NCBI RefSeq assembly: GCF_030167905.1
Contig: NZ_JARGNA010000010.1
Location: forward strand, 124,001-188,000
Direction: 5' to 3'
Source of the DNA: Flavobacterium terrisoli
GTDB lineage: Bacteria > Bacteroidota > Bacteroidia > Flavobacteriales > Flavobacteriaceae
Length of the DNA stretch: 64,000 nucleotides
Positions within the stretch are counted from its first letter, which is position 1. Each line of letters starts with the position of its first letter. A program made the position numbers and the translations under genes. The notes under the pieces were generated by a model. It was not told the origin of the DNA. It worked only from the letters and a program-made list of their open reading frames with translations, and did not search any database. Below are positions 1 through 64,000 of this stretch, piece by piece.

Positions 1-506
1 TTGCCGCTGCCGAAATCGCACGACAATTGCGTCTGCGCGATATGGGTGGTATTATCGTAGTCGATTTTATCGATATGCAAAATCCAGACAACCGCCAAGT
101 CTTGTTCAACTTCCTTAGAGAAGAAATGAGCGACGACAAAGCCAAACACAAGATCTTACCGCCGAGTAAATTTGGATTAGTCCAAATCACCCGCCAACGC
201 GTAAGACCTGAAGTCAATATCGAAACCAGGGAAGAAAATCCAAACAATCTGAGCGGTGATGTAGATGCACCTATCCAGATTATTGACAAGATCAATTTCT
301 CCCTCGAAAAGATTATCAAAGACCATAGCGGCGTGAAACTTAACGTTCACCCTTTTGTGGCAGCATACCTTAAAAAAGGTTTTCCATCAATACGTTCAAA
401 ATGGTTTTTTGAACATAAAAAGTGGGTGAAAATCATACCTCGTGACGCTTACACGTATTTAGAGTATCATTTCTTCGACAACGACGGAAATGAGATCAAA
501 GAATAA
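1..506 (+). CDS. rng: Ribonuclease G, C-terminal part (cut by window start)
   Basis: The frame is open from base 3, reading AAEIARQLRLRDMGG and then IIVVDFIDM. This is the conserved catalytic-core segment of RNase E/G enzymes, with the metal-binding Asp of the VDFIDM motif. The enzyme is a cytoplasmic endoribonuclease that trims 16S rRNA and degrades mRNA. Only about the last 167 residues are here, and the ATG or TTG codons inside the segment are not the true start. The protein ends with NDGNEIKE. A terminator follows immediately. The last 12 codons, including the stop, are copied again 166 bp downstream. Function is assigned by family resemblance with high confidence; RNase E versus G naming is by the short C-terminus, with no long disordered scaffold tail. 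Confidence 0.9.
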   Translation, partial: AAAEIARQLRLRDMGGIIVVDFIDMQNPDNRQVLFNFLREEMSDDKAKHKILPPSKFGLVQITRQRVRPEVNIETREENPNNLSGDVDAPIQIIDKINFSLEKIIKDHSGVKLNVHPFVAAYLKKGFPSIRSKWFFEHKKWVKIIPRDAYTYLEYHFFDNDGNEIKE

Positions 507-512
507 AAAGAA
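477..512 (+). repeat. Direct repeat copy 1: rng 3' tail
   Basis: These 36 bases cover the last codons and stop of rng plus six following bases. They recur exactly at 643-678, with an offset of 166 bp. The base before each copy differs (c versus t), so the repeat boundaries are sharp. Confidence 0.9.
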
Positions 513-515
513 AAG

Positions 516-549
516 ACCATCCTGTTTTCATAACACGATGGTTTTTTTA
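516..549 (+). terminator. Terminator after rng
   Basis: A six-base stem accatc/gatggt (516-521 with 537-542) is followed by a run of seven T. It begins 10 bases after the rng stop codon, as expected for an intrinsic terminator. Confidence 0.7.
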
Positions 550-553
550 TGCT

Positions 554-611
554 TTTTTGCTAAAGCAAAAATACCTGAAGCCCACTAATACCGAATGTCC
601 ACTGGACATTC
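554..611. repeat. Two palindromes inside the duplicated segment
   Basis: The palindrome tttttgct-aa-agcaaaaa lies at 554-571, and gaatgtcc-act-ggacattc lies at 593-611. Both stems are perfect (8 bp each) with loops of 2 and 3 bases. No open reading frame runs through them. They resemble REP-type extragenic palindromes. Confidence 0.6.
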
Positions 612-642
612 TCCTCTTAATATCAAATTTTTAATTTCAAAT

Positions 643-678
643 GACAACGACGGAAATGAGATCAAAGAATAAAAAGAA
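643..678 (+). repeat. Direct repeat copy 2: duplicated rng tail in intergenic DNA
   Basis: This is an exact copy of 477-512, outside any gene. Like copy 1 it is followed at once by a hairpin with a T-run, but of different sequence. The 130 bp between the copies carries three separate inverted repeats. It looks like the scar of an insertion or unequal duplication at the gene end. Confidence 0.9.
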
Positions 679-680
679 GA

Positions 681-748
681 AACCGCCTTTCGAAAGATTG
701 CTTTCAGCCTGTTCGGCCGCGAGCGTCCTCGAGTGGCGGTTTTTTTTC
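681..748 (+). terminator. Second terminator-like hairpin downstream of the rng tail copy
   Basis: The arms aaccgcc (681-687) and ggcggtt (735-741) close a long loop with internal pairing (gaaag/ctttc) and run into eight T. It stands in the same position relative to tail copy 2 as the first terminator does to copy 1. Confidence 0.55.
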
Positions 749-755
749 CAAAATT

Positions 756-780
756 TGTCACCCTGAGCGCAGTCGAAGGG
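756..780 (+). repeat. Dispersed palindromic repeat, copy 1
   Basis: The core is gagcgcagtcgaaggg, preceded by tgtcaccct. A diverged copy in the opposite orientation lies at 6016-6038 beyond another gene end, with three mismatches over about 24 bases. It can fold into a small hairpin and is non-coding. Confidence 0.6.
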
Positions 781-791
781 CTTCTGCTTTT

Positions 792-897
792 AGAAGCTGT
801 TCCGGCTTTCCGCTACAATCTTTTTCGTCAGTTCGAGTGCGATTTTAACCGTGTATCGAGAACACGAAAAAGGATGCCGCTCCTATCCGGGCTAGGG
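792..897 (+). repeat. Composite extragenic element with nested repeat
   Basis: The outer left part (agctgttccggctttccgct) and outer right part (gatgccgctcctatccggg, then ctaggg) flank a stem atctttttcgt/acgaaaaaggat. The stem encloses a second motif, gttcgagtg...gtatcgagaac (831-863). From memory, both motifs are recurrent non-coding sequences in Flavobacterium genomes. A compact relative of the outer element is at 32733-32782. No ORF is supported here. Together with the features above it accounts for most of the 460-bp gap before the next gene. Confidence 0.55.
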
Positions 898-942
898 TAA
901 ACTGCACAAAAAACAATTTAAATTTTCTCACAAAGAATTTCA

Positions 943-950
943 TATATTTG
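943..950 (+). promoter_or_regulatory. -7 promoter box of first LRR gene
   Basis: TATATTTG matches the Bacteroidota -7 consensus TAnnTTTG and lies 18 bases before the chosen ATG. The same box with the same following bases precedes the paralogue at 3361. Confidence 0.65.
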
Positions 951-968
951 ATTGTCAAAACAATACAA

Positions 969-3215
969 ATGAAAAAACTTTACGCTCTTTTGGTTTTGCT
1001 ATTTACGGCAGTGACCACAAATGCCCAAATCATCAATATACCTGATGCCAATTTTAAAGCAAAATTATTGGCGGCAAGTCCAACTGCCGACATTGCTTGG
1101 GGTATAAATGGTAAAATAAAGGTTGACACCAATGATGATGGTGAAATTCAGGAAAGTGAAGCCTTGTTGGTTATTGAATTGAATCTCAGTTCTTCCAACA
1201 TCTCTGATTTAACAGGACTTGAGTTTTTTTCCAATATGGATTACCTTGTCGCTAATAACAATCAATTGACCTCATTTCCGTTTAATGGAGCGCTTCCTAA
1301 TTTGTCTTGGTTGAATTTGTCAAGCAACAACCTAACCACTCTATCCCTATCCAATTTTAACTCTTTATGGTTTTTGGCTCTTGCGGGCAATCAAATCTCT
1401 TCTTTAAATTTATCTACACCGCATTTACATGAATTGCATTGTAATTCAAACAACCTGACCTCTATTGATTTAACAGAATGTATATGGTTAGAATTTATTG
1501 GTTTGTCTAATAACCAACTTACCTCTATTGTATTTCCTGCTTATCCTAGTCCAAATACCCCTACCGAGCCTAGCGTTTATTTAAACGGAAACTTGTTTGA
1601 AACCATTGAACTTCCAAATCACTATTTCGGAGGCGGCAACTACAGCAACAATCCTAATCTTAAATATTTTAATCTTAAAGAGGCTTCTCACGGCGAACAA
1701 CAATCGACAGGCTCCGATTTTTACAGCACCTTTCCTTTTGCAAATTGCCCAGCTTTGGAATATGTATGTGTCCGGGATAGAGATATCAGTGCAGCACAGA
1801 ATATGATAAATTCTTATGGTTATACCAATTGCCATGTGAACAGCTATTGTACTTTTACGCCCGGCGGTACTTATTACACGCTTCAGGGAACCAATACTTT
1901 TGACGTCAACAGCAATGGCTGTGATAGTGGTGACATTCTTGTGCCCAACGTGGCTTATACCATTTCATTAGGACTTACAAACAGTACACTTGTGGCCGGA
2001 AACGATGGTTTATTCCATTATGATGTCTCCGCCGGAAATTATACGATAACGCCAATACTTCAAAATCCGGGTAATTACACTATAACACCTGCTACTGCTA
2101 CAGTTTCTTTCCCAAGTGCGGGCGCTTCATTTACCCAAAACTTTTGCATTACACCCAATGCCGTTCATCACGACCTGGAAGTTTCTTTGCTGCCTATTGG
2201 TCCGGCGAGACCGGGTTTTGATGCTCAGTATAAAATCATTTATAAAAATAAAGGAACTACGATTCAAAGCGGTACAATCAACTTTTCTTATGATGATACG
2301 ATTTTACAATTGGTTTCCACAAATCCAACCATTTCCGGGCAAGGAACAGATAGTCTCAATTGGAGTTTTACCAACTTATCACCCTTTGAAACAAGGGAAA
2401 TTACAATCATTTTAAACCTGAATTCCCCACTTGAAACACCTCCGGTCAACGCAGGCAATTGGTTGCTTTTTGATGCGACAGCCGCTGGCGCCACGGATGA
2501 AACGCCGAATGACAATGCATCTACCCTAACACAAACCGTTGTAAACTCTTTTGATCCAAATGATAAGACGTGTATAGAAGGAACCTGGTTGCCAATACAC
2601 CGTGTTGGAGAATATGTGCATTATGTCATTCGATTTGAAAACACCGGCACTTTTGCGGCGGAAAACATAGTGGTAAAAGACGTGATTGACACTGCTAAAT
2701 TTGACATTGCTACTTTGGTCCCTTTAAATGGAAGCCATTCTTTCTATACCAAAATCACGAACACCAACCACGTGGAATTCATTTTTGAAAATATCGATCT
2801 TCCTTTTGACGATGTCAACAATGATGGTTATGTGGCTTTTAAAATCAAAACCAAATCCACGTTGGTGGAAGGCAATACCTTCAGCAATGCGGCCAACATT
2901 TACTTTGATTACAATGCCCCGATTGTAACGGATACTTACACCACAACAGTTTTTAATCCGTTATCCTCAACTGATTTTGAGTTTAGCAGCGTGTTTAGTT
3001 TATCACCCGTTCCAACAAAAGATGTGCTTACCATTACTGCCAAAGAAACAGTAATCATAAGTTCTGTAAATATTTATAACACGCTTGGTCAATTGGTTCA
3101 GGTGAATACCAATCCAAGAGAACCCATTGATGTTTCAGGTTTACAAAGCGGAAGCTACTTTATCAAAATAATCAGTGATAAAGGAAGTGCAACCGGGAAG
3201 TTTATAAAAGAATAA
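969..3215 (+). CDS. Leucine-rich-repeat T9SS-secreted surface protein (copy 1)
   Basis: The product is a 748-aa secreted protein. A signal peptide (MKKLYALLVLLFTAVTTNAQ) is followed by an N-terminal segment with INIPDANFKAKLL and an EF-hand-like acidic stretch. Next come irregular leucine-rich repeats (roughly residues 60-220), a linker, a conserved DPNDK...YVHYVIRFENTG domain (roughly 510-660; I believe DUF7619), and a type A T9SS sorting domain in the last 75 residues ending GSYFIKIISDKG...KFIKE. It should cross the outer membrane by T9SS and be released or surface-attached. The start was set at 969 because an upstream TTG in frame overlaps the promoter box. The next gene is a tandem paralogue. 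The ligand is unknown; LRRs usually bind proteins or glycans. Confidence 0.85.
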   Translation: MKKLYALLVLLFTAVTTNAQIINIPDANFKAKLLAASPTADIAWGINGKIKVDTNDDGEIQESEALLVIELNLSSSNISDLTGLEFFSNMDYLVANNNQLTSFPFNGALPNLSWLNLSSNNLTTLSLSNFNSLWFLALAGNQISSLNLSTPHLHELHCNSNNLTSIDLTECIWLEFIGLSNNQLTSIVFPAYPSPNTPTEPSVYLNGNLFETIELPNHYFGGGNYSNNPNLKYFNLKEASHGEQQSTGSDFYSTFPFANCPALEYVCVRDRDISAAQNMINSYGYTNCHVNSYCTFTPGGTYYTLQGTNTFDVNSNGCDSGDILVPNVAYTISLGLTNSTLVAGNDGLFHYDVSAGNYTITPILQNPGNYTITPATATVSFPSAGASFTQNFCITPNAVHHDLEVSLLPIGPARPGFDAQYKIIYKNKGTTIQSGTINFSYDDTILQLVSTNPTISGQGTDSLNWSFTNLSPFETREITIILNLNSPLETPPVNAGNWLLFDATAAGATDETPNDNASTLTQTVVNSFDPNDKTCIEGTWLPIHRVGEYVHYVIRFENTGTFAAENIVVKDVIDTAKFDIATLVPLNGSHSFYTKITNTNHVEFIFENIDLPFDDVNNDGYVAFKIKTKSTLVEGNTFSNAANIYFDYNAPIVTDTYTTTVFNPLSSTDFEFSSVFSLSPVPTKDVLTITAKETVIISSVNIYNTLGQLVQVNTNPREPIDVSGLQSGSYFIKIISDKGSATGKFIKE

Positions 3216-3238
3216 CTCAATATAAAATTCAGCAAACA

Positions 3239-3273
3239 AAAACCGCCTTTCACAAGAACTAGCAGTTTTTTTT
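3239..3273 (+). terminator. Weak terminator after first LRR gene
   Basis: An imperfect stem aaaccgc/gcagttt is followed by eight T. The pairing is poor, so termination may be leaky. Confidence 0.35.
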
Positions 3274-3334
3274 GGTAGTGGTGCGTGCTAAAAATAATCT
3301 CTAATAAAAATTACTTTTCTTACAAATAATTTTA

Positions 3335-3342
3335 TATATTTG
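3335..3342 (+). promoter_or_regulatory. -7 promoter box of second LRR gene
   Basis: TATATTTG lies 18 bases before ATG 3361. Spacing and flanks nearly match the box of the paralogue at 943, so the duplication included the promoter. Confidence 0.65.
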
Positions 3343-3360
3343 AGAGTCAAAACAATACAC

Positions 3361-5973
3361 ATGAAAAAACTCTATACTCTCCTGGCTTTAGCACTTACCG
3401 TTTTCACAAGCAATGCACAAATCGTAAATATTCCTGACGCGAATTTTAAGGCGAAGTTACTATTAGCAAGTCCAAGCAATTCAATTGCCAGAAATTTATC
3501 AGGTAACAATTTTAAAATTGACGCCAATAGTGATGGTGAGATTCAAGAAAGTGAAGCCTTACAGGTAAAATACTTAAACGTTAGCGGATATTCCGGTATG
3601 TCAAACAGTCTCAAAATGTCAAACTTAATTGGTATTGAATATTTTACCAATCTTTGGGATTTAAAATGTAATTACCATCTTTTGACTTCGTTGAATGTTG
3701 GCAACATCACTTCACTACGGTATCTCGAATGCTCGTTTAATCAGATAGGCACTTTAAACACATCGCTACTGACAAATTTAATTAGACTCGATTGCTCTTA
3801 TAACCAAATTGGCATTCTTGATGCGTCTAATTTGAATAATTTAACTTTTTTAGATTGTTCAAGCAACAATATTTCAATCTTAAACACCGCAGCACTGTCC
3901 GCTTTGAGGACACTACATTGTGGAGGAAATAATTTGAGCAGCCTTATTGTTACTAATTCTCCTTTATTGAGTTCTTTAAGATGTAGTGATAATTCTCTAA
4001 CGAGTTTAAACATAACCAATCTTACCGATCTTACACTAATAGATTGTCAAGGAAATAATCTGACAAGTTTAACATTGTCCAATCTTCCTAATTTAGAAGC
4101 GTTGAATTTTGAATATAATGATATCACTTCGATTAATCTTCCTCCGCTAAACAATTTACAAACTTTAAACTGCTCAAGTAATTTGTTAACCAGTTTAGAT
4201 TTGAGCGGTTTATCAAGTCTGTATATTTTATCCTATGGTAACCCGGGCTTAACAAATGTAATCGGGCTGAACTCTTTGGTAACTTTATTCGATTTATCCA
4301 TCAGCTATTCTACCCAAACAACACTTGACATTAGCAACCTGGTCAATTTAACTGGTCTAGATTTATACAATTTCCATCTTCAAAGTTTAGATCTTTCTAA
4401 TTTCCCCAATCTCTCTAGCCTGTTTTTATATCAGGGAAACTATCTTAACTATTTAAACATGAAAAATGGCGGAAACTTTAATTATGTTACCATAAATCAA
4501 TGTAACACACTAGACTATGTTTGCGCTAATGAAGTTGATGTTCTGGAAACGATAAACACGCTGACTTCTTATTCAAATTATCCAAACGTTCAGGTAAACT
4601 CCTATTGTTCTTTTAACCCGGGCGGAGATTACAACACGGTTTCCGGAGTGGTTCATTATGACAGTAATTTTAATGGTTGTGCTGTTACCGACCCAACATT
4701 TAATGGTGTCAGAATAGGCATAGATGATGGCGCCAATGCAGGAGCTACCTTTACTGCAAATAGTGGCAGTTATTTCTTCTTTGTACAAGAACCTAATATT
4801 ACACTGTCGCCTTCATTTGAAAACCCAACCTATTTCAATGTTAGTCCAAGCTCAGTTACCTTAAATTTTCCAACCAACAATAACACTACTCAAACGCAAG
4901 ATTTTTGCATGGAGCGAAATGGCATTCACAATGATTTAGAAATCACTTTAATTCCAACAAGTCCAGCAAGACCAGGTTTTGATGCAACATACAGCATTCA
5001 TTACAGAAATAAAGGAACAGACATTCAATCCGGCTCGGTAACCCTATCATTTGACGATACTAAAATTGATTTGGTCTCAGCCAATCCAACAGCATCTTCT
5101 GCGGCTACGAATAGTTTGACATGGAATTTCAGCAATCTGCAACCGTTTGAAAGTCGATTAATAAGACTTACTTTCAATATTAACTCCCCAACCGAAACAC
5201 CGGCCGTAAACAATGGTGACATTTTAAGTTATACTGCCGTCGTAAACGGAGCTGTTGATGAAACTCCAAGTGATAATACCTCAACTTTGAACCAAATAGT
5301 ATTTAATTCCTTTGACCCTAACGATAAAACTTGTATTGAAGGCACTTCAATTGTGCCAAGTATGGTTGGTCAATATGTACATTATGTTATCCGTTTTGAA
5401 AACACCGGCTCAGCTAATGCCCAAAATATTGTAGTAAGAGACATGATTGACACCACTAAGTTTGACATAACTTCTTTGGTTCCGCAAACCGGAAGTCATC
5501 CCTTTGTAACCAGAATTTCAAGCAACAACAGAGTAGAGTTCATTTTTGAAAACATCAACTTGCCTTTTGACAATGCCAACAATGATGGTTATGTTGCATT
5601 TAAGATTAAAACCAAGCCAACATTGGTTGTGGGTAATACTTTTTCTAATAGTGCCAGCATCTATTTTGATTATAACTTTCCTATTGTTACGGATACATTT
5701 ACTACCACTGTTCAAGCCTTGGGGAATCAAGATTTTGAATTTAGCAGCATGTTTACTTTATCACCGGTACCAACAAAAAACATACTGAAAATTGCTACCA
5801 AAGAAACTGTAGTAATGAGTTCGGTTAGCATCTACAATACGCTTGGACAATTGGTTCAGGTGAATACCAATCCGGGTGAAACGATTGATGTTTCAGCTTT
5901 GCAAAGCGGAAGCTACTTTATCAAAATAATCAGTGATAAAGGAAGTGTGACAGGTAAATTTATAAAAGAATAA
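3361..5973 (+). CDS. Leucine-rich-repeat T9SS-secreted surface protein (copy 2)
   Basis: The product is an 870-aa tandem paralogue of the preceding gene, with the same order of parts. These are a signal peptide (MKKLYTLLALALTVFTSNAQ), INIPDANFKAKLL-like start, LRR array, DPNDK/YVHYVIRFENTG domain and T9SS type A sorting domain. The LRR array is longer (roughly residues 70-370), which accounts for the 122 extra residues. Repeats follow the pattern LxxLxCSxNxIxxLNxxxL. The last 45 bases or so of coding sequence are almost identical to copy 1 while the LRR parts have diverged strongly. The pattern fits adhesins or surface receptors whose binding face varies while the export and anchoring parts stay conserved. 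The ligand is unknown. Confidence 0.85.
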   Translation: MKKLYTLLALALTVFTSNAQIVNIPDANFKAKLLLASPSNSIARNLSGNNFKIDANSDGEIQESEALQVKYLNVSGYSGMSNSLKMSNLIGIEYFTNLWDLKCNYHLLTSLNVGNITSLRYLECSFNQIGTLNTSLLTNLIRLDCSYNQIGILDASNLNNLTFLDCSSNNISILNTAALSALRTLHCGGNNLSSLIVTNSPLLSSLRCSDNSLTSLNITNLTDLTLIDCQGNNLTSLTLSNLPNLEALNFEYNDITSINLPPLNNLQTLNCSSNLLTSLDLSGLSSLYILSYGNPGLTNVIGLNSLVTLFDLSISYSTQTTLDISNLVNLTGLDLYNFHLQSLDLSNFPNLSSLFLYQGNYLNYLNMKNGGNFNYVTINQCNTLDYVCANEVDVLETINTLTSYSNYPNVQVNSYCSFNPGGDYNTVSGVVHYDSNFNGCAVTDPTFNGVRIGIDDGANAGATFTANSGSYFFFVQEPNITLSPSFENPTYFNVSPSSVTLNFPTNNNTTQTQDFCMERNGIHNDLEITLIPTSPARPGFDATYSIHYRNKGTDIQSGSVTLSFDDTKIDLVSANPTASSAATNSLTWNFSNLQPFESRLIRLTFNINSPTETPAVNNGDILSYTAVVNGAVDETPSDNTSTLNQIVFNSFDPNDKTCIEGTSIVPSMVGQYVHYVIRFENTGSANAQNIVVRDMIDTTKFDITSLVPQTGSHPFVTRISSNNRVEFIFENINLPFDNANNDGYVAFKIKTKPTLVVGNTFSNSASIYFDYNFPIVTDTFTTTVQALGNQDFEFSSMFTLSPVPTKNILKIATKETVVMSSVSIYNTLGQLVQVNTNPGETIDVSALQSGSYFIKIISDKGSVTGKFIKE

Positions 5974-5976
5974 CAA

Positions 5977-6006
5977 ACAAAAGCCCCGATTCTTCGGGGC
6001 TTTTGT
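5977..6006. terminator. Bidirectional terminator between LRR gene 2 and pbpC
   Basis: A perfect 13-bp stem acaaaagccccga/tcggggcttttgt with a 4-base loop has A-run and T-run flanks. It can stop both the plus-strand LRR gene and the minus-strand pbpC. Confidence 0.85.
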
Positions 6007-6015
6007 TAATCCTTT

Positions 6016-6038
6016 CCCTCGACTGCGCTCGGGATGAC
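6016..6038 (-). repeat. Dispersed palindromic repeat, copy 2
   Basis: On the minus strand this contains gagcgcagtcgaggg, the counterpart of 756-780. It lies between the shared terminator and the end of pbpC. Confidence 0.6.
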
Positions 6039-6040
6039 AA

Positions 6041-8416
6041 TTAATCTTTAATTAGTTCCACTCGCCTTTTGATTTCATTACCAAATTCATCCGCCACAGT
6101 GATGTAATGAATCCCGGTTTCGGCTTCAATGGGCATTTCGTGAAAGGTTTGCGTTGTGCCTTTGTATTCATTGTCGACATACCAATACAACTTCGCATCA
6201 CGGTTGGAATGTGCCACTTTTAAAATCACCGGCTGTACTTTACTGTTGAAATCCTTGGCCAAGTAAATTTTGCTGTTGGTTTTCGGATAAATAAAGTCCA
6301 TTACCACTTGTTGTGTCGGCTGGCAATCCGACCTGAATGGCAGCAAAGGCTTGTAATCAATGTGCAAACTCTTGTAATACCATTCCATTACCGGCGGCAA
6401 TACAAACCATTTTTTGGACACTATTTTATCGACATCCTCGCAACTACTGTTAACCCTAAATTGCTCCGTGGCGTCGAGATGCACCAATTTGTGATAAGGG
6501 CAAATGGTGGTTTTCTTGCCTCTTCGGGTGATTAATTGTTTGGTTTTCGGGCAATCGTCTTGTGCCAAATGACCGCTCAAAGTACAAACCTCAGCATATT
6601 CCAAATCATTCAACGGCGGTTGAAACCATTTCTTTCTTGGCAACAAATTGAATACATCAAATAAAATCGGTGCGGCACTCCCAACGCCGGTCAATTCCGG
6701 TCTGCCTTCGCCATTGGCATTGCCTACCCAAACGCCAACCACATAACGCGAATTGGTTCCGATTGCCCAGGCATCGCGGTTCCCAAAACTGGTTCCGGTT
6801 TTCCAAGCCAATTCTAAGGAAGAATCATAAAACTTCCAAGCTTCGTCACCTTCCGGTCGGTTGACTTCTTTCATGGCGTTATAGGTCAGGTAAATCGAGC
6901 CCGCGCCAAAGATGTTCTTTTGGAAACTATCGGTACCATAATCTTGTTCAAATCCGTTGACATAATTCAGTTCCGCAAATTCTTTGCTACGGTATTTTCC
7001 GCTCGATTGATTGAAATAATTAATCGTCGAAGACATATTGGCGTAAGCCCGGCACAGATCCCAAAGATTGCTTTCGGCTCCGCCCAAAATCAACGACAAA
7101 CCATAATGATCCGGATGTTTGTTGATGTTTTTGAGTTTTAACTTCTGCATCAATTCATAAAAATTATTCACGCCATGTTCCTGCAACATCAACACCGAAG
7201 GAATATTCAACGAACGCGACAAAGCTCTTTGCGCCGGAACGGCACCGTCAAACGTCAGGTTAAAATTCTGTGGCGAATAGCCCGAAATCTGCGTCGGTAT
7301 ATCAGCCACCAAAGTATTCGGCAATAATTCGCCTTCGTCGAGCATCGAAGCAAACAACAATGGTTTCAAAATACTTCCGGTGCTTCGTGGTGCGCCAATA
7401 ATATCCACATCTTTGTCATGGTCTTTGTCTGTTGGCGAATTGCCTACATAACCAATCACATTGCGGTTTTGAATGTCGATGACCATAATCGCCAGATTGT
7501 GCACTTCGTTTTGTTTGTACTGATTGTAATATTGCTGCGCGATTTGGTTCACGCGGTTTTGCAGCGAAATGTCAATCGTCGTTTTGATGCGTTTGCCTTC
7601 ATCGGTTTTGGCGATGCGTTGCAGCAAATGTGGTGCAATCTGCGGCAGATTATACGGTTTTTGCGGCAACGGTTCTTTGATGGCCAACTCATACGTCAGC
7701 TTATCAATGATTTTTTCGTTGTAAAGTTTGAGCAATAAAGCATTGCGTTTTTTCAGCAACTTGATTTGATTTTTTCCCGGATAAATCAAACTTGGCGCAT
7801 TGGGCAATACCGCCAAAGTAGCACTTTCCGCCCAGGATAATTGATAGGATTGCACCCCAAAATACCGCCAGGAAGCCATTTCCAATCCGACTACATTGCC
7901 GCCGTAAGGCGCATGTGCGGCATACAATTCGATGATTTTTTCTTTGGAATGGCGAAACTCCAATCGCGTGGCCAAAATCATTTCGATTCCTTTTTCGAAA
8001 TACGTACGCTTCTTGTTCTTGCGCGATAAACGAATGACTTGTTGGGTCAATGTACTGCCGCCGCGAACGACCTTCCCGGCACTGCGATTCTGTTGAAAGG
8101 CTTTTCCCATCGCCACGGGGTTAAACCCGGGATGATAATAGAAATGTTCGTCTTCGAAATAAACAATACACTTTTTAAATTTATCGGGCACGCTGTCCTG
8201 AGCCGGAAAACACCATTGTCCATCGCGGGCAATTTTGGCTGCCAGCAATTCGCCATCGCTGCTTTCGATTACGGTAGCATAAGGTTCTTCGAATAAAACG
8301 CTGGGCAATGAAAAGTAATAGACCACCAAGAGAATGAATCCAATGGCTGATTTCTTTTTATTGCGCTTTATCCAGTTGACGGTGCGTTGCAGAAACGCTT
8401 TGAAATGTGATTGCAT
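6041..8416 (-). CDS. pbpC: Penicillin-binding protein 1C
   Basis: The product is a 791-aa inner-membrane peptidoglycan synthase. A transmembrane anchor spans about residues 24-41. The glycosyltransferase-51 domain has the catalytic motif EDEHFYYHPG (E88) and GGSTLTQQ (119-126). The transpeptidase domain has S348-x-x-K351 (SILK), SLN in RSLNIPS, and KTGT starting at K539. A C-terminal PBP1C-type domain occupies about residues 700-790. All catalytic motifs are intact, so it should polymerise glycan chains and bind beta-lactams. It follows the alpha-2-macroglobulin gene on the same strand, which is the classical yfhM-pbpC pair. A strong hairpin sits in the 49-bp gap between them. Confidence 0.93.
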   Translation of the reverse strand: MQSHFKAFLQRTVNWIKRNKKKSAIGFILLVVYYFSLPSVLFEEPYATVIESSDGELLAAKIARDGQWCFPAQDSVPDKFKKCIVYFEDEHFYYHPGFNPVAMGKAFQQNRSAGKVVRGGSTLTQQVIRLSRKNKKRTYFEKGIEMILATRLEFRHSKEKIIELYAAHAPYGGNVVGLEMASWRYFGVQSYQLSWAESATLAVLPNAPSLIYPGKNQIKLLKKRNALLLKLYNEKIIDKLTYELAIKEPLPQKPYNLPQIAPHLLQRIAKTDEGKRIKTTIDISLQNRVNQIAQQYYNQYKQNEVHNLAIMVIDIQNRNVIGYVGNSPTDKDHDKDVDIIGAPRSTGSILKPLLFASMLDEGELLPNTLVADIPTQISGYSPQNFNLTFDGAVPAQRALSRSLNIPSVLMLQEHGVNNFYELMQKLKLKNINKHPDHYGLSLILGGAESNLWDLCRAYANMSSTINYFNQSSGKYRSKEFAELNYVNGFEQDYGTDSFQKNIFGAGSIYLTYNAMKEVNRPEGDEAWKFYDSSLELAWKTGTSFGNRDAWAIGTNSRYVVGVWVGNANGEGRPELTGVGSAAPILFDVFNLLPRKKWFQPPLNDLEYAEVCTLSGHLAQDDCPKTKQLITRRGKKTTICPYHKLVHLDATEQFRVNSSCEDVDKIVSKKWFVLPPVMEWYYKSLHIDYKPLLPFRSDCQPTQQVVMDFIYPKTNSKIYLAKDFNSKVQPVILKVAHSNRDAKLYWYVDNEYKGTTQTFHEMPIEAETGIHYITVADEFGNEIKRRVELIKD

Positions 8417-8426
8417 TTTTTAAATG

Positions 8427-8459
8427 AACCCTTTCGGCTGTTGAATACCGAAAGGGTTT
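8427..8459. terminator. Hairpin between A2M gene and pbpC
   Basis: The arms aaccctttcgg and ccgaaagggttt form an 11-bp stem with a 10-base loop. On the coding (minus) strand no good T-run follows, so it may be an mRNA stabiliser or attenuator rather than a full stop. The T-run lies on the plus side. Confidence 0.5.
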
Positions 8460-8465
8460 TTAAAT

Positions 8466-11400
8466 TTATTTTACCACTTCTACCCATTGTCCTTTGGTAC
8501 GGGCCAAAAACTCGTTGTCATACATCGCTTCGCACTGTAATCCCGGTAAGTAATATTTACCCAAATAAGAAGCGTTCAACAATATCTTGAATTGACGGGT
8601 TTCGGCCGCTTTCAGACTAAAATAGTAATTGGCTCGGTCATCACGGATGTCGATATAATCGGCTACATTGTTGGTTGAACTGCCAAAATCAGTATAGCGT
8701 GTGTTGACAATTTCAAATCCGGAAGGTAGAATTTGCGATAGCGCTATGTTTTCTACGCGTTCGTTTTTACGGTTGGTCAACGTTACTTCACCATAGAATT
8801 CGGTTCCCTGAGCAATTTTGGACACATTGATGACTTTGCCTTTTCGGTCTTTGAAAACCACACTGGCTGACAAATTACTTTGCATCGGTTTTTCGCTGCC
8901 CACCGGTAAAATTCCACTATTCAGGACGCGAACAAACAACGTGTTCTTTTTGTTGTTTTTAATCGTTACCGAATTGTTGCCCATTTTGGCACCAAAATTT
9001 CTTTGTGCCAAGGTTTTATCGGTATTAATAACTTCCGATTTTCCGGCATTGGTGTATTGAATCGAAACCCCTTTGCTGCCATTGGATTTGGCGAATTTTG
9101 CCATGGCATACAAACCATAAGCGGTTGTTTGCGTACTCATCCATTGTGGGCTTGAAAGGTTTTTAGCCAATTTGGTCGCCATGGTAAAGGCTTTTCCTTT
9201 TTGACCCAATAACACCAAAGTCTCTAAGGCCATTGCTCTGTTTCTTTCAGGCGAACCATAATAATAGTAATGGTATCCGTTTTCAGTTTGTTGCTCATCA
9301 ATAAACGATTTAGCCAACAAGGACATTCCGGCGGCGTTTTGTTTTACCAAAGCATAAGAAGCAGCCAAACGCAATTTACTTTCGTTAGACAATCCAACGG
9401 TTTCACGCAAACGGTTCATCGAAGCCAGGTCGGCTGAACCGGCAAGTGCTAAAGTGTACAAACGATAGGCTTGCGCAAAATCATTGTTATATTGTTTTTC
9501 ATAACGCCATTGTTTGGCTTGTTTTTGTTGGCACGAAATCCATTTGGTTTTGAAATTGATGGGCAATACATAGCCTTTTTTCTCCGCTTCAATCAGGAAA
9601 TGCCCGGCATAGGAAGTGCCCCAATCATCTGCATCGTCTTCGCCCGGCCAATAGGTAAATCCGCCATTCGCCAATTGGAAATTGCTCAATCGCTGAATTG
9701 CCGCGGTGACATTTTTCTGGATTTTTTGTTTGTATGTCGCATCCAAATCCATGATATCCGTCAAGTACAATTGCGGGAATACAGACGAAGTCGTTTGCTC
9801 CACACAACCATGAGGATATTGAATCAAATAATCCAATCGTCGTCCGAAATCAATCGTTGGTACTGAAGAAACTTCCATTTTGGCTTTGTTGCTTCCACTC
9901 ACGCCAAAGGTTTTCCAGTTGATGGTTTTCGTACTGTTTGGCGGAATGATAACATCCGTAAAGGTATTGGTCACCGGATTCGGATTGGTTACATCAATCT
10001 CAACCGTGTAGGTGGATTTTTCTTTCCCCGAAGTTGCGATAATGTCTATTTTACCGATACCGGTTGTGCCGCCAACTTCCAAATTGAAGTACGCCATTTT
10101 TTCATCCGGTTCTGTGAATTTCACGATTTGGCTTGCGCTTCCGGCGACTCTGACACTGCTATTCGTTTTGATTTGCAATGTTACATTTTTGATGTGTTTC
10201 TCAGTCGCAAAAAGTGTTACCGGTATGGTTACTTTTTCCGAAGGCGAAATTTTCCTCGGTAACGAAGCCAATATCATCAACGGACTTCTTACCTGTGTGG
10301 CTTTTTCGGCCATACCGTAAGCACCGGTTTTCGCATCGGCGGCTACGACCATGGTACGCACCGAACCGATGTATTTCGGCAAGGTTATTTTGTGTGTTTT
10401 GGAACCACCATCCAATTCGAATGGGCCAAAATACATTACTACTGGTTTAAAACGGTTGGCTTTTTTGGCTTTGCCACCGCCGGCATCGGCATCTCCACCG
10501 ATACTGAATACCTGGTTTACTTTTCCGCCATAGGCACCAATAATCTGATCATAAACATCCCAGGTGCGAACGCCTAAAGCTTCGCGGGTGTAGAAACTAT
10601 CCCAGGCATTTGGTGTTTTGAAACGGGTTAAATCGAGCAAACCTTCATCAACAACCGCAATGGTATAGGTCATTCTTTTGCCTTTCTTTTCGGAAACTTT
10701 GACATTAATGGTCTGTTCCGGACGCAATACATCAGGCATTACCAATTGTGGTTCAAGCACTGTATTTTTATCGACTACTTCTATCGGAACGATACCATAC
10801 ATTCTGATTGGCGAATCGTTTTTGGTCGAGGCATGTGGTTGCAATAGCGAAATATTGATGTACACATTCGGCGCCATATCACCGGTAATTGGCAATTCCA
10901 CAGTGGTTTCTCCTTTTTTGGTTTTGGCCCAAACTGTTTTCAGCACTTTGGTTCCGTTTTCAATTGAAATCATCGCTCTTCCGCCTTCGCTGGAAGGGAA
11001 GAAAATTTTGGCTTTGTCACCAACAGCGTAATTGGTTTTATCGGTTGAGAATCTCAACATCGTTGCAGATTCTCCATCGGTACTTCTGGATTTGGCTGAC
11101 CACCAAGGCATATCGATATACACTCTTACTCCTGTGGCGTGACCATCTGTTGGGTCGGTCACACGGATGAGATAATTGCCCCAATCGTCATCGGGAACCA
11201 AAAACGAAACGCTTCCTCTTCCGCTGGCATCCGTATTGGTATAGAAATTTTTATAGGCAATCGTCGCATTAGAAGTATTATAGCTCGACAGATTATTCTC
11301 TGAAGCATCCCACCACCAACGTGACTGCAATCTGTAAACGCTAACCTGCAGGTTTTTCACCGAACGCGGGCGTCCATTTTCACTAACCGTTACAATATCA

Positions 11401-14126
11401 AAACGGTTGCTTCTGCCGGTTTCAATCATACCGTATTTATTTGGTTCCGGTGATTTCACTCCAACATAAGTTTTGTATGGCGAATAGGATGTCGCTGCTA
11501 CATCGGTACTCACATCACCGCCGCTTTCGTAGACTTTGGTAATGAATGCGGCACGGAGCATTCCCGGCGCCTGACCTTGGATTGTTGGTTTGATTGGAAT
11601 CGTGGCACGACCTTGAGCATTTACTTTTCCAGAGAAAATATTAATTTCTTCAGTGGAAAAACTTCTGGTTGGATCGTCAAAAACATAATTGGAAAATCCT
11701 TTGAAAGTCGTTACCTGTTGCGAGAATTTGGCTTGCACTTCGGTTTTTAAATCTTTCGCCACGGCACCATGCAACCACAACACCTGGATGTTATTTACAT
11801 TGTCTTTACTGGCAGAAAGAATCGGGTCATTGAAACTGTTTTTGATTTTCAAACGGTTGGGTTTGATGGTTTCAATTTTGATGCTCTTGTAAAAATGGGC
11901 ACCACCAATGCTGATTACCGCTTCCCAATTCCCGGTGATGTCATCGCTTTCCGTTGGAATGATAAACTTGTAATGATTGAGGTCATTCATTTTCTGAACG
12001 CATTCGTAAACGATTTTCCCGTTTGGATCGTTCATTTTTAGCTTAATCGGATGTGATGCCGGCAATTTATTGGCATTGTCATTTAGGATAAAAGACAAAT
12101 ACACGGTATCGCCCGGACGCCAAACGCCGCGCTCTCCATAAATGTAGCCTTTCAGTCCTTTTTGTAAAGTTTCACCCGAAACATCGAAGTTACTCACCGA
12201 CAAAGACAACTCATCATCCAATTTCACATAAGTGCTTTGTCCATTATTGGTAACAATGGCGAAGTAAGCATACTTCTGTAATTGGAAAGTCGCCACACCA
12301 TCGCCATCTGTGTTACAAGACGCGATTTTTTGTTGCTGATAGTTGTACAAATCCACTTTAGCGCCCGAAACTGCATCCGTAGAAATGATGTCGCTTACGG
12401 CAATCACAATCGACTTATCCGTTCCGCGTTTGGCAATCACACCCAAATCACTCGCCAGTATGTTGGTTCCGACTTTGGTGTTATAAAAATAATAATCGGT
12501 ACATGGATCTTGTCTTTCACGCCATTCATAATCTTCTTCGTAATAGTAATCGTAACCACTGTTACTGTAATTGACGTCGTCTTCATCTACTTCTTCCTGC
12601 TCGTCTTCATCATCTTCTGAGGCGGTTTGCGACGTACATTTGTACATCGAATAGTCTCTTTTATAGGAGAACTCCACACGGTAAATCGCGCCTGGTTCGG
12701 GCTTGATGATTTTCGAAAGGTCCAAGGCGTAAGTATTCCATCTCGTAAAATCGATTAAATTGTTTTGCTTTAATTCAATCTTCGATTTGGCTATGGCCTG
12801 CCCAACTTGTCTCAGGTTTCTGGTACCGTTGAGTTCGTTATCCTGTAAAAACTGCATGATGTTGTTTTTGTAGATTTTGAAAATCTTTACATCAACCGCT
12901 TTCAGATTGGCTGCCTCAAAATTGATTTTTAAATTATTGGAACTCGGCAATATGGTTCCGCTTTTAAGAATATTAACTCCGGGTTTGATTTGGTCAAACA
13001 TCAATTTTTCGGAGTAATTTTTTTTCATCTTATAGCCGTCGATATTTTCAATTCCCTGGAATACTTCAACCAGTTTGCTTCCCGAAAAACCGGATTCATT
13101 CGTTGTTGTTTCAACAGGTTCGGCTGCAGGTTCTGCATAATCTACTTCTTCAACTGCCGCTACAGTATCTACAGCAACAGCTGCTGTATCAACGGCTACG
13201 GCATCATTGGTTTCCCCTTTGTCGACTTTAGATTCGGGTTCTTTGTTATAAAACACTTTCAACACGTTACCCATTGTGGTAAACTTGAGATTACTAGTGT
13301 TTTCAATTGCCACCAATCCTTTGAAATCCTGGTCTTTTTTTAGTGGGTCGGAAAAGTTAATGATGACCGACTGGTTATTGGCATCGCCCGGTTCAATGGT
13401 CAATACTTTGAATTGGTTTTTGCCCGGAATTGGGAACTTGGTCACGCCTTTTTGGTCGATATCCACATCATCTCCATCCCAATTGATAAAAATTTCCGAA
13501 TCATTATCAAATCGCTGGATGCTGTCAATCATAAATTTGAAATCGGTAGAAGTACTTGTCGCTTTGTCAAATTTAATCTTGAGCTTTTTGTCGTTTTGAG
13601 TCGCTTCAATAATCTTTTGTGCATCTTCAAAACTGAGATTATCGGCTGTTTTCAGGTTTCCGTTCAGGTAATACCAATCTTTGCTGTAGGACTGCAGGTC
13701 TTGGGTATTGACGATAAAATCCTGCTTAATAGTTTTGACTGAAAAATTAAAATCCTTAAGCTCTTTCGGGACTTTATTGGTGATATCTGAAAGATGCAAA
13801 GTGATTTGGTACAAAGTATTTTGGTCCAATTTCTCTTTGGGGATGAAAGCAATGGTATTAGGAGAAAGCGCTACTACTTTTCCGCTTACGCTGGGAGAAA
13901 TATCGAATAAGTCATCATCTAACTCCTGATTAGGTTTCCAATCACTCTTGTTGAATGCCAATTGGACCCTGAAGTCCGAGTTGACCGAGACAAATCCCGA
14001 TGAAAATCCTGTAATGTAATCTTTAAAAAGAGAAGGGTCTGAATCAAAATCGGAAGCCGATTTTTTAGAACAGGATTGCAATAATAAAATTGCAACAAAC
14101 AAGCCGAAAATCTTGTTGGTTTTCAT
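8466..14126 (-). CDS. Bacterial alpha-2-macroglobulin lipoprotein (YfhM family)
   Basis: The product is an 1886-aa lipoprotein. The signal sequence MKTNKIFGLFVAILLLQSC has a lipobox cysteine at 19. Macroglobulin domains follow, then the A2M and thioester domains, where YPHGCVEQ holds the thioester Cys at residue 1441 and its Gln partner. Bacterial A2Ms are thought to trap attacking proteases in the periplasm and to work with PBP1C, whose gene follows. Two low-complexity inserts are unusual: an Ala/Val/Glu stretch at about 302-345 and an Asp/Glu/Tyr-rich stretch at about 497-540. The start is fixed by the lipoprotein signal. Family assignment is confident; the protective role is inferred from the family. 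Confidence 0.93.
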   Translation of the reverse strand: MKTNKIFGLFVAILLLQSCSKKSASDFDSDPSLFKDYITGFSSGFVSVNSDFRVQLAFNKSDWKPNQELDDDLFDISPSVSGKVVALSPNTIAFIPKEKLDQNTLYQITLHLSDITNKVPKELKDFNFSVKTIKQDFIVNTQDLQSYSKDWYYLNGNLKTADNLSFEDAQKIIEATQNDKKLKIKFDKATSTSTDFKFMIDSIQRFDNDSEIFINWDGDDVDIDQKGVTKFPIPGKNQFKVLTIEPGDANNQSVIINFSDPLKKDQDFKGLVAIENTSNLKFTTMGNVLKVFYNKEPESKVDKGETNDAVAVDTAAVAVDTVAAVEEVDYAEPAAEPVETTTNESGFSGSKLVEVFQGIENIDGYKMKKNYSEKLMFDQIKPGVNILKSGTILPSSNNLKINFEAANLKAVDVKIFKIYKNNIMQFLQDNELNGTRNLRQVGQAIAKSKIELKQNNLIDFTRWNTYALDLSKIIKPEPGAIYRVEFSYKRDYSMYKCTSQTASEDDEDEQEEVDEDDVNYSNSGYDYYYEEDYEWRERQDPCTDYYFYNTKVGTNILASDLGVIAKRGTDKSIVIAVSDIISTDAVSGAKVDLYNYQQQKIASCNTDGDGVATFQLQKYAYFAIVTNNGQSTYVKLDDELSLSVSNFDVSGETLQKGLKGYIYGERGVWRPGDTVYLSFILNDNANKLPASHPIKLKMNDPNGKIVYECVQKMNDLNHYKFIIPTESDDITGNWEAVISIGGAHFYKSIKIETIKPNRLKIKNSFNDPILSASKDNVNNIQVLWLHGAVAKDLKTEVQAKFSQQVTTFKGFSNYVFDDPTRSFSTEEINIFSGKVNAQGRATIPIKPTIQGQAPGMLRAAFITKVYESGGDVSTDVAATSYSPYKTYVGVKSPEPNKYGMIETGRSNRFDIVTVSENGRPRSVKNLQVSVYRLQSRWWWDASENNLSSYNTSNATIAYKNFYTNTDASGRGSVSFLVPDDDWGNYLIRVTDPTDGHATGVRVYIDMPWWSAKSRSTDGESATMLRFSTDKTNYAVGDKAKIFFPSSEGGRAMISIENGTKVLKTVWAKTKKGETTVELPITGDMAPNVYINISLLQPHASTKNDSPIRMYGIVPIEVVDKNTVLEPQLVMPDVLRPEQTINVKVSEKKGKRMTYTIAVVDEGLLDLTRFKTPNAWDSFYTREALGVRTWDVYDQIIGAYGGKVNQVFSIGGDADAGGGKAKKANRFKPVVMYFGPFELDGGSKTHKITLPKYIGSVRTMVVAADAKTGAYGMAEKATQVRSPLMILASLPRKISPSEKVTIPVTLFATEKHIKNVTLQIKTNSSVRVAGSASQIVKFTEPDEKMAYFNLEVGGTTGIGKIDIIATSGKEKSTYTVEIDVTNPNPVTNTFTDVIIPPNSTKTINWKTFGVSGSNKAKMEVSSVPTIDFGRRLDYLIQYPHGCVEQTTSSVFPQLYLTDIMDLDATYKQKIQKNVTAAIQRLSNFQLANGGFTYWPGEDDADDWGTSYAGHFLIEAEKKGYVLPINFKTKWISCQQKQAKQWRYEKQYNNDFAQAYRLYTLALAGSADLASMNRLRETVGLSNESKLRLAASYALVKQNAAGMSLLAKSFIDEQQTENGYHYYYYGSPERNRAMALETLVLLGQKGKAFTMATKLAKNLSSPQWMSTQTTAYGLYAMAKFAKSNGSKGVSIQYTNAGKSEVINTDKTLAQRNFGAKMGNNSVTIKNNKKNTLFVRVLNSGILPVGSEKPMQSNLSASVVFKDRKGKVINVSKIAQGTEFYGEVTLTNRKNERVENIALSQILPSGFEIVNTRYTDFGSSTNNVADYIDIRDDRANYYFSLKAAETRQFKILLNASYLGKYYLPGLQCEAMYDNEFLARTKGQWVEVVK

Positions 14127-14255
14127 GGTTGTAAAAGAGTTATTTGTTAGAACTTATTCCTTGGAAATTTTTTCCCAATTAGCATTATAACGCTAAAATT
14201 ATCAAATTATTATTTACGTTGTGAAATATTTTTTAGGAATATTTTTCTGAACAAA

Positions 14256-14699
14256 TTATTTTCTTCTGGAAGCGAAAAATCGGATCATTAAATCGGATGC
14301 TTCCTTGGCCAAAACCCCTTTGATTACCTGGGTTTTCGGGTGAAGTTGGGTGCCGAGATTCTGGAAACCGCGTTGGTCATCCGAAGCCCCAAAAACCACT
14401 TTTGAAATCTGGCTCCAGTACAAGGCGCCGGCACACATTTGGCAAGGTTCCAAAGTGACATACAAAGTACAGCCTTTTAAGTATTTCCCACCGATAAAAT
14501 TCGCCGCCGAAGTAATAGCCTGCATCTCGGCATGAGCGGTCACATCATTGAGCATTTCGGTGAGATTATGTGTCCGGGCAATGACTTTATTATCGATGAC
14601 AATGACGGCACCAACAGGAATTTCGCCTTTTTCAAAAGCCAGTTCGGCTTCCTGCAAAGCTTTTTTCATAAAATACTCGTCGGTGAAAGGGTTTTCCAT
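14256..14699 (-). CDS. tadA: tRNA-specific adenosine deaminase
   Basis: The product is a 147-aa cytidine-deaminase-fold enzyme that converts A34 of tRNA-Arg to inosine. Zinc and catalytic residues are H56 and E58 in HAEMQAI, and C86 and C89 in LEPCQMC. The N-terminus aligns with TadA through FTDEYFMKKALQEA and IPVGAVIV, which supports this start over an internal Met at residue 11. A -7 promoter box ends only four bases before the ATG, so the transcript may have almost no leader. It is divergent from the TonB-like gene at 14761. Confidence 0.93.
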   Translation of the reverse strand: MENPFTDEYFMKKALQEAELAFEKGEIPVGAVIVIDNKVIARTHNLTEMLNDVTAHAEMQAITSAANFIGGKYLKGCTLYVTLEPCQMCAGALYWSQISKVVFGASDDQRGFQNLGTQLHPKTQVIKGVLAKEASDLMIRFFASRRK

Positions 14700-14703
14700 A
14701 AAA

Positions 14704-14711
14704 CAAAAATA
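14704..14711 (-). promoter_or_regulatory. -7 promoter box of tadA
   Basis: TATTTTTG on the minus strand is a full match to TAnnTTTG. Only four bases separate it from the tadA ATG, implying a leaderless or near-leaderless mRNA. Confidence 0.5.
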
Positions 14712-14760
14712 CTATTTTAGTAGTATTATCGTTATCTGTATAACACAAACTTTATTCTCG

Positions 14761-15651
14761 ATGGAAACTGAATTTAAAATTACGATTCCAAAACCCTGCC
14801 ACGAAGACTGGAATGCCATGACGCCTGATGAGACCGGGCGTTTTTGCAACAGTTGTGCCAAGAGCGTTGTTGATTTCACAGGGATGAAAACATCCGAAAT
14901 TCAGGATTATTTTATCAAAAATCAAGGACAGAAAGTTTGTGGCCGATTCCAAAATGAACAATTAGATTCTATCATTATCCAAATTCCCAGAGAAGTTTTA
15001 TTCTCTCAGGTGCAGTTTCATAAAATGTTTATGCTGGCCTTATTGGTGAGCATGGGCACAACTTTGTTTAGCTGTCAGAATTCAAATGGTGACAAACAAG
15101 CGATAGACAAAGTGGAAGTGGTCAATTCAATTCATGGAAGACAAACTGTCGGTGAGCCGATGCCGGAAAAAACCACAAAATGTGAAACTGATACCGTTAA
15201 GGTAAAAACCAATACTTCGAATAATAACAAAAAAACGGTTTCAAACAAAGGCGTCGGAACGATAACAGGTGATATCATCACAAGTGGCGTTGTGGCTATT
15301 GAACCGCACAATACAAAACCTATCGATTATAAAAACGACATCTTTCCGGCAGGTACGGTAGAAGTCAAGCCCAATTATCCAGGTGGGATTGCTAAATTTT
15401 ACGAATACTTTAATTCCAACTTTAACGTTTCTAAAGAAAACCAAAAGTCAGGAAGAATAATTGCGTCTTTTGTGGTTGACACTGATGGAAGTCTTATTGA
15501 TGTATATATCATTCGTGGAGTTAACGAAATCTCAGACAGAGAAACTGCGAAAGTTTTGAGATCTTCTCCCAAATGGATTCCCGGCGAGCAAGATGGCCAA
15601 AAGGTGAAAGTTTCCTATGCGCTTCCCCTAAAAATAACCGCCCAAGAGTAA
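14761..15651 (+). CDS. TonB-like protein with N-terminal four-Cys domain
   Basis: The product has 296 aa. The N-terminal 70 residues carry C13 (PCHEDWNAM), C29 and C32 (GRFCNSCAKSVVDFT) and C60 (VCGRF), a pattern that could bind zinc or another metal. One membrane segment spans about residues 88-105. A Lys/Thr/Asn-rich linker follows, then a TonB C-terminal domain (about 205-296) with YPGG, GRIIASFVVDTDG and KWIPGEQDGQKVKV. The expected layout is cytoplasmic Cys domain, inner-membrane anchor and periplasmic TonB domain. It could energise TonB-dependent receptors or act as a signalling relative. A longer ORF starting at 14548 would run antisense through tadA, so the ATG at 14761 was chosen. 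The Cys-domain function is unknown. Confidence 0.8.
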   Translation: METEFKITIPKPCHEDWNAMTPDETGRFCNSCAKSVVDFTGMKTSEIQDYFIKNQGQKVCGRFQNEQLDSIIIQIPREVLFSQVQFHKMFMLALLVSMGTTLFSCQNSNGDKQAIDKVEVVNSIHGRQTVGEPMPEKTTKCETDTVKVKTNTSNNNKKTVSNKGVGTITGDIITSGVVAIEPHNTKPIDYKNDIFPAGTVEVKPNYPGGIAKFYEYFNSNFNVSKENQKSGRIIASFVVDTDGSLIDVYIIRGVNEISDRETAKVLRSSPKWIPGEQDGQKVKVSYALPLKITAQE

Positions 15652-15662
15652 AAACAAAAACG

Positions 15663-15670
15663 TAAATTTG
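15663..15670 (+). promoter_or_regulatory. -7 promoter box of dxs
   Basis: TAAATTTG lies 14 bases before the dxs ATG and 11 bases after the upstream stop codon. Confidence 0.6.
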
Positions 15671-15684
15671 CTTTTTATTACGCT

Positions 15685-17487
15685 ATGAAAAGTAAGCTGC
15701 TCCAACACATTGATAATCCTGTTGATTTAAGGAAATTAAATGCTGACCAATTGCCCGAATTGGCCAAGGAGTTGCGCGATTTTATCATTGATATTGTTTC
15801 GGTAAAAGAAGGTCATCTGGGCGCCAGCCTAGGTGTAGTCGAATTGACGATTGCCTTGCATTATGTTTTTGATACGCCCAATGATTTACTCGTTTGGGAT
15901 GTGGGCCACCAAGCTTACGGTCATAAAATCCTAACCGAACGCAGAAAAAAATTTGACACCAATCGCCAACTCGGTGGACTTTCCGGTTTTCCGAAACGCA
16001 GCGAAAGTGTGTATGATACTTTTGGCGTTGGTCATTCTTCCACGGCGATTTCTGCGGCATTGGGGATGGCGATTGCATCCCAACTCAAAGGCGAAAACAA
16101 ACACCATATTGCGGTAGTCGGCGATGCATCAATTGCGAGCGGAATGGCGTTTGAAGGTTTGAATCATGCCGGTGTAACCGATGCTGATTTATTGGTAGTT
16201 CTAAATGATAATGCTATCGGAATCGACCCAAGCGTTGGTGCCTTGAAAAACTATCTGACTGCGGTTAAAGAAGGCAAAAACCCAAAGCAAAACAATATGA
16301 TCAAATCGCTGAATATTGATTATTCGGGTCCGATTGACGGTCATGATTTACCGGCTTTAATCAAAGAATTAGAAAGGCTCAAAAAAGTAAAAGGACCAAA
16401 GTTTTTACACATTATAACCACCAAAGGAAAAGGTTTGCAAAAAGCCGAAGAAGATCAGGTGAAGTACCATGCCCCGGGGAAATTTAATGCAGCAACCGGA
16501 GAATTAATCAAATCTTCTACTGAAAATTTAGCGCCAAAATTTCAGGATGTTTTTGGACTGACCTTAGTTGAATTGGCCAAAAACAATCCGAAAATCATCG
16601 GAATTACACCCGCTATGCCCAGCGGAAGTTCGATGAAATTTATGATGGATGCTTTCCCGAAACGCGCGTTTGACGTTGGAATTGCCGAACAACACGCCGT
16701 AACCCTTTCCGCCGGAATGGCGACGCAGGGCATGGTCGTTTTCTGCAACATTTATTCGACTTTTTTACAGCGCGCTTATGACCAGGTGATTCATGACGTG
16801 GCATTGCAAAACTTACCCGTGATTTTTTGTCTGGACCGCGCCGGATTGGTGGGCGAAGACGGTGCCACACATCATGGCGTTTTTGATATTGCGTATTTGC
16901 GTTGCATTCCGAACATGATGATTTATGCGCCAAAAGATGAAATCGATTTACAAAATATCCTGTATACGGCTTCTTTGGGATTAAAACACCCGATTGCGAT
17001 TCGTTATCCACGCGGTCGCGGAAAAAATGTCGATTGGAAATTCCCTTCCGATTTTCAAAAAATTGAACTCAGAAAAGCACAGAAACTCAAAAAAGGAAAA
17101 AAAGTAGCCGTTCTTTCTACCGGAACGATTACCGACAATGTCACTCAGGCCTTGCTTGATATTGAAGATGTCGACAACCATTTTGCCCATTATCATTTTG
17201 GCTTTATCAAACCTTTAGACGAAAAGAAACTGCACAAAATCTGCGATAAATTCTCGACCATCATTACAGTGGAAGATGGCGTAATGACCGGCGGTTTTGG
17301 TAGTGCGGTTTTAGAATTTTCAGCCAAAAATGATTACGTCAACGAAATCTTCCTTTGTGGAGTGCCCGATTATTTTATTGAGCATGGCACGGTTGACGAG
17401 TTGCAACAATTGTGCAATATTGATGTGGATGGATTAAGATCACTTTTCTCCGGTTTGATGGAGGAAGAAGACAGAGAAGAGGATTAA
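15685..17487 (+). CDS. dxs: 1-deoxy-D-xylulose-5-phosphate synthase
   Basis: The product is a 600-aa thiamine-diphosphate enzyme that condenses pyruvate and glyceraldehyde-3-phosphate into DXP, the precursor for the MEP isoprenoid route, thiamine and pyridoxal. Active-site features are H44 (GHLGAS), H75 (WDVGHQAYGHK), H117 (GVGHSST), E335 (IAEQHAVT) and the cofactor motif ending in NDN at 174-176. The usual GDG of that motif reads GDA (146-148). The length is a little below the E. coli enzyme (620). The stop codon interlocks with that of the convergent dgt gene (4-bp overlap). Whether isoprenoids are made from DXP here cannot be told, since no other MEP gene is in the window. Confidence 0.9.
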   Translation: MKSKLLQHIDNPVDLRKLNADQLPELAKELRDFIIDIVSVKEGHLGASLGVVELTIALHYVFDTPNDLLVWDVGHQAYGHKILTERRKKFDTNRQLGGLSGFPKRSESVYDTFGVGHSSTAISAALGMAIASQLKGENKHHIAVVGDASIASGMAFEGLNHAGVTDADLLVVLNDNAIGIDPSVGALKNYLTAVKEGKNPKQNNMIKSLNIDYSGPIDGHDLPALIKELERLKKVKGPKFLHIITTKGKGLQKAEEDQVKYHAPGKFNAATGELIKSSTENLAPKFQDVFGLTLVELAKNNPKIIGITPAMPSGSSMKFMMDAFPKRAFDVGIAEQHAVTLSAGMATQGMVVFCNIYSTFLQRAYDQVIHDVALQNLPVIFCLDRAGLVGEDGATHHGVFDIAYLRCIPNMMIYAPKDEIDLQNILYTASLGLKHPIAIRYPRGRGKNVDWKFPSDFQKIELRKAQKLKKGKKVAVLSTGTITDNVTQALLDIEDVDNHFAHYHFGFIKPLDEKKLHKICDKFSTIITVEDGVMTGGFGSAVLEFSAKNDYVNEIFLCGVPDYFIEHGTVDELQQLCNIDVDGLRSLFSGLMEEEDREED

Positions 17488-18818
17488 GCCGTTACAATCT
17501 TATTCAACTGCACCGCTTTTCCATCCGTGAGCATCGAGATAAAATGGCAAATGTGAAGCAATCTGTCGTACAAACTTTCCTTTTCCAAATGGTGTTTTTC
17601 CGGAAGGATTTTCATTAACAATTTATCGTAATTCGTGGCGTTCCCGGTATAAGTATTGTTGTATGCCGTGATGAATTTATCCAACAGGTTATTGATGATT
17701 TGGTAACCCGACAACTCTTTTTCAATCACTTCACGGCTTTGGTAAATATTCTTTACACTTAGTTTGATGATGTCATCCATTTGTGCTTTGTACTTGCTTT
17801 TATCGGTCAGGGCAAAATGGAATTCTCCTTTCAGAATCGCTTCTTCGTTTTCGATAAACACACGAACGGCATCGTTGATTAAGTTCCCAATCGCCAACGC
17901 ACGCAAATAACTGATTCGGTCTTCCTTAGTCGTCAATGTTTGGTATTTGGCCGCATCAATGGTGTCTTTGACCAATTTGATTAGGTATTCCAACGCATAA
18001 TCTTCGGAAACCAAACCGAGATTGATGCCGTCTTCAAAATCGATTATCGTGTAACAGATGTCATCGGCGGCTTCGACTAAAAATGCCAGCGGATGGCGTT
18101 CGTAACCTACATCGGCACCGGTTTTATTGGAAATCATGCCCAATTCTTCGGCCACTTCCTTAAAAAAAGCCACGTCGGATTGGAAGAAACCATATTTTTT
18201 ATCGGCGATGTTTTTGGTTGGTTTTTTGGGCAAACTTTCCTTTGGGTATTTCGTAAAAGCTCCGAGGGTTGCATACGATAAACGCAAGCTGCCTTCAATT
18301 CCCGGACGTGAACTCGTGAGTACCGAAAAACCATTGGCATTGCCTTCAAAATCGACCAAATCCTGCCATTGCTTCTCGGTTAACTGGTCTTTGTATTGTT
18401 GGCCTTTGCCAATCGAGAAATATTCTCCAATCGCTTTTTCGCCCGAATGTCCGAATGGCGGATTCCCGATGTCATGCGCTAATGCTGCCGCAGCAACAAT
18501 CGCTCCGAAATCGTTCATGTGGTAACCATGGACTTCCTTGAGATGTGGATATTTTTCAAGGATTTTTTTTCCCACCAATCTTCCGATGGAGCGACCAACC
18601 ACGGATACTTCCAAACTATGCGTCAAACGTGTGTGGACAAAATCGGTTTTGGATAACGGAATCACCTGCGTTTTATCCTGTAAGCTTCTGAAAGCCGACG
18701 AAAAGATGATACGGTCATAATCGACTTCAAAGCCGAGACGTGTGTCGTCTTGTTCGATGCGCAATCGCTTGCCTTTGTCGCCTTGGCGTTTTAGAGATAA
18801 AAGTTGTTCCCAGGTCAT
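17484..18818 (-). CDS. dgt: dGTP triphosphohydrolase (dGTPase family)
   Basis: The product is a 444-aa HD-domain enzyme that cleaves dNTPs to nucleoside and triphosphate. It has the N-terminal signature RSLQDKTQV, then the metal ligands H67 (RLTHSLE), H115-D116 (LAHDIGNPPFGH) and a later Asp in AADDICYTI. Its start follows a matching -7 box at 18846-18853. It is convergent with dxs, sharing four bases. With nrdAB, tdk and dCMP deaminase also in the window, it belongs to dNTP balance. Confidence 0.9.
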   Translation of the reverse strand: MTWEQLLSLKRQGDKGKRLRIEQDDTRLGFEVDYDRIIFSSAFRSLQDKTQVIPLSKTDFVHTRLTHSLEVSVVGRSIGRLVGKKILEKYPHLKEVHGYHMNDFGAIVAAAALAHDIGNPPFGHSGEKAIGEYFSIGKGQQYKDQLTEKQWQDLVDFEGNANGFSVLTSSRPGIEGSLRLSYATLGAFTKYPKESLPKKPTKNIADKKYGFFQSDVAFFKEVAEELGMISNKTGADVGYERHPLAFLVEAADDICYTIIDFEDGINLGLVSEDYALEYLIKLVKDTIDAAKYQTLTTKEDRISYLRALAIGNLINDAVRVFIENEEAILKGEFHFALTDKSKYKAQMDDIIKLSVKNIYQSREVIEKELSGYQIINNLLDKFITAYNNTYTGNATNYDKLLMKILPEKHHLEKESLYDRLLHICHFISMLTDGKAVQLNKIVTA

Positions 18819-18845
18819 TTTCGGTTAGGTTAGGATTTTAATACT

Positions 18846-18853
18846 CAAATATA
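18846..18853 (-). promoter_or_regulatory. -7 promoter box of dgt
   Basis: TATATTTG on the minus strand lies 27 bases before the dgt ATG. It suggests dgt has its own promoter despite following the GNAT gene closely. Confidence 0.6.
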
Positions 18854-18858
18854 CGTTT

Positions 18859-19305
18859 TTAAATGATTTTCCTCATACAAACACTGCTTTCCACACCGAT
18901 GTATTGCCCATAATTCGGGATGACTTCGTAGCCTGATTTTTTATACAAGGCGATGGCACTTTCGAGTTTGTTGGAAGTTTCCAAAATACAGGAAGTATAG
19001 CCTTCATCTTTAGCCCAGTTTTCCAATTCGGATAAAATGGAAGCCGCAATGCCTTTACCACGTTGTTCGGGCAAAACAAACATTCTTTTGATTTCGGCCA
19101 CTTGTGGTTCGAGTTGCTTAAAAGCGCCACAACCGGAAGCCAATCCGTCTTCGTCACATACAATCACATGGTCTAAATAAATCTGATTGTATTGGGCAAA
19201 AAAATCCTTTTCATCGCCATCAATATCGACCAAATACTCATCGAAAAGTCGGGTTAACTTTTGAAAATCCTTATTGTCTGAAGTGGTTCTGGTAAGCGTA
19301 ATCAT
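18859..19305 (-). CDS. GNAT-family N-acetyltransferase
   Basis: The product is a 148-aa acetyltransferase. The acetyl-CoA pyrophosphate loop is RGKGIA, preceded by the strand AEIKRMFVLPEQ. The C-terminal part, ETSNKLESAIALYKKSGYEVIPNYGQY, is typical of small-molecule GNATs. The substrate cannot be told. It starts two bases after the stop of the RDD gene, so the two are cotranscribed in a minus-strand operon that begins at 20578. Confidence 0.85.
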   Translation of the reverse strand: MITLTRTTSDNKDFQKLTRLFDEYLVDIDGDEKDFFAQYNQIYLDHVIVCDEDGLASGCGAFKQLEPQVAEIKRMFVLPEQRGKGIAASILSELENWAKDEGYTSCILETSNKLESAIALYKKSGYEVIPNYGQYIGVESSVCMRKII

Positions 19306-19307
19306 TT

Positions 19308-19820
19308 TTATTCCTCCGTTTTGGTTTTGTTTGGGTTATAAAATTCGGCTTTCATTTCGTCTAGCATTTTCTTGTTGACTACGTAGGTTTTGGAAATACT
19401 GTCGTGCCAGCCTCTGGCCGGGAAACCGATGAATGATAAAACATTGAACGGAATCAAACGGCAAAGCGAACGAACGAGTATGGTTTCCTGATTGGGTTTT
19501 TCGCCATATTGGTCAACGACCATCGTTTTGGTAATTAGCTTTCCGATGGTTCTTGCTGATAATATCTCGAAAAGGTTATAATAGAAAAGGACAATGCACA
19601 ACGTTAAAGTATACTGCGCTAATTTACTAGTCGCTAAGCGATCAATAAAGTCTTTATTGTCGGTGATGACCGCAATTATCGATATAAAAACCAAGGCAAT
19701 AAATATCCAGACAATCTGCACTACGCTGTCTATCAAATAATTCAGCATTCGTTGACGGTGTGTCGCTAAAATTTCTTCGGTAATCAAAAATTGTTTTCCT
19801 GCTTTTTCTTCCATTATCAT
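19308..19820 (-). CDS. RDD-family membrane protein
   Basis: The product has 170 aa and two to three hydrophobic segments (about residues 28-52, 68-88 and 125-135). RDD-family signatures are RMLNYLIDS near the start, RTIGKLITKTMVV in the middle, and the closing GWHDSISKTYVV. It is an inner-membrane protein of unknown transport or regulatory role. Its ATG overlaps the previous gene's stop in TAATG, which suggests translational coupling. A second Met at residue 3 is an alternative start. Confidence 0.85.
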   Translation of the reverse strand: MIMEEKAGKQFLITEEILATHRQRMLNYLIDSVVQIVWIFIALVFISIIAVITDNKDFIDRLATSKLAQYTLTLCIVLFYYNLFEILSARTIGKLITKTMVVDQYGEKPNQETILVRSLCRLIPFNVLSFIGFPARGWHDSISKTYVVNKKMLDEMKAEFYNPNKTKTEE

Positions 19821-20044
19821 TATTCCTTTTGATTGGCCAAAAAGAAATTTCTCGATTTCTTTGGGTATTGATTGTAACTCTTATCACTCGGATTGGCAAT
19901 CACCGATTTGATGTTGATTTCGTCTCCGAGTTTGAAACTCGCTTCGGTGTATTTATAATCCAATAAATATTCACCACAGAAATAATTACCGTTTTCGTCT
20001 TTTTCTATGATGCCGGTGTAAACTCCTTTTTTTTCTTTTGACAT
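19820..20044 (-). CDS. Small conserved-looking hypothetical protein
   Basis: The product has 74 aa, is charged and soluble, and has no signal peptide. It starts MSKEKKGVYTGIIEKDENG and includes a run of beta-like segments (YFCGEYLLDYKY, FKLGDEINIKSVI). I do not recognise the family. It is supported as a gene by tight packing, 12 bases after the upstream gene and overlapping the RDD gene by one base (TAATG). Confidence 0.65.
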   Translation of the reverse strand: MSKEKKGVYTGIIEKDENGNYFCGEYLLDYKYTEASFKLGDEINIKSVIANPSDKSYNQYPKKSRNFFLANQKE

Positions 20045-20056
20045 GATTGTGTTATT

Positions 20057-20578
20057 TTATTTTTTGAAAACGTATTGAAGCACTAAATTAGTGGTAAACG
20101 TCTTATCAAGGCTATTGATGTTTATGGTTTGATTGAATCCTAAGGCCAACTCGTCTTTTATGACATAATACAATAGTTTTGCCCTTAATGGAATTCCCAG
20201 CGTTTTGTCTTTTTTATCTTGAAATTCTGTAGTATCGTCCCGATATAATCTGGAAAACAGGCCTAATCCTCCATGAACCTCGATATTCAGTCGCTTATCT
20301 ATTTCAAAGTCTCTTCCATAAAGAATGTTATATTCTGTAAAACTTCTCTTGGCATCAAACAAATTGAATTCTTCACCAGCGTTGATGTTTGCCGAAAGCA
20401 AGTGTTTGCTGTTTAAAGCAGTTGCCAGATCAAAGGTGAAATTTGGTCCTCCATCATTATTCGGACCATAACAAATCCCTAAACCTAATGAAACTGACCT
20501 AAATTGAAATTTATCGGATTGTGCATTCATCACTACAGTGAACATCAGGACTACGCTAATTTGAATTACTTTTTTCAT
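20057..20578 (-). CDS. Probable outer-membrane beta-barrel protein
   Basis: The product is a 173-aa protein with a signal peptide (MKKVIQISVVLMFTVVMNAQ). Alternating hydrophobic strands include FRSVSLGLGICYG, LLSANINAGEEF, LNIEVHGGLGLFSRL and ELALGFNQTININ, ending in an aromatic/basic LQYVFKK typical of small barrels. The exact family is unknown. The start at 20578 is preferred because a -7 box lies at 20602-20609, between it and a longer in-frame start at 20626. It is the first gene of a four-gene operon. Confidence 0.7.
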   Translation of the reverse strand: MKKVIQISVVLMFTVVMNAQSDKFQFRSVSLGLGICYGPNNDGGPNFTFDLATALNSKHLLSANINAGEEFNLFDAKRSFTEYNILYGRDFEIDKRLNIEVHGGLGLFSRLYRDDTTEFQDKKDKTLGIPLRAKLLYYVIKDELALGFNQTININSLDKTFTTNLVLQYVFKK

Positions 20579-20601
20579 GGCTATAGGATTTAAATGACAA
20601 T

Positions 20602-20609
20602 CAAATATA
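20602..20609 (-). promoter_or_regulatory. -7 promoter box of the 20578 operon
   Basis: TATATTTG on the minus strand, 23 bases before the chosen ATG. Confidence 0.6.
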
Positions 20610-20673
20610 GCTAAAAAAACAGCCATCTAACGACAGCTGCTTTCCAATTATTAATTCTAAAAACTTTTATTAT

Positions 20674-23106
20674 TTACGACCCACACATTTCGCAGTCGTC
20701 TCCACCATTTCCGGCGGCTGCTCTGGCACGTTCTACCATCGCGGCAAAATCTTCGGCGGTCATTTCGCCGGTTTCATTTGGCGCTACAACCTCAACACCT
20801 ACCGCTTCCGGCTCGGCTAAGATTGGCTCGGCTTTTTTATCGTTGTTCAACGTGAACTTAATCGCGTCAACCGCAGCTTTGGTTCTCAGGTAATACATAC
20901 CGGTTTTCAAGCCGCTTTTCCAGGCGTAGAAGTGCATTGACGTTAGTTTCGCGTAGTTGGCATCCTGCATAAACAGGTTCAACGATTGCGATTGGTCAAT
21001 GAAATAACCTCTGTGTCTCGACATATCGATAATGTCTTTCATCGACATTTCCCAAACGGTTTTGTATAGTTCTTTTAAATCTTCCGGAATTCTTTCGATG
21101 CCTTGTACGGAACCATTATTACGCATGATTTCCTGTTTCAATTCTTCGTTCCAAAGACCTCTTTCTACCAAGTCGGTCAACAAGTGTTTGTTTACCACGA
21201 TAAACTCTCCGGACAATACACGACGTGTGTAAATGTTAGAAGTATATGGTTCGAATGCTTCGTTGTTTCCTAAGATTTGAGACGTAGAAGCAGTTGGCAT
21301 CGGCGCTACCAATAATGAGTTTCTCACGCCGTGTTTTACCACCTCTTTGCGCAGGCTTGCCCAATCCCAACGTCCTGATAACTCTTCGTCTTTGATGTTC
21401 CAAAGGTTGTGTTGGAACAAACCTTCTGAAATCGGCGAACCTTTAAAGCTTGAATATGGTCCTTCTTCTTTCGCCATTTCCATTGATGCGGTTACGGCGG
21501 CAAAGTATAAGGTTTCGAAAATTTCCTGGTTCAATTGTTTGGCTTCATCGCTGGTGAACGGCATTCTCAATAAGATGAATGCATCGGCCAAACCTTGAAC
21601 GCCCAATCCAACCGGACGATGACGCATATTAGAGTTTTCAGCCTCAATTACCGGATAGTAATTGCGGTCGATTACCTTGTTCAAATTGCGGGTTACGCGT
21701 TTGGTAACATTGAATAACAATTCGTGGTCGAATTTGTTGTTGTTAACAAACATTGGCAACGAAATCGATGCTAAGTTACAAACCGCAATTTCGTCTTCAG
21801 ACGTGTATTCCATGATTTCGGTACACAAGTTAGACGAACGGATGGTTCCCAAATTCTTTTGGTTCGATTTTCTGTTCGCTGCATCTTTGTACAACATGTA
21901 TGGTGTTCCGGTTTCGATTTGTGATTCTAAGATTTTCTCCCAAAGCTCACGTGCTTTCACCGTTTTTCTTCCTTTTCCTTGTGCTTCATATGATGTATAC
22001 ATCGCTTCGAATTCGTCTCCATAAACGTCGCATAAGCCCGGACATTCATTTGGACACATCAATGTCCATTGTGCATCTTCTTCCACGCGTTTCATAAACA
22101 AATCGGAGGTCCACATCGCAAAGAACAAATCACGCGCACGCATTTCTTCTTTTCCGGTGTTCTTTTTCAAGTCTAAGAATTCGAAAATATCCGCATGCCA
22201 GGTTTCCAGGTAAATGGCAAAACTTCCTTTTCTTTTTCCACCGCCTTGGTCAACATAACGGGCTGTGTCATTGAATACACGCAACATCGGAACGATTCCG
22301 TTGGATGTTCCGTTTGTTCCTCTGATGTACGAACCTGTCGCACGAACATTGTGGATAGATAAACCGATTCCACCGGCAGATTGCGAAATTTTTGCAGTGT
22401 TTTTCAAAGTGTCATAAATACCGTCGATACTGTCATCTTTCATTGACAGCAAGAAGCAAGACGACATTTGAGGTTTTGGCGTTCCGGCGTTGAATAATGT
22501 TGGCGTCGCATGCGTAAAGAATTTTTTCGACATTAAGTCGTAGGTTTCGATTACGGCATCCAAATCATTTAAGTGAATCCCAACCGATACACGCATCAAC
22601 ATGTGTTGCGGACGCTCAACGATTTTACCGTTGATTTTTAGCAAATACGAACGCTCTAAGGTTTTGAACCCAAAGTAATCGTAGTTGAAATCACGGTTGT
22701 ATATGATGTGAGAGTTTAAAAACTCGGCATTCTCCTGAATAACTTTATGTACTTCTTCTGAAAGTAAAGGTGCTTGTTGGTTGGTTCTCGGGTTTACATA
22801 ATGGAACATTTCGTTCATGGTTTCCGAGAAAGACTTGTTGGTGTTTTTGTGTAAGTTAGAAACTGCAATACGAGCCGCTAATTGAGCATAATCCGGGTGA
22901 GTTACTGTCATTGAAGCCGCAGTTTCGGCTGCTAAATTATCCAATTCGGAAGTGGTTACCCCATCATACAAACCTTCGATAACTTTCATCGCTACTTTTA
23001 CAGCGTCTACCAATTCATTCAAACCATAGCATAGTTTTTTAATTCTATCCGTGATTTTGTCAAACATTACCGGTTCTTTGTGACCGTCTCTTTTTACTAC
23101 GTACAT
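20674..23106 (-). CDS. nrdA: Ribonucleotide reductase class Ia, large subunit
   Basis: The product is an 810-aa catalytic subunit that makes dNDPs from NDPs. The N-terminal ATP-cone (VKRDG...FDKI) is the activity regulator. Active-site residues are C217 (SSCFLL), and N426, C428 and E430 (NLCTEI). The shuttle cysteines at the end are C805 and C808 (CEMCGS). The N-terminus [18 protein letters not shown] and following KLCYGLN resemble eukaryotic RRM1 more than E. coli NrdA. It lies 127 bp downstream of nrdB on the same strand. That gap has a direct repeat but no clear promoter or terminator. Confidence 0.95.
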
Positions 23107-23184
23107 AAATTTTTGTTTTGTGAAATAGAAAATCCCTTCGCTACTTCGAGTTACTTGTTTTGTTTTGTTAATCCCTTAACTTCC

Positions 23185-23212
23185 CGGAAAACTTTCGTCT
23201 CTCGGAAAACTT
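23185..23212. repeat. Direct repeat in the nrdB-nrdA spacer
   Basis: The ten bases cggaaaactt occur at 23185-23194 and again at 23203-23212, an 18-bp period. The spacer is otherwise AT-rich and non-coding. The spacing of just under two helical turns could suit a regulator, but nothing proves it. Confidence 0.5.
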
Positions 23213-23233
23213 CAAAAAAAATTTGAAATATTT

Positions 23234-24211
23234 TTAAAAGTCAGCGTCGAAGCTGATTTTTTGATCTTCGGTATCTTTTGACATTACGCCGGCTTTTTGG
23301 TATTCGGCCACGCGTTTTTCAAAGAAATTGGTTTTTCCCTGTAGCGAAATCATATCCATGAAATCGAAAGGATTATTAGAATTGTATACTCTTTTGCATC
23401 CTAATTCCACCAATAATCTGTCGGCAACGAATTCTAGGTATTGTGTCATTAAATTGGCATTCATTCCAATCAAACTCACCGGAAGTGATTCGGTGATAAA
23501 TTCTCTTTCAATGGTTAAAGCATCGGTGATAATCTCAGTGATTCTCGCTTTAGATACTTTGTGAACCAAATGGTGGTTGTGTAAATGCACGGCGAAATCA
23601 CAGTGAACACCTTCATCACGTGAAATCAATTCGTTTGAGAAAGTCAGTCCAGGCATTAAACCGCGTTTTTTCAACCAGAAAATAGAACAGAATGCGCCTG
23701 AGAAAAAGATGCCTTCAACAGCTGCGAAAGCGATTAATCTTTCGGCGAATGAATCGGAACCAATCCATTTCATAGCCCAATCCGCTTTTTTCTTTACGGC
23801 AGGAAATACATCAATGGCGTTGAACAATTGGTTTTTCTCTGTTTCGTCTTTTACATAAGTATCAATCAACAACGAATAGGTTTCGCTGTGGATGTTTTCC
23901 ATCATAATCTGGAAACCGTAGAAAAATTTGGCTTCCGGATATTGAACTTCATTTACAAAATTCTCCGCCAAATTCTCGTTTACGATTCCGTCAGAAGCCG
24001 CAAAGAAAGCCAAGATGTGTTTGATGAAATATTTTTCATCGCTACTTAATTTGTTATTCCAATCGGATAAATCCTGGTGCAAATCGATTTCTTCGGCAGT
24101 CCAAAAACTGGCTTCCATCTTTTTATACCAATCCCAAATATCATGATGTTTGATTGGAAAAATCACGAAGCGGTTTTTGTTTTCTTGTAATATTGGTTCG
24201 ATAGCTGCCAT
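23234..24211 (-). CDS. nrdB: Ribonucleotide reductase class Ia, small (radical) subunit
   Basis: The product is a 325-aa di-iron tyrosyl-radical protein that partners NrdA. The metal ligands are D43 (EEIDL), E105 and H108 (MMENIHSE), with radical Tyr Y112 in [10 protein letters not shown], and later E and H residues in [12 protein letters not shown] and DEGVHCDF. The segments [19 protein letters not shown] and [15 protein letters not shown] strongly recall eukaryotic R2. NrdB is encoded first, then nrdA, the reverse of the E. coli order. The upstream region contains a DnaA-box match and a palindrome. Confidence 0.95.
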
Positions 24212-24304
24212 TTTTGAAATTATTATTTGAATTATTGGAGAGATTTTTATTGAAATCTGTCTGTTACAAAGATTGTCAAACGAAACGTAAAATGAAAGCC
24301 AAAC

Positions 24305-24313
24305 TTATTCACA
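24305..24313 (+). promoter_or_regulatory. DnaA-box-like site upstream of nrdB
   Basis: TTATTCACA is an exact match to the DnaA consensus TTATnCACA, about 100 bases upstream of the nrdB ATG. In E. coli DnaA controls nrdAB; a single box here is suggestive only, because nine-base matches also occur by chance. Confidence 0.35.
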
Positions 24314-24329
24314 ATCGGCTCTAGTTTTT

Positions 24330-24348
24330 AACAAATCGACGGTTTGTT
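24330..24348. promoter_or_regulatory. Inverted repeat upstream of nrdB (possible operator)
   Basis: AACAAA-TCGACGG-TTTGTT is a perfect six-base dyad with a seven-base spacer, 17 bases from the DnaA-box match. It could be a repressor site. No known NrdR consensus was recognised. Confidence 0.35.
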
Positions 24349-24499
24349 CAACCTTTTTGAATATTTTTTAACTTATTGATTTTCAGTAATTTAATTTTTT
24401 AAAAAACGTCAAAAACCCCTAAAACAAAGGAAGTTAGGAATTTACTGATAGCAAAATTTTAACACTTTTCAGCAACTTCGAAAGGCAAAATTTCATCCA

Positions 24500-24536
24500 T
24501 AAAAAAGAGCGGTTTTCCCTTTGAAAAAACCGCTCT
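24500..24536 (-). terminator. Terminator of the PBCV-adaptor-domain gene
   Basis: The stem agagcggtttt/aaaaccgctct (11 bp) is followed on the minus strand by a T-run (A24501-24506 on plus). It lies 24 bases beyond the stop codon. Confidence 0.8.
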
Positions 24537-24559
24537 CTGTAAAGTGTACGTCTTATTTC

Positions 24560-25069
24560 TTATTTGTCATCCGAAATATAGGTTTTATTACCATTAGAGT
24601 TAATATAATACCTTCCTCCTCTTGGCCCAGTATACACTTTTTTACCATTATATGTTCCCGTCACTTTGTCCGGTGTTTTTGGTGCTTTTTCATTGGACAC
24701 TCTTTCCTTTACCGCTTTTTTGGCTTTGGCTTCGGTTTTGTTTACAGTAGCACTCGCTTTTCCTGCCGCCGATTTTGCTTCTCCTTTAACAGAAGCGTTA
24801 GCCTCTTTAAAACGTTTGTCCGGCGTTCCATCTTTTTTCAAAGGCACTTTGGCATCTGTTTTATAACGTTTGTCCGGTGTACCGTCTTTTTTTAATGGCA
24901 CTTTACCTTTAACGTCCTTTTCTGCTTTGGCTGCGGCTGCTTTGGCTTTGGCTTTCTTGTCTTGTGCGGCTTTCTCTGTTTTAGCTTTCGCTTTTTCTAC
25001 AGTGGTTTCCTGTGCTGTTGCATTAACCATAAACGCAAAAAGGAAACTCATTAATAATAGTTTTTTCAT
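24560..25069 (-). CDS. Secreted Lys/Ala-rich protein with PBCV basic adaptor domain
   Basis: The product is a 169-aa protein with a signal peptide (MKKLLLMSFLFAFMVNATAQ). A very basic Lys/Ala helix-like stretch follows (about residues 26-55). Two tandem repeats of KVPLKKDGTPDKR[Y/F]K come next (about 56-90), then another Lys/Ala stretch. The C-terminal module GTYNGKKVYTGPRGGRYYIN matches the short 'PBCV-specific basic adaptor' domain found in chlorovirus and some Bacteroidota proteins. It is highly positively charged, so it may bind polyanions such as LPS, DNA or teichoic-like glycans at the cell surface. The function is unknown. The start was set at MKKLLL rather than four codons upstream. 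Confidence 0.75.
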   Translation of the reverse strand: MKKLLLMSFLFAFMVNATAQETTVEKAKAKTEKAAQDKKAKAKAAAAKAEKDVKGKVPLKKDGTPDKRYKTDAKVPLKKDGTPDKRFKEANASVKGEAKSAAGKASATVNKTEAKAKKAVKERVSNEKAPKTPDKVTGTYNGKKVYTGPRGGRYYINSNGNKTYISDDK

Positions 25070-25139
25070 GGTGATTAACATTAGATAATTTTGAAGTCTA
25101 AAGTTAATGAAAAAATATTTCGGAAGTGTTTTTTTAACA

Positions 25140-28100
25140 TTAAAAATAAGCCCTCAATTGCACATTTCCGGTATGGATTGTTTTACTTGTCTCGGTTTTT
25201 CTGCCCTGATAGTTGATATTGATATCCAGGAACTGCGTCAGATTTTTTTGAAGTAACAATCTCCATGTCAGGTTTTTACCCGGCTGCAATCCTTCGAGCA
25301 TTTGAAAAGCCACCGGCTGCAAAGCATCGCCTTCAAATTTATTGTCATATAAGGAGAATTCACCATTCATTGTGATCTTCTTGTCATTGGCATACGAAAA
25401 CGAAGTGCCCAAGCGGCTCTGCTTTAATTTTTCAGAATCGCCCAATTGGTTTTCCTTGCTTTGGTATTCATAAAAGATGTCCCAACTCGCATTTTTATTA
25501 AACAAATAGGAGATCTTTGGGTTGAGTTGGTAACTGTTGATTTGATAATTTTTGCTGCTGTAATTTTCCGAATACAGATCCGTCTCAGCTGTTTCTGTTT
25601 TAAAGGAAAAGAGCCAGGTTTTTTTTAGCAAGTGAATGTATTGCAACTGATGCATCCTGTTGATACTTTCCTGTGAACCAATCGAAAGCAAGCTTTTCAA
25701 ACGGTTGTTGATAAAAGTATAGGTTACGGAATGATCCTGTTTTCCTCGATTGTAGAACAAACTGTTTCTGAAATTGACATTCAGTCCGAGCATATTGGAC
25801 TCTGAAGTCGAAAAAGGATTTAAATCAAAATTATCTCCGTTGCGCTCAATTTTTCGCTCGGTTAAATAAGAAGTCTGATTGTAGAAATACGACAGTACTT
25901 TTTTGAAACCTGTTTCATTCTGCCAATGAATTGGATTCAGCGTCAGCGATTGTGAAATTTTATTCTGATGGGTTTTCACAAAAATCTGATTGGGCAAAAA
26001 CACCCGAACATACCTTGCCTGATCGGGAAACGGTGCGATTTCAAACTCCTGCAACTCCTGAATGCCGTTGCCGTTATAATCATTCCAGGTATAAACTCCT
26101 TGTCCGGGCTCGACTTCAAGATAGGTGAATTCCTGTTGGGCAATCGTTCCCGAAGTGGTTTCATAGGCTGTTGTAACCTGAACAAACTGATTGAAAAACT
26201 GATCATTATACAGTAATCTGGAATTCAACGACGGTTCGTTTTCGCGTGTGGCATCTTCAAATTTCAGGTTTCTGTAATTGACAAAGAGCGACAAATTGGT
26301 TCTATCGGTTTGAATCAATTTTGATTTTACATAATAGGATTGTGAGGTGTTTACTTTCTGTAAAAATCCGTTTTGCAAACTGTCATTAACACGTTGCAGA
26401 TAACCCAATTCGACAAAAACCTTGGTGCTGTCGCCTCGCCCGATAAAAGCACCATACTCGGTAAATCTTTGGCTCAATGCCGAAAGCTGATTGGTGGCGA
26501 CCAATTTTTCTTTGTTGTTTTCCAAACGCAAACTCCCGCCAATCCAATTGTTCTTAAAATGATAACGCGCCTGGGATTGGTTTCGGATGAAAGTCGATTT
26601 TGCATAATCGCCATCACTATTCAGAACGCTGGTGTTTTGCTGAAGGTTCCAATCTTTAAGTTTAAAAAATCCATTGACCAAATGACGGTTTCCCGAAAAG
26701 CTTTTGGTGAAATCCAACTTCTCAAATTGATAGGTCAGCTTTCCTTTTTCGGGCAATGTAAAATCCAAACCATTAATAACCAAACTTTGATTGCCTTCAA
26801 AAGTGGTCAAATTCCAGTCGCGGTTGAACTCAATGTTGAACAAACGCTCAATAGTTCTGAAATCTTCCTGTACATATTGGTAATTCCCAAAGGCATCAAT
26901 TTGCCATTTTTTGGAAAATAACCTTTGCTTGAAATTTAGTTTTCCGGCAACACCTTTATTATTATTGTCATCAATTGGAGAAAACAGGTTTTGGTCATTG
27001 TTGCTTAGCCCAACTTCAAAATCAACCAAGGTTTTCTCGCTTGGATTGAATTTTCCCAAAACGGTGGCAATTTGGATTTTGGTCGGCGCGACCAATCGGG
27101 TGATTGGTTCGTAATTTCCTTGCGGAACGCCGGCAATTGGCTCAACATATTGGTAAATTTTGCCAATGGCTGCCGTACTAGTTAAAATATAATTCCCGAG
27201 ATTATTACCGACTAAAGTAAACTTCACATTGTACAACTCATCTTCGGGATTGTTGGAATATTCAAAAGCTTCTCCAATACTCACCGTGATCTTTTTGTAC
27301 AAAATTTTATTCTCAGAATAGGTATCCAAATACGCTGATGGTGCATTCATCAGGTTGACATTGTCTCCGGCATCCGCCAAAATAGTTACTTGTTCAGGTG
27401 ACAAAGTCTGCTGCAGCGGTTGGTTTTTGACATCATTTTCAGAATACAGGTAACCGCCCAAACTCCAGTTTTTCGAAGTGTGATTCGCGCCGCCATACGT
27501 AACAAATCGGGTATAATTTCGATCGGAATATTGGTATTCTATGACGATTCGCATCTCGGAAGTAATCGGGAACAATGAGGTAAACGTAATTTCTCCGGCA
27601 TTATAATCGATGACATAATCGTTATTCTCACCGCGTTTTTTCAGGATTCCGTTGACATAAACCCTTTCCGAACCCGAAATGACCAACACATACAACTCGC
27701 CATTATTGCCGCGCAGTTTATATGGACCTTGATTGCCTTCCTGACCCGTGAAAGCGCTTTTGGCATATTGACCACGAACCAAAGCCGCAGCGGCAAAGAT
27801 TTCGGTTTTGTTTTCTTCGCCGCCAAAATTGACGCGTGTAGACAAGCCCTGTACTTTTTTGTTGAAATTCAGAAACCGCGATTGTCTGTTTTCGAGGAAT
27901 AAATCGCCGGCGCGAATGTTCCAGTTATCGGTGAACAATTCGATAAAAATCTGGTCGAATTCATCCAGTTTCTGGGAATAACCATTGTCCTGCAAAGGAA
28001 TATTGGAATCCTGAATCGACGCCCGAAGCGATACTTTGTCTGATATCTTTCCGGTGATTTGTAAATCAAGATTCGAAGTCACCGAAGCATTCTGATTGTT

Positions 28101-28538
28101 TCCAATCGTAACGCCACGGGTAATGCTTCCCGAAGTATTCAATCCTTCAAACGGGACAAATTTTTTGATGGTACGATCAATCTTATAGAGATTTCCGGCT
28201 TCATTTGGCACTACTCTATCCTGATCATAAATGCTATAGGTTTTGGTCAGATGCTCGGGATATTTAAAATACCGTATGGTCAGACTGTCTGTGGAAGTAA
28301 AACCATTTTTGAAAAATAATTTTCCGGTTTTAAAATCGACTTTATAGAAAGTGGTGTCGATTTCCTTTCCTTCCGGATTTAGCAATTTGAAAAAACTCGG
28401 ACTGATGCTGACTTTTTCAATAAAGATGGTATCGGTAGAAACGGCTACTTTTTTGGTTTGGTACAACGATTTGATTTCCTGAGCCGAAAGACCGGAAAAA
28501 CAAAATAACACCAATAATAGTATCCCTTTTTTTAGCAT
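25140..28538 (-). CDS. Large outer-membrane protein with SprA-like motif region
   Basis: The product is an 1132-aa protein with a signal peptide (MLKKGILLLVLFCFSGLSAQ). After a beta-rich N-terminal domain comes a segment at about residues 135-235 with GSITRGVTIGNNQN, then DLQITGKISDKV, IPLQDNGYSQKLDEFDQIFI and FLNFNKKVQG. This order of motifs resembles the T9SS outer-membrane translocon protein SprA, which is about twice as long. The remainder is a run of amphipathic strands typical of a large beta-barrel, ending in QLRAYF. It is probably an outer-membrane channel or structural protein. It is not SprA itself, and its real role is unknown. It forms a run of minus-strand genes with aspartate kinase, separated by a terminator. 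Confidence 0.7.
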   Translation of the reverse strand: MLKKGILLLVLFCFSGLSAQEIKSLYQTKKVAVSTDTIFIEKVSISPSFFKLLNPEGKEIDTTFYKVDFKTGKLFFKNGFTSTDSLTIRYFKYPEHLTKTYSIYDQDRVVPNEAGNLYKIDRTIKKFVPFEGLNTSGSITRGVTIGNNQNASVTSNLDLQITGKISDKVSLRASIQDSNIPLQDNGYSQKLDEFDQIFIELFTDNWNIRAGDLFLENRQSRFLNFNKKVQGLSTRVNFGGEENKTEIFAAAALVRGQYAKSAFTGQEGNQGPYKLRGNNGELYVLVISGSERVYVNGILKKRGENNDYVIDYNAGEITFTSLFPITSEMRIVIEYQYSDRNYTRFVTYGGANHTSKNWSLGGYLYSENDVKNQPLQQTLSPEQVTILADAGDNVNLMNAPSAYLDTYSENKILYKKITVSIGEAFEYSNNPEDELYNVKFTLVGNNLGNYILTSTAAIGKIYQYVEPIAGVPQGNYEPITRLVAPTKIQIATVLGKFNPSEKTLVDFEVGLSNNDQNLFSPIDDNNNKGVAGKLNFKQRLFSKKWQIDAFGNYQYVQEDFRTIERLFNIEFNRDWNLTTFEGNQSLVINGLDFTLPEKGKLTYQFEKLDFTKSFSGNRHLVNGFFKLKDWNLQQNTSVLNSDGDYAKSTFIRNQSQARYHFKNNWIGGSLRLENNKEKLVATNQLSALSQRFTEYGAFIGRGDSTKVFVELGYLQRVNDSLQNGFLQKVNTSQSYYVKSKLIQTDRTNLSLFVNYRNLKFEDATRENEPSLNSRLLYNDQFFNQFVQVTTAYETTSGTIAQQEFTYLEVEPGQGVYTWNDYNGNGIQELQEFEIAPFPDQARYVRVFLPNQIFVKTHQNKISQSLTLNPIHWQNETGFKKVLSYFYNQTSYLTERKIERNGDNFDLNPFSTSESNMLGLNVNFRNSLFYNRGKQDHSVTYTFINNRLKSLLSIGSQESINRMHQLQYIHLLKKTWLFSFKTETAETDLYSENYSSKNYQINSYQLNPKISYLFNKNASWDIFYEYQSKENQLGDSEKLKQSRLGTSFSYANDKKITMNGEFSLYDNKFEGDALQPVAFQMLEGLQPGKNLTWRLLLQKNLTQFLDININYQGRKTETSKTIHTGNVQLRAYF

Positions 28539-28571
28539 ATCTTAATAACGTAAAAATAGGCGATTTAATAT

Positions 28572-28615
28572 AAAAAAACCGCGAACACACTATATTTTCA
28601 GCATTCGCGGTTTTT
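28572..28615 (-). terminator. Terminator after aspartate kinase
   Basis: The stem aaaaaccgcgaa/ttcgcggttttt (12 bp) has an 18-base loop and A/T runs on both sides. It lies 20 bases beyond the aspartate kinase stop. Confidence 0.8.
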
Positions 28616-28634
28616 ATATTTACTCTTTTTATGT

Positions 28635-29888
28635 TTATTCCTTAGTGATTACCTGCATGGTTTCTCTCGAAATCTGTTTCAGGAGAACGGTTTTCCCTTT
28701 TTCCACCATTTCTGCGGCTGCTGCGGTAAAGTGACGAATAGTATATAAGGATACATTTTCGTTATAGGACACTTTGAATTTTTTGGACAAAATGGCTTTC
28801 AGTTCGTTGAAATTGCCAAATTTATCTTCCACACTTACCGAAAAACTAATGGCAGAGTTCTGAATCAAACTCACTTTCATTTTGTATTGGTGGAACAAGG
28901 CGAAAATTTCGCTGATGTTTTCTTCCATGATAAAAGAGAAATCGATAGACGATAATGAAATCAACAATTGGTCTCTTTTGACAATATAACACGGTGCCTG
29001 TGGCTCAAGATCTTTTCCTTTGGAAACGCTGGTTCCCGGCAACAACGGATTGATAAATGATTTTACATGCAACGGAATTTCTTTTTTCTGTAACGGTTGC
29101 AAGGTTTTCGGGTGAATAACGGTAGCGCCGTAAAACGCCAGCTCAATCGCTTCGCGATACGAAATCTGGTTTAACAGAATTGCATTTTCAAAAACCCTTG
29201 GATCGGCATTCATCACACCCGGAACGTCTTTCCAGATGGTTACGCTTTCCGCATTTAAGCAATACGCAAAAATTGCCGCCGTATAATCGGAACCTTCACG
29301 GCCTAAAGTTGTAGTGAAGTTGTTTTCATCAGAACCCAGGAAACCTTGTGTGATATTCAATGCTTTTTTCTTTACGCCTTTTGAAATGTACTGTTGGGTT
29401 TTGTCCCAATCGACATTAGCATCACGGTAAGTATTGTCGGTTTTGATGAAATTTCTAACATCAATCCAGTTGTTTTTCAAACCGGCCTGATTGAAATAAT
29501 GACTCACAATTGTAGTCGATATGATTTCACCATAACTCACGACCTGATCATAGACAAAATTATAATTCGGTGATTTATTGCTTCGGATAAAATATTCCAA
29601 ATCGGCGAAGTGATTGTTTACGGCAAAATAAACATCGTGCTCTTCGTCTTCAAATAAATCCATCAAAATTTGGTAGTGGTACTTCTTGACTTCCTGTAGC
29701 GAAGAATGCAATTCATTCGATTTCCCGAAGTAATTCTTTATTACAATTTCTAAAGCGTTTGTGGTCTTCCCCATTGCAGAAATGACCAAAAGTGTGTCTT
29801 CGTGACCTACTTTTCCCAATACACTAAATACGTTTTTAATCCCTTCAGCATCTTTAACCGATGCTCCCCCAAATTTGAAAATTCTCAT
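28635..29888 (-). CDS. Aspartate kinase (monofunctional)
   Basis: The product is a 417-aa amino-acid kinase that phosphorylates aspartate, the first step to lysine, threonine and methionine. The N-terminal KFGGASVKD (from K5) is the substrate loop. The core includes LGREGSDYTAAIFAYCL and WKDVPGVMNADPR. The C-terminal third is an ACT-type regulatory region, so feedback control is likely. The start codon overlaps the stop of the upstream GNAT gene (TAATG), giving translational coupling. The next enzyme of the pathway, asd, is elsewhere in the window at 55915. Confidence 0.93.
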   Translation of the reverse strand: MRIFKFGGASVKDAEGIKNVFSVLGKVGHEDTLLVISAMGKTTNALEIVIKNYFGKSNELHSSLQEVKKYHYQILMDLFEDEEHDVYFAVNNHFADLEYFIRSNKSPNYNFVYDQVVSYGEIISTTIVSHYFNQAGLKNNWIDVRNFIKTDNTYRDANVDWDKTQQYISKGVKKKALNITQGFLGSDENNFTTTLGREGSDYTAAIFAYCLNAESVTIWKDVPGVMNADPRVFENAILLNQISYREAIELAFYGATVIHPKTLQPLQKKEIPLHVKSFINPLLPGTSVSKGKDLEPQAPCYIVKRDQLLISLSSIDFSFIMEENISEIFALFHQYKMKVSLIQNSAISFSVSVEDKFGNFNELKAILSKKFKVSYNENVSLYTIRHFTAAAAEMVEKGKTVLLKQISRETMQVITKE

Positions 29889-30370
29889 TATAAATTAGTT
29901 AAAAATTCATTTATTCCTTGTTCATCCATTTGAACAACGTCCCAATCTTCTAAGACTTTCGCCCCCGATTTTTTATAAAATTCTACTGCCGGTGTGTTCC
30001 AATCAAGGACATTCCATTCGATTCTTCGAACGTTGTCTGCTTTGCCCTGTTCCATAATTTTGGTGTACAAGGCTGATCCCAGCCCGGTGCCGCGCATTTT
30101 TTCTTTGACTATTAAATCTTCCAAATGAATCGTTCTACCTTTCCAGGTCGAATAGCGGTAATAATACAATGCCATCCCAACAATCTCGCTTTCAACTTCC
30201 GCTACGAAAGTGTAAAACAACGGATTATCACCAAAACCATCGCGTTCCAAATCGGCGACCGTTACCACAACAGCATCGGGTTCTCTTTCAAAAACAGCCA
30301 ATTCCTGAATCAAATCCAGTACGGCTTTCATATCGGCTTTTGTTCCTTTTCGGATATTCATTTGGCTCAA
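29888..30370 (-). CDS. GNAT acetyltransferase, spermidine/thialysine acetyltransferase-like
   Basis: The product has 160 aa. It has the acetyl-CoA loop RGTGLGSALY, the preceding strand HLEDLIVKEKMR, and the C-terminal WNVLDWNTPAVEFYKKSGA. This layout is close to the SSAT/diamine acetyltransferase family, which acetylates polyamines or lysine analogues. Being the first gene of an overlapping pair with aspartate kinase could point to a lysine-related substrate, but this is inference. A Met at residue 4 (30361) is an alternative start. A -7 box lies nine bases upstream of the first ATG. Confidence 0.85.
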   Translation of the reverse strand: MSQMNIRKGTKADMKAVLDLIQELAVFEREPDAVVVTVADLERDGFGDNPLFYTFVAEVESEIVGMALYYYRYSTWKGRTIHLEDLIVKEKMRGTGLGSALYTKIMEQGKADNVRRIEWNVLDWNTPAVEFYKKSGAKVLEDWDVVQMDEQGINEFLTNL

Positions 30371-30378
30371 TTTTTCTG

Positions 30379-30386
30379 CAAAAATA
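30379..30386 (-). promoter_or_regulatory. -7 promoter box of the GNAT-aspartate kinase pair
   Basis: TATTTTTG on the minus strand lies 8 bases before the first possible ATG (30370) and 17 before the second (30361). Confidence 0.55.
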
Positions 30387-30468
30387 CAATTTATAATTTC
30401 TTTGCGAAATACATTTTTTCTTTGGCAAATTTCGCGATATTTGCACCCACAACTACATCGATTTCGTA

Positions 30469-31476
30469 ATGGAAGAACGCAACAAGACGCTTGGTGAATT
30501 TATCATCGAAAAACAAGAGGAATTTAAGTACTCTTCAGGAGAATTATCCCGAATCATCAACTCCATCCGATTGGCCGCCAAAGTGGTTAATTACAAGGTA
30601 AACAAAGCCGGGCTGGTTGACATCATCGGTGCTGCCGGAGACCAAAACATTCAGGGCGAAGACCAACAAAAATTGGATGTGTATGCCAACGAAGTTTTTA
30701 TCCAAACTTTAATCAACCGCGAAATTGTCTGCGGAATTGCTTCCGAGGAAAATGACGATTTCATTACGGTTGCCGGTTCAGACAAAACACACAGCAATAA
30801 ATATGTTGTATTAATGGATCCATTGGATGGCTCATCCAACATTGATGTGAATGTTTCCGTAGGAACCATTTTTTCGGTGTTCAGAAGAAAAACGCCTGTT
30901 GGCACTCCGGTGACCATTGAAGATTTTTTGCAACCCGGAACCCAGCAAGTAGCTGCCGGTTATGTGATTTATGGCACCTCGACCATGCTGGTTTATACCA
31001 CCGGTCATGGCGTTAACGGATTTACTTTGAATCCGGCAATTGGAACATTTTATTTATCGCATCCAAACATGCAATTCTCCAAAGATGGCAACATTTATTC
31101 CATCAATGAAGGGAATTATGTGCATTTCCCGCAAGGCGTAAAAGATTATATCAAATATTGCCAGTTGGAAGAAGGCGACCGACCATATACTTCGCGTTAT
31201 ATCGGAAGTTTGGTTTCAGACATTCACCGAAATATGATCAAAGGCGGAATTTATATTTATCCGACCAGCATGAAAGCGCCAACCGGAAAATTGCGTTTAC
31301 TTTACGAATGCAATCCAATGGCTTTTATCGCTGAGCAAGCCGGCGGAAAAGCTTCAGATGGTGTTGGCAGAATCATGGAAATCCAACCAACAGAGTTACA
31401 CCAACGTGTACCTTTCTTCTGTGGAAGTTACAATATGGTAGAAAAGGCCGAAGAATTTATGGCCAAATACATATAA
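30469..31476 (+). CDS. fbp: Fructose-1,6-bisphosphatase class I
   Basis: The product is a 335-aa gluconeogenic phosphatase that turns fructose-1,6-bisphosphate into fructose-6-phosphate. Metal and phosphate-binding motifs include D117-P-L-D120-G-S-S, and a following [14 protein letters not shown] strand. Later come [37 protein letters not shown] and the C-terminal QRVPFFCGS. The length is normal for the family. It is transcribed alone, divergent from the GNAT gene and closed by its own terminator. A near-match promoter box, GATATTTG, is at 30436-30443. Confidence 0.95.
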
Positions 31477-31478
31477 AG

Positions 31479-31506
31479 AAAAAGCCCCGAAATCGGGGCT
31501 TTTTTA
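31479..31506. terminator. Terminator shared by fbp and the TerB-like gene
   Basis: The stem aaaaagccccga/tcggggcttttt has a two-base loop and T-runs on both strands, between convergent genes. Confidence 0.85.
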
Positions 31507-31938
31507 TTACTTATTCATGTGTGTCATTTCATATACAAACGTATCCAAATCTACATTTAAAATCAACAATGACATTGCTTTGTCGATGATGAAAGGAACG
31601 TTCCCCGGAGTAAAACCAAGTGCCAAGGCAAACTTGGTCAGGATCTCTTTTTGTTTTGGTCCCAAAACGTGATCAGCATAAACCATACGCGACAAATCAT
31701 ACAATCGCTCTAATCTTTGCGAATGCAAATAGGGTGGATTGATTGGGTATTTTAAAGGATTTTCTAAAATCTCTTCATATTCTGCTGCTGATATTTCCAA
31801 ACGAGAGGCAAGTTTGTCCAAAAATTCTTTTTCTTCTTTGCTCATAGCGCCGTCGGCTATAGCTACACGAACAATAGCTGAAAAGTGACCTTTGTTTCTG
31901 CTTTTAAACTCGCTATCAAATAAATCTGAAATTGACAT
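31507..31938 (-). CDS. TerB-like (tellurite resistance/DjlA-type helical) protein
   Basis: The product is a 143-aa all-alpha protein. The motif AIVRVAIADGAMSKEEKEFLDKLASRL is the signature of the TerB fold, where acidic residues may bind a metal. The second half, LSRMVYADHVLGPKQKEILTKFALALGF, repeats the pattern. The role in the cell is unknown; it is not proof of tellurite resistance. The start was set at 31938 because a perfect -7 box at 31961-31968 lies between it and the longer in-frame start at 31974. Confidence 0.8.
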   Translation of the reverse strand: MSISDLFDSEFKSRNKGHFSAIVRVAIADGAMSKEEKEFLDKLASRLEISAAEYEEILENPLKYPINPPYLHSQRLERLYDLSRMVYADHVLGPKQKEILTKFALALGFTPGNVPFIIDKAMSLLILNVDLDTFVYEMTHMNK

Positions 31939-31960
31939 AATTTTACTGGTTTTAATACCG

Positions 31961-31968
31961 CAAATATA
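31961..31968 (-). promoter_or_regulatory. -7 promoter box of TerB-like gene
   Basis: TATATTTG on the minus strand, 22 bases before the ATG. It decides the start choice. Confidence 0.6.
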
Positions 31969-32099
31969 ATCCATTTTCCTTTTTTAGGAAACCAATTCCC
32001 AAAATGTTTTTCATCGATTTTAGGATTAATTTTAGAAGCGCAATTAAAATTAATTGTAAGTTTACGTTCCAAACAACTAAACAAAACAACCAAACTACA

Positions 32100-32693
32100 A
32101 TGTCAGATTTCTGGATATACTTCAATATCGGATTAAAACATGTGCTTAATATTTTAGCCTACGACCATGTTTTATTTCTTTTAGCCTTAACCGTTCCTTA
32201 TGAATTCAAATCGTGGAAAAGAATCTTGATTCTTGTTTCGCTTTTCACTTTGGGTCATACATTAGCACTGTTTCTTTCGGTTTTTAACATCATCACCATC
32301 AAGTCCAATATTGTTGAATTTCTCATTCCGATAACCATACTGATTGCGGCTTTATACAACATTATCGTCTCCGGAAAATCGAGTAAACAAAACACCATTA
32401 CTTTTATTGGCATCGTGACCGTTTTCTTTGGCGTCATCCACGGATTGGGTTTTTCCAATTACTTCAACAGCATACTCACCGGAAAACCAACCGACAAATT
32501 GTTGCCGCTTTTTGAGTTTGCCCTCGGTATCGAAGTCGCTCAAATTATCGTCGTATTGGTCGCTTTACTTCTGGCTTATGTGATGCAAACGCTGCTAAAA
32601 TTCTCCAAACGCGACTGGATTCTTATCATTTCCGCCTTTATCGTCGGGGTCGTGATTCCCATGATTTTACAAAGTGAAATTTGGGTTAAATAA
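32100..32693 (+). CDS. HupE/UreJ-like membrane protein
   Basis: The product has 197 aa and about six membrane segments. Conserved histidines lie in LKHVLNILAYDHVLF and FTLGHTLALFLS, and in FFGVIHGLGFSNYF, as in HupE/UreJ-type nickel or cobalt permeases. No hydrogenase or urease gene is nearby, so the substrate is unknown. The start at 32100 follows an AC-rich leader. An extended reading frame from 32004 would add a non-homologous basic stretch, so it was rejected. Confidence 0.8.
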   Translation: MSDFWIYFNIGLKHVLNILAYDHVLFLLALTVPYEFKSWKRILILVSLFTLGHTLALFLSVFNIITIKSNIVEFLIPITILIAALYNIIVSGKSSKQNTITFIGIVTVFFGVIHGLGFSNYFNSILTGKPTDKLLPLFEFALGIEVAQIIVVLVALLLAYVMQTLLKFSKRDWILIISAFIVGVVIPMILQSEIWVK

Positions 32694-32717
32694 TTGTTGA
32701 GAAGCGAAAGGTTTAGG

Positions 32718-32725
32718 TATATTTG
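32718..32725 (+). promoter_or_regulatory. -7 promoter box of dCMP deaminase gene
   Basis: TATATTTG, 79 bases before the ATG. The predicted leader contains the compact repeat element at 32733-32782. Confidence 0.6.
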
Positions 32726-32732
32726 CTTTCCT

Positions 32733-32782
32733 TATTCCTGCTGTTCGCTTTACTTCGGTATCGCTTCCATCAGGGCTATAGG
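32733..32782 (+). repeat. Compact copy of the extragenic element, in a 5' leader
   Basis: tattcctgctgttcgcttta and tatcgcttccatcagggcta align with the two outer parts of the element at 792-897 (about 80% over both halves). Here the long middle is replaced by a c(ttcg)g tetraloop with a tac/gta stem. It lies between a promoter box and the dCMP deaminase start, so it would be transcribed as the leader of that mRNA. Confidence 0.5.
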
Positions 32783-32804
32783 AAAAACTATTTGATTGCC
32801 TGTA

Positions 32805-33233
32805 ATGAAAGAAGCCAAACAAAAAAAATACGATATCGCCTACCTGAGAATTGCTGCCGAATGGAGCAAATTGTCTTACTGCAAACGCAAACAGGTTGGC
32901 GCCATTATTGTCCGGGACAGAATGATTATTTCCGATGGTTACAACGGTACACCAACCGGTTTTGAAAATTGTTGTGAAGACGAAGAAGGTTTAACCAAAT
33001 GGTATGTTTTACACGCCGAAGCCAATGCCATTTCAAAAGTTGCGCGTTCCACACAAACCTGTGAGCATGCTACTTTATACATCACACTTTCTCCTTGTAA
33101 GGAATGCAGTAAACTGATTCACCAATCGGGAATTAAGCGTGTGGTTTACCACAACGGATACCGCGATGAATCGGGGCTGGACTTCTTAAGAAAAGCCGGT
33201 ATTGAAGTAACTAAAATCGAAAATTTAGACTAA
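32805..33233 (+). CDS. Deoxycytidylate (dCMP) deaminase family protein
   Basis: The product is a 142-aa zinc deaminase that converts dCMP to dUMP for thymidylate synthesis. Catalytic residues are H70 and E72 (HAEANAI) and C98 and C101 (SPCKEC). The insert GYNGTPTGFENCCED is characteristic of dCMP deaminases and ComEB-type proteins, and distinguishes it from TadA. The start at 32805 was chosen over an in-frame TTG nine bases upstream. The protease gene follows 22 bases later. Confidence 0.88.
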   Translation: MKEAKQKKYDIAYLRIAAEWSKLSYCKRKQVGAIIVRDRMIISDGYNGTPTGFENCCEDEEGLTKWYVLHAEANAISKVARSTQTCEHATLYITLSPCKECSKLIHQSGIKRVVYHNGYRDESGLDFLRKAGIEVTKIENLD

Positions 33234-33255
33234 CTTTATACTAATATTTAGTCCC

Positions 33256-34824
33256 ATGAAATCTAAGGAAAAATACTTGCCTTTATTGCTGTTCTCTTGC
33301 GTCGCCTTGGGAATAATCATTGGCGGTATGCTCAATTTTCCCAAACGAACGCTTTCCAAAAAAAATGCCAGTAAGGCCAAAATCGAAAGACTAATCGACT
33401 TTATCAACGAAGAATATGTTGATGATGTTGATTCGGATTCTATTGTTGACCTTACGGTAAACAGCATTTTAGCCAATCTTGATCCGCATTCCGTTTATAT
33501 TCCGCCAAGCGAACAATCCTCTGAAGCCGAATTGATGAAAGGTGATTTTGTGGGTGTTGGCGTTAATTTCTATATGTTTAATGACACGGTTACGGTTGTA
33601 AAACCACTGGAAAATGGTCCGGCAGAAAGAGCAGGAATCCTGGCCGGTGACCGCATCCTATACGCGGACAAGGACAAACTTTTTGGCCGAAAATTGCCAA
33701 CGGATAGTTTGTACAACAAATTAAAAGGCGAAGAAGGTTCAACCGTATTACTGACGATTTACCGAAAGAGCACCAATAAAAAATTGAAAATTCCGGTAAT
33801 TCGTGATGTTGTTCCGATTAAGAGTGTTGACACTTATCTGAAACTCGATGCTACGACCGGTTATATCAAAATCAACCGCTTTGCTGAGAATACCTATGAT
33901 GAATTCCGCATAGGATTGGAACAATTGAAAAAGCAAGGCATGAAAACCTTAGTGATAGATTTGCGTGACAACGGTGGCGGTTATTTGGAAAAAGCCGTTG
34001 AAATTGCGGATGAATTGTTAAAAGACAAAGAACTCATCGTATTCACCAAAAATAAAAAAGGCGAAGTCAACAAAACTTTTGCCACCGAAGAAGGTATTTT
34101 TGAAACCGGAAAAGTCTATGTACTGATTGATGAAAACTCGGCTTCAGCCAGCGAAATTTTAGCCGGTGCCATTCAGGATAACGACAGAGGAACCATTGTT
34201 GGCCGACGTTCTTTCGGAAAAGGATTGGTACAACGTGAAATGGATTTTGATGACGGTTCGGCTGTTCGTTTAACGACTTCCAGATATTACACGCCAAGCG
34301 GCCGTTCTATCCAAAAACCTTATATAAAAGGTGAAGGTGAAGAATACAGCCATGATTATGAAGCGCGTTTTGAGAATGGGGAATTGTATGCTAAAAACAA
34401 AATCAAAGTGGCCGATTCCTTAAAATTCAAAACCAAAAAAGGCAGAGTCGTTTATGGCGGCGGCGGTATCGTTCCTGATATTTTTGTGCCTTTAGAAGTC
34501 AAAAAAGGAGAAGAAAGTTTGGCCTATATCTTAAATTCCGGACTGGTAAGTCATTTTGTTTTTGAACAATTGGATAAAAACCGGGATACTTTTAAAGGAT
34601 TGAAATTCCATGCTTTTTTAACCAAAATGCAACCGGACAATAGTTATGTGGGCAAGTTTGAAACCTATCTGAAAGAATCAGGTTTGGAAATGTCTTTGGC
34701 CAACAATAAAGCTTTGGTTAAAAAATACCTGATGGCTGAATTCGCACGACAATTGTATGGCGAAAACCAATACTACAAAATTGTGCTGAAAGATGACGCA
34801 ATGCTAAAGTCGATTCTTAAGTAA
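33256..34824 (+). CDS. C-terminal processing peptidase (S41 family)
   Basis: The product is a 522-aa periplasmic or membrane-anchored protease. A single N-terminal membrane segment spans about residues 8-24. A PDZ domain follows (about 95-180), with GVGVNF and AERAGILAGDRI. The S41 protease core has LVIDLRDNGGGYL, ENSASASEIL with the catalytic Ser, and SFGKGLVQ with the catalytic Lys. It cuts C-terminal tails of envelope proteins. It is likely cotranscribed with the dCMP deaminase. It ends two bases before the convergent flavoprotein gene. Confidence 0.92.
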   Translation: MKSKEKYLPLLLFSCVALGIIIGGMLNFPKRTLSKKNASKAKIERLIDFINEEYVDDVDSDSIVDLTVNSILANLDPHSVYIPPSEQSSEAELMKGDFVGVGVNFYMFNDTVTVVKPLENGPAERAGILAGDRILYADKDKLFGRKLPTDSLYNKLKGEEGSTVLLTIYRKSTNKKLKIPVIRDVVPIKSVDTYLKLDATTGYIKINRFAENTYDEFRIGLEQLKKQGMKTLVIDLRDNGGGYLEKAVEIADELLKDKELIVFTKNKKGEVNKTFATEEGIFETGKVYVLIDENSASASEILAGAIQDNDRGTIVGRRSFGKGLVQREMDFDDGSAVRLTTSRYYTPSGRSIQKPYIKGEGEEYSHDYEARFENGELYAKNKIKVADSLKFKTKKGRVVYGGGGIVPDIFVPLEVKKGEESLAYILNSGLVSHFVFEQLDKNRDTFKGLKFHAFLTKMQPDNSYVGKFETYLKESGLEMSLANNKALVKKYLMAEFARQLYGENQYYKIVLKDDAMLKSILK

Positions 34825-34826
34825 AT

Positions 34827-35435
34827 TTACTTTCGAATGCTGTCATGTACCTGCACATGAACCCCATTATTCCACAACGTTAAAATATCGGTTGCCACAG
34901 CAGCGCCACTTCCGGCGGCAATGGTCAATTGGCTTCTCCAACCGGCCAAAGTTCCGGTTACATAAATGCCTTCGGTTACTTTGTGATCGGTGTTTTTAAG
35001 CTGGATTCTATTTTTCTCGGGAATGACTTTTTGGTGCGGCATTACATAGTCATCCAAGCCTTCAATCGTAAAAGGGTTTCCGGCACCGATGCCGATAACT
35101 ACAATTTTGGCCTGATAAATTTTCTGGTTGGTTGTAACGGTGAAATTTCCGGCTTCGCCTTCAATTTTCATTACTTTTTCATTGGGAATTTGTTGAACGT
35201 GCGGATAGGTATTGTGTAAATGCTCAACGCTGTACATTAAAAGTTCCGATCCCAATGTTCCGGCATGAATGCCATAAGCATTATGAAATATGGCATCCTG
35301 GAGTGAAGAGGCTTTTTGGTGGGCAATGATGCCAATTTTTTTATCAGCGGCAAAAGGTTTGTTTTTGGCTGAGCCTAAAATCAGAGCACAAGACATGCCC
35401 GAAACACCACCGCCAATTATCAAAACATCATACAT
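34827..35435 (-). CDS. Half-size FAD-dependent (thioredoxin-reductase-like) protein
   Basis: The product is a 202-aa flavoprotein. The N-terminal FAD-binding motif is MYDVLIIGGGVSGMSCAL, and the C-terminal FAD motif is GIYVTGTLAGWRSQLTIAAGSGAAVA. It lacks the NADPH-binding domain and the CxxC redox pair of thioredoxin reductases (about 310 aa). It is therefore either an FAD-only partner or a domain-reduced relative. The frame is clean at both ends, so this is not an obvious truncation. The electron donor is unknown. Confidence 0.8.
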   Translation of the reverse strand: MYDVLIIGGGVSGMSCALILGSAKNKPFAADKKIGIIAHQKASSLQDAIFHNAYGIHAGTLGSELLMYSVEHLHNTYPHVQQIPNEKVMKIEGEAGNFTVTTNQKIYQAKIVVIGIGAGNPFTIEGLDDYVMPHQKVIPEKNRIQLKNTDHKVTEGIYVTGTLAGWRSQLTIAAGSGAAVATDILTLWNNGVHVQVHDSIRK

Positions 35436-35464
35436 AAATGGGAAAATTAAAGGTTATAAAATGA

Positions 35465-35550
35465 CAAATTCCAAAAGTCCAAAATCAAAATAAAAAGTCT
35501 CAAAATATTTTGATTTTGCTTCCGAAGTTCGGAATTCCTTTTGGAATTTG
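35465..35550. repeat. Nested inverted-repeat element
   Basis: The outer arms caaattccaaaag/cttttggaatttg (13 bp, perfect) enclose inner arms aaaatcaaaat/attttgatttt (11 bp, perfect) and the palindrome tccgaa-g-ttcgga. It fills most of the gap between 34827-35435 and 35559-35756. It can fold as a branched hairpin on either strand and has no ORF. Confidence 0.65.
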
Positions 35551-35558
35551 AAAAATCC

Positions 35559-35756
35559 TTAGTTTTTCAGCTTGTCTTCGATTTTCTTTGACATTCTAAA
35601 AATCAAAAGGATCAGAACCGCACAAAAAGAAGCGGCGATACCGATTAAAGCCACCATGCTATCCCCGGCTAATGGGTTATTGAAATCCAATAAATAAATA
35701 TTTAATATAATCAGGGCAATAGCAAGAAATATAAGTATGTTGGTGAAAATCTTCAT
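35559..35756 (-). CDS. Small two-helix membrane protein
   Basis: The product has 65 aa and two hydrophobic segments (about residues 4-22 and 36-53), ending with a basic tail RMSKKIEDKLKN. It has no recognised family. A perfect -7 box lies 17 bases upstream, which supports it as a real gene. Its role is unknown. Confidence 0.6.
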   Translation of the reverse strand: MKIFTNILIFLAIALIILNIYLLDFNNPLAGDSMVALIGIAASFCAVLILLIFRMSKKIEDKLKN

Positions 35757-35773
35757 GTAATAAATTTATGGGG

Positions 35774-35781
35774 CAAAAATA
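35774..35781 (-). promoter_or_regulatory. -7 promoter box of small membrane protein gene
   Basis: TATTTTTG on the minus strand, 17 bases before the ATG. Confidence 0.55.
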
Positions 35782-35794
35782 CTAATTTTTGGGG

Positions 35795-36370
35795 TTATGC
35801 AAATAGTCCTTTAACATTAGCCGCAAATAATTTAACAGCAATGGCGAGTAAAACCACACCGAAAACCTTTCTGATAATGCTCAGCCCGTTTTTACTAAGC
35901 ATTTTTTCAATTTTGGAAGAAGATTTAAGGACCAGATAGACCAAAATAATATTTAAAAAAATAGCTACAATAATGTTGACAGATTGGAATTCGGCACGCA
36001 ATGAAAGCAAAGTCGTCATCGTTCCTGCACCGGCAATCAAGGGAAAGGCAATCGGGACAATAGAAGCGGAATTGGCTTCTTCGTCCCTATACAATCGAAT
36101 CCCGAGTATCATTTCAAGTGCCAGAAAGAACAATACAAACGAACCTGCAACGGCAAATGAATTGGCATCAATCCCAATTAATTTCAGGATTTCTTCACCC
36201 ACAAAAAGAAATGCAATCATGATTCCGGCCGAAACCAAAGAGGCTTTCTCAGATTGAATGTGGCCAAACTTTGTCCTCAAATCGATAATCACCGGAATGC
36301 TTCCAACGATATCAATCACGGCAAAAAGTACCATCGTGGCTGTCGCTATTTCTCTAAAGTCTAAATTCAT
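35795..36370 (-). CDS. MarC-family integral membrane protein
   Basis: The product has 191 aa and about six transmembrane segments. MarC features include FAVIDIVGSIPVIIDL near the start, FLALEMILGIRLYRDEE, VPIAFPLIAGAGTMTTLLSL and the closing RKVFGVVLLAIAVKLFAANV. The name comes from the mar region, but MarC proteins do not confer multiple antibiotic resistance and their substrate is unknown. The start at 36370 is favoured by a -7 box at 36386-36393, which overlaps the longer candidate start. Confidence 0.88.
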   Translation of the reverse strand: MNLDFREIATATMVLFAVIDIVGSIPVIIDLRTKFGHIQSEKASLVSAGIMIAFLFVGEEILKLIGIDANSFAVAGSFVLFFLALEMILGIRLYRDEEANSASIVPIAFPLIAGAGTMTTLLSLRAEFQSVNIIVAIFLNIILVYLVLKSSSKIEKMLSKNGLSIIRKVFGVVLLAIAVKLFAANVKGLFA

Positions 36371-36385
36371 GATATTTATTTTTTG

Positions 36386-36393
36386 CAAAATTA
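36386..36393 (-). promoter_or_regulatory. -7 promoter box of MarC gene
   Basis: TAATTTTG on the minus strand, 15 bases before the ATG. It overlaps the alternative start at 36388. Confidence 0.55.
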
Positions 36394-36428
36394 GGTTTTT
36401 AATGATTCACTTAAGCCAATTTCATTTG

Positions 36429-36436
36429 TACTTTTG
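36429..36436 (+). promoter_or_regulatory. -7 promoter box of DUF3109 gene
   Basis: TACTTTTG, 31 bases before the ATG and divergent from the MarC promoter. Confidence 0.55.
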
Positions 36437-36467
36437 CATCCCGAAGTATCGGAATTAAAATCAGACC

Positions 36468-37040
36468 ATGTTTCAGTTAGGCAAAACCATAGTATCCGAA
36501 GATATCCTCGAAAAAGATTTTGTGTGCAATCTTTCGGCTTGTCACGGCGCTTGTTGTGTGGATGGCGATGCCGGTGCGCCATTGACCCAGGAGGAAACCA
36601 AAATCCTGGAAGAAATTTATCCAAAAGTAAAACCATTTCTGCGCAAAGAAGGCATTGAAGCCATCGAAGCACAAGGCGTTTGGGTTGTGGGCACCGATCA
36701 GGATTTGGAAACACCATTGATTGACAATAAAGATTGTGCCTATGTGATTTTTGATGGGAAAACCGCACTTTGTGGTATTGAGCAAGCGTATAACCAAGGC
36801 ATTATCACCTGGAAAAAACCGGTTTCCTGTCATTTATACCCAATTCGCGTTAAAGATTTCAGCGAATTTGCCGCGGTGAATTATGACCGTTGGGACATTT
36901 GCAGTCCGGCCTGTTCTCTCGGAAAAGAATTGGAAGTACCGGTTTACAAATTTGTCAAAGAAGCTTTGATTCGGAAATTTGGTTCAGCATGGTATGCCGA
37001 ATTGGAAAAAGTAGCCGAAGAGTTGAAAAATGGAAAGTAA
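36468..37040 (+). CDS. DUF3109 cysteine-rich protein
   Basis: The product has 190 aa. It has at least eight Cys residues in characteristic positions: [18 protein letters not shown] near the start, [30 protein letters not shown] and [11 protein letters not shown]. This pattern is that of the DUF3109 family, related in layout to YkgJ-type metal or Fe-S binding proteins. No signal peptide is present, so it should be cytoplasmic. The function is unknown. It is divergent from MarC and ends in a terminator shared with the tRNA. Confidence 0.85.
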
Positions 37041-37046
37041 ACAATA

Positions 37047-37082
37047 AAAAAAAACCGAAATCAAATGATTTCGGTTTTTTTT
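37047..37082. terminator. Bidirectional terminator between DUF3109 gene and tRNA-Ala
   Basis: The stem ccgaaatca/tgatttcgg (9 bp, two-base loop) is flanked by a run of nine A on the left and eight T on the right. It serves the plus-strand gene and the minus-strand tRNA. Confidence 0.85.
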
Positions 37083-37083
37083 G

Positions 37084-37157
37084 TGGAGAATACCGGATTC
37101 GAACCGGTCACCTCTTGCCTGCCAGGCAAGCGCTCTAGCCAAATGAGCTAATCCCCC
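37084..37157 (-). tRNA. tRNA-Ala (anticodon GGC)
   Basis: Read on the minus strand, the acceptor GGGGGAT pairs with ATTCTCC, including the alanine identity pair G3-U70, with discriminator A73. The D-arm is GCTCATTTGGCTAGAGC. The anticodon arm is CTTGC-CTGGCAG-GCAAG with GGC at 34-36. The T-arm CCGG-TTCGAAT-CCGG is intact. The CCA end is not encoded; CAA follows A73. A -7 box and a matching -33 element precede it. Confidence 0.97.
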
Positions 37158-37172
37158 GTTTTTTGGAGAGGA

Positions 37173-37205
37173 CAAATATACTTATTTTAGTTTTATTTGT
37201 ACAAA
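37173..37205 (-). promoter_or_regulatory. Full promoter of tRNA-Ala (-33 and -7)
   Basis: On the minus strand TTTG (37202-37205) and TATATTTG (37173-37180) are separated by 21 bases, matching the Bacteroidota -33/-7 arrangement. The -7 box ends 16 bases before the mature tRNA 5' end. Confidence 0.7.
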
Positions 37206-37303
37206 TTATACTTAAGATAAATTTTTATTAAATTAATGTGAATTATTTTTAGTAAACTTGCATAATTTTTAACAAACCGTAAACTAAACAACTACAATCA
37301 TTT

Positions 37304-39109
37304 ATGAAAAAAATTACACTCCTATTGACATTTCTTTTAGTGTCTGTTATTTCCGAAGCACAAATTATCGCTTCACAAAACTTCAATACTTCCCTTGGCT
37401 GGACTTCAAGCACTGCAGGTGCATGGGCTAGAAGAACCACTGGCGGCGCTCCTGCTTGTTCGCCTTTTTCCGGTACAGGTATGGCTCGTTTTAATTCTTA
37501 CGATTTGGCTGCCGGAACCACTGCAAGATTAACTTCGCCTGCAATAGCTTTTGCTGGTGCAACTTACAGGGTAAAATTTAAAATGTTCAGGGACAACGCT
37601 TATGCAGGTGATGCTGATAGCGTGAAATTGTATTACAATACTACCGGTGGTGCTGGTGGAACATTGTTTGGGACTGTGAATCGTTCCAGATCATTAGCTC
37701 CAACTGAAACTGAAGATGGATGGTACTCTTATTCTTTTGATATCCCTGGAACACCTAATGGTAATGGATACATTCACTTTTTAGGAACTTCACAGTATGG
37801 AAACAATATATTTATTGACGAGATTACTATTGAACAAATTCCTGCTATCGATGGAGAATTAAGATTGATGAATGTAAATTCATATGTGCCTGTTGCGGCT
37901 ACCTCTGTTTCGGGATCATTTAAAAATTCAGGATCTACAACAGTAACTTCTTTTGAAGCAAACTGGCAAGCTGATTCAGGAACCATTTACACACAAACAT
38001 TCAGCGGTTTGAACATCGCTGCCGGACAAACCTATAATTTCACACAAACTGATTTATGGAATACCACACCGGGACTTTATTCTTTAAAACTTTGGATTAG
38101 CAATATTAATAATGCCGGGAATGATGCTGACGCGACAAATAATTTAATTACAAAACCAGTTTCTGTATACAGCAATACTTCAACCCGTTTTGCTCTTTAT
38201 GAAAAATTCTCAAGTTCAACTTGTGGTCCATGTTATTCTTTTAACACCAATAGTTTTAATAATTTCTTAGCCGCTCATGAAGAAGAGTTCGCATTCATTA
38301 GCTATCAGGTAAACTGGCCTGGAGCAGGAGATCCTTATTATACAACGGAAACAGGAACAAGAGTAGGTTACTATGGAATTAGTGGTGCACCAACATTATT
38401 GGTTGACTCAAAAGACGGTACAAACAATGAGGTAACCGGTAATTTCAACTCTAGTACAGAATTGGCAACCAAATTGACTCAGGCAACTGCTGTTCCTTCT
38501 TATTTTACTATCGCGGCTTCAAAAACTTTAACCGGAAGCACCATGGATGTTCAGGTGGCTGTTACTCCATTTGTTACAGGAACCTATAAATTATATGCAG
38601 CGGTTGTAGAAAAAAACACCTACAACAATGTTGCGTCAAATGGTGAAAATGAATTTCACAATGTAATGATGAAAATGATGCCTGATGCTAATGGAACTAC
38701 ACTTTCCTGCGTTCATGATGTAGTATCGGTAACTAATTTACAAGTAGATTTAAGCGCTACAAATATCGAAGAATTATCAGATTTGGAAGTTGTTGTATTT
38801 GTTCAAAATCCGGCTACTAAAGCAATCATGCAGGCAAAATATGCTTCAGATGAGGCATTGGCAACACCTGACTTCAGTACGGTTTCGAAAATCAAATTGT
38901 ATCCAAATCCATCAACCGGAATCGTTAGAATCTCGACAGACATTCCTGTTGACATTCAAATTACAGATGTTACAGGTAAACAAGTTTTAACTGTTTCTCA
39001 AGCTACAAGCGAGACTGTTATTGATTTATCAGCGATGCAAAATGGCGTATACTTTGCCAAAATTACTGGCGAAAACGCTACAAAAACACAAAAAATCTTA
39101 TTACAATAA
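37304..39109 (+). CDS. Secreted Omp28-type thioredoxin-fold protein with T9SS sorting domain
   Basis: The product has 601 aa. A signal peptide (MKKITLLLTFLLVSVISEAQ) is followed by a carbohydrate-binding-like or MAM-like beta domain (about residues 20-185) and an Ig-like repeat (about 190-290). Then comes an Omp28-type domain with a redox CGPC motif (C307-C310, context YEKFSSSTCGPC) and a PTLLVDSKDG segment. It ends with a type A T9SS sorting domain (last 75 residues, YPNPSTGIVRI). It would be an extracellular or surface thiol-disulfide protein. It is followed by another T9SS cargo gene and faces a redox gene group on the other strand. Confidence 0.82.
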   Translation: MKKITLLLTFLLVSVISEAQIIASQNFNTSLGWTSSTAGAWARRTTGGAPACSPFSGTGMARFNSYDLAAGTTARLTSPAIAFAGATYRVKFKMFRDNAYAGDADSVKLYYNTTGGAGGTLFGTVNRSRSLAPTETEDGWYSYSFDIPGTPNGNGYIHFLGTSQYGNNIFIDEITIEQIPAIDGELRLMNVNSYVPVAATSVSGSFKNSGSTTVTSFEANWQADSGTIYTQTFSGLNIAAGQTYNFTQTDLWNTTPGLYSLKLWISNINNAGNDADATNNLITKPVSVYSNTSTRFALYEKFSSSTCGPCYSFNTNSFNNFLAAHEEEFAFISYQVNWPGAGDPYYTTETGTRVGYYGISGAPTLLVDSKDGTNNEVTGNFNSSTELATKLTQATAVPSYFTIAASKTLTGSTMDVQVAVTPFVTGTYKLYAAVVEKNTYNNVASNGENEFHNVMMKMMPDANGTTLSCVHDVVSVTNLQVDLSATNIEELSDLEVVVFVQNPATKAIMQAKYASDEALATPDFSTVSKIKLYPNPSTGIVRISTDIPVDIQITDVTGKQVLTVSQATSETVIDLSAMQNGVYFAKITGENATKTQKILLQ

Positions 39110-39117
39110 TACCTATG

Positions 39118-39145
39118 GGCAGGAAATTCAATTGAATTTCCTGCC
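39118..39145. repeat. Perfect 28-bp palindrome between T9SS genes
   Basis: The arms ggcaggaaattcaa and ttgaatttcctgcc abut with no loop. It lies just after the 37304 gene. Only a weak T-rich stretch follows, so it is probably a weak terminator or an mRNA-stabilising hairpin between the two T9SS genes. Confidence 0.6.
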
Positions 39146-39164
39146 TTATTAAAACAACACTATC

Positions 39165-39887
39165 ATGAAGAGAATTTTACCTTTAGTTTTCATTTTTATC
39201 GGAATTACAAGTTATTCCCAAATTTCCTTATCAAGACACAATGGAACTCCAATTACAGACGGTCAGGTAATTGCATTTAATACCATTGCTTTTCCTGCTG
39301 CCGAAATGGATTTTTATGTTAGAAATTTATCTACTACTACAACTACCAATGTAAAAGCAATTTGCGAATCATTGGTAAACACCGACGGAAGCGGCTTTGA
39401 GTTTTGTTTTGGAAACGAATGCCTTTCTTATGTTGAAGAAGGAGAAAGATATCCAAGCACACCTGTAGTATTGGGTCCAAATGGCGTAAATGGAGATTTT
39501 GACCATTTCCTGAATACCACTGCCGGTGCCGGCACTCAGGACTATGTTTTCAGATTTTATCAAATCAACGGAAGTGGTGTTGAAGTTGGCAATTCAATTA
39601 CGATGACTTACAGATATGATGCTACTTTATCTGTTGATGACATCAATCAATTGGAAACTTCAGGCGTAATCGTTAAATCTACTTTGGTTAGCAATGAATT
39701 GTCTTTAGACGTTCTTACTCCAAGCCAAATGGATATGTTTGATATAACAGGGAAATTGGTAAACAACAAAAAATTGCAATACGGATTGCAAACGGTTAAC
39801 GTTTCAAATCTAAGCCGTGGTGTTTATGTTTTGAAATTCACTTCTGCGGAAGGAAGAGTTTCTACCAAAAAAATCTTGAAGGATTAA
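39165..39887 (+). CDS. T9SS cargo protein of unknown function
   Basis: The product has 240 aa with a signal peptide (MKRILPLVFIFIGITSYSQ). A beta-rich domain occupies about residues 20-150 with a conserved pair of Cys in ICESLVNTDGSGFEFCFGNECLSY. A T9SS type A sorting domain ends it (VFDITGK-like MFDITGKLVNN, then LSRGVYVLKF, KKILKD). The domain family was not recognised. It is likely in one operon with the Omp28-type gene upstream (55-bp gap with a palindrome). Confidence 0.78.
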   Translation: MKRILPLVFIFIGITSYSQISLSRHNGTPITDGQVIAFNTIAFPAAEMDFYVRNLSTTTTTNVKAICESLVNTDGSGFEFCFGNECLSYVEEGERYPSTPVVLGPNGVNGDFDHFLNTTAGAGTQDYVFRFYQINGSGVEVGNSITMTYRYDATLSVDDINQLETSGVIVKSTLVSNELSLDVLTPSQMDMFDITGKLVNNKKLQYGLQTVNVSNLSRGVYVLKFTSAEGRVSTKKILKD

Positions 39888-39905
39888 TTCTTCATACTGT
39901 TTTAT

Positions 39906-39936
39906 AAAAAAGGCTCCAAAATTTGGAGCCTTTTTT
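39906..39936. terminator. Bidirectional terminator before diheme cytochrome gene
   Basis: The stem aaaaaaggctccaaa/tttggagcctttttt (15 bp, one-base loop) lies between convergent genes. Confidence 0.9.
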
Positions 39937-39937
39937 A

Positions 39938-41017
39938 TTATAATGAATTGATCCAGTCTTCTATGAGTTCGACTCCTTCATCATGCCTTATGGTTCTTCC
40001 TAATGGCGGCATCATATAGAAATTATCCGTTTCTGTATTGACTCTGTAATGAAGTATCGATTGGCCAACATTATTTCGATAAACGATTTTCCCAACATAT
40101 CCTGCCAAGGAATGCTCAGCTGGCATTCCAACACCCATATTCTCTATATCTGTCGTTAAATTAAAGGCAAACCTTAAACCAAAGTGATCCGCTTCGCCAT
40201 CATCTTTGTGACAATGGGCACAATTGACATCGAAATAGGAACGCACTCTCAAATCTAAGGGTTTAGACGCATCTTTATAATCAACAACGGCTGTAATGCT
40301 GTTTGGCAAATTATCTTCCAAATAACCAAACTGAATTAGTTTTTTCAATTGGTTTTTTGTTCCATTGGCATAACTAAAGTTGCTGTTCAGATTTTGAGGC
40401 TTTATCCCGATAGGCGTTGCGCCACCGCTCAATAAGCCGTGACATCTGTTACAATCAACCATTGCTGACGGAATCCTGTAATTTATACTTCTGATTACAT
40501 CATTTTCATCGCGCCAGGAAACTGCCGTTTCAGAACCCGCTATGGTTAAAAAAGCTTCTGTTTGTTCATCATTCCACACATATTCCACAAAAATCCATCC
40601 GTCATTTTGGCGAATCATAAGCCTTGTTTCGATTATTCTCGTGGTATTCCCGGGCTGAACATTATTGTAATAGAAATTTTTGATAAGCGCTGATCCAACC
40701 GGAAGGTTTAGTACATTTCCGTCGCCGTCATAAGTCGCTTTGAGTCCGTTTGGCAACCAAATAAAACGCTTCTTTTGGGCATAATCAGAAAAGAGCTCAC
40801 TGATTGGTTTATAGGGCAAAACACCATAGGAAGGCTTTTGATCTTTTAAATCGCCCTCAAAAAAATGGTAATCCGAAAGCTTAGGATAAGGAACCTCATT
40901 CAGGTTTAACTCAACCGGCGATACTTGTATAGGGGTATAATCGTCTTTATTACAAGAAATAAAAAAACACAAAATTCCCAGTAAAAAAAGTCCCTTTATG
41001 TTTTTTAAATTTTTCAT
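39938..41017 (-). CDS. SO2930-type diheme cytochrome c lipoprotein
   Basis: The product is a 359-aa lipoprotein. The signal sequence has its lipobox Cys at residue 22 (LCFFISCNKDD). Two heme-c motifs are C189-N-R-C192-H193 and C266-A-H-C269-H270, with an axial Met in MMPPLGR. The body (FSDYAQKKRFIWLPNG) fits the SO2930 diheme family described in Shewanella and Bacteroidota. It is probably in the outer membrane or periplasm and could pass electrons to or from the thiol proteins encoded beside it. It is last in a three-gene minus-strand operon. Confidence 0.85.
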   Translation of the reverse strand: MKNLKNIKGLFLLGILCFFISCNKDDYTPIQVSPVELNLNEVPYPKLSDYHFFEGDLKDQKPSYGVLPYKPISELFSDYAQKKRFIWLPNGLKATYDGDGNVLNLPVGSALIKNFYYNNVQPGNTTRIIETRLMIRQNDGWIFVEYVWNDEQTEAFLTIAGSETAVSWRDENDVIRSINYRIPSAMVDCNRCHGLLSGGATPIGIKPQNLNSNFSYANGTKNQLKKLIQFGYLEDNLPNSITAVVDYKDASKPLDLRVRSYFDVNCAHCHKDDGEADHFGLRFAFNLTTDIENMGVGMPAEHSLAGYVGKIVYRNNVGQSILHYRVNTETDNFYMMPPLGRTIRHDEGVELIEDWINSL

Positions 41018-41018
41018 T

Positions 41019-42692
41019 TTAGAAAGAGGTGTTTAGTGATAACGACACTCCGGAACTTTCAGGAACATTTCTGCAAACACCACCTACACAAACTAGTCCT
41101 CCGCGTTGTCTGCCATAACTCAAAGCAATTCGGGTAGAATTTTTTCTGAAAGCTCCGCCTAAATTGTAGTAATGATTTTGCTGGTATTCTAAATCGTTGC
41201 CATAATTATACAAATCAGTTACATAGCATGACCATTTAGAGTTGATGTTGAACTCAACCGTTGAAGCAGCCCAATTTTTCTTGTCGTAATCTGCCCACAT
41301 GTGCTCTCCAACAACACGTAAAGAGCGTATTGCTGTAAATTTATAAGTTGCTTCTGCCGCCAAAACATTGGTACGTATCTCGCCGTCTGTTCCTTCAACC
41401 ATTTTTTTGTTATAATATTGATTGATATAACTAAAAGCGGATTGCCATTTGTTGTTCCATTTTTTGGTAATCTCAATATTGTAATCGGTGTAATATCTTT
41501 TTCCAAAACTCAGGAAATCGGTCTCATAATTCTGCGGATTAAAAATATAGTATGTACCGCTCAAAGCATTCCAGTTAGAACAGTTGAAAGCGATTTTCAT
41601 TCCGTTTTTCCCGCCAAGTGCTGTTCCTTTCTTTATATCATAAAAAACATCAATCTGTCCGCCAATTTCACCTGCTTTGACCAAATCCTGATCGGCTAAA
41701 AATACGCTTGGTTGTGCCTGATACACATAAATGTTGGCCAAATTATAATGCTGTTGTTTGGTCAAACTCGGAATAAAATTCATTATCCTGTCATTAAACT
41801 CATTGCCTTTAGCGCCTCTTTCAGAAAAGAAACTCATGTTTTCCAATCTTCTGAAAGTCGCATCAATACCAAATCCCTTTTTGGAATACCCGGTGTTAAG
41901 AAGCAAAGCGCTTCCCGGTTTTACCAATCGGTTGTTTACCTGATTGGTCACCTGAACAACGGCGTCCTCTGATTTATAATTCATTTCAGTAGAAGCATAA
42001 AACGAATTGTGGGTGAAGTTTATTCTTCCGGCGACGCCATAAGTCAGATTATTGAAATCCTGTACCGGGAGATTTGTTTTTTCATCTCTTCCAACATAAG
42101 AAAACCCTAGAGTCAAATCTGAAGTCTGGAATTTGAAAATTGTTTTTAAATCAAACTCTAAATCCGCTCCATAAATGTCGCTTCTGGCTACATCAAAACC
42201 GGTTCTTTGTCTTCCGTAAAGGGTTTTTATGGTAATATAATTTACCGGTTTGAAGATTATTCTTCCACCGCGCAAAGCATTATTTATGCCCAATGCTCTG
42301 TCTTCCCAGCTTCTCAACAATAATCCGCTTCCAAACTGCTCATAAAAATACCCCGCTGTGATATCAATTTTCTCTGTTTTAAATTGAACAAAATATGTTG
42401 CCACATTGGTTCCGTTGTACTTTGGGTTCATGTTTAGCAAAGCGTTTTGCTCATAACTTTCCCCTTGGATTCCGGCGGACCAGTTTTTGTATTTATAATT
42501 CAGAAACAGGTAATTGTTAGACCTAACCGGATCTTCAGGATGTACGGTTGGATTATTGAACTCATCTTTCAGTCCTTTGTCGTTCAGATACCATTGGGCA
42601 TTCGATTCGAATCCGCCAGAGAAAACACCACTGTTTTGTGAAAATGAAATGACAGGTAATAATAGGAAAAGAAAATAAATTGCTTTTTTCAT
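41019..42692 (-). CDS. Outer-membrane beta-barrel protein (DUF6029-like)
   Basis: The product has 557 aa and a signal peptide (MKKAIYFLFLLLPVISFSQ). Its start, GVFSGGFESNAQWYLND, then the pattern of alternating strands and the C-terminal SLSLNTSF, fit the DUF6029 family of Bacteroidota outer-membrane proteins. It starts directly at the end of the TlpA gene and ends one base before the cytochrome gene, so the three are one operon. It is likely the membrane-embedded part of a redox or transport unit. The substrate is unknown. Confidence 0.78.
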   Translation of the reverse strand: MKKAIYFLFLLLPVISFSQNSGVFSGGFESNAQWYLNDKGLKDEFNNPTVHPEDPVRSNNYLFLNYKYKNWSAGIQGESYEQNALLNMNPKYNGTNVATYFVQFKTEKIDITAGYFYEQFGSGLLLRSWEDRALGINNALRGGRIIFKPVNYITIKTLYGRQRTGFDVARSDIYGADLEFDLKTIFKFQTSDLTLGFSYVGRDEKTNLPVQDFNNLTYGVAGRINFTHNSFYASTEMNYKSEDAVVQVTNQVNNRLVKPGSALLLNTGYSKKGFGIDATFRRLENMSFFSERGAKGNEFNDRIMNFIPSLTKQQHYNLANIYVYQAQPSVFLADQDLVKAGEIGGQIDVFYDIKKGTALGGKNGMKIAFNCSNWNALSGTYYIFNPQNYETDFLSFGKRYYTDYNIEITKKWNNKWQSAFSYINQYYNKKMVEGTDGEIRTNVLAAEATYKFTAIRSLRVVGEHMWADYDKKNWAASTVEFNINSKWSCYVTDLYNYGNDLEYQQNHYYNLGGAFRKNSTRIALSYGRQRGGLVCVGGVCRNVPESSGVSLSLNTSF

Positions 42693-43172
42693 TTATTTGA
42701 GTGATTTTAATTTTTCAAGCAATTCGACTTCATTTCCGGGCACATATCCATTTTGAACATGTACAATTTTATTGTTTTTTACAACTATGGTATACGGAAC
42801 GTTTACGATGGACAGCGCTCTTTTCAAATCCTGATTGGAATCCAGGAGTATGGCAAAATTCCATTCTTTTCCGCTGGTTAATGGCTTTACTCTTTTTTGT
42901 GTTCTTGAATCATCGATAGAGATTGCGACAACTTCAAAATTCACATCTTTTTTCCATTCATTTTGCACATCATTGATTTCATCCAACTCATTGATGCAAG
43001 GTGTGCACCAGGTTGCCCAAAAAGAAAAAACATACAACTTGTCTTTCTCGGAATAATCTTTGGTTAGTGATACTTTTTTCCCTTCTAAGTTGGCAAGGGT
43101 AACATCGGGTAGATTGGTCTGCGCATTTAAATTTAATCCTATTAAAAATGCGCAAATAATAAATTTAGTCAT
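42693..43172 (-). CDS. TlpA-family thiol-disulfide oxidoreductase
   Basis: The product is a 159-aa periplasmic thioredoxin-like protein. A signal peptide spans about residues 1-17 (MTKFIICAFLIGLNLNAQ). The redox motif is W55-C56-T-P-C59 in FWATWCTPC, and the cis-Pro region is IVNVPYTIVV. It should reduce disulfides or supply electrons to cytochrome maturation or to the neighbouring Omp28 proteins. The start at MTKF was preferred over an upstream start that would add a 28-residue basic extension and hide the signal peptide. Confidence 0.88.
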   Translation of the reverse strand: MTKFIICAFLIGLNLNAQTNLPDVTLANLEGKKVSLTKDYSEKDKLYVFSFWATWCTPCINELDEINDVQNEWKKDVNFEVVAISIDDSRTQKRVKPLTSGKEWNFAILLDSNQDLKRALSIVNVPYTIVVKNNKIVHVQNGYVPGNEVELLEKLKSLK

Positions 43173-43272
43173 GGTTTGGTAGTTATTTTGCACAAATAAA
43201 TGAATAATGCGATAGAATATGAAATTTTTTTCATTTTTTTGCATTACAATGTTCATTTTGAAACGAATAATT

Positions 43273-44103
43273 ATGAAAAAATCAATTTACCTAAGCTTAT
43301 TCTTCCTTTCAGCCCTTTTCATCTCTTGTGGTGATACTAACGTAGTTGAAAATATTCCTGACGGTGGTGTAGATGCTCCGCCTATTGCCGGCTATTTCAA
43401 AAAAAGAGTTTTGATTGAAGATTATACCGGTACATGGTGTGGAAACTGTACCCGTGTGGCTTATGCCATTGATCAGGTAAAAGCCCAAAGTGATAAAGTG
43501 GTTACGGTTGCCATTCACAACGGGAATGACCCTTATCATTTTGAAGGCATTGCACCGCTTAAAAATTTAATTTCTCCCGATTATCCATTGGCTTTGCCGG
43601 TTTCCCGATTGAATAGAATGAACGTTTGGACATTCCCTGAACCAACCAACACACAGGAAGCTATAGATTTAACCGGAAACAATTCAGGTTTAGGTCTTGC
43701 CATGAGCTCAACCATTGAAAACGGAATGGTGAACCTTGATGTAAACATGAAATTCGCCTTGAATTTTTCTAATTTGAAATTGGTGGTTTATTTATTGGAG
43801 GACAATCTTGTATACATGCAACGCAATTATACTACTTATTATGATGCCGTAAATCCTATTCCGGCCTATACGCACAATCATGTATTAAGAAGCTCAATGA
43901 CCGATATTCTTGGAGATGCCATCACCGAAAACACAACGGCAGGAAGCACCGTAACAAAGCATTTTTCTATTCCGGTTCCGGCGAATGTGGCCAATGCCGC
44001 CAACATTAATTTTGTGGCGTTCCTTGTAGGCAATGACAATGTTGCAATAAACGCAAGAGCTGCTGAAGCAAATGAAGAACAGGAATTTGAAGAAAATCCA
44101 TAA
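43273..44103 (+). CDS. Omp28-type lipoprotein with CGNC redox motif
   Basis: The product is a 276-aa lipoprotein with lipobox Cys 19 (LFISCGD). The Omp28-like thioredoxin domain has C56-G-N-C59 in IEDYTGTWCGNC, and a barrel-like or Ig-like second half. It is divergent from the TlpA-barrel-cytochrome operon (100 bp apart) and resembles the T9SS protein at 37304. It is probably a surface or periplasmic thiol-disulfide carrier. The start at 43273 gives a lipoprotein signal; the longer frame from 43219 does not. Confidence 0.8.
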   Translation: MKKSIYLSLFFLSALFISCGDTNVVENIPDGGVDAPPIAGYFKKRVLIEDYTGTWCGNCTRVAYAIDQVKAQSDKVVTVAIHNGNDPYHFEGIAPLKNLISPDYPLALPVSRLNRMNVWTFPEPTNTQEAIDLTGNNSGLGLAMSSTIENGMVNLDVNMKFALNFSNLKLVVYLLEDNLVYMQRNYTTYYDAVNPIPAYTHNHVLRSSMTDILGDAITENTTAGSTVTKHFSIPVPANVANAANINFVAFLVGNDNVAINARAAEANEEQEFEENP

Positions 44104-44120
44104 TATTTAATTTGAAAAAT

Positions 44121-44153
44121 AAAAGGTTGCTCAAAAGGCAACCTTCTTTTTTT
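44121..44153 (+). terminator. Terminator after Omp28 lipoprotein gene
   Basis: The stem aaggttgc/gcaacctt with a seven-base loop is followed by ctttttttg. Confidence 0.75.
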
Positions 44154-44156
44154 GCG

Positions 44157-44164
44157 TAAATTTG
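44157..44164 (+). promoter_or_regulatory. -7 promoter box of enoyl-CoA hydratase gene
   Basis: TAAATTTG, 15 bases before the ATG and directly after the upstream terminator. Confidence 0.6.
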
Positions 44165-44179
44165 TATAAACTTTTTAAA

Positions 44180-44941
44180 ATGGCAGACGTTACAAATGGA
44201 AATATCAGCGTTGATATTCAAGACAAAATTGCGACAATAACCTTTAGTCATCCGGCAAGCAATTCATTCCCAGGCGATTTATTGCAGAAGCTGACCGATG
44301 AGTTAAACTCCTTGAGCAGCAACGCCGATGTCAATGTGGTTATCCTGCAAAGCGAAGGCAAAACGTTTTGCGCCGGCGCTTCATTTGATGAACTGCTTTC
44401 CATCTCCGATTTTAAAACCGGTACAACATTCTTTTCGGGTTTTGCCAATGTAATTAATGCGATGCGCAAATGTTCCAAAATCATTATTGGGAAAATTCAG
44501 GGAAAAGCGGTTGGCGGCGGCGTTGGTTTGGCTTCGGCCTGTGATTATGCTTTTGCCTATCAGGATGCTTCTGTCAAGTTATCCGAAATTGCCATCGGTA
44601 TCGGTCCGTTTGTGATTGAACCGGCGGTTTCCCGAAAAATCGGAAAGACCGCGATGGCTGAGTTGACATTGCAACCCAATCATTGGCAAACGGCTGATTG
44701 GGCTTTGGCAAAAGGCTTGTTTGCTGATATTTTTGACAGCTATGGCGAACTAGACGAAGCGACTTTAGCTTTCGCCAAAAAATTGGCCAGCTACAATCCG
44801 GAAGCATTGACGGAACTCAAAAAAGTGTTCTGGGAAGGTACCGAAAACTGGGATGAATTGTTATATGAAAGAGCAGCCATCTCAGGCAAATTAGTGCTTT
44901 CTGATTTTACCAAAAACGCGTTAAGCGAAATTAAAAAGTAA
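44180..44941 (+). CDS. Enoyl-CoA hydratase/isomerase family protein
   Basis: The product is a 253-aa crotonase-fold enzyme. The CoA-binding and oxyanion-hole segment FCAGASFDEL (64-72) and GGGVGLASACD (112-122) are present. The second catalytic Glu is E136 (LSEIAIG), but the first catalytic Glu, normally in GGGCEL, is Gly116 here. This form occurs in methylglutaconyl-CoA hydratases (leucine breakdown) and some isomerases, so classical hydratase activity is not certain. It may be cotranscribed with queD, although queD also has its own -7 box. Confidence 0.85.
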   Translation: MADVTNGNISVDIQDKIATITFSHPASNSFPGDLLQKLTDELNSLSSNADVNVVILQSEGKTFCAGASFDELLSISDFKTGTTFFSGFANVINAMRKCSKIIIGKIQGKAVGGGVGLASACDYAFAYQDASVKLSEIAIGIGPFVIEPAVSRKIGKTAMAELTLQPNHWQTADWALAKGLFADIFDSYGELDEATLAFAKKLASYNPEALTELKKVFWEGTENWDELLYERAAISGKLVLSDFTKNALSEIKK

Positions 44942-44942
44942 G

Positions 44943-44950
44943 TATCTTTG
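44943..44950 (+). promoter_or_regulatory. -7 promoter box of queD
   Basis: TATCTTTG, 19 bases before the ATG and starting one base after the upstream stop. Confidence 0.5.
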
Positions 44951-44969
44951 TGGCGTAAAAAATTCTTTC

Positions 44970-45422
44970 ATGAGTAACATCAGAATCACCAAACAATTTT
45001 CTTTCGAAACCGGACATGCGTTGTATGGCTATGACGGCAAATGCAAAAATGTACACGGGCACAGCTATAAATTGTCGGTGACTGTGATTGGCCAACCTAT
45101 TGCCGATACTTCCAATGTGAAATTCGGAATGGTAATTGACTTCTCTGATTTGAAAAAAATTGTGAAAGAAGAAATTGTGGATATTTTCGACCACGCTACC
45201 GTTTTCAATAAAAATACGCCGCATGTTGAATTGGCTGCCGAATTAAAATCGCGTGGGCATCATGTGATTTTGGTGGATTACCAACCGACGAGCGAAAATA
45301 TGGTTACGGATTTTGCCCAAAAAATAAAAAAACGTTTGCCAAAGGACATTCTTTTGCATTCGCTAAAACTTCAGGAAACCGAAACTTCTTTTGCCGAATG
45401 GTACGCTTCGGATAATCTATAA
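44970..45422 (+). CDS. queD: 6-carboxytetrahydropterin synthase (QueD family)
   Basis: The product is a 150-aa zinc enzyme of the 6-pyruvoyl-tetrahydropterin synthase fold, making the queuosine precursor. Zinc ligands are H16, H29 and H31 (HGH), the catalytic Cys is C25, and a later catalytic His and Glu lie in FDHATVF and LQETETSFAEW. A TSEN motif is present. It could equally act in pterin synthesis; the Cys-xxx-HGH spacing is the QueD form. It lies ten bases before lpxH. Confidence 0.88.
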   Translation: MSNIRITKQFSFETGHALYGYDGKCKNVHGHSYKLSVTVIGQPIADTSNVKFGMVIDFSDLKKIVKEEIVDIFDHATVFNKNTPHVELAAELKSRGHHVILVDYQPTSENMVTDFAQKIKKRLPKDILLHSLKLQETETSFAEWYASDNL

Positions 45423-45431
45423 TCGACATTC

Positions 45432-46184
45432 ATGCAGATTTCTCCCAACAAAAAAATCTATTTTGCTTCCGACCAACATCTTGGCGCGCCAACGCCCGAG
45501 TTGAGTTTTCCGCGGGAACAAAAGTTTGTAAAATGGCTGGATGAAGTCAAAAAAGATGCCGATGCCATTTTCCTGTTAGGGGATTTGTTTGATTTTTGGT
45601 TTGAATACAAAACCGTGGTACCAAAAGGCTTTGTTCGTGTTTTGGGCAAATTGGCCGAAATTCGCGACAGCGGTATTCCGATTTACTTTTTTGTAGGCAA
45701 CCATGATTTGTGGATGAATGATTATTTCCAAACCGAACTCAACATTCCAGTATATCACGACAATCAGGAATTTACCTTTAATGACAAAACGTTTTTAATC
45801 GGTCACGGTGACGGAAAAGGACCGGGTGACAAAGGGTACAAACGGATGAAAAAAGTATTTACAAGTCCGTTTTCAAAATGGCTTTACCGCTGGCTGCATC
45901 CGGATATCGGAGTGAAATTGGCACAATACCTATCGGTGAAAAACAAATTAATTTCCGGCGATGCCGATGTAAAATTCCTGGGCGAAGAAAACGAATGGCT
46001 GGTACAATATGCCAAACGCAAACTCGAAACCAAACATTACAACTATCTTATTTTTGGACACAGGCATCTTCCGATGGTCATTAAAGTAGGCGAAAACTCC
46101 GAATATGTAAATCTGGGCGACTGGATTGGGTATTTTACTTATGGCGTTTTTGATGGAAAGAATTTTGAGTTGAAGGAGTATTAA
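45432..46184 (+). CDS. lpxH: UDP-2,3-diacylglucosamine diphosphatase
   Basis: The product is a 250-aa metallophosphoesterase that makes lipid X in lipid A synthesis at the inner-membrane surface. Metal motifs are D14-Q-H16 (ASDQHLGA), GD51LFDFW, GNHD in FVGNHDLW, GHGDG, and the final GHRHLP. The length and motif spacing fit LpxH. It shares an operon with queD and is followed one base later by a hypothetical gene. Confidence 0.93.
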   Translation: MQISPNKKIYFASDQHLGAPTPELSFPREQKFVKWLDEVKKDADAIFLLGDLFDFWFEYKTVVPKGFVRVLGKLAEIRDSGIPIYFFVGNHDLWMNDYFQTELNIPVYHDNQEFTFNDKTFLIGHGDGKGPGDKGYKRMKKVFTSPFSKWLYRWLHPDIGVKLAQYLSVKNKLISGDADVKFLGEENEWLVQYAKRKLETKHYNYLIFGHRHLPMVIKVGENSEYVNLGDWIGYFTYGVFDGKNFELKEY

Positions 46185-46185
46185 A

Positions 46186-46794
46186 ATGAGATTTTTTATA
46201 CTATGCTTGTCTCTTTTAACTTTTTTGAGCAATGCTCAAGAAGAATCATCGATAGATACTTTGACAATTAATTGTGATTCTATTTATTCTAAAAAAGGGC
46301 TTTCCATTTCACACATTATAAACAAAAAGGAGAATCAAGACGGTTATTCCGGCGAAAAAAACTCGGTCTTTATTTTTCGAAAATCTGAAAAAGAGATTTT
46401 TAGAGATGCTATTTTCAGCACTGTTCAGGAAATTAATTTTAAAGATTTCAATAATGATAATGTCAAAGACATTCTAATCCAGAATACATCAGATGTTAGA
46501 AGCAATTGGACTTATATTTTATATTTAGTTAATCCAAAAGATTATACATTAACCAAAGTCAAAGGTTTTGATGAAATCAAAAATCCAACTTATAATACAG
46601 AATACGATATTGTTGAAGGTTCTGCTGTTTCAGGGCGTGACTATACTTCTTTCTATAAAATTATAAAAAATCGCATTTATGATTATGAGATAATCATTTA
46701 TGATGACCATGGAGAAGATGACAATTATGACAAAGCATATAACAAAGCCATAAAGGAAATTCTAAGAAAAAACAAAAACTTTCCAAATAAATAA
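46186..46794 (+). CDS. Secreted hypothetical protein
   Basis: The product has 202 aa with a signal peptide (MRFFILCLSLLTFLSNAQ). The middle section INFKDFNNDNVKDILIQNTS resembles the short Asp/Asn-rich repeats of FG-GAP-like or XAC2610-like proteins, suggesting a calcium-binding loop. The end is charged and Lys-rich. The family is not recognised with confidence. It starts one base after lpxH and is likely in the same transcript. Confidence 0.65.
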   Translation: MRFFILCLSLLTFLSNAQEESSIDTLTINCDSIYSKKGLSISHIINKKENQDGYSGEKNSVFIFRKSEKEIFRDAIFSTVQEINFKDFNNDNVKDILIQNTSDVRSNWTYILYLVNPKDYTLTKVKGFDEIKNPTYNTEYDIVEGSAVSGRDYTSFYKIIKNRIYDYEIIIYDDHGEDDNYDKAYNKAIKEILRKNKNFPNK

Positions 46795-46801
46795 ATGGGT
46801 T

Positions 46802-48496
46802 CTATTGCTTTTTCAAATCCTTCAACCGCAGCTGTACCGTAATAGTGCCGTTGAATTCATTCTCATCAATGCAATACACAGCATCAAACAGGTTTTGATT
46901 TTTGACCAAATCTAATTTCTTTCCTAATCCAAAACCAATAGCCCCAAAACCATCTGAATTATTTTGTTTGACAAATAATTTCAAATGGGCTTCATCAGCA
47001 CCAATCCCTTTGGCGTAGCCGGTATCTTTTAACCCTTTTGTCATAAAGACCGGTGTCATATTTTGTGGCCCAAAAGGTTCAAACTGGTTCAAAATCCGAA
47101 TCAGTTTTTCATTGATGTCGATGAGGTTGATTTCGGCATCGACACAGATTTCAGGCGTCAATAAATCGGGATGAATCGTTTCTTCTACTTTTCTCTCAAA
47201 AGCTTCCTTAAACGCGGCATAATTTTCTTCTTTCAATGTCATTCCGGCAGCATACATATGTCCGCCAAATTGTTCCAAATGTTGCGCACAAGCTTCGAGT
47301 GCATTGTAAATATCAAAATTTTTTACCGAACGGGCTGATGCTGCCAATTTATCGCCACTTTTGGTAAAAACAATCGTCGGGCGATAATACGTTTCCGTCA
47401 ACCGCGACGCGACAATGCCTATTACCCCTTTATGCCAATTTTTGTCATAAACCACGGTAGTGAATTTATCCGTTTCCTGGTTTATCTCTATTTGATCTAA
47501 GGCTTCAGTAGTAATTTGCTTGTCCAAATCTTTTCGGTCACTGTTATGCTGTTCAATTTCAGAGGCGAAAATCTCAGCTTGGTCTAAATCGTATTCCGTT
47601 AGCAAAGCCACTGCTTCATTGCCGTGCTTGATTCTTCCTGCCGCGTTGATTCTTGGCGCAATGATAAAAACGACATCGGTAATCGTCAAGACTTTTTTCT
47701 TTATATTCTGAACCAAAGCCTTAATTCCCGGACGCGGATTGGCGTTGATGACTTCCAAACCAAACTTAGCCAAGGTCCGGTTTTCACCCGTAATCGGAAC
47801 TATATCGGCAGCAATGGCGGTGGCCACCAAATCTAAATAAGGAACCAAATCTTCAATCGTTTGGTTTCTGTTTTGTGCCAAAGCCTGAATCAATTTAAAC
47901 CCTACGCCACAACCACACAATTCGTCATAAGGATAATCACAATCTTCTCTTTTGGGATCGAGAACGGCCACGGCTTCGGGTAAAAATTCACCCGGGCGAT
48001 GGTGATCACAAATGATAAAATCGATGTTTTTGTTTTTGGCGTAAGCCACATGGTCAATCGATTTGATGCCGCAATCCAAAGCAATAATCAGCGAACAACC
48101 GTTGTCGTCAGCATAGTCGATGCCTTTATACGAAATCCCATAACCTTCATCATAACGATCAGGAATATAAGTCGCGACATTGGGATAATAACTTTTGAGA
48201 TAACTCGACATCAGCGAAACCGCTGTGGTTCCATCGACATCATAATCTCCAAAAACCAAAATATTTTCTCCATTGGCAATCGCTGTTTCAATTCGGGAAA
48301 CTGCTTTGTCCATGTCTTTCATCAGATATGGATTGTGCAAATCTTCCAGACTCGGACGGAAAAACTGTCGTGCCTCGGCATAAGTTTCAATGCCTCTTTG
48401 CACCAAAAGCGTCGCAATCAATTCGTCCACTTTTAATTCAGTAGCCAAAGCTTTTACTTTTTTGGAATCGGGTTTGGGTTTAAGTGTCCAGCGCAT
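46802..48496 (-). CDS. recJ: Single-stranded-DNA-specific exonuclease RecJ
   Basis: The product is a 564-aa DHH-superfamily 5'-3' exonuclease used in recombination and mismatch repair. The manganese-binding motifs are FGDYDVDG and ICDHHRPG, with further ligands in LDCGIKSID and APRINAAGRI. The DHHA1 motif is GGHMYAAGM. The length is normal. It is preceded by a perfect -7 box at 48541-48548 and short direct repeats. Confidence 0.94.
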   Translation of the reverse strand: MRWTLKPKPDSKKVKALATELKVDELIATLLVQRGIETYAEARQFFRPSLEDLHNPYLMKDMDKAVSRIETAIANGENILVFGDYDVDGTTAVSLMSSYLKSYYPNVATYIPDRYDEGYGISYKGIDYADDNGCSLIIALDCGIKSIDHVAYAKNKNIDFIICDHHRPGEFLPEAVAVLDPKREDCDYPYDELCGCGVGFKLIQALAQNRNQTIEDLVPYLDLVATAIAADIVPITGENRTLAKFGLEVINANPRPGIKALVQNIKKKVLTITDVVFIIAPRINAAGRIKHGNEAVALLTEYDLDQAEIFASEIEQHNSDRKDLDKQITTEALDQIEINQETDKFTTVVYDKNWHKGVIGIVASRLTETYYRPTIVFTKSGDKLAASARSVKNFDIYNALEACAQHLEQFGGHMYAAGMTLKEENYAAFKEAFERKVEETIHPDLLTPEICVDAEINLIDINEKLIRILNQFEPFGPQNMTPVFMTKGLKDTGYAKGIGADEAHLKLFVKQNNSDGFGAIGFGLGKKLDLVKNQNLFDAVYCIDENEFNGTITVQLRLKDLKKQ

Positions 48497-48499
48497 TAT

Positions 48500-48530
48500 G
48501 AATTACGAATTGAAAATTAGGAATTACGAA
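48500..48530. repeat. Short direct repeat upstream of recJ
   Basis: gaattacgaa occurs at 48500-48509 and 48521-48530 (21-bp period, two helical turns), in the non-coding gap between recJ and ade. Confidence 0.4.
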
Positions 48531-48540
48531 GTATATTCAA

Positions 48541-48548
48541 CAAAAATA
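48541..48548 (-). promoter_or_regulatory. -7 promoter box of recJ
   Basis: TATTTTTG on the minus strand, 44 bases before the recJ ATG. Confidence 0.5.
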
Positions 48549-48618
48549 GGAAAAGAACAACAAGATATGCTGTAGTTTTTGTGTACATTTTATAAATAAA
48601 AACCAAAATAATATTCGC

Positions 48619-48626
48619 TACATTTG
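48619..48626 (+). promoter_or_regulatory. -7 promoter box of ade
   Basis: TACATTTG, 19 bases before the ATG. Confidence 0.6.
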
Positions 48627-48645
48627 AATTATAAAAGTAAATAAA

Positions 48646-50265
48646 ATGCAGATTCAAGGTCAGATTGTCGATATCGAAAACAAAAGAATTTATTCGGGTG
48701 AAGTAACTGTTGCCAATGGAAAGATTGTTTCCGTTACGGAGAAAAATCACGATGTCAAAAACTACATTCTTCCCGGATTTATTGATGCGCATATTCACAT
48801 CGAAAGCTCGATGCTTGTGCCTTCTGAATTTGCTAAAATTGCCGTTTTGCATGGAACGGTTGGCACCATTTCCGATCCGCATGAGATTGCCAACGTACTC
48901 GGGAAAGCCGGTGTGCATTATATGATTGACAATGGCAAAAAAGTACCGTTGAAGTTTCATTTTGGCGCGCCATCTTGTGTTCCTGCTACGTTTTTTGAAA
49001 CGGCCGGTGCCGTGATTGATTCGGAGCAAATCAAAGAACTCATGGCGTTGCCCGATATTTATTATTTGTCTGAAATGATGAATTATCCAGGCGTTTTGTT
49101 TGACGATGCAGAAGTCATGAAGAAAATTGCCTGGGCCAAACATTTCAACAAACCCGTTGACGGCCATGCGCCGGGATTGCGCGGCGAACCGATTAAAAAA
49201 TACATTGCTGCCGGAATCACAACCGACCATGAATGTTTTACCCATGACGAAGCCGCCGAGAAATTATCGCTTGGGATGAAAGTTATTATCCGTGAAGGCA
49301 GCGCTGCCAAAAACTTTGAAGCCTTAATCGATTTGCTACCCGAAAATTACGAAAACATGATGTTCTGTTCGGATGACAAACATCCGGACGATTTGATTTT
49401 GGGACACATCAACCAACTTTGCGCCCGCGCTGTGGCTAAAGGCGTCGATATTTTCAAAATCCTGCAGGTCGCCTGCATCAATCCGGTGAAACATTATAAA
49501 ATGGAAGTTGGCTTATTAAAACCCAATGATGCTGCGGATTTTATAGTCGTGGAAGATTTGATTCATTTCAATGTGAAACAAACGTATATCAATGGCGAAT
49601 TGGTGGCCGAAAACGGTCAGTCATTTGTGCCACATGTCGAATTTGGCAAACCCAATAATTTTAATACCTCAGCCAAAGTTTTAAGCGATTTTGAGATTTC
49701 TTCTTCAGCCAAAACCATACGTGTCATCGAAGCTTTGGAAGGCCAATTGATTACCAATGAAATTCATCATAGTTCCTTTTTACAAAATGGAAAGCTGGTA
49801 TCTGATACCGAAAATGACATCCTGAAAATGGCCGTGGTGAATCGTTATGAAAACGCACCGCCGGCTGTCGCTTTTATCAAAAATTTTGGACTAAAAAAAG
49901 GCGCGATTGCGAGTTCGGTAGCACACGACTGCCATAATATCGTGGTCGTTGGCGCTTCCGATGAAGAAATTTTGAGTGCGGTAAACCTCATCATCCAAAA
50001 CACTGGTGGAATCTGTGCCGTAAACGGCTCCGATAAAAAATCGTTGGCTTTGCCCGTGGCCGGCATCATGAGTGACCAAAACGGTTGGGAAGCCGGACGT
50101 TTGTACCAGGAAATTGACGCAATGGCAAAAGATTTAGGCAGTAGTTTAAAAGCCCCGTTTATGACGCTTTCGTTTATGGCGTTATTGGTGATTCCCGATT
50201 TGAAATTATCGGATAAGGGTTTGTTCAGTGGAAACAGTTTTTCTTTTGTGGATTTGGAAGTTTGA
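48646..50265 (+). CDS. ade: Adenine deaminase
   Basis: The product is a 539-aa amidohydrolase-superfamily enzyme that converts adenine to hypoxanthine. Metal ligands H49 and H51 lie in [13 protein letters not shown]. The segment [16 protein letters not shown] and [11 protein letters not shown] are the conserved metal and substrate region. The C-terminal [13 protein letters not shown] is typical of the bacterial adenine deaminase type. It has its own promoter and a hairpin beyond the stop. Confidence 0.92.
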
Positions 50266-50275
50266 AAAAGCACAT

Positions 50276-50331
50276 AGAATATAGAAAAGACAATTCGGAA
50301 AGTCTATTTTCTATATTCTATTCTCTTTTTT
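50276..50331. terminator. Imperfect hairpin between ade and rsmI
   Basis: The arms agaatatagaaaagac and gtctattttctatattct pair with a two-base bulge; a run of T (50325-50331) follows on plus. It is AT-rich and serves the convergent genes. Confidence 0.6.
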
Positions 50332-51040
50332 AGCTACGCTCAGTTCGGCTTTGCCTCGGGTCTTTTAGTGAAATTTTTCCACCAACCACAGCCACGATTT
50401 CTCCTTTGGGTGGTTTGGTTTCAAAGTGTTTCAAGACCTCAGCGGCAGTTCCGCGAATGGTTTCTTCGTGTAGCTTGGATAATTCCCTGGAAACCGAAAC
50501 CGGTCGGTCAGCGCCAAAATACTGTACAAATTCGGTTAACGTTTTGACCAATTTGTGTGGCGACACATAAAAAATCATCGTTCTGCTTTCTTCGGCTAAC
50601 GCCACATATCTTGTTTGCCTGCCTTTTTTTTCGGGTAAAAAGCCTTCGAAGACGAATCGGTCATTGGGCAAACCACTGTTGACCAACGCCGGTACAAATG
50701 CGGTAGCACCGGGCAAACAATCGACTTCAATATGATTCTCCACACAAGCGCGTGTCAGCAAAAATCCGGGGTCCGAAATCGCGGGCGTTCCGGCATCGCT
50801 AATCAAGGCAATCGATTCTCCGGCCTGCAAACGCTTCACCAAATTCTCCACGGTTTTGTGTTCGTTGTACATATGATGACTGTGCATGTGCGTTGTAATC
50901 TCGAAATGTTTGAGGAGTTTTCCGCTGGTGCGTGTGTCTTCCGCCAAAATCAAATCAACTTCCTTCAAAACTTTTATCGCTCTGAAAGTCATGTCTTCTA
51001 AGTTGCCGATAGGCGTAGGAACAATGTATAGTTTGGACAT
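50330..51040 (-). CDS. rsmI: 16S rRNA (cytidine1402-2'-O)-methyltransferase
   Basis: The product is a 236-aa SAM-dependent tetrapyrrole-methylase-fold enzyme that methylates C1402 of 16S rRNA. Conserved parts are PTPIGNLEDMTFRA, AEDTRTSGKLL, SDAGTPAISDPG and LPGATAFVPAL. Its ATG abuts the stop of the upstream acidic-protein gene, so the pair is translated together. The C-terminal LKDPRQSRTERS extension is unusual, and its DNA lies inside the convergent terminator region. Confidence 0.93.
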   Translation of the reverse strand: MSKLYIVPTPIGNLEDMTFRAIKVLKEVDLILAEDTRTSGKLLKHFEITTHMHSHHMYNEHKTVENLVKRLQAGESIALISDAGTPAISDPGFLLTRACVENHIEVDCLPGATAFVPALVNSGLPNDRFVFEGFLPEKKGRQTRYVALAEESRTMIFYVSPHKLVKTLTEFVQYFGADRPVSVSRELSKLHEETIRGTAAEVLKHFETKPPKGEIVAVVGGKISLKDPRQSRTERS

Positions 51041-51982
51041 TTAAGCGAATTTTTTCTCCACAACTTCCATAAAGCGCTCGATATATTCTTCTTTACCAAC
51101 CCAGTAATTATAGTCGGGAATGACCATTTCGTTCAAAAAGTTTTTGGCTTCTTCCAAATCATCAAACGTATTCAATTGTGACAGTACGCGGTTAAAATCT
51201 TCGTTGCTTCCGCTAAAAAGATTATTGACAAAAGCCACTCTGTCATTGAGCCCGATTTCAATAGTCTTTGAAAAAGTGGTGTTTAATGAAGTTGTTTTAG
51301 GTTCGTCTACAGGCAATGCCGTTCTGATTTCTTCTCTCGTTTCCGCTGGAGTTTCAGTTGAAAAAAGCGATACTTCATTAGGCTTTACAAAAACAGGATC
51401 CACATAATTCTCGCCCAACAAATCCTCTAAGGCAACATGTTTGGTTTCCGGTTTCAGTTCTGAAGCGGTTTGCTTCGCCAGTTCGCTATCGCTCGGGTCG
51501 TCTTCCTCATCATCATCGTCACCCAGTTCAAAAATAGGTTTGAAAACAGGTTCTTCTTCCTCGGTTTCAGTTACAACCTCTTCTTCCGGTTCTTCTTCCA
51601 AAACAGGCTCGACCTCTTCTTCTGCTTCTTCTGAAACGATGTTTTCCTCTTCAGGTTCATTATCGCTTGTGTCTTCCGCTTCTTCAGTCTCCGGTTCAGC
51701 TTCAGCCACAACTTCAGCCACAGGTTCTTCAGTCGGTTTTACCTCAAAAACTACTTCTTTTGGCGTTTCATCCTCCAAATGTTGTGCTAATTTCTCTTCC
51801 AAAACCGCAGTTTCAACATCATCTTTTACCGATTCAAAATTGTCCTGGTAAAACTTTAAAACGGTCAGTGTTTCGTATAATTTTTGGGTTTCTTTATACA
51901 GTTGATCAACCTCCGATTTGTTTTTTAGTTTTAAAATTCGGTGTGCAATGCTGATTAATTCTGACTCTAATCTTTTTTTCAT
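51041..51982 (-). CDS. Acidic hypothetical protein upstream of rsmI
   Basis: The product has 313 aa. Residues 1-60 form a helical, Lys/Glu-rich N-terminus (MKKRLESELISIAHRILKLK). Residues 70-170 are extremely Glu/Asp-rich and probably disordered. The C-terminal 75 residues (GLNDRVAFVNNLFSGSNEDF, then NYWVGKEEYIERFMEVVEKKF) look like a compact folded domain. I do not recognise a family of known function. The start at 51982 was preferred over one 19 codons upstream. The stop abuts the rsmI start, suggesting a ribosome-linked role, which is inference. Confidence 0.7.
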   Translation of the reverse strand: MKKRLESELISIAHRILKLKNKSEVDQLYKETQKLYETLTVLKFYQDNFESVKDDVETAVLEEKLAQHLEDETPKEVVFEVKPTEEPVAEVVAEAEPETEEAEDTSDNEPEEENIVSEEAEEEVEPVLEEEPEEEVVTETEEEEPVFKPIFELGDDDDEEDDPSDSELAKQTASELKPETKHVALEDLLGENYVDPVFVKPNEVSLFSTETPAETREEIRTALPVDEPKTTSLNTTFSKTIEIGLNDRVAFVNNLFSGSNEDFNRVLSQLNTFDDLEEAKNFLNEMVIPDYNYWVGKEEYIERFMEVVEKKFA

Positions 51983-52082
51983 GTGTTTTGAAATTATATG
52001 GAATACGCTTGTATTTTTTGTTAATTTTCTTCCGTTCAATTTATTTAACCTTGGGAAGAAGTCACCTTAATTAAAATTTTTC

Positions 52083-52090
52083 TACATTTG
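52083..52090 (+). promoter_or_regulatory. -7 promoter box of tdk
   Basis: TACATTTG, 91 bases before the chosen tdk ATG. The leader is longer than for most genes here. Confidence 0.5.
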
Positions 52091-52181
52091 AATCGACGTA
52101 AAAATAGAAAAAAATGATGTCGGTTTGTTTTCGTTACAAAGTAATAAAAACTATTCATTTTTAGCGCAAGAAAAATACAAA

Positions 52182-52802
52182 ATGTTTCTCGAAAATACAG
52201 TAAATCATAAAGAACAATTTGGTTGGATTGAAGTCATCTGCGGATCGATGTTTTCGGGTAAAACAGAAGAACTCATCCGCCGATTAAAAAGGGCTCAATT
52301 TGCCAAACAAAAGGTCGAAATTTTCAAACCTTCCATCGATACACGCTACGATGAAGAAATGGTGGTTTCCCACAATAAAAACGAAATCCGTTCGACTCCC
52401 GTTCCGGCCGCTGCCAATATCCGAATTTTGGCGCAAGGCTGTGATGTAGTTGGTATTGACGAAGCCCAGTTTTTTGATGACGAAATCATAGCGGTTTGCA
52501 ATGATTTGGCCAACTCCGGCATTCGCGTCATCGTGGCTGGTTTGGACATGGATTTTAAAGGCAATCCTTTTGGTCCGATGCCGGCGCTGATGGCCACGGC
52601 AGAATATGTAACCAAAGTGCACGCCGTTTGTACCCGAACCGGGAATTTAGCGCATTACAGTTTCCGAAAAAATGACAATGACAAATTGGTCATGCTCGGT
52701 GAAACCGAAGAATACGAACCCTTGAGCAGGGCTGCTTATTTCAATGCCATGCGTGAAAACATGGTGGTAAAAGACGCCGAAAATCTCTCTAAAGAAGAAT
52801 AA
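52182..52802 (+). CDS. tdk: Thymidine kinase (type II)
   Basis: The product has 206 aa and makes dTMP in the salvage route. The P-loop is [10 protein letters not shown], the Mg-binding DEAQFF follows, and the thymidine loop is in [15 protein letters not shown]. Where type II kinases usually carry Zn-binding CxxC, only the first Cys remains (CTRTG), so the zinc site is probably lost. It lies four bases before murF-alr. The start at 52182 gives a normal N-terminus; a longer frame from 52125 adds 19 residues with no homology. Confidence 0.92.
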
Positions 52803-52806
52803 CCCT

Positions 52807-55251
52807 TTGACACTAACCCTACGAAATATCATCCCCATCATCAAGGCCAATTGGATCGGCCAAAATGATGTAGCCCTTATTGACGCGATTTCCATTGACA
52901 GTCGCTCGTTGCAAAATGGCGAAAACACTTTGTTTTTTGCGATTACCGGACCCAATAATGATGGCCACGCCTATATTGAAGAACTCATTGGAAAAGGTGT
53001 TCAGCATTTTGTGGTGACCAATATACCGGAAAGAGTAAACGGAAAAGCTGATTTTTTAGTCGTTGACAATACAGTCGATGCGTTGCAGAAATTAGCGGCT
53101 TATTACCGAAGTTTGTTCGAGTTTCCAATTATCGGAATCACGGGAAGCAATGGCAAAACCATCATCAAGGAATGGCTGAATTTCCTTTTGAGTCCAGATT
53201 ACAATATCATCCGCAGCCCAAAGAGTTATAACTCACAGGTTGGCGTTCCGTTGTCGATTTTAGGCATCAATGAAAAACACAACCTCGGGATTTTTGAAGC
53301 CGGGATTTCGAAGATGAACGAAATGGAGAAACTCCAGAAAATAATCCGCCCGACAATTGGGATTTTGTCTAATATCGGTTCGGCGCACGATGAAGGTTTT
53401 CCAAGCGTTGCCGAAAAAATAAAAGAGAAATTAAAGCTGTTTACCTCGGTAAATGTTCTGATTTTGAACAAAAACAAAACCATCATTGCCTTCGTTAATC
53501 CAAAGATTAAAACCTTCTGTTGGTGTTCAGACGACAAAAGTGCCGATGTGTATATTACCAAGAAAAATATCGGTGACTTAACCGAATTACAAGTCACGTA
53601 CCGCGAAGACACATTCCCGATTATCATTCCGTTTCAGGACCAGGCTTCGGTAGAAAATGCGATTCACTGTATGATGGTGATGCTTTATTTTGGTTACAAC
53701 CACAAAGTTATCCAAACCAGAATGGCACAGTTGTATCCGGTGGAAATGCGCCTGAAAGTCAAAAACGGCATTTACAATTGTACACTAATCGACGACAGTT
53801 ACAGTTCCGATTTCCAGTCTTTGAAAATAGCACTCGACTTTTTGGAACACCAAAAACAACACAAAAAGAAAACGATTATACTTTCCGATATTTTCCAAAG
53901 CGGACTGAATAATGAAGAACTATATTCACAGGTTTCGCAATTGATTATTTCGAATAAAATTACCCGTGTGATTGGCATTGGAGAAACCATTTCGCAGTAT
54001 AAAAACAAATTCATCAACAGTGTTACTTTTAAAAATGTTGACGAATTTTCGAAGGCGTTCGACAGCCTGAATTTTGAAAACGAAACCATACTGATTAAAG
54101 GAGCGCGTGATTTTCATTTTGAAGAAATCGTCTCAATGCTCGAAGAGAAAACACACGAAACCGTATTGGAAATTAACCTCAACGCGGTCAGCCACAACCT
54201 GAATTTCTTCAAATCGAAATTGGCACCCAAAACCAAAATGATGGTCATGGTCAAGGCTTTTGGCTATGGTAACGGTGGATTTGAGATTGCCAAATTATTG
54301 GAACACCACAAAGTCGATTATCTCGGTGTGGCTTTCGCCGACGAAGGCATTTCGCTTAAAGGTTCGGGGATTACCGTTCCGATTATGGTGATGAATCCTG
54401 AAACAACGAGTTTCCCTGCTATTATTCAGCATCAGTTGGAACCCGAAATTTATTCGATTAAAGGCTTGAAAGCTTTTTTGAAAATTGCCGAACAAAAGAA
54501 ATTAAAAAACTTCCCAATTCACCTCAAAATCGATACCGGAATGCACCGTTTGGGATTTCAGGAAGATAATTTGGGTGAATTGATTGATATCCTAAAAGGC
54601 AACGAAGCGGTCCAGATTAAAAGCGTGTTGTCGCATATGGCAACCAGTGATGATTTGAAACACGATGCTTTTGCCAAATCCCAAATTGCCTTGTTTGAAA
54701 AACTATCATCGCTATTGATATCCGAATTAAAAATCAAACCAATCCGCCATTTATTAAATACATCCGGCATCAGTAATTATCCCGATGCACAATACGATAT
54801 GGTTCGCTTAGGCATTGGACTGTATGGTGTTTCCAACGATGAGGAAGAGCAAAAATACCTGGAAAATGTTGGTACTTTAAAATCCGTCATTTCCCAAATC
54901 AGAACGATTGGCCAGGGCGAAAGTGTAGGCTATGGCAGAAGATTTACAGCAGAAAGAGAAACCAAAGTGGCCACTATTCCAATTGGCTATGCCGATGGCA
55001 TCCGCAGAAGTTGGGGCAATGGTGTAGGCTATGTAACCATCCAAAACAAACACGCAAAAATAATCGGTAGTGTCTGCATGGACATGTTGATGGTGGATGT
55101 AACCGACATTGATTGCAAAGAAGGTAATTCGGTCATTATTTTTGGTGAAAACCCATCAGTGAACTTTATCGCCAAGCAATTGAATACGATTCCATACGAA
55201 ATTTTGACCAGTATTTCCCAAAGAGTAAAACGCGTATTTTTCAGGGAATAG
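52807..55251 (+). CDS. Bifunctional MurF-alanine racemase
   Basis: The product is an 814-aa fusion. The N-terminal 450 residues are UDP-MurNAc-tripeptide:D-Ala-D-Ala ligase, with the ATP loop GITGSNGKT (110-118). The C-terminal part is alanine racemase, with the PLP Lys K483 in VKAFGYG and the catalytic Tyr Y709 (VGYGRRF). Producing D-Ala next to the enzyme that uses D-Ala-D-Ala is a known Bacteroidota arrangement. The start is a TTG at 52807, four bases after tdk. No earlier ATG or GTG is in frame, and the first codons match a normal MurF N-terminus. Confidence 0.92.
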   Translation: MTLTLRNIIPIIKANWIGQNDVALIDAISIDSRSLQNGENTLFFAITGPNNDGHAYIEELIGKGVQHFVVTNIPERVNGKADFLVVDNTVDALQKLAAYYRSLFEFPIIGITGSNGKTIIKEWLNFLLSPDYNIIRSPKSYNSQVGVPLSILGINEKHNLGIFEAGISKMNEMEKLQKIIRPTIGILSNIGSAHDEGFPSVAEKIKEKLKLFTSVNVLILNKNKTIIAFVNPKIKTFCWCSDDKSADVYITKKNIGDLTELQVTYREDTFPIIIPFQDQASVENAIHCMMVMLYFGYNHKVIQTRMAQLYPVEMRLKVKNGIYNCTLIDDSYSSDFQSLKIALDFLEHQKQHKKKTIILSDIFQSGLNNEELYSQVSQLIISNKITRVIGIGETISQYKNKFINSVTFKNVDEFSKAFDSLNFENETILIKGARDFHFEEIVSMLEEKTHETVLEINLNAVSHNLNFFKSKLAPKTKMMVMVKAFGYGNGGFEIAKLLEHHKVDYLGVAFADEGISLKGSGITVPIMVMNPETTSFPAIIQHQLEPEIYSIKGLKAFLKIAEQKKLKNFPIHLKIDTGMHRLGFQEDNLGELIDILKGNEAVQIKSVLSHMATSDDLKHDAFAKSQIALFEKLSSLLISELKIKPIRHLLNTSGISNYPDAQYDMVRLGIGLYGVSNDEEEQKYLENVGTLKSVISQIRTIGQGESVGYGRRFTAERETKVATIPIGYADGIRRSWGNGVGYVTIQNKHAKIIGSVCMDMLMVDVTDIDCKEGNSVIIFGENPSVNFIAKQLNTIPYEILTSISQRVKRVFFRE

Positions 55252-55324
55252 CCATAAAAAAATCAAACTTGATATTTTTTTAATTAATTTAGTCTCACTA
55301 TTAACCAATTAAAACAAATAAATT

Positions 55325-55702
55325 ATGGGAATGATGTCAGAATTTAAAGAATTCATCGCAAAAGGAAATGCAATGGATTTAGCTGTCGGAGTTATTATTG
55401 GAGCAGCATTTGGTGCAATTGTAAACTCATTAGTATCGGATGTAATTACTCCTGCTTTATTAAATCCGGCCTTAAAAGCAGCTCAGGTTGAAAACTTAGC
55501 TGATTTAAAAACTGATAGTGGAATCCTTTACGGGAAGTTCCTGGCGGCTGTGATTAGTTTCTTAGTTATAGCCTTTGTTATCTTCATCATGGTAAAAGCA
55601 CTTAACAGCATGAAGAAAAAAGAAGAAGCGGCTCCTGCAGCTCCTGCCGGTCCATCTCAGGAAGAATTGCTAACTCAAATCAGAGATTTATTGAAAAAAT
55701 AA
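55325..55702 (+). CDS. mscL: Large-conductance mechanosensitive channel
   Basis: The product is a 125-aa channel that opens under osmotic shock. The N-terminal amphipathic helix (FKEFIAKGNAMDLAVGVIIG) and first membrane segment are followed by a periplasmic loop and the second membrane helix (FLAAVISFLVIAFVIFIMVKALN). A charged, Ala/Pro-rich C-terminus follows. The size and order are typical. It is transcribed alone, with a good terminator. Confidence 0.94.
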   Translation: MGMMSEFKEFIAKGNAMDLAVGVIIGAAFGAIVNSLVSDVITPALLNPALKAAQVENLADLKTDSGILYGKFLAAVISFLVIAFVIFIMVKALNSMKKKEEAAPAAPAGPSQEELLTQIRDLLKK

Positions 55703-55727
55703 TACCGCTACATTTATATATTCTCAT

Positions 55728-55757
55728 TAAACCGCTCCTTAATTGGGGCGGTTTTTC
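55728..55757 (+). terminator. Terminator after mscL
   Basis: The stem aaaccgctcc/ggggcggttt (10 bp with one G-T pair) has a six-base loop and a following T-run. Confidence 0.8.
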
Positions 55758-55871
55758 TTTTCTTTCTGGGCCGATTTAAAATGCTGATTCTGAAAACCAA
55801 AGAAAACCAATTCCTCTTTCTGAATTCCGTAATTTTTATACTAAAAACTGAGGTAGAAGCAATTTTCTATA

Positions 55872-55879
55872 TACTTTTG
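55872..55879 (+). promoter_or_regulatory. -7 promoter box of asd
   Basis: TACTTTTG, 35 bases before the asd ATG. Confidence 0.6.
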
Positions 55880-55914
55880 TGCTTTGAAAATTTAAACCTT
55901 TAAAAATTAATAAA

Positions 55915-56904
55915 ATGAAAATTGCTGTTGTAGGCGCAACCGGTATGGTTGGCGAAGTGATGCTTCAAGTATTGGCGGAAAGAAATTTTCCCGTAACCGA
56001 ATTAATTCCGGTAGCTTCTGAGAAATCTGTTGGTAAGGAAATTGAGTTTAAGGGTAAGAAATATAAGGTAGTTGGTTTACAGACAGCAGTAGACATGAAA
56101 GCAGACATCGCGTTATTTTCAGCAGGTGGCGAAACTTCTTTAGCCTGGGCACCAAAATTTGCTGAAGCGGGAACAACCGTTATCGACAATTCATCGGCAT
56201 GGAGAATGGATCCGACCAAAAAATTAGTTGTTCCTGAAATCAATGCTTCTGAATTAACTTCAGCAGACAAAATCATAGCCAATCCAAACTGTTCAACCAT
56301 TCAAATGGTAATGGTTTTGGCTCCTTTACATAAAAAATACAACATCAAACGTGTCGTTGTTTCTACATACCAATCCATTACCGGAACCGGTGTAAAAGCC
56401 GTTCAACAATTGGAAAATGAATATGCCGGCGTACAAGGTGACATGGCGTATAAGTACCAAATCCACCGCAATGCCATTCCACAATGCGACATTTTTGAGG
56501 AGAACGATTACACCAAAGAAGAAATGAAATTGGTTCGCGAAACCCAAAAAATCATTGGGGACAAATCGATTGCGGTAACTGCTACAGCGATTAGAATTCC
56601 GGTGGTTGGCGGTCACAGTGAAGCCGTAAATGTGGAATTTTCCAACGATTTTGATGTAAACGAAGTGCGAAACATTCTTCACCATACAGACGGTGTAACC
56701 GTTCAGGACAATACTGATACTTACACTTATCCGATGCCGTTATACGCACAAGGAAAAGACGATGTGTTTGTAGGCAGAATTCGTCGTGACGAAAGCCAGG
56801 CCAACTCATTGAACATGTGGATTGTGGCTGACAACTTAAGAAAAGGTGCAGCAACCAACACGATTCAGATTGCGGAATATTTAGTAGCCAATAATTTAGT
56901 GTAG
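55915..56904 (+). CDS. asd: Aspartate-semialdehyde dehydrogenase
   Basis: The product is a 329-aa enzyme that makes aspartate semialdehyde from aspartyl phosphate, the step after aspartate kinase. The NADP site is VGATGMVGEVML, and the catalytic Cys is in ANPNCSTIQMV. Substrate-binding Arg and Gln lie in TYQSITGTGVKAVQQL and IRIPVVGGHSEAVNVEF. The size fits. It is transcribed alone with a long hairpin downstream. Confidence 0.95.
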   Translation: MKIAVVGATGMVGEVMLQVLAERNFPVTELIPVASEKSVGKEIEFKGKKYKVVGLQTAVDMKADIALFSAGGETSLAWAPKFAEAGTTVIDNSSAWRMDPTKKLVVPEINASELTSADKIIANPNCSTIQMVMVLAPLHKKYNIKRVVVSTYQSITGTGVKAVQQLENEYAGVQGDMAYKYQIHRNAIPQCDIFEENDYTKEEMKLVRETQKIIGDKSIAVTATAIRIPVVGGHSEAVNVEFSNDFDVNEVRNILHHTDGVTVQDNTDTYTYPMPLYAQGKDDVFVGRIRRDESQANSLNMWIVADNLRKGAATNTIQIAEYLVANNLV

Positions 56905-56907
56905 ACT

Positions 56908-56925
56908 CCCGCATTCGCGAGAGTG
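56908..56925. repeat. Small palindromic repeat downstream of asd
   Basis: The sequence ctcccgcattcgcgagag forms a small stem with one mismatch. It resembles the other dispersed palindromes at 756 and 6016 in position (at a gene end) but not in core sequence. Confidence 0.45.
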
Positions 56926-56929
56926 ACAA

Positions 56930-56987
56930 AAAAGGTCCGTCCGGTTTTACAAATCCTAAAGTTTGTTAAAATCGGGCGGATTTTGTT
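56930..56987 (+). terminator. Long imperfect terminator after asd
   Basis: tccgtccggttttacaaa pairs with tttgttaaaatcgggcgga with two mismatches and a bulge, followed by ttttgtttt. Confidence 0.7.
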
Positions 56988-56998
56988 TTGCAATACTT

Positions 56999-57006
56999 TA
57001 CCTTTG
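56999..57006 (+). promoter_or_regulatory. -7 promoter box of the small His/Cys protein gene
   Basis: TACCTTTG ends only two bases before ATG 57009 and five before ATG 57012, implying a leaderless or near-leaderless transcript. Confidence 0.5.
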
Positions 57007-57008
57007 CG

Positions 57009-57365
57009 ATGATGAAAAGAAAGTTGCTTTTTACCAATGCGTTGATGGGACTGATGATATTGTTCGCAATATTCTTTCAGTCGATTCACTCTTTTGAGCA
57101 TTTGGTCAAGCAATTTTCAGAAAAAAAATGCCATCATGTTTCCCACGGCCACAAAACCGAAATCACTCACGGTCATGATGGAATGGAGAAATGTTTTGTC
57201 TGCGAATTTGCCTTTAGCAGTTATACTCCAACGCCAATTATATCTTTCGGATTCCAAAAAACAGAAACGCCAACTTCTTATTCTGTTTTCTATTCCAAAG
57301 AAATTACCCAAAAATTCCGAGGCTCACTCTTTGCGCTTCGGGCGCCGCCGACTTTTATTGTATAA
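57009..57365 (+). CDS. Small His/Cys-rich membrane protein upstream of a TonB receptor
   Basis: The product has 118 aa (or 117 from 57012). One N-terminal membrane segment spans about residues 8-24. A cluster of His follows (H42, H43, H46, H48, H54, H56), then C41 and the pair C62-x-x-C65, and a C-terminal RAPP (111-114). This layout matches DUF2946-like proteins that sit beside copper or zinc TonB receptors, but I am not certain of the family. The predicted role is metal handling for the receptor encoded 58 bases downstream. The start is fixed by the promoter box. Confidence 0.7.
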   Translation: MMKRKLLFTNALMGLMILFAIFFQSIHSFEHLVKQFSEKKCHHVSHGHKTEITHGHDGMEKCFVCEFAFSSYTPTPIISFGFQKTETPTSYSVFYSKEITQKFRGSLFALRAPPTFIV

Positions 57366-57423
57366 ATAGTTTTTAAGCCAAAATCACTTTTGGCCAATAT
57401 CCATTTACAATAAAACAACATAT

Positions 57424-59631
57424 ATGAAATCATTATATCTAATCCTGACTTTAGGATTATCACTCGTGGCTTCGGCCCAAAATAAAATAAGCGGAACGGT
57501 TTCCGACAAAGACAACAAACCGTTATCCAATGTCATTGTTTCCATCCCGGAAATTCACAAGGAAACCATTACCAATGACAGCGGGAATTATACCTTGAAT
57601 AATTTGCCAACCGGAAATTTCAAAATCGTTTTTTCCTTTATTGGCTATACTACACAAACCATTTCGGTTACTATTGCCGAGAAGGAAACAGCGTTCAATA
57701 TTACTTTGGAAGAAAGCATCACACACATGGATGAAGTGATTGTTTCGACTGCTTTTAACAAATTGCAATCCCAAAATGTGATGAAAGTCGAGCATCAAAG
57801 TTTAAAAGCACTACAGCAAAAAGGCGCTGCTACACTTATCGAAGGTTTGGCCACTATACCCGGCGTGTCACAAGTTTCTACCGGAACTTCTATTGGGAAA
57901 CCGGTGATTCGCGGGTTGAGCGGGAATCGTGTTCTGGTGTATTCGCAAGGTGTTCGTTTGGAAAACCAACAGTTTGGCGAAGAACACGGCTTAGGCTTGA
58001 ATGATGCCGGTGTAGAAAGTGTGGAAGTGATCAAAGGTCCGGCGTCATTGCTTTATGGTTCGGATGCTTTGGGCGGCGTGTTGTATTTCAATCCGGAGAA
58101 ATTTGCCAATGCCGGTGACTTCAAAGTCGATTTTGGTCAAAGGTTTTTTTCGAATACTTTAGGGAGTAATTCCACTTTGGGTTTGAAAACTTCTACCGAA
58201 CATTGGAAATTCTTAGTCCGCGGTAGCTATAATACCCATGGCGATTATCAAATTTCCGATGGCGACCGTGTGACCAATACGCGTTTTAATGAATCCGATT
58301 TGAAGGCCGGAATCGGTTACAGCAATTCGAGTTTTTCGAGTGTACTGCGTTATAATTTCAACCAATTGGATTTGGGCATTCCGGAAGAAGGCATCGCTGA
58401 ACAATCAACTTCTCATTCCACTTTGTATCCAAAACAAGGCGTTGACAACCATATCTTGAGTTTACACAATACGTTCTATTTCAAAAATTCAAAAATGGAT
58501 GCCGATTTGGGTTATATTTTCAATGACCGAAGCGAATTTGAAGATTCTGATCTCGCGGTTTTGCACATGAAATTGAAAACGCTGAACTATGATGTGAAAT
58601 ATTATTTGCCCAAATTCGGGAAGATTGAAACCATTGTTGGCGTTCAGGGAATGCATCAAACGAACACCAACTCCGGTGAGGAATTATTAATTCCCGATGC
58701 GGTAACGAATGACTTTGGGATTTTTGGAACTGCCAATTACGAATGGGGAAAAAATGTAATCCAGGCCGGATTGCGTTTTGACAACCGAAATGTTACGACG
58801 GAAAATCACGGCATTGTCGGAGAAGAAGGTTACTTTGAAGCGATTGACAAAAGCTTTGACAGCTTTAATGCATCTTTGGGCTACAAAACCAATTTGGCCG
58901 AAGACTTTACGTTGCGTTTGAATCTGGCTTCGGGTTTCCGTGCACCGAATTTGGCTGAATTGACTTCAAATGGTGTGCATGAAGGCAGCAACCGCTACGA
59001 AATTGGAAACGCCAATCTGAAAAACGAACAGAATTTCCAAACCGATTTGAATCTGGAATACAAAAGTTCGCACTTTGAATTGTTTGCCAACGGATTTTAC
59101 AACCACATCAATGATTACATTTTTATTTCACCCAATGGCAACGTGATTGATGGCAATAATGTGTATGATTATGTTCAAGCCAATGCTCGATTGTATGGTG
59201 GCGAAGCCGGAATTCACTTCCATCCGCATCCTTTGGACTGGCTGCACTTGTACAGCAGTTTTGAAACCGTAACCGGTGAAAAAGACAATGGCGATAATTT
59301 GCCTTTGATTCCGGCGAACAAATGGAACAACACTTTCCGTGGCGAATTTGCGGTCAAAAACTGGTGGAAAGAAGGATTTGCCACCATTAATATCGAAAGC
59401 ACTTTTGCACAAAACAATGCCGGAGAATTTGAAACCAAAACCAATGATTACACTTTGGTAAATTTGAGTTTGGGCGGAAAAATGACCATATTCAAATCGG
59501 TTTTCAACCTGAACCTGAATGCCAATAATGTTTTTGACAAAACCTATGTTTCGCATCTGTCGAGATTAAAATCGGATGGCATTCCGAATATAGGTCGGAA
59601 TATTGTTTTGGGAATCAATTTTATGATATAA
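57424..59631 (+). CDS. TonB-dependent outer-membrane receptor (probable metal uptake)
   Basis: The product is a 735-aa receptor. A signal peptide (MKSLYLILTLGLSLVASAQ) and a carboxypeptidase-regulatory-like domain (about residues 22-105, SGTVSDKDNKPL) precede the plug (about 120-225, with KGPASLLYGSDALGGVL) and the beta-barrel. The barrel segments FRAPNLAELTSNGVHEGSNRYEIGN and NNVFDKTYVSHLSRLK resemble the zinc receptor ZnuD. The neighbouring CxxC/His protein supports metal uptake, zinc or copper, but the metal is not proven. It uses TonB power, possibly from proteins such as that at 14761. Confidence 0.85.
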   Translation: MKSLYLILTLGLSLVASAQNKISGTVSDKDNKPLSNVIVSIPEIHKETITNDSGNYTLNNLPTGNFKIVFSFIGYTTQTISVTIAEKETAFNITLEESITHMDEVIVSTAFNKLQSQNVMKVEHQSLKALQQKGAATLIEGLATIPGVSQVSTGTSIGKPVIRGLSGNRVLVYSQGVRLENQQFGEEHGLGLNDAGVESVEVIKGPASLLYGSDALGGVLYFNPEKFANAGDFKVDFGQRFFSNTLGSNSTLGLKTSTEHWKFLVRGSYNTHGDYQISDGDRVTNTRFNESDLKAGIGYSNSSFSSVLRYNFNQLDLGIPEEGIAEQSTSHSTLYPKQGVDNHILSLHNTFYFKNSKMDADLGYIFNDRSEFEDSDLAVLHMKLKTLNYDVKYYLPKFGKIETIVGVQGMHQTNTNSGEELLIPDAVTNDFGIFGTANYEWGKNVIQAGLRFDNRNVTTENHGIVGEEGYFEAIDKSFDSFNASLGYKTNLAEDFTLRLNLASGFRAPNLAELTSNGVHEGSNRYEIGNANLKNEQNFQTDLNLEYKSSHFELFANGFYNHINDYIFISPNGNVIDGNNVYDYVQANARLYGGEAGIHFHPHPLDWLHLYSSFETVTGEKDNGDNLPLIPANKWNNTFRGEFAVKNWWKEGFATINIESTFAQNNAGEFETKTNDYTLVNLSLGGKMTIFKSVFNLNLNANNVFDKTYVSHLSRLKSDGIPNIGRNIVLGINFMI

Positions 59632-59660
59632 AAAATGCCCCGGTTGGGGCATTTTATTTT
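59631..59660. terminator. Bidirectional terminator after TonB receptor
   Basis: The stem aaaatgcccc/ggggcatttt with loop ggtt lies between convergent genes, followed by attttatttt. Confidence 0.85.
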
Positions 59661-60462
59661 AGAATCTATTATCTCCGTCTATCATTCTACCTAAACCTCC
59701 AAGCAGACTTCCTTCTTCTCTGCCGCTGCCGCCACTTCTGGGTGCCGAAGCAATAATTCGGTCCGCCAATCGGCTAAAAGGTAGCGATTGTACGTAAACC
59801 GTTCCAGGTCCGCGAAGTGTTGCGAAAAACAAACCTTCGCCACCAAAAAGGGAATTCTTGATGCCGCCGATAAATTCGATATCATAATCGACATCTTTGG
59901 TAAATCCAACGAGGCAACCGGTATCGACTTTTAGCACTTCTCCTGAAGCCAATTCTTTCTTGGCCAAAGTTCCGCCGCTGTGGACAAAAGCCATGCCATC
60001 GCCTTCGATTTTTTGCATAATGAAACCTTCACCACCAAAAAGGCCACGTCCTAATTTTTTAGAAAACTCGATCCCAACTGCTACACCTTTGGCGGCACAA
60101 AGAAAAGAATCCTTTTGGCAAATGAATTTCCCTCCGAATTGGGTTAAATCTATCGGGAGAATTTTTCCCGGATAAGGTGAAGCAAAACAAGCCTTGCTTT
60201 TGGTATTATTTTGATTGATATAAGCGGTCATAAAAAGGCTTTCTCCGGTCAATACGCGTTTTCCGGCGGAGAGTAATTTGTCAAACAAACCTGAGGATTG
60301 TTGCTGTGAACCGTCTCCAAAAATGGTTTCCATCTTGATTCCGTTGTCCATCATCATAAAACTGCCTGCTTCGGCGATGACAATTTCCTGAGGATCGAGT
60401 TCTATTTCTACGTATTGCATTTCTTCACCATAAATGTGGTAATCTATTTCATGAGCTTGCAT
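59659..60462 (-). CDS. AIM24/TIGR00266-family protein
   Basis: The product has 267 aa. It is a beta-rich protein with repeated turns such as [44 protein letters not shown] and [17 protein letters not shown] Gly/Ser/Arg-rich tail ([19 protein letters not shown]) closes it. The family is related to mitochondrial AIM24 and is of uncertain function. It has no signal peptide. It is transcribed alone. Confidence 0.87.
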
Positions 60463-60645
60463 AGTTTGTATTTTTTAGTTGTACTGATTAGTAAAGTTAT
60501 TTCAAAAATGTTACATCCATCGATTAAAATTCAAACAATATTGATAAATACCGATAATATGTTAATAAATTGGTTTTTTTAATGCAATACTTATAACGAT
60601 TTAATGTTATTTTTACATTATTACTAATCTAAAACCTATCTGCTT

Positions 60646-60990
60646 ATGAATTCGATGTTTACCAAAATTATCCGCATAGCTTTAGGATTGACATTGGTTA
60701 TTTTTGGCGCCAACAAGTTATTCAATTTCATTCCTATGGATGCACCGTCAGGGTTGCCCGGCTATATCTTTTCTGCTGTTGGTTTTTTAGAAGTATTTAT
60801 CGGACTCATGCTATTGTTAAAAAAATGGGTGGCTTTTGGATTGGTATTATTGGCTCCGATTTCTATTAACATTTTGTTGTTTCATCTGTTTTTAGCCATT
60901 TCAGGATTGCCTGTGGCTTTGGTCATTTTATTATTCAATGCGATTTTGATCTATAAACATTGGCCACAATACAAACCGCTTTTTTACTAA
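60646..60990 (+). CDS. Small DoxX-like membrane protein
   Basis: The product has 114 aa and about four membrane segments. The start MFTKIIRIALGLTLVIFGANKLFNFIP is DoxX-like in layout. The second helix, GYIFSAVGFLEVFIGLMLLLKKW, and third, APISINILLFHLFLAI, fit. DoxX members are often linked to redox or quinone functions, but the role here is unknown. It is transcribed alone with a strong terminator. Confidence 0.7.
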   Translation: MNSMFTKIIRIALGLTLVIFGANKLFNFIPMDAPSGLPGYIFSAVGFLEVFIGLMLLLKKWVAFGLVLLAPISINILLFHLFLAISGLPVALVILLFNAILIYKHWPQYKPLFY

Positions 60991-61012
60991 AAGATTTTGA
61001 ATATTTTAAACG

Positions 61013-61043
61013 AAAAAGCCGACTGTTTCCAGTCGGCTTTTTT
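61013..61043. terminator. Bidirectional terminator between DoxX-like gene and mtgA
   Basis: The stem aaaaagccgact/agtcggcttttt with a six-base loop lies between convergent genes and overlaps the end of mtgA by two bases. Confidence 0.88.
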
Positions 61044-61722
61044 AATATTCTATTTTTCCTATATGCCGCATATTGCGCATGATCCTGTCTTTTCTGCGTT
61101 CGATATAGGACGAAGAATTAGAAGCTTTGAATTTTCTCGGATTTGGCAAAATGGCAGCGATGCCTGCCGCTTCCCTTTTGGTTAAATCGGCTGCGTTTTT
61201 TCGATACCAAACCCGCGCAGCTTCTTCAGCGCCATAAACGCCATTCCCCATTTCAATGCTGTTGAGATACACTTCCATGATGCGTTCTTTGCCCCAAATC
61301 AATTCGATGAGAACTGTAAAATAGGCTTCCAATGCTTTACGGATATAACTTCTGCCTTGCCACAAAAAAACATTCTTGGCGGTTTGTTGTGAAATGGTAC
61401 TGCCTCCTTTTAGCCTTCTGCCTTTTTGATTGTTTTTGAATGCTTTTTGCATCGCTTTAAAATCGAAACCACTGTGTTTGAGAAAATTTCCGTCTTCGCT
61501 GGCAATTACGGCTTTTTGGAGGTTGGGTGAAATTTCCTCTAACGGAACCCAATCGTGACTCAGCACGGCGTCGTTTCCATCGATTTTATTTTCAATGGCA
61601 CGGGTGATCATCAAAGGTGTAATCGGAATGGCCACCCATTTGAAAATAATTACCGTGAATATGGAAAGCCCTAAAAACCAAAAAAATGCTTTTTTGAGCC
61701 AGCGAAAAATTTTCTTTATCAT
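61042..61722 (-). CDS. mtgA: Monofunctional peptidoglycan glycosyltransferase
   Basis: The product is a 226-aa inner-membrane enzyme that polymerises lipid II. A single N-terminal membrane segment (about residues 11-32) precedes a GT51 domain with the catalytic SEDGNFLKHSGFD, then GGSTISQQTAKN and YLNSIEMGNGVYG. There is no transpeptidase domain. It is encoded three bases after an FAD oxidoreductase gene, so they form an operon. PBP1C at 6041 is the bifunctional counterpart in this window. Confidence 0.93.
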   Translation of the reverse strand: MIKKIFRWLKKAFFWFLGLSIFTVIIFKWVAIPITPLMITRAIENKIDGNDAVLSHDWVPLEEISPNLQKAVIASEDGNFLKHSGFDFKAMQKAFKNNQKGRRLKGGSTISQQTAKNVFLWQGRSYIRKALEAYFTVLIELIWGKERIMEVYLNSIEMGNGVYGAEEAARVWYRKNAADLTKREAAGIAAILPNPRKFKASNSSSYIERRKDRIMRNMRHIGKIEY

Positions 61723-61725
61723 ACT

Positions 61726-62841
61726 TTATTTGACTAAATCTGCTAATTCCTGACCGATTAAACTTCCAATGGCCACGCCCATTCCGCCTAAGCGAACGCC
61801 GCAATAGACATTTTGGGAAAGCTGTTCAACAATCGGTCTTTTGCTAGAACCCAATCCCATAATGCCACTCCAACGATGGGCTATTTTGAAATCGGTATCG
61901 GGTAAAATTACTTCTTTTAATAATTCTTCCAAACGATTTTGTATTAATTCGGTTTGGCCCAAATCGGTCGTGGTTTCTCCTTCGAAGTCTAAATTTCGGC
62001 CGCCGCCAAAAAGAATCCGGTCATCAATATTCCTAAAATAATAATATCCTTTATCGAGATGGAAAGTGCCTTTGATATCCAAATTCGGTATCGGTTCGGT
62101 AATCAAGACCTGTGCTCTGGCGGGTTTCACCTGGTTGTCGGTTAGCTTTCCGGCAAAACCATTGGTGGCAAACAGCAATTTTTTGGACGTAAAAATAAAA
62201 TCCCCCAATGCGATTTCCACTTTATCATTTCCTTCCTGAAAGGAAGTCACTTCCACCTGATTCAAAATCATGATATTATTAGCCACTGCTTTTTGCAGCA
62301 AAGCGTTCATCATTTTTCCGGTATCAATCTGCGCTTCGTATGGGTTAAAAATCAAATATTCCTGTATGCCTTTAAAGTCAAAGCGATCGACTTCTTTGGC
62401 AAACACATCGTTTCTGAAAATGGGTTTTAGAATCTCATTGACAAAAGGCAGCTTCTGCAAACACTCATTATAACTGCTTTCATCATCATTGAGAAACAAT
62501 TCATAACCGCCAAAAGGCTTGAAATCAATGGCGCTATCGGTTAGGTTTTTGCGAAGCAACTGCAATCCGTTCCAGCGCTTCTGAATCAATTGAATGACTT
62601 CTTCTTCGCTGTGCGTTTTTAAGTCGTCCAAAATCTCGGAAAGACTCCCAAAACAAGCAAATCCGGCATTTTTGGTACTCGCGCCCTGAGGCAAAATTCC
62701 TCTTTCTAAAACCAGTATTTTCTTCTCTGGAAATCTTTCGCGCAAAGCCAAAGCACAATGCAAACCTACAATGCCGCTTCCCACAATCGTGAAGTCGATA
62801 TCGGTAAACCAATTTTTGAGTTCCCAGTAGCTAAAATTCAT
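61726..62841 (-). CDS. FAD-dependent oxidoreductase (DAO family)
   Basis: The product is a 371-aa flavoprotein of the D-amino-acid-oxidase/glycine-oxidase fold. The N-terminal FAD motif is VGSGIVGLHCALALRERFP, and the GASTKNAGFACFGS segment binds the cofactor. The C-terminal HRWSGIMGLGSSKRPIVEQL and VRLGGMGVAIGSLIGQELA complete the FAD site. The substrate is an amine or amino acid but unknown. It is the first gene of an operon with mtgA. No good promoter box is seen upstream; only AAAAATA is near. Confidence 0.88.
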   Translation of the reverse strand: MNFSYWELKNWFTDIDFTIVGSGIVGLHCALALRERFPEKKILVLERGILPQGASTKNAGFACFGSLSEILDDLKTHSEEEVIQLIQKRWNGLQLLRKNLTDSAIDFKPFGGYELFLNDDESSYNECLQKLPFVNEILKPIFRNDVFAKEVDRFDFKGIQEYLIFNPYEAQIDTGKMMNALLQKAVANNIMILNQVEVTSFQEGNDKVEIALGDFIFTSKKLLFATNGFAGKLTDNQVKPARAQVLITEPIPNLDIKGTFHLDKGYYYFRNIDDRILFGGGRNLDFEGETTTDLGQTELIQNRLEELLKEVILPDTDFKIAHRWSGIMGLGSSKRPIVEQLSQNVYCGVRLGGMGVAIGSLIGQELADLVK

Positions 62842-63021
62842 TTCTAATTTTTTTTAAAAATACTTTTTTTCACAATTATCTGATATGATTTATGTCAGTT
62901 TTTTCGAATTTATTATTTTTTTAATTAAATTTTTACCTATTTCTTACTACTATAACGTTGTAGTTTATCGATTTGTTGAGAATTTTGCGGTTTTTATTAG
63001 TGATAGTGCAAAAATTAATTT

Positions 63022-63029
63022 TATTTTTG
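63022..63029 (+). promoter_or_regulatory. -7 promoter box of metalloprotease gene
   Basis: TATTTTTG, 29 bases before the ATG. Confidence 0.55.
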
Positions 63030-63058
63030 AAGCCTAATTAACCAAATTTATACTATTT

Positions 63059-64000
63059 ATGAAGTACAAATTACTCACGGTTGCTTTACTGACAATCAGT
63101 AGCGTAGCTTTTTCCCAAACCAGAAATTCGCTTTGGAATTCGACTACCAAGAAAAGTGATATGATTCCTTTGGAAAGCAGAATGATATTGCCTGAAAACA
63201 ATCTTTTCACACTGAATCTTGACGGACTTCGAAATGCATTGGCTAATACGCCTCAAAGAGCGGCCGGCGTAAGAATGTCTCCGGTCACTTTATCGATTCC
63301 GAATGAGAATGGTGTTTTAGAAAGATACAGCATTTACGAAAATTCAGCTTTAGATCCGGCTTTGGCGGCTCGTTATCCTGAAATCAAGTCTTATATCGGA
63401 ATCGGGATTGATAATCCAACCTCGACTTCTTATTTCAGTGTTACACCACTTGGATTCAAATCGATGACGTTGAATGCTGATAAAGCAGCGGTATTTATTG
63501 AGCCGATTTCTCAGGATTTAACGACTTATGCGGTTTACAGAAAAGTAGACAAAGCAGCATCGTTAACGCCTTTTGAATGTCAGGTAATTGATGAAGTAGC
63601 GCCACAAATGACTGATGACGCCAGCATGTTGAGACCAAATGCCGATGACGCAGTGATGAGAACATTCCGTTTGGCAATGTCCTGTACCGGTGAGTATACG
63701 GCTTACTTTGGCGGAACAAAAGCTTTGGCTTTGGCGGCAATCAACAACTCTATCACCAGATGTAATGGTGTTTTTGAGAAAGATTTTGGCGCCCGATTAA
63801 TCATCATTGCCAATACTGATTTGGTTATTTATACCAATGCTTCTACCGATCCATATTCTGCTGCTTCAAGCATGTCACAATGGAATGCCCAATTGCAGTC
63901 AACGTTAACCTCCGTAATTGGCGAAGCTAATTATGACATTGGTCACTTATTTGGTGCTACCGGTGGTGGTGGAAATGCCGGTTGTATCGGTTGTATTTGT
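63059..64000 (+). CDS. Reprolysin-like metalloprotease, T9SS type, N-terminal part (cut by window end)
   Basis: Open from the ATG at 63059 to the window edge (314 codons), with no stop. A signal peptide (MKYKLLTVALLTISSVAFSQ) precedes a propeptide-like region (about residues 21-190). Then comes the start of a catalytic domain with FRLAMSCTGEYTAYFGG, and NYDIGHLFGATGGGGNAGCIGC near the edge, which is the usual approach to the zinc site of M12B-type (reprolysin-like) Bacteroidota proteases. The HExxH motif and T9SS sorting domain would lie beyond the window, so catalytic activity cannot be checked. It is probably an extracellular protease. Confidence 0.8.
   Translation, partial: MKYKLLTVALLTISSVAFSQTRNSLWNSTTKKSDMIPLESRMILPENNLFTLNLDGLRNALANTPQRAAGVRMSPVTLSIPNENGVLERYSIYENSALDPALAARYPEIKSYIGIGIDNPTSTSYFSVTPLGFKSMTLNADKAAVFIEPISQDLTTYAVYRKVDKAASLTPFECQVIDEVAPQMTDDASMLRPNADDAVMRTFRLAMSCTGEYTAYFGGTKALALAAINNSITRCNGVFEKDFGARLIIIANTDLVIYTNASTDPYSAASSMSQWNAQLQSTLTSVIGEANYDIGHLFGATGGGGNAGCIGCIC

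Follow-up and report, generated by a model that had tools for sequence, protein, structure and literature searches.

Does a compact group of envelope genes in Flavobacterium terrisoli, several of them carrying thioredoxin-type cysteine motifs, form a single pathway, and what would such a pathway carry across the outer membrane? The group lies in a 64,000-nucleotide stretch of contig NZ_JARGNA010000010.1 (the window). An earlier note read it as a possible electron or disulfide relay from periplasmic TlpA through a diheme cytochrome to surface Omp28 and T9SS proteins. Open reading frames (ORFs) and Pfam searches confirmed the six genes it had described, with their CGPC (residue 307), CTPC (56) and CGNC (56) motifs.

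On the plus strand, a 601-aa Omp28-type surface protein, which carries CGPC at 307 and ends in a type A T9SS tail (37304..39109; PF11551, 41 bits; Por_Secre_tail, 55.6 bits), precedes a 240-aa PorA-like T9SS protein (39165..39887), in which an Ig-like domain with conserved C81/C86 is followed by a T9SS tail (38.2 bits; model pLDDT 89.9); both tails exceed the 27 bits required of T9SS cargo. The minus strand reads, in order, a TlpA-like thioredoxin-fold protein of 159 aa with CTPC at 56 (42693..43172, given start 43172; AhpC-TSA, 71.7 bits), a 557-aa DUF6029 outer-membrane barrel (41019..42692) and a 359-aa diheme cytochrome lipoprotein (39938..41017) with CxxCH at 189 and 266 and the mature start CNKDDY. 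The barrel matches PF19494 over positions 1–538 of 538 with 687 bits (cut-off 27), which places it in that family; the cytochrome is SO2930/TIGR03806-like, scoring 268.4 bits over positions 3–314 of 314, under the cut-off of 313.3. Because these three genes share a strand and are separated by only 0 and 1 base, they likely form one operon, as the earlier note had proposed. A 276-aa Omp28 lipoprotein with lipobox C19 and CGNC at 56 follows on the plus strand (43273..44103, given start 43273; PF11551, 104.7 bits). Between the two convergent units lies a palindrome with A and T runs (39906..39936), seen by eye and absent from the program scan, which is likely a bidirectional terminator. A sigma-70 promoter scan returned 22 matches versus 24.2 in shuffled sequence, no excess over chance, and the Bacteroidota -7 pattern was not found within 43100–43300.

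To see which of these genes travel together, we compared several sets of relatives. Eighty named loci, biased towards Flavobacteriaceae, came from a search with a peptide pattern that describes the cysteine hairpin of DUF6029. The search gave at least 582 loci, of which these 80 are the best; since the hairpin was the search key, they give no evidence for the motif itself. ORFs were called with a program of our own, which misses split genes. Four of the 80 loci lacked upstream DNA, leaving 76 testable for TlpA position: in 75 of them the gene immediately upstream of DUF6029 is TlpA, and Omp28 lies within four ORFs of DUF6029 in 71 of the 76. An HMM recount over all 80 found TlpA in 77, Omp28 in 75 and the PorA-like gene in 40. 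Genome draws gave a similar picture, with DUF6029 in 18 of 19 Omp28 genomes versus 22 of 80 overall in the family draw (Fisher 4e-13), and in 29 of 31 versus 42 of 148 in the phylum draw (Fisher 2e-18); both values overstate independence, because relatives share descent. No DUF6029 ORF was recognised at 2 of the 20 family loci.

The sole exception in the family draw, G011, carries Omp28 remnants with in-frame stops; DUF6029 is absent from its genome, TlpA was not seen beside the remnants, and we read the case as joint decay. Two phylum-draw genomes have a weak Omp28 match, below the cut-off, and no DUF6029. In one lineage (f21), 12 DUF6029 genomes have no PF11551 match, and two CxxC redoxin genes follow DUF6029, both present in 11 of the 12 and one in the twelfth (recognised in L042 by Pfam, in L041 by a CPHC pattern and in the other ten by comparison with those of L042); these redoxins stand in for Omp28. 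At three loci (L019, L106, L111), a different lipoprotein without CxxC, a DUF3179 protein by Pfam in L019, occupies the place of the surface partner, and at five (L030, L034, L073, L119, L145) neither Omp28 nor a redoxin was recognised among the neighbours.

Local synteny was rejected as the whole cause of the clustering, since flanking genes change between loci while the core persists: among the ORFs shown for the 80 named loci, a relative of the window's ECH gene appears once and of its DUF3109 gene five times. From these comparisons, three parts make up the constant core: TlpA, the DUF6029 barrel and Omp28 as the thioredoxin-fold protein of the surface. The small T9SS protein often accompanies them, and the same genes, the cytochrome excepted, lie together across the phylum Bacteroidota beyond chance. 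The earlier note had named absence of clustering in relatives as its refutation; clustering holds for TlpA, DUF6029 and Omp28, often with the T9SS pair, and fails for the cytochrome.

The cytochrome was found at only five of the 80 named loci (L043, L044, L045, L049 and L053, labelled Flavobacterium, Flavobacteriaceae or uncultured Bacteroidetes, with DUF6029 65–87% identical to that of the window) and at none of 38 other loci. The route from TlpA through the cytochrome to surface Omp28, an extracellular electron path, draws on the operon layout in the window and on the mature start CNKDDY, which matches the surface lipoprotein signal C-X-K-(D/E)2 (described in the accessible part of PMC5080379). 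The full signal is present in only two of the six operon cytochromes, those of the window and L043, and the cytochrome family is frequent without DUF6029: three copies occur in this genome, two of them at another place, and of the 32 genomes that match it strongly, 18 lack DUF6029 and 14 have it (odds 3.9, p 0.01), a weak overlap that we did not take as linkage. A sequence search of the cytochrome against solved structures, up to E 1, gave no relative, and a Pfam scan on part of a second cytochrome returned nothing. We rejected the cytochrome as a core member; judged by its distribution, it is an optional member of the operon. As a general mechanism, the cytochrome route is refuted by relatives that keep the core, nearly all of which lack the cytochrome, and overall we consider it very improbable. 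The layout does resemble the MtrCAB conduit in having a periplasmic redox protein, an outer-membrane barrel and a surface redox protein, but the conserved redox groups here are cysteine pairs, not haem chains, and the barrels have no shown relation (the Mtr complex barrel is Foldseek rank 38 for the DUF6029 barrel). Where MtrCAB has conserved periplasmic and surface multihaem cytochromes, these loci offer one cytochrome with two haem motifs, at the few places given above.

What the core does share is cysteine pairs. CxxC is present in 112 of 113 aligned TlpA rows, the exception being a second TlpA copy in L056, and in 97 of 97 Omp28 rows; in the 240-aa family, the C81/C86 pair is kept in 48 of 48 (rows were chosen by best label and length). 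In the barrel, C535 and C540 form a C-x4-C hairpin (CVGGVC, codons 535–540, 41073..41090, minus strand), which, at loci located by the Pfam profile instead of the pattern, is kept in 36 of 37 ORFs (37 of 39 DUF6029 ORFs were retained by length) and at 20 of 20 further loci. In the one exception, L031, the final part of DUF6029 lies in another frame. Each core part thus has one nearly invariant pair, and the thiol theme is stronger than first noted, because the barrel and the 240-aa protein carry conserved pairs too. The earlier note had remarked on neither C535/C540 nor C81/C86, nor on the likeness of the 240-aa protein to PorA.

The window TlpA has a signal peptide by eye and no lipobox (a lipobox-like pattern occurs in 1 of the 113 rows), and with its AhpC-TSA/Redoxin domain and WCxPC motif it belongs to the TlpA-like thioredoxin fold. 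Thirteen NCBIfam families are listed for it, and it falls short of the cut-off of every one, including ResA (62.8 bits, cut-off 170), TlpA (54.4, 230) and DsbE (36.2, 123). DsbD/CcdA with TlpA, ResA or DsbE constitutes an inner-membrane thiol relay, and a DsbD-like frame of 667 aa is present in the genome. The present set is like such relays in having a TlpA-fold protein with WCxPC as its putative periplasmic thiol carrier. Known relays cross the inner membrane, whereas the membrane protein linked to this TlpA is a barrel of the outer membrane that carries a cysteine pair itself.

The barrel model (pLDDT 91.5, pTM 0.86) has 24 long strands, separated by gaps of 16 residues on average after odd strands and 4 after even ones; the hairpin falls inside a long gap near the C-terminal end, on the predicted surface side. 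Its best fold matches are the FimD/PapC, OccK and AlgE pores, led by FimD (Z 17.7, 380 aligned, rmsd 4.7). These matches, together with an HHpred remark that connects DUF6029 with Wzi barrel homologues and raises the possibility of a polysaccharide role (accessible part of PMC9603273, which refers to 18-stranded barrels), would fit a Wzi-like or usher-like pore for export or uptake of polysaccharide or another substrate, merely served by the thiol proteins. Such barrel matches, however, show no function. The likeness to the chaperone-usher pore is one of a wide barrel at 10% sequence identity, with OccK nearly equal (Z 17.2). Wzi is an 18-stranded barrel, as against the 24 long strands of the model. 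Among the minority of neighbours that we annotated, those found constantly are thiol proteins, and we regard a pore of this kind as improbable. In the search of the DUF6029 profile against solved structures, recA chains came first (E 7e-6), yet no matched stretch passed alone and they were judged spurious; everything after them was at E 0.12 or worse.

On the surface side, both window Omp28 proteins exceed the PF11551 cut-off of 34.9 bits, and the lipoprotein scores 80.3 bits against NCBIfam NF033782, under the cut-off of 150. At positions +2 to +6, acidic residues are more numerous in Omp28 lipoproteins (mean 1.66, n = 50) than in the remaining lipobox ORFs from these loci (0.84, n = 45; p 2e-5), an enrichment that supports their predicted surface exposure; the window's own mature start, CGDTNV, is a weak fit to the acidic signal. 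The lipoprotein also matches HBP35 of P. gingivalis weakly (E 0.0008, residues 37–82), a T9SS thioredoxin protein that reduces insulin through its CxxC (PMC2907840). HBP35 resembles this set as a surface thioredoxin protein with an active CxxC, and its T9SS C-terminal domain recalls the 601-aa protein; it differs in having been studied as a haemin-binding protein, and the accessible text of PMC2907840 names no barrel or TlpA partner.

The 240-aa protein has the PorA Ig-like domain, by fold and profile, and a T9SS tail, by Pfam. It aligns with PorA-N (6kjk) at Z 11.6 (rmsd 3.0, 123 aligned), the runner-up over the same domain in this fold comparison (VIA) reaching 9.2; its domain profile, searched against the PDB up to E 10, matches PorA alone (E 0.0038), and the cysteine pairs align. 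Foldseek by itself places PorA 38th, after pilins and others; a distant relative in L028 finds no PorA in its own search, and no Pfam family up to E 0.01 spans the whole domain. The spacing of the two cysteines is 12 residues in L023 and 4 or 5 elsewhere. PorA is likewise small, with an Ig-like domain and a T9SS tail. Its homologues by BLAST were reported only in Porphyromonas, according to the accessible part of PMC7712824, whereas the PorA-like relatives here adjoin Omp28-type genes, often near TlpA–DUF6029, in other Bacteroidota. All 12 full-length relatives in the family draw come from DUF6029 genomes; in three cases the relative and DUF6029 are on different contigs, and an Omp28 match lies close to each of these relatives. 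Since PorA impacts PorXY-SigP signalling (PMC7712824, accessible part), the PorA-like protein might act as a surface sensor that reads a redox or ligand state set by TlpA, the barrel and Omp28 and signals inward. Only 40 of the 80 named loci, however, have the gene near the barrel, and the family draw has it in 12 of its 22 DUF6029 genomes; in sequence, a single weak profile match ties it to PorA. We see a sensor function as a poor prospect.

The reading we prefer, at slightly less than an even chance, is that the core genes may constitute a module that serves surface proteins by thiol exchange across the outer membrane. It is based on gene linkage, on joint presence and joint loss, and on cysteine pairs, predicted folds and sorting signals in the sequence; contact between the parts, redox activity and the direction of flow we infer. 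Periplasmic TlpA would be kept reduced by an inner-membrane DsbD-type protein and would meet DUF6029, a wide barrel. Thiol-disulfide exchange, either through this barrel or at it and via the C-x4-C hairpin, would keep the surface thioredoxin-fold proteins (the Omp28 lipoprotein and its T9SS cousin) in a working redox state, enabling them to act on the disulfides of surface proteins by reduction or reshuffling. The PorA-like pair would probably mark a client or a sensor. The diheme lipoprotein would have joined the operon in a small group of Flavobacterium-like bacteria, perhaps as an electron outlet or inlet.

Several points argue against this module. The barrel cysteines, on the predicted surface side, would be hard for periplasmic TlpA to reach unless it enters the lumen, the conserved hairpin pair equally resembles a plain structural disulfide, and some loci have no thioredoxin-fold surface partner. 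The main rival, which we hold to be rather unlikely, is a folding set: during assembly, TlpA would work with the thioredoxin-fold proteins of the surface to make or correct disulfides in the barrel and in T9SS and surface proteins, the cysteine pairs of the barrel and the PorA-like protein being structural, with no transfer across the outer membrane. It suits the short predicted hairpin of the barrel pair, the placement of the 240-aa cysteines on neighbouring predicted strands, and TlpA directly before DUF6029. It also suits the complementation of E. coli dsbA by hbp35 (cited in the accessible part of PMC2907840), a result that fits an oxidant as well as a reductant role. Folding alone leaves unexplained why a thioredoxin-fold surface partner is found at most loci, even where Omp28 is replaced, and why Omp28 and DUF6029 share both their presence and their loss.

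Our literature search, conducted mostly on less than full texts, found no account of the TlpA–DUF6029–Omp28 set and no named electron source for Bacteroidota surface thioredoxins. Iron-dependent genes include a P. intermedia TlpA protein and thioredoxins (accessible part of PMC10434189), which could not be tied to this set, and iron regulation of it was set aside. For Muribaculaceae surface thioredoxins, oxidative-stress and iron roles have been proposed, TlpA being unnamed in the main text as far as accessible (PMC13404670).

If surface thioredoxins like HBP35 are reductases, they must draw electrons from somewhere, and a concrete candidate is a conserved barrel that has a cysteine pair itself and stands between periplasmic and surface thioredoxin-fold proteins. 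This would also give DUF6029 a setting and take the PorA family beyond Porphyromonas. More tentatively, and on balance doubtfully, the set could be the outer-membrane counterpart of DsbD, its redox-active hairpin passing thiol electrons from TlpA to the surface thioredoxin-fold proteins. If true, this would be a haem-free way of moving reducing power across the outer membrane. With such a set, Bacteroidota may be able to govern the disulfide bonds of proteins beyond the cell.

All six genes that the earlier note had placed at 37304-44103 were present at these coordinates, in a part of contig C2 of the 3.5-Mb genome. The genes of TlpA, the DUF6029 barrel protein and the diheme cytochrome lipoprotein, which the note had put in one operon, make up a tight minus-strand run with spacings of 0 and 1 base, a likely operon. 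The genes of the 276-aa Omp28 lipoprotein and TlpA form a divergent pair across a 100-base gap, while the genes of the 601-aa and 240-aa T9SS proteins are convergent with the cytochrome gene (39938-41017, minus strand). A palindrome at 39906-39936, between the 240-aa gene and the cytochrome gene, was read by eye and is absent from the list of the computed scan; it looks like a putative two-way terminator. Pfam assigned PF11551 to both Omp28 proteins, PF19494 (DUF6029) to the barrel protein at 687 bits, AhpC-TSA and Redoxin to TlpA, and a T9SS tail to the 601-aa and 240-aa proteins. In NCBIfam the cytochrome came close to TIGR03806 (268 bits, under cut-off), and TlpA was under cut-off for all NCBIfam families listed against it.

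DUF6029 was present in 22 of the 80 family-draw genomes, although two of the 22 carry no more than a short remnant; the phylum draw gave 42 genomes with it out of 148. Neighbourhoods were examined at 20 family loci, 20 phylum loci, 20 further phylum loci and 80 named loci, the best 80 of at least 582. Among these best 80 of at least 582, TlpA lay immediately upstream of DUF6029 at 75 of 76 testable loci (median gap of 5 bases, 77 pairs), Omp28 lay at most four ORFs away at 71/76 and a relative of the 240-aa gene at most six ORFs away at 36/76; profile counts in the same set were 77/80 for TlpA, 75/80 for Omp28, 40/80 for the PorA-like gene and 5/80 for the cytochrome. The corresponding counts were 17/18, 16/18, 8/18 and 0/18 at the family loci, and 18/20, 16/20, 6/20 and 0/20 at the first phylum loci. 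Of the 20 further phylum loci, all but L143 showed TlpA and all but L145 an Omp28 or redoxin neighbour (19 each), and the cytochrome was absent from the ORFs shown. The neighbourhood once read as a possible relay from TlpA through the cytochrome to surface Omp28 and T9SS proteins is thus conserved for TlpA, DUF6029 and Omp28, and not for the cytochrome.

At L048, a 1135-aa protein without a Pfam match (5842-9249) lies between DUF6029 and the PorA-like gene, and L050 and L116 have ORFs of equal length at this position. The L048 contig is labelled as a Sphingobacterium thalpophilum MAG, yet its DUF6029 is 67% identical to that of the window and its genes are ordered as in Flavobacterium-like loci; the contig may have been binned or labelled wrongly. 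In one family genome (L020, G064:C5:20401-22061), DUF6029 occupies two adjacent split frames, possibly a recent break or a sequencing error.

Outside the window, the cytochrome was found in the operon at five named loci of the best 80 of at least 582 (L043, L044, L045, L049, L053), and a profile search recovered it at none of the 38 other loci (18 family, 20 phylum). Its family is common, with a match above 150 bits in 32 of the 80 family genomes, 18 of them without DUF6029. Contig C15 of the window's genome carries two further SO2930-type diheme lipoproteins (L123:6653-13233). Behind each stands a large protein that looks secreted (676 and 685 aa), so that the pairing of cytochrome and secreted protein is repeated; a scan of the first of these large proteins gave FG-GAP, UnbV/ASPIC and T9SS domains. 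An excerpt of PMC5080379 gives C-X-K-(D/E)2 as a surface signal, which the mature start of the window cytochrome, CNKDDY, matches; the full match was found in only two of the six operon cytochromes.

Omp28 occurred in 19 of the 80 family-draw genomes and DUF6029 in 18 of these (Fisher 4e-13), and in the phylum draw DUF6029 occurred in 29 of 31 Omp28 genomes (Fisher 2e-18), both values being overstated through shared descent of the genomes. Joint decay and replacement, however, are separate events. The family-draw genome with Omp28 but no DUF6029 is G011. In-frame stops interrupt its Omp28 matches, which are remnants of both Omp28 types, the 601-aa type included (L124:7135-9300); DUF6029 was absent and TlpA was not found beside the remnants, which shows a module in decay. 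The two phylum exceptions have Omp28 matches under the Pfam cut-off. Conversely, four family genomes carry DUF6029 without Omp28: G022 has a DUF3179 lipoprotein at the Omp28 position, G044 is divergent, and G042 and G078 are remnants. Full-length 240-aa relatives occurred in 12 family-draw genomes, all with both Omp28 and DUF6029; since the 240-aa gene and DUF6029 lie on different contigs in G030, G038 and G065, each time with an Omp28 match near the former, its tie to the module is not mere adjacency. DUF6029 and Omp28 were absent in all six same-genus genomes of the phylum draw, whereas several named Flavobacterium loci (among the best 80 of at least 582) carry the module, which is therefore patchy within the genus.

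In the phylum draw, PF11551 had no match in 13 of the genomes with DUF6029. In one (L142), a neighbour matches the Omp28 profile; the other 12 belong to a single lineage, f21, in which TlpA and DUF6029 are followed by two CxxC-bearing redoxin genes, so that another thioredoxin-fold pair occupies the place of Omp28. Both redoxins were found in 11 of the 12 (L135 shows one), by Pfam in L042, by a CPHC pattern in L041 and by comparison with those of L042 at ten loci. At L042, the sole locus tested, the first redoxin begins with a lipobox-like stretch, and Pfam assigns a T9SS tail to the second. This replacement is the best hint that the module may need a thioredoxin-fold surface partner. Such a partner is not present at every locus: another lipoprotein without CxxC stands at the Omp28 position upstream of TlpA-DUF6029 at L019:6663-7721, L106:7445-8488 and L111:7439-8479 (DUF3179 by Pfam in L019, the one scanned), and the profile search recognised no Omp28 in L030, L034, L073 and L119.

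Cysteine pairs recur across the set. The DUF6029 barrel ends in a C-terminal C-x-G-G-x-C motif (C535 and C540 in the window), and C-x4-C was present in 36 of 37 DUF6029 ORFs of profile-found loci (in the remaining ORF the end is shifted to another frame) and at 20/20 later ones; named loci, selected by that motif, were excluded from this count. Both cysteines were retained in 112/113 aligned rows of TlpA, 97/97 of Omp28 and 48/48 of the 240-aa family, the last with C-x3-C or C-x4-C spacing. CxxC was found in 30 of 39 listed large neighbours of the 240-aa gene, a list that omits those labelled Omp28 lipoprotein or DUF6029.

The DUF6029 model (pLDDT 91.5, pTM 0.86) has 24 long strands, short strands of 3-5 residues being set aside, with a mean gap of 16 residues after odd strands and 4 after even strands, and the cysteine hairpin lies between strands 23 and 24 (local confidence 79-87). 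Barrel termini are usually periplasmic; given these gap lengths, the long loops and the hairpin would then face outward. VIA matched the model best to the pore of FimD (Z 17.7 with 380 aligned and rmsd 4.7), followed by the OccK (Z 17.2) and AlgE (Z 14) pores, which indicates a wide predicted barrel and has no bearing on function. For the 240-aa model (pLDDT 89.9), the top VIA match was P. gingivalis PorA-N (Z 11.6, 123/134, rmsd 3.0), with a runner-up over the same domain at Z 9.2; Foldseek alone ranked PorA 38th. PorA was the sole PDB match of the domain profile (E 0.0038), and the cysteine pairs of the two align. T9SS-type proteins that match the profile more weakly adjoin TlpA or lie one gene off (L023, L025, L027, L028, L030, L035); PorA was not found with that of L028, the sole one of the six searched alone. 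The L035 protein (6863-8350, 495 aa), adjoining TlpA, Omp28 and DUF6029, combines a T9SS tail with three stretches matching the PorA-like profile.

TlpA-type proteins usually receive electrons from DsbD/CcdA, and the window's genome contains a 667-aa DsbD-like frame. We tentatively favour reading the set as a possible trans-outer-membrane thiol module; its main rival, a folding set with nothing transferred across the outer membrane, seems somewhat less likely. Support in print comes from excerpts of PMC2907840, according to which the CxxC of HBP35 mediates insulin reduction and the HBP35 gene complements an E. coli dsbA mutant. We found no description of the Omp28/TlpA/DUF6029 set in open-licence literature on Omp28, DUF6029, surface thioredoxins and outer-membrane thiol-disulfide exchange; one paper found names DUF6029, in an excerpt, as a possible polysaccharide porin (PMC9603273). 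The set would fall among thiol-disulfide systems, with a possible outer-membrane relay as the bolder version of this case.
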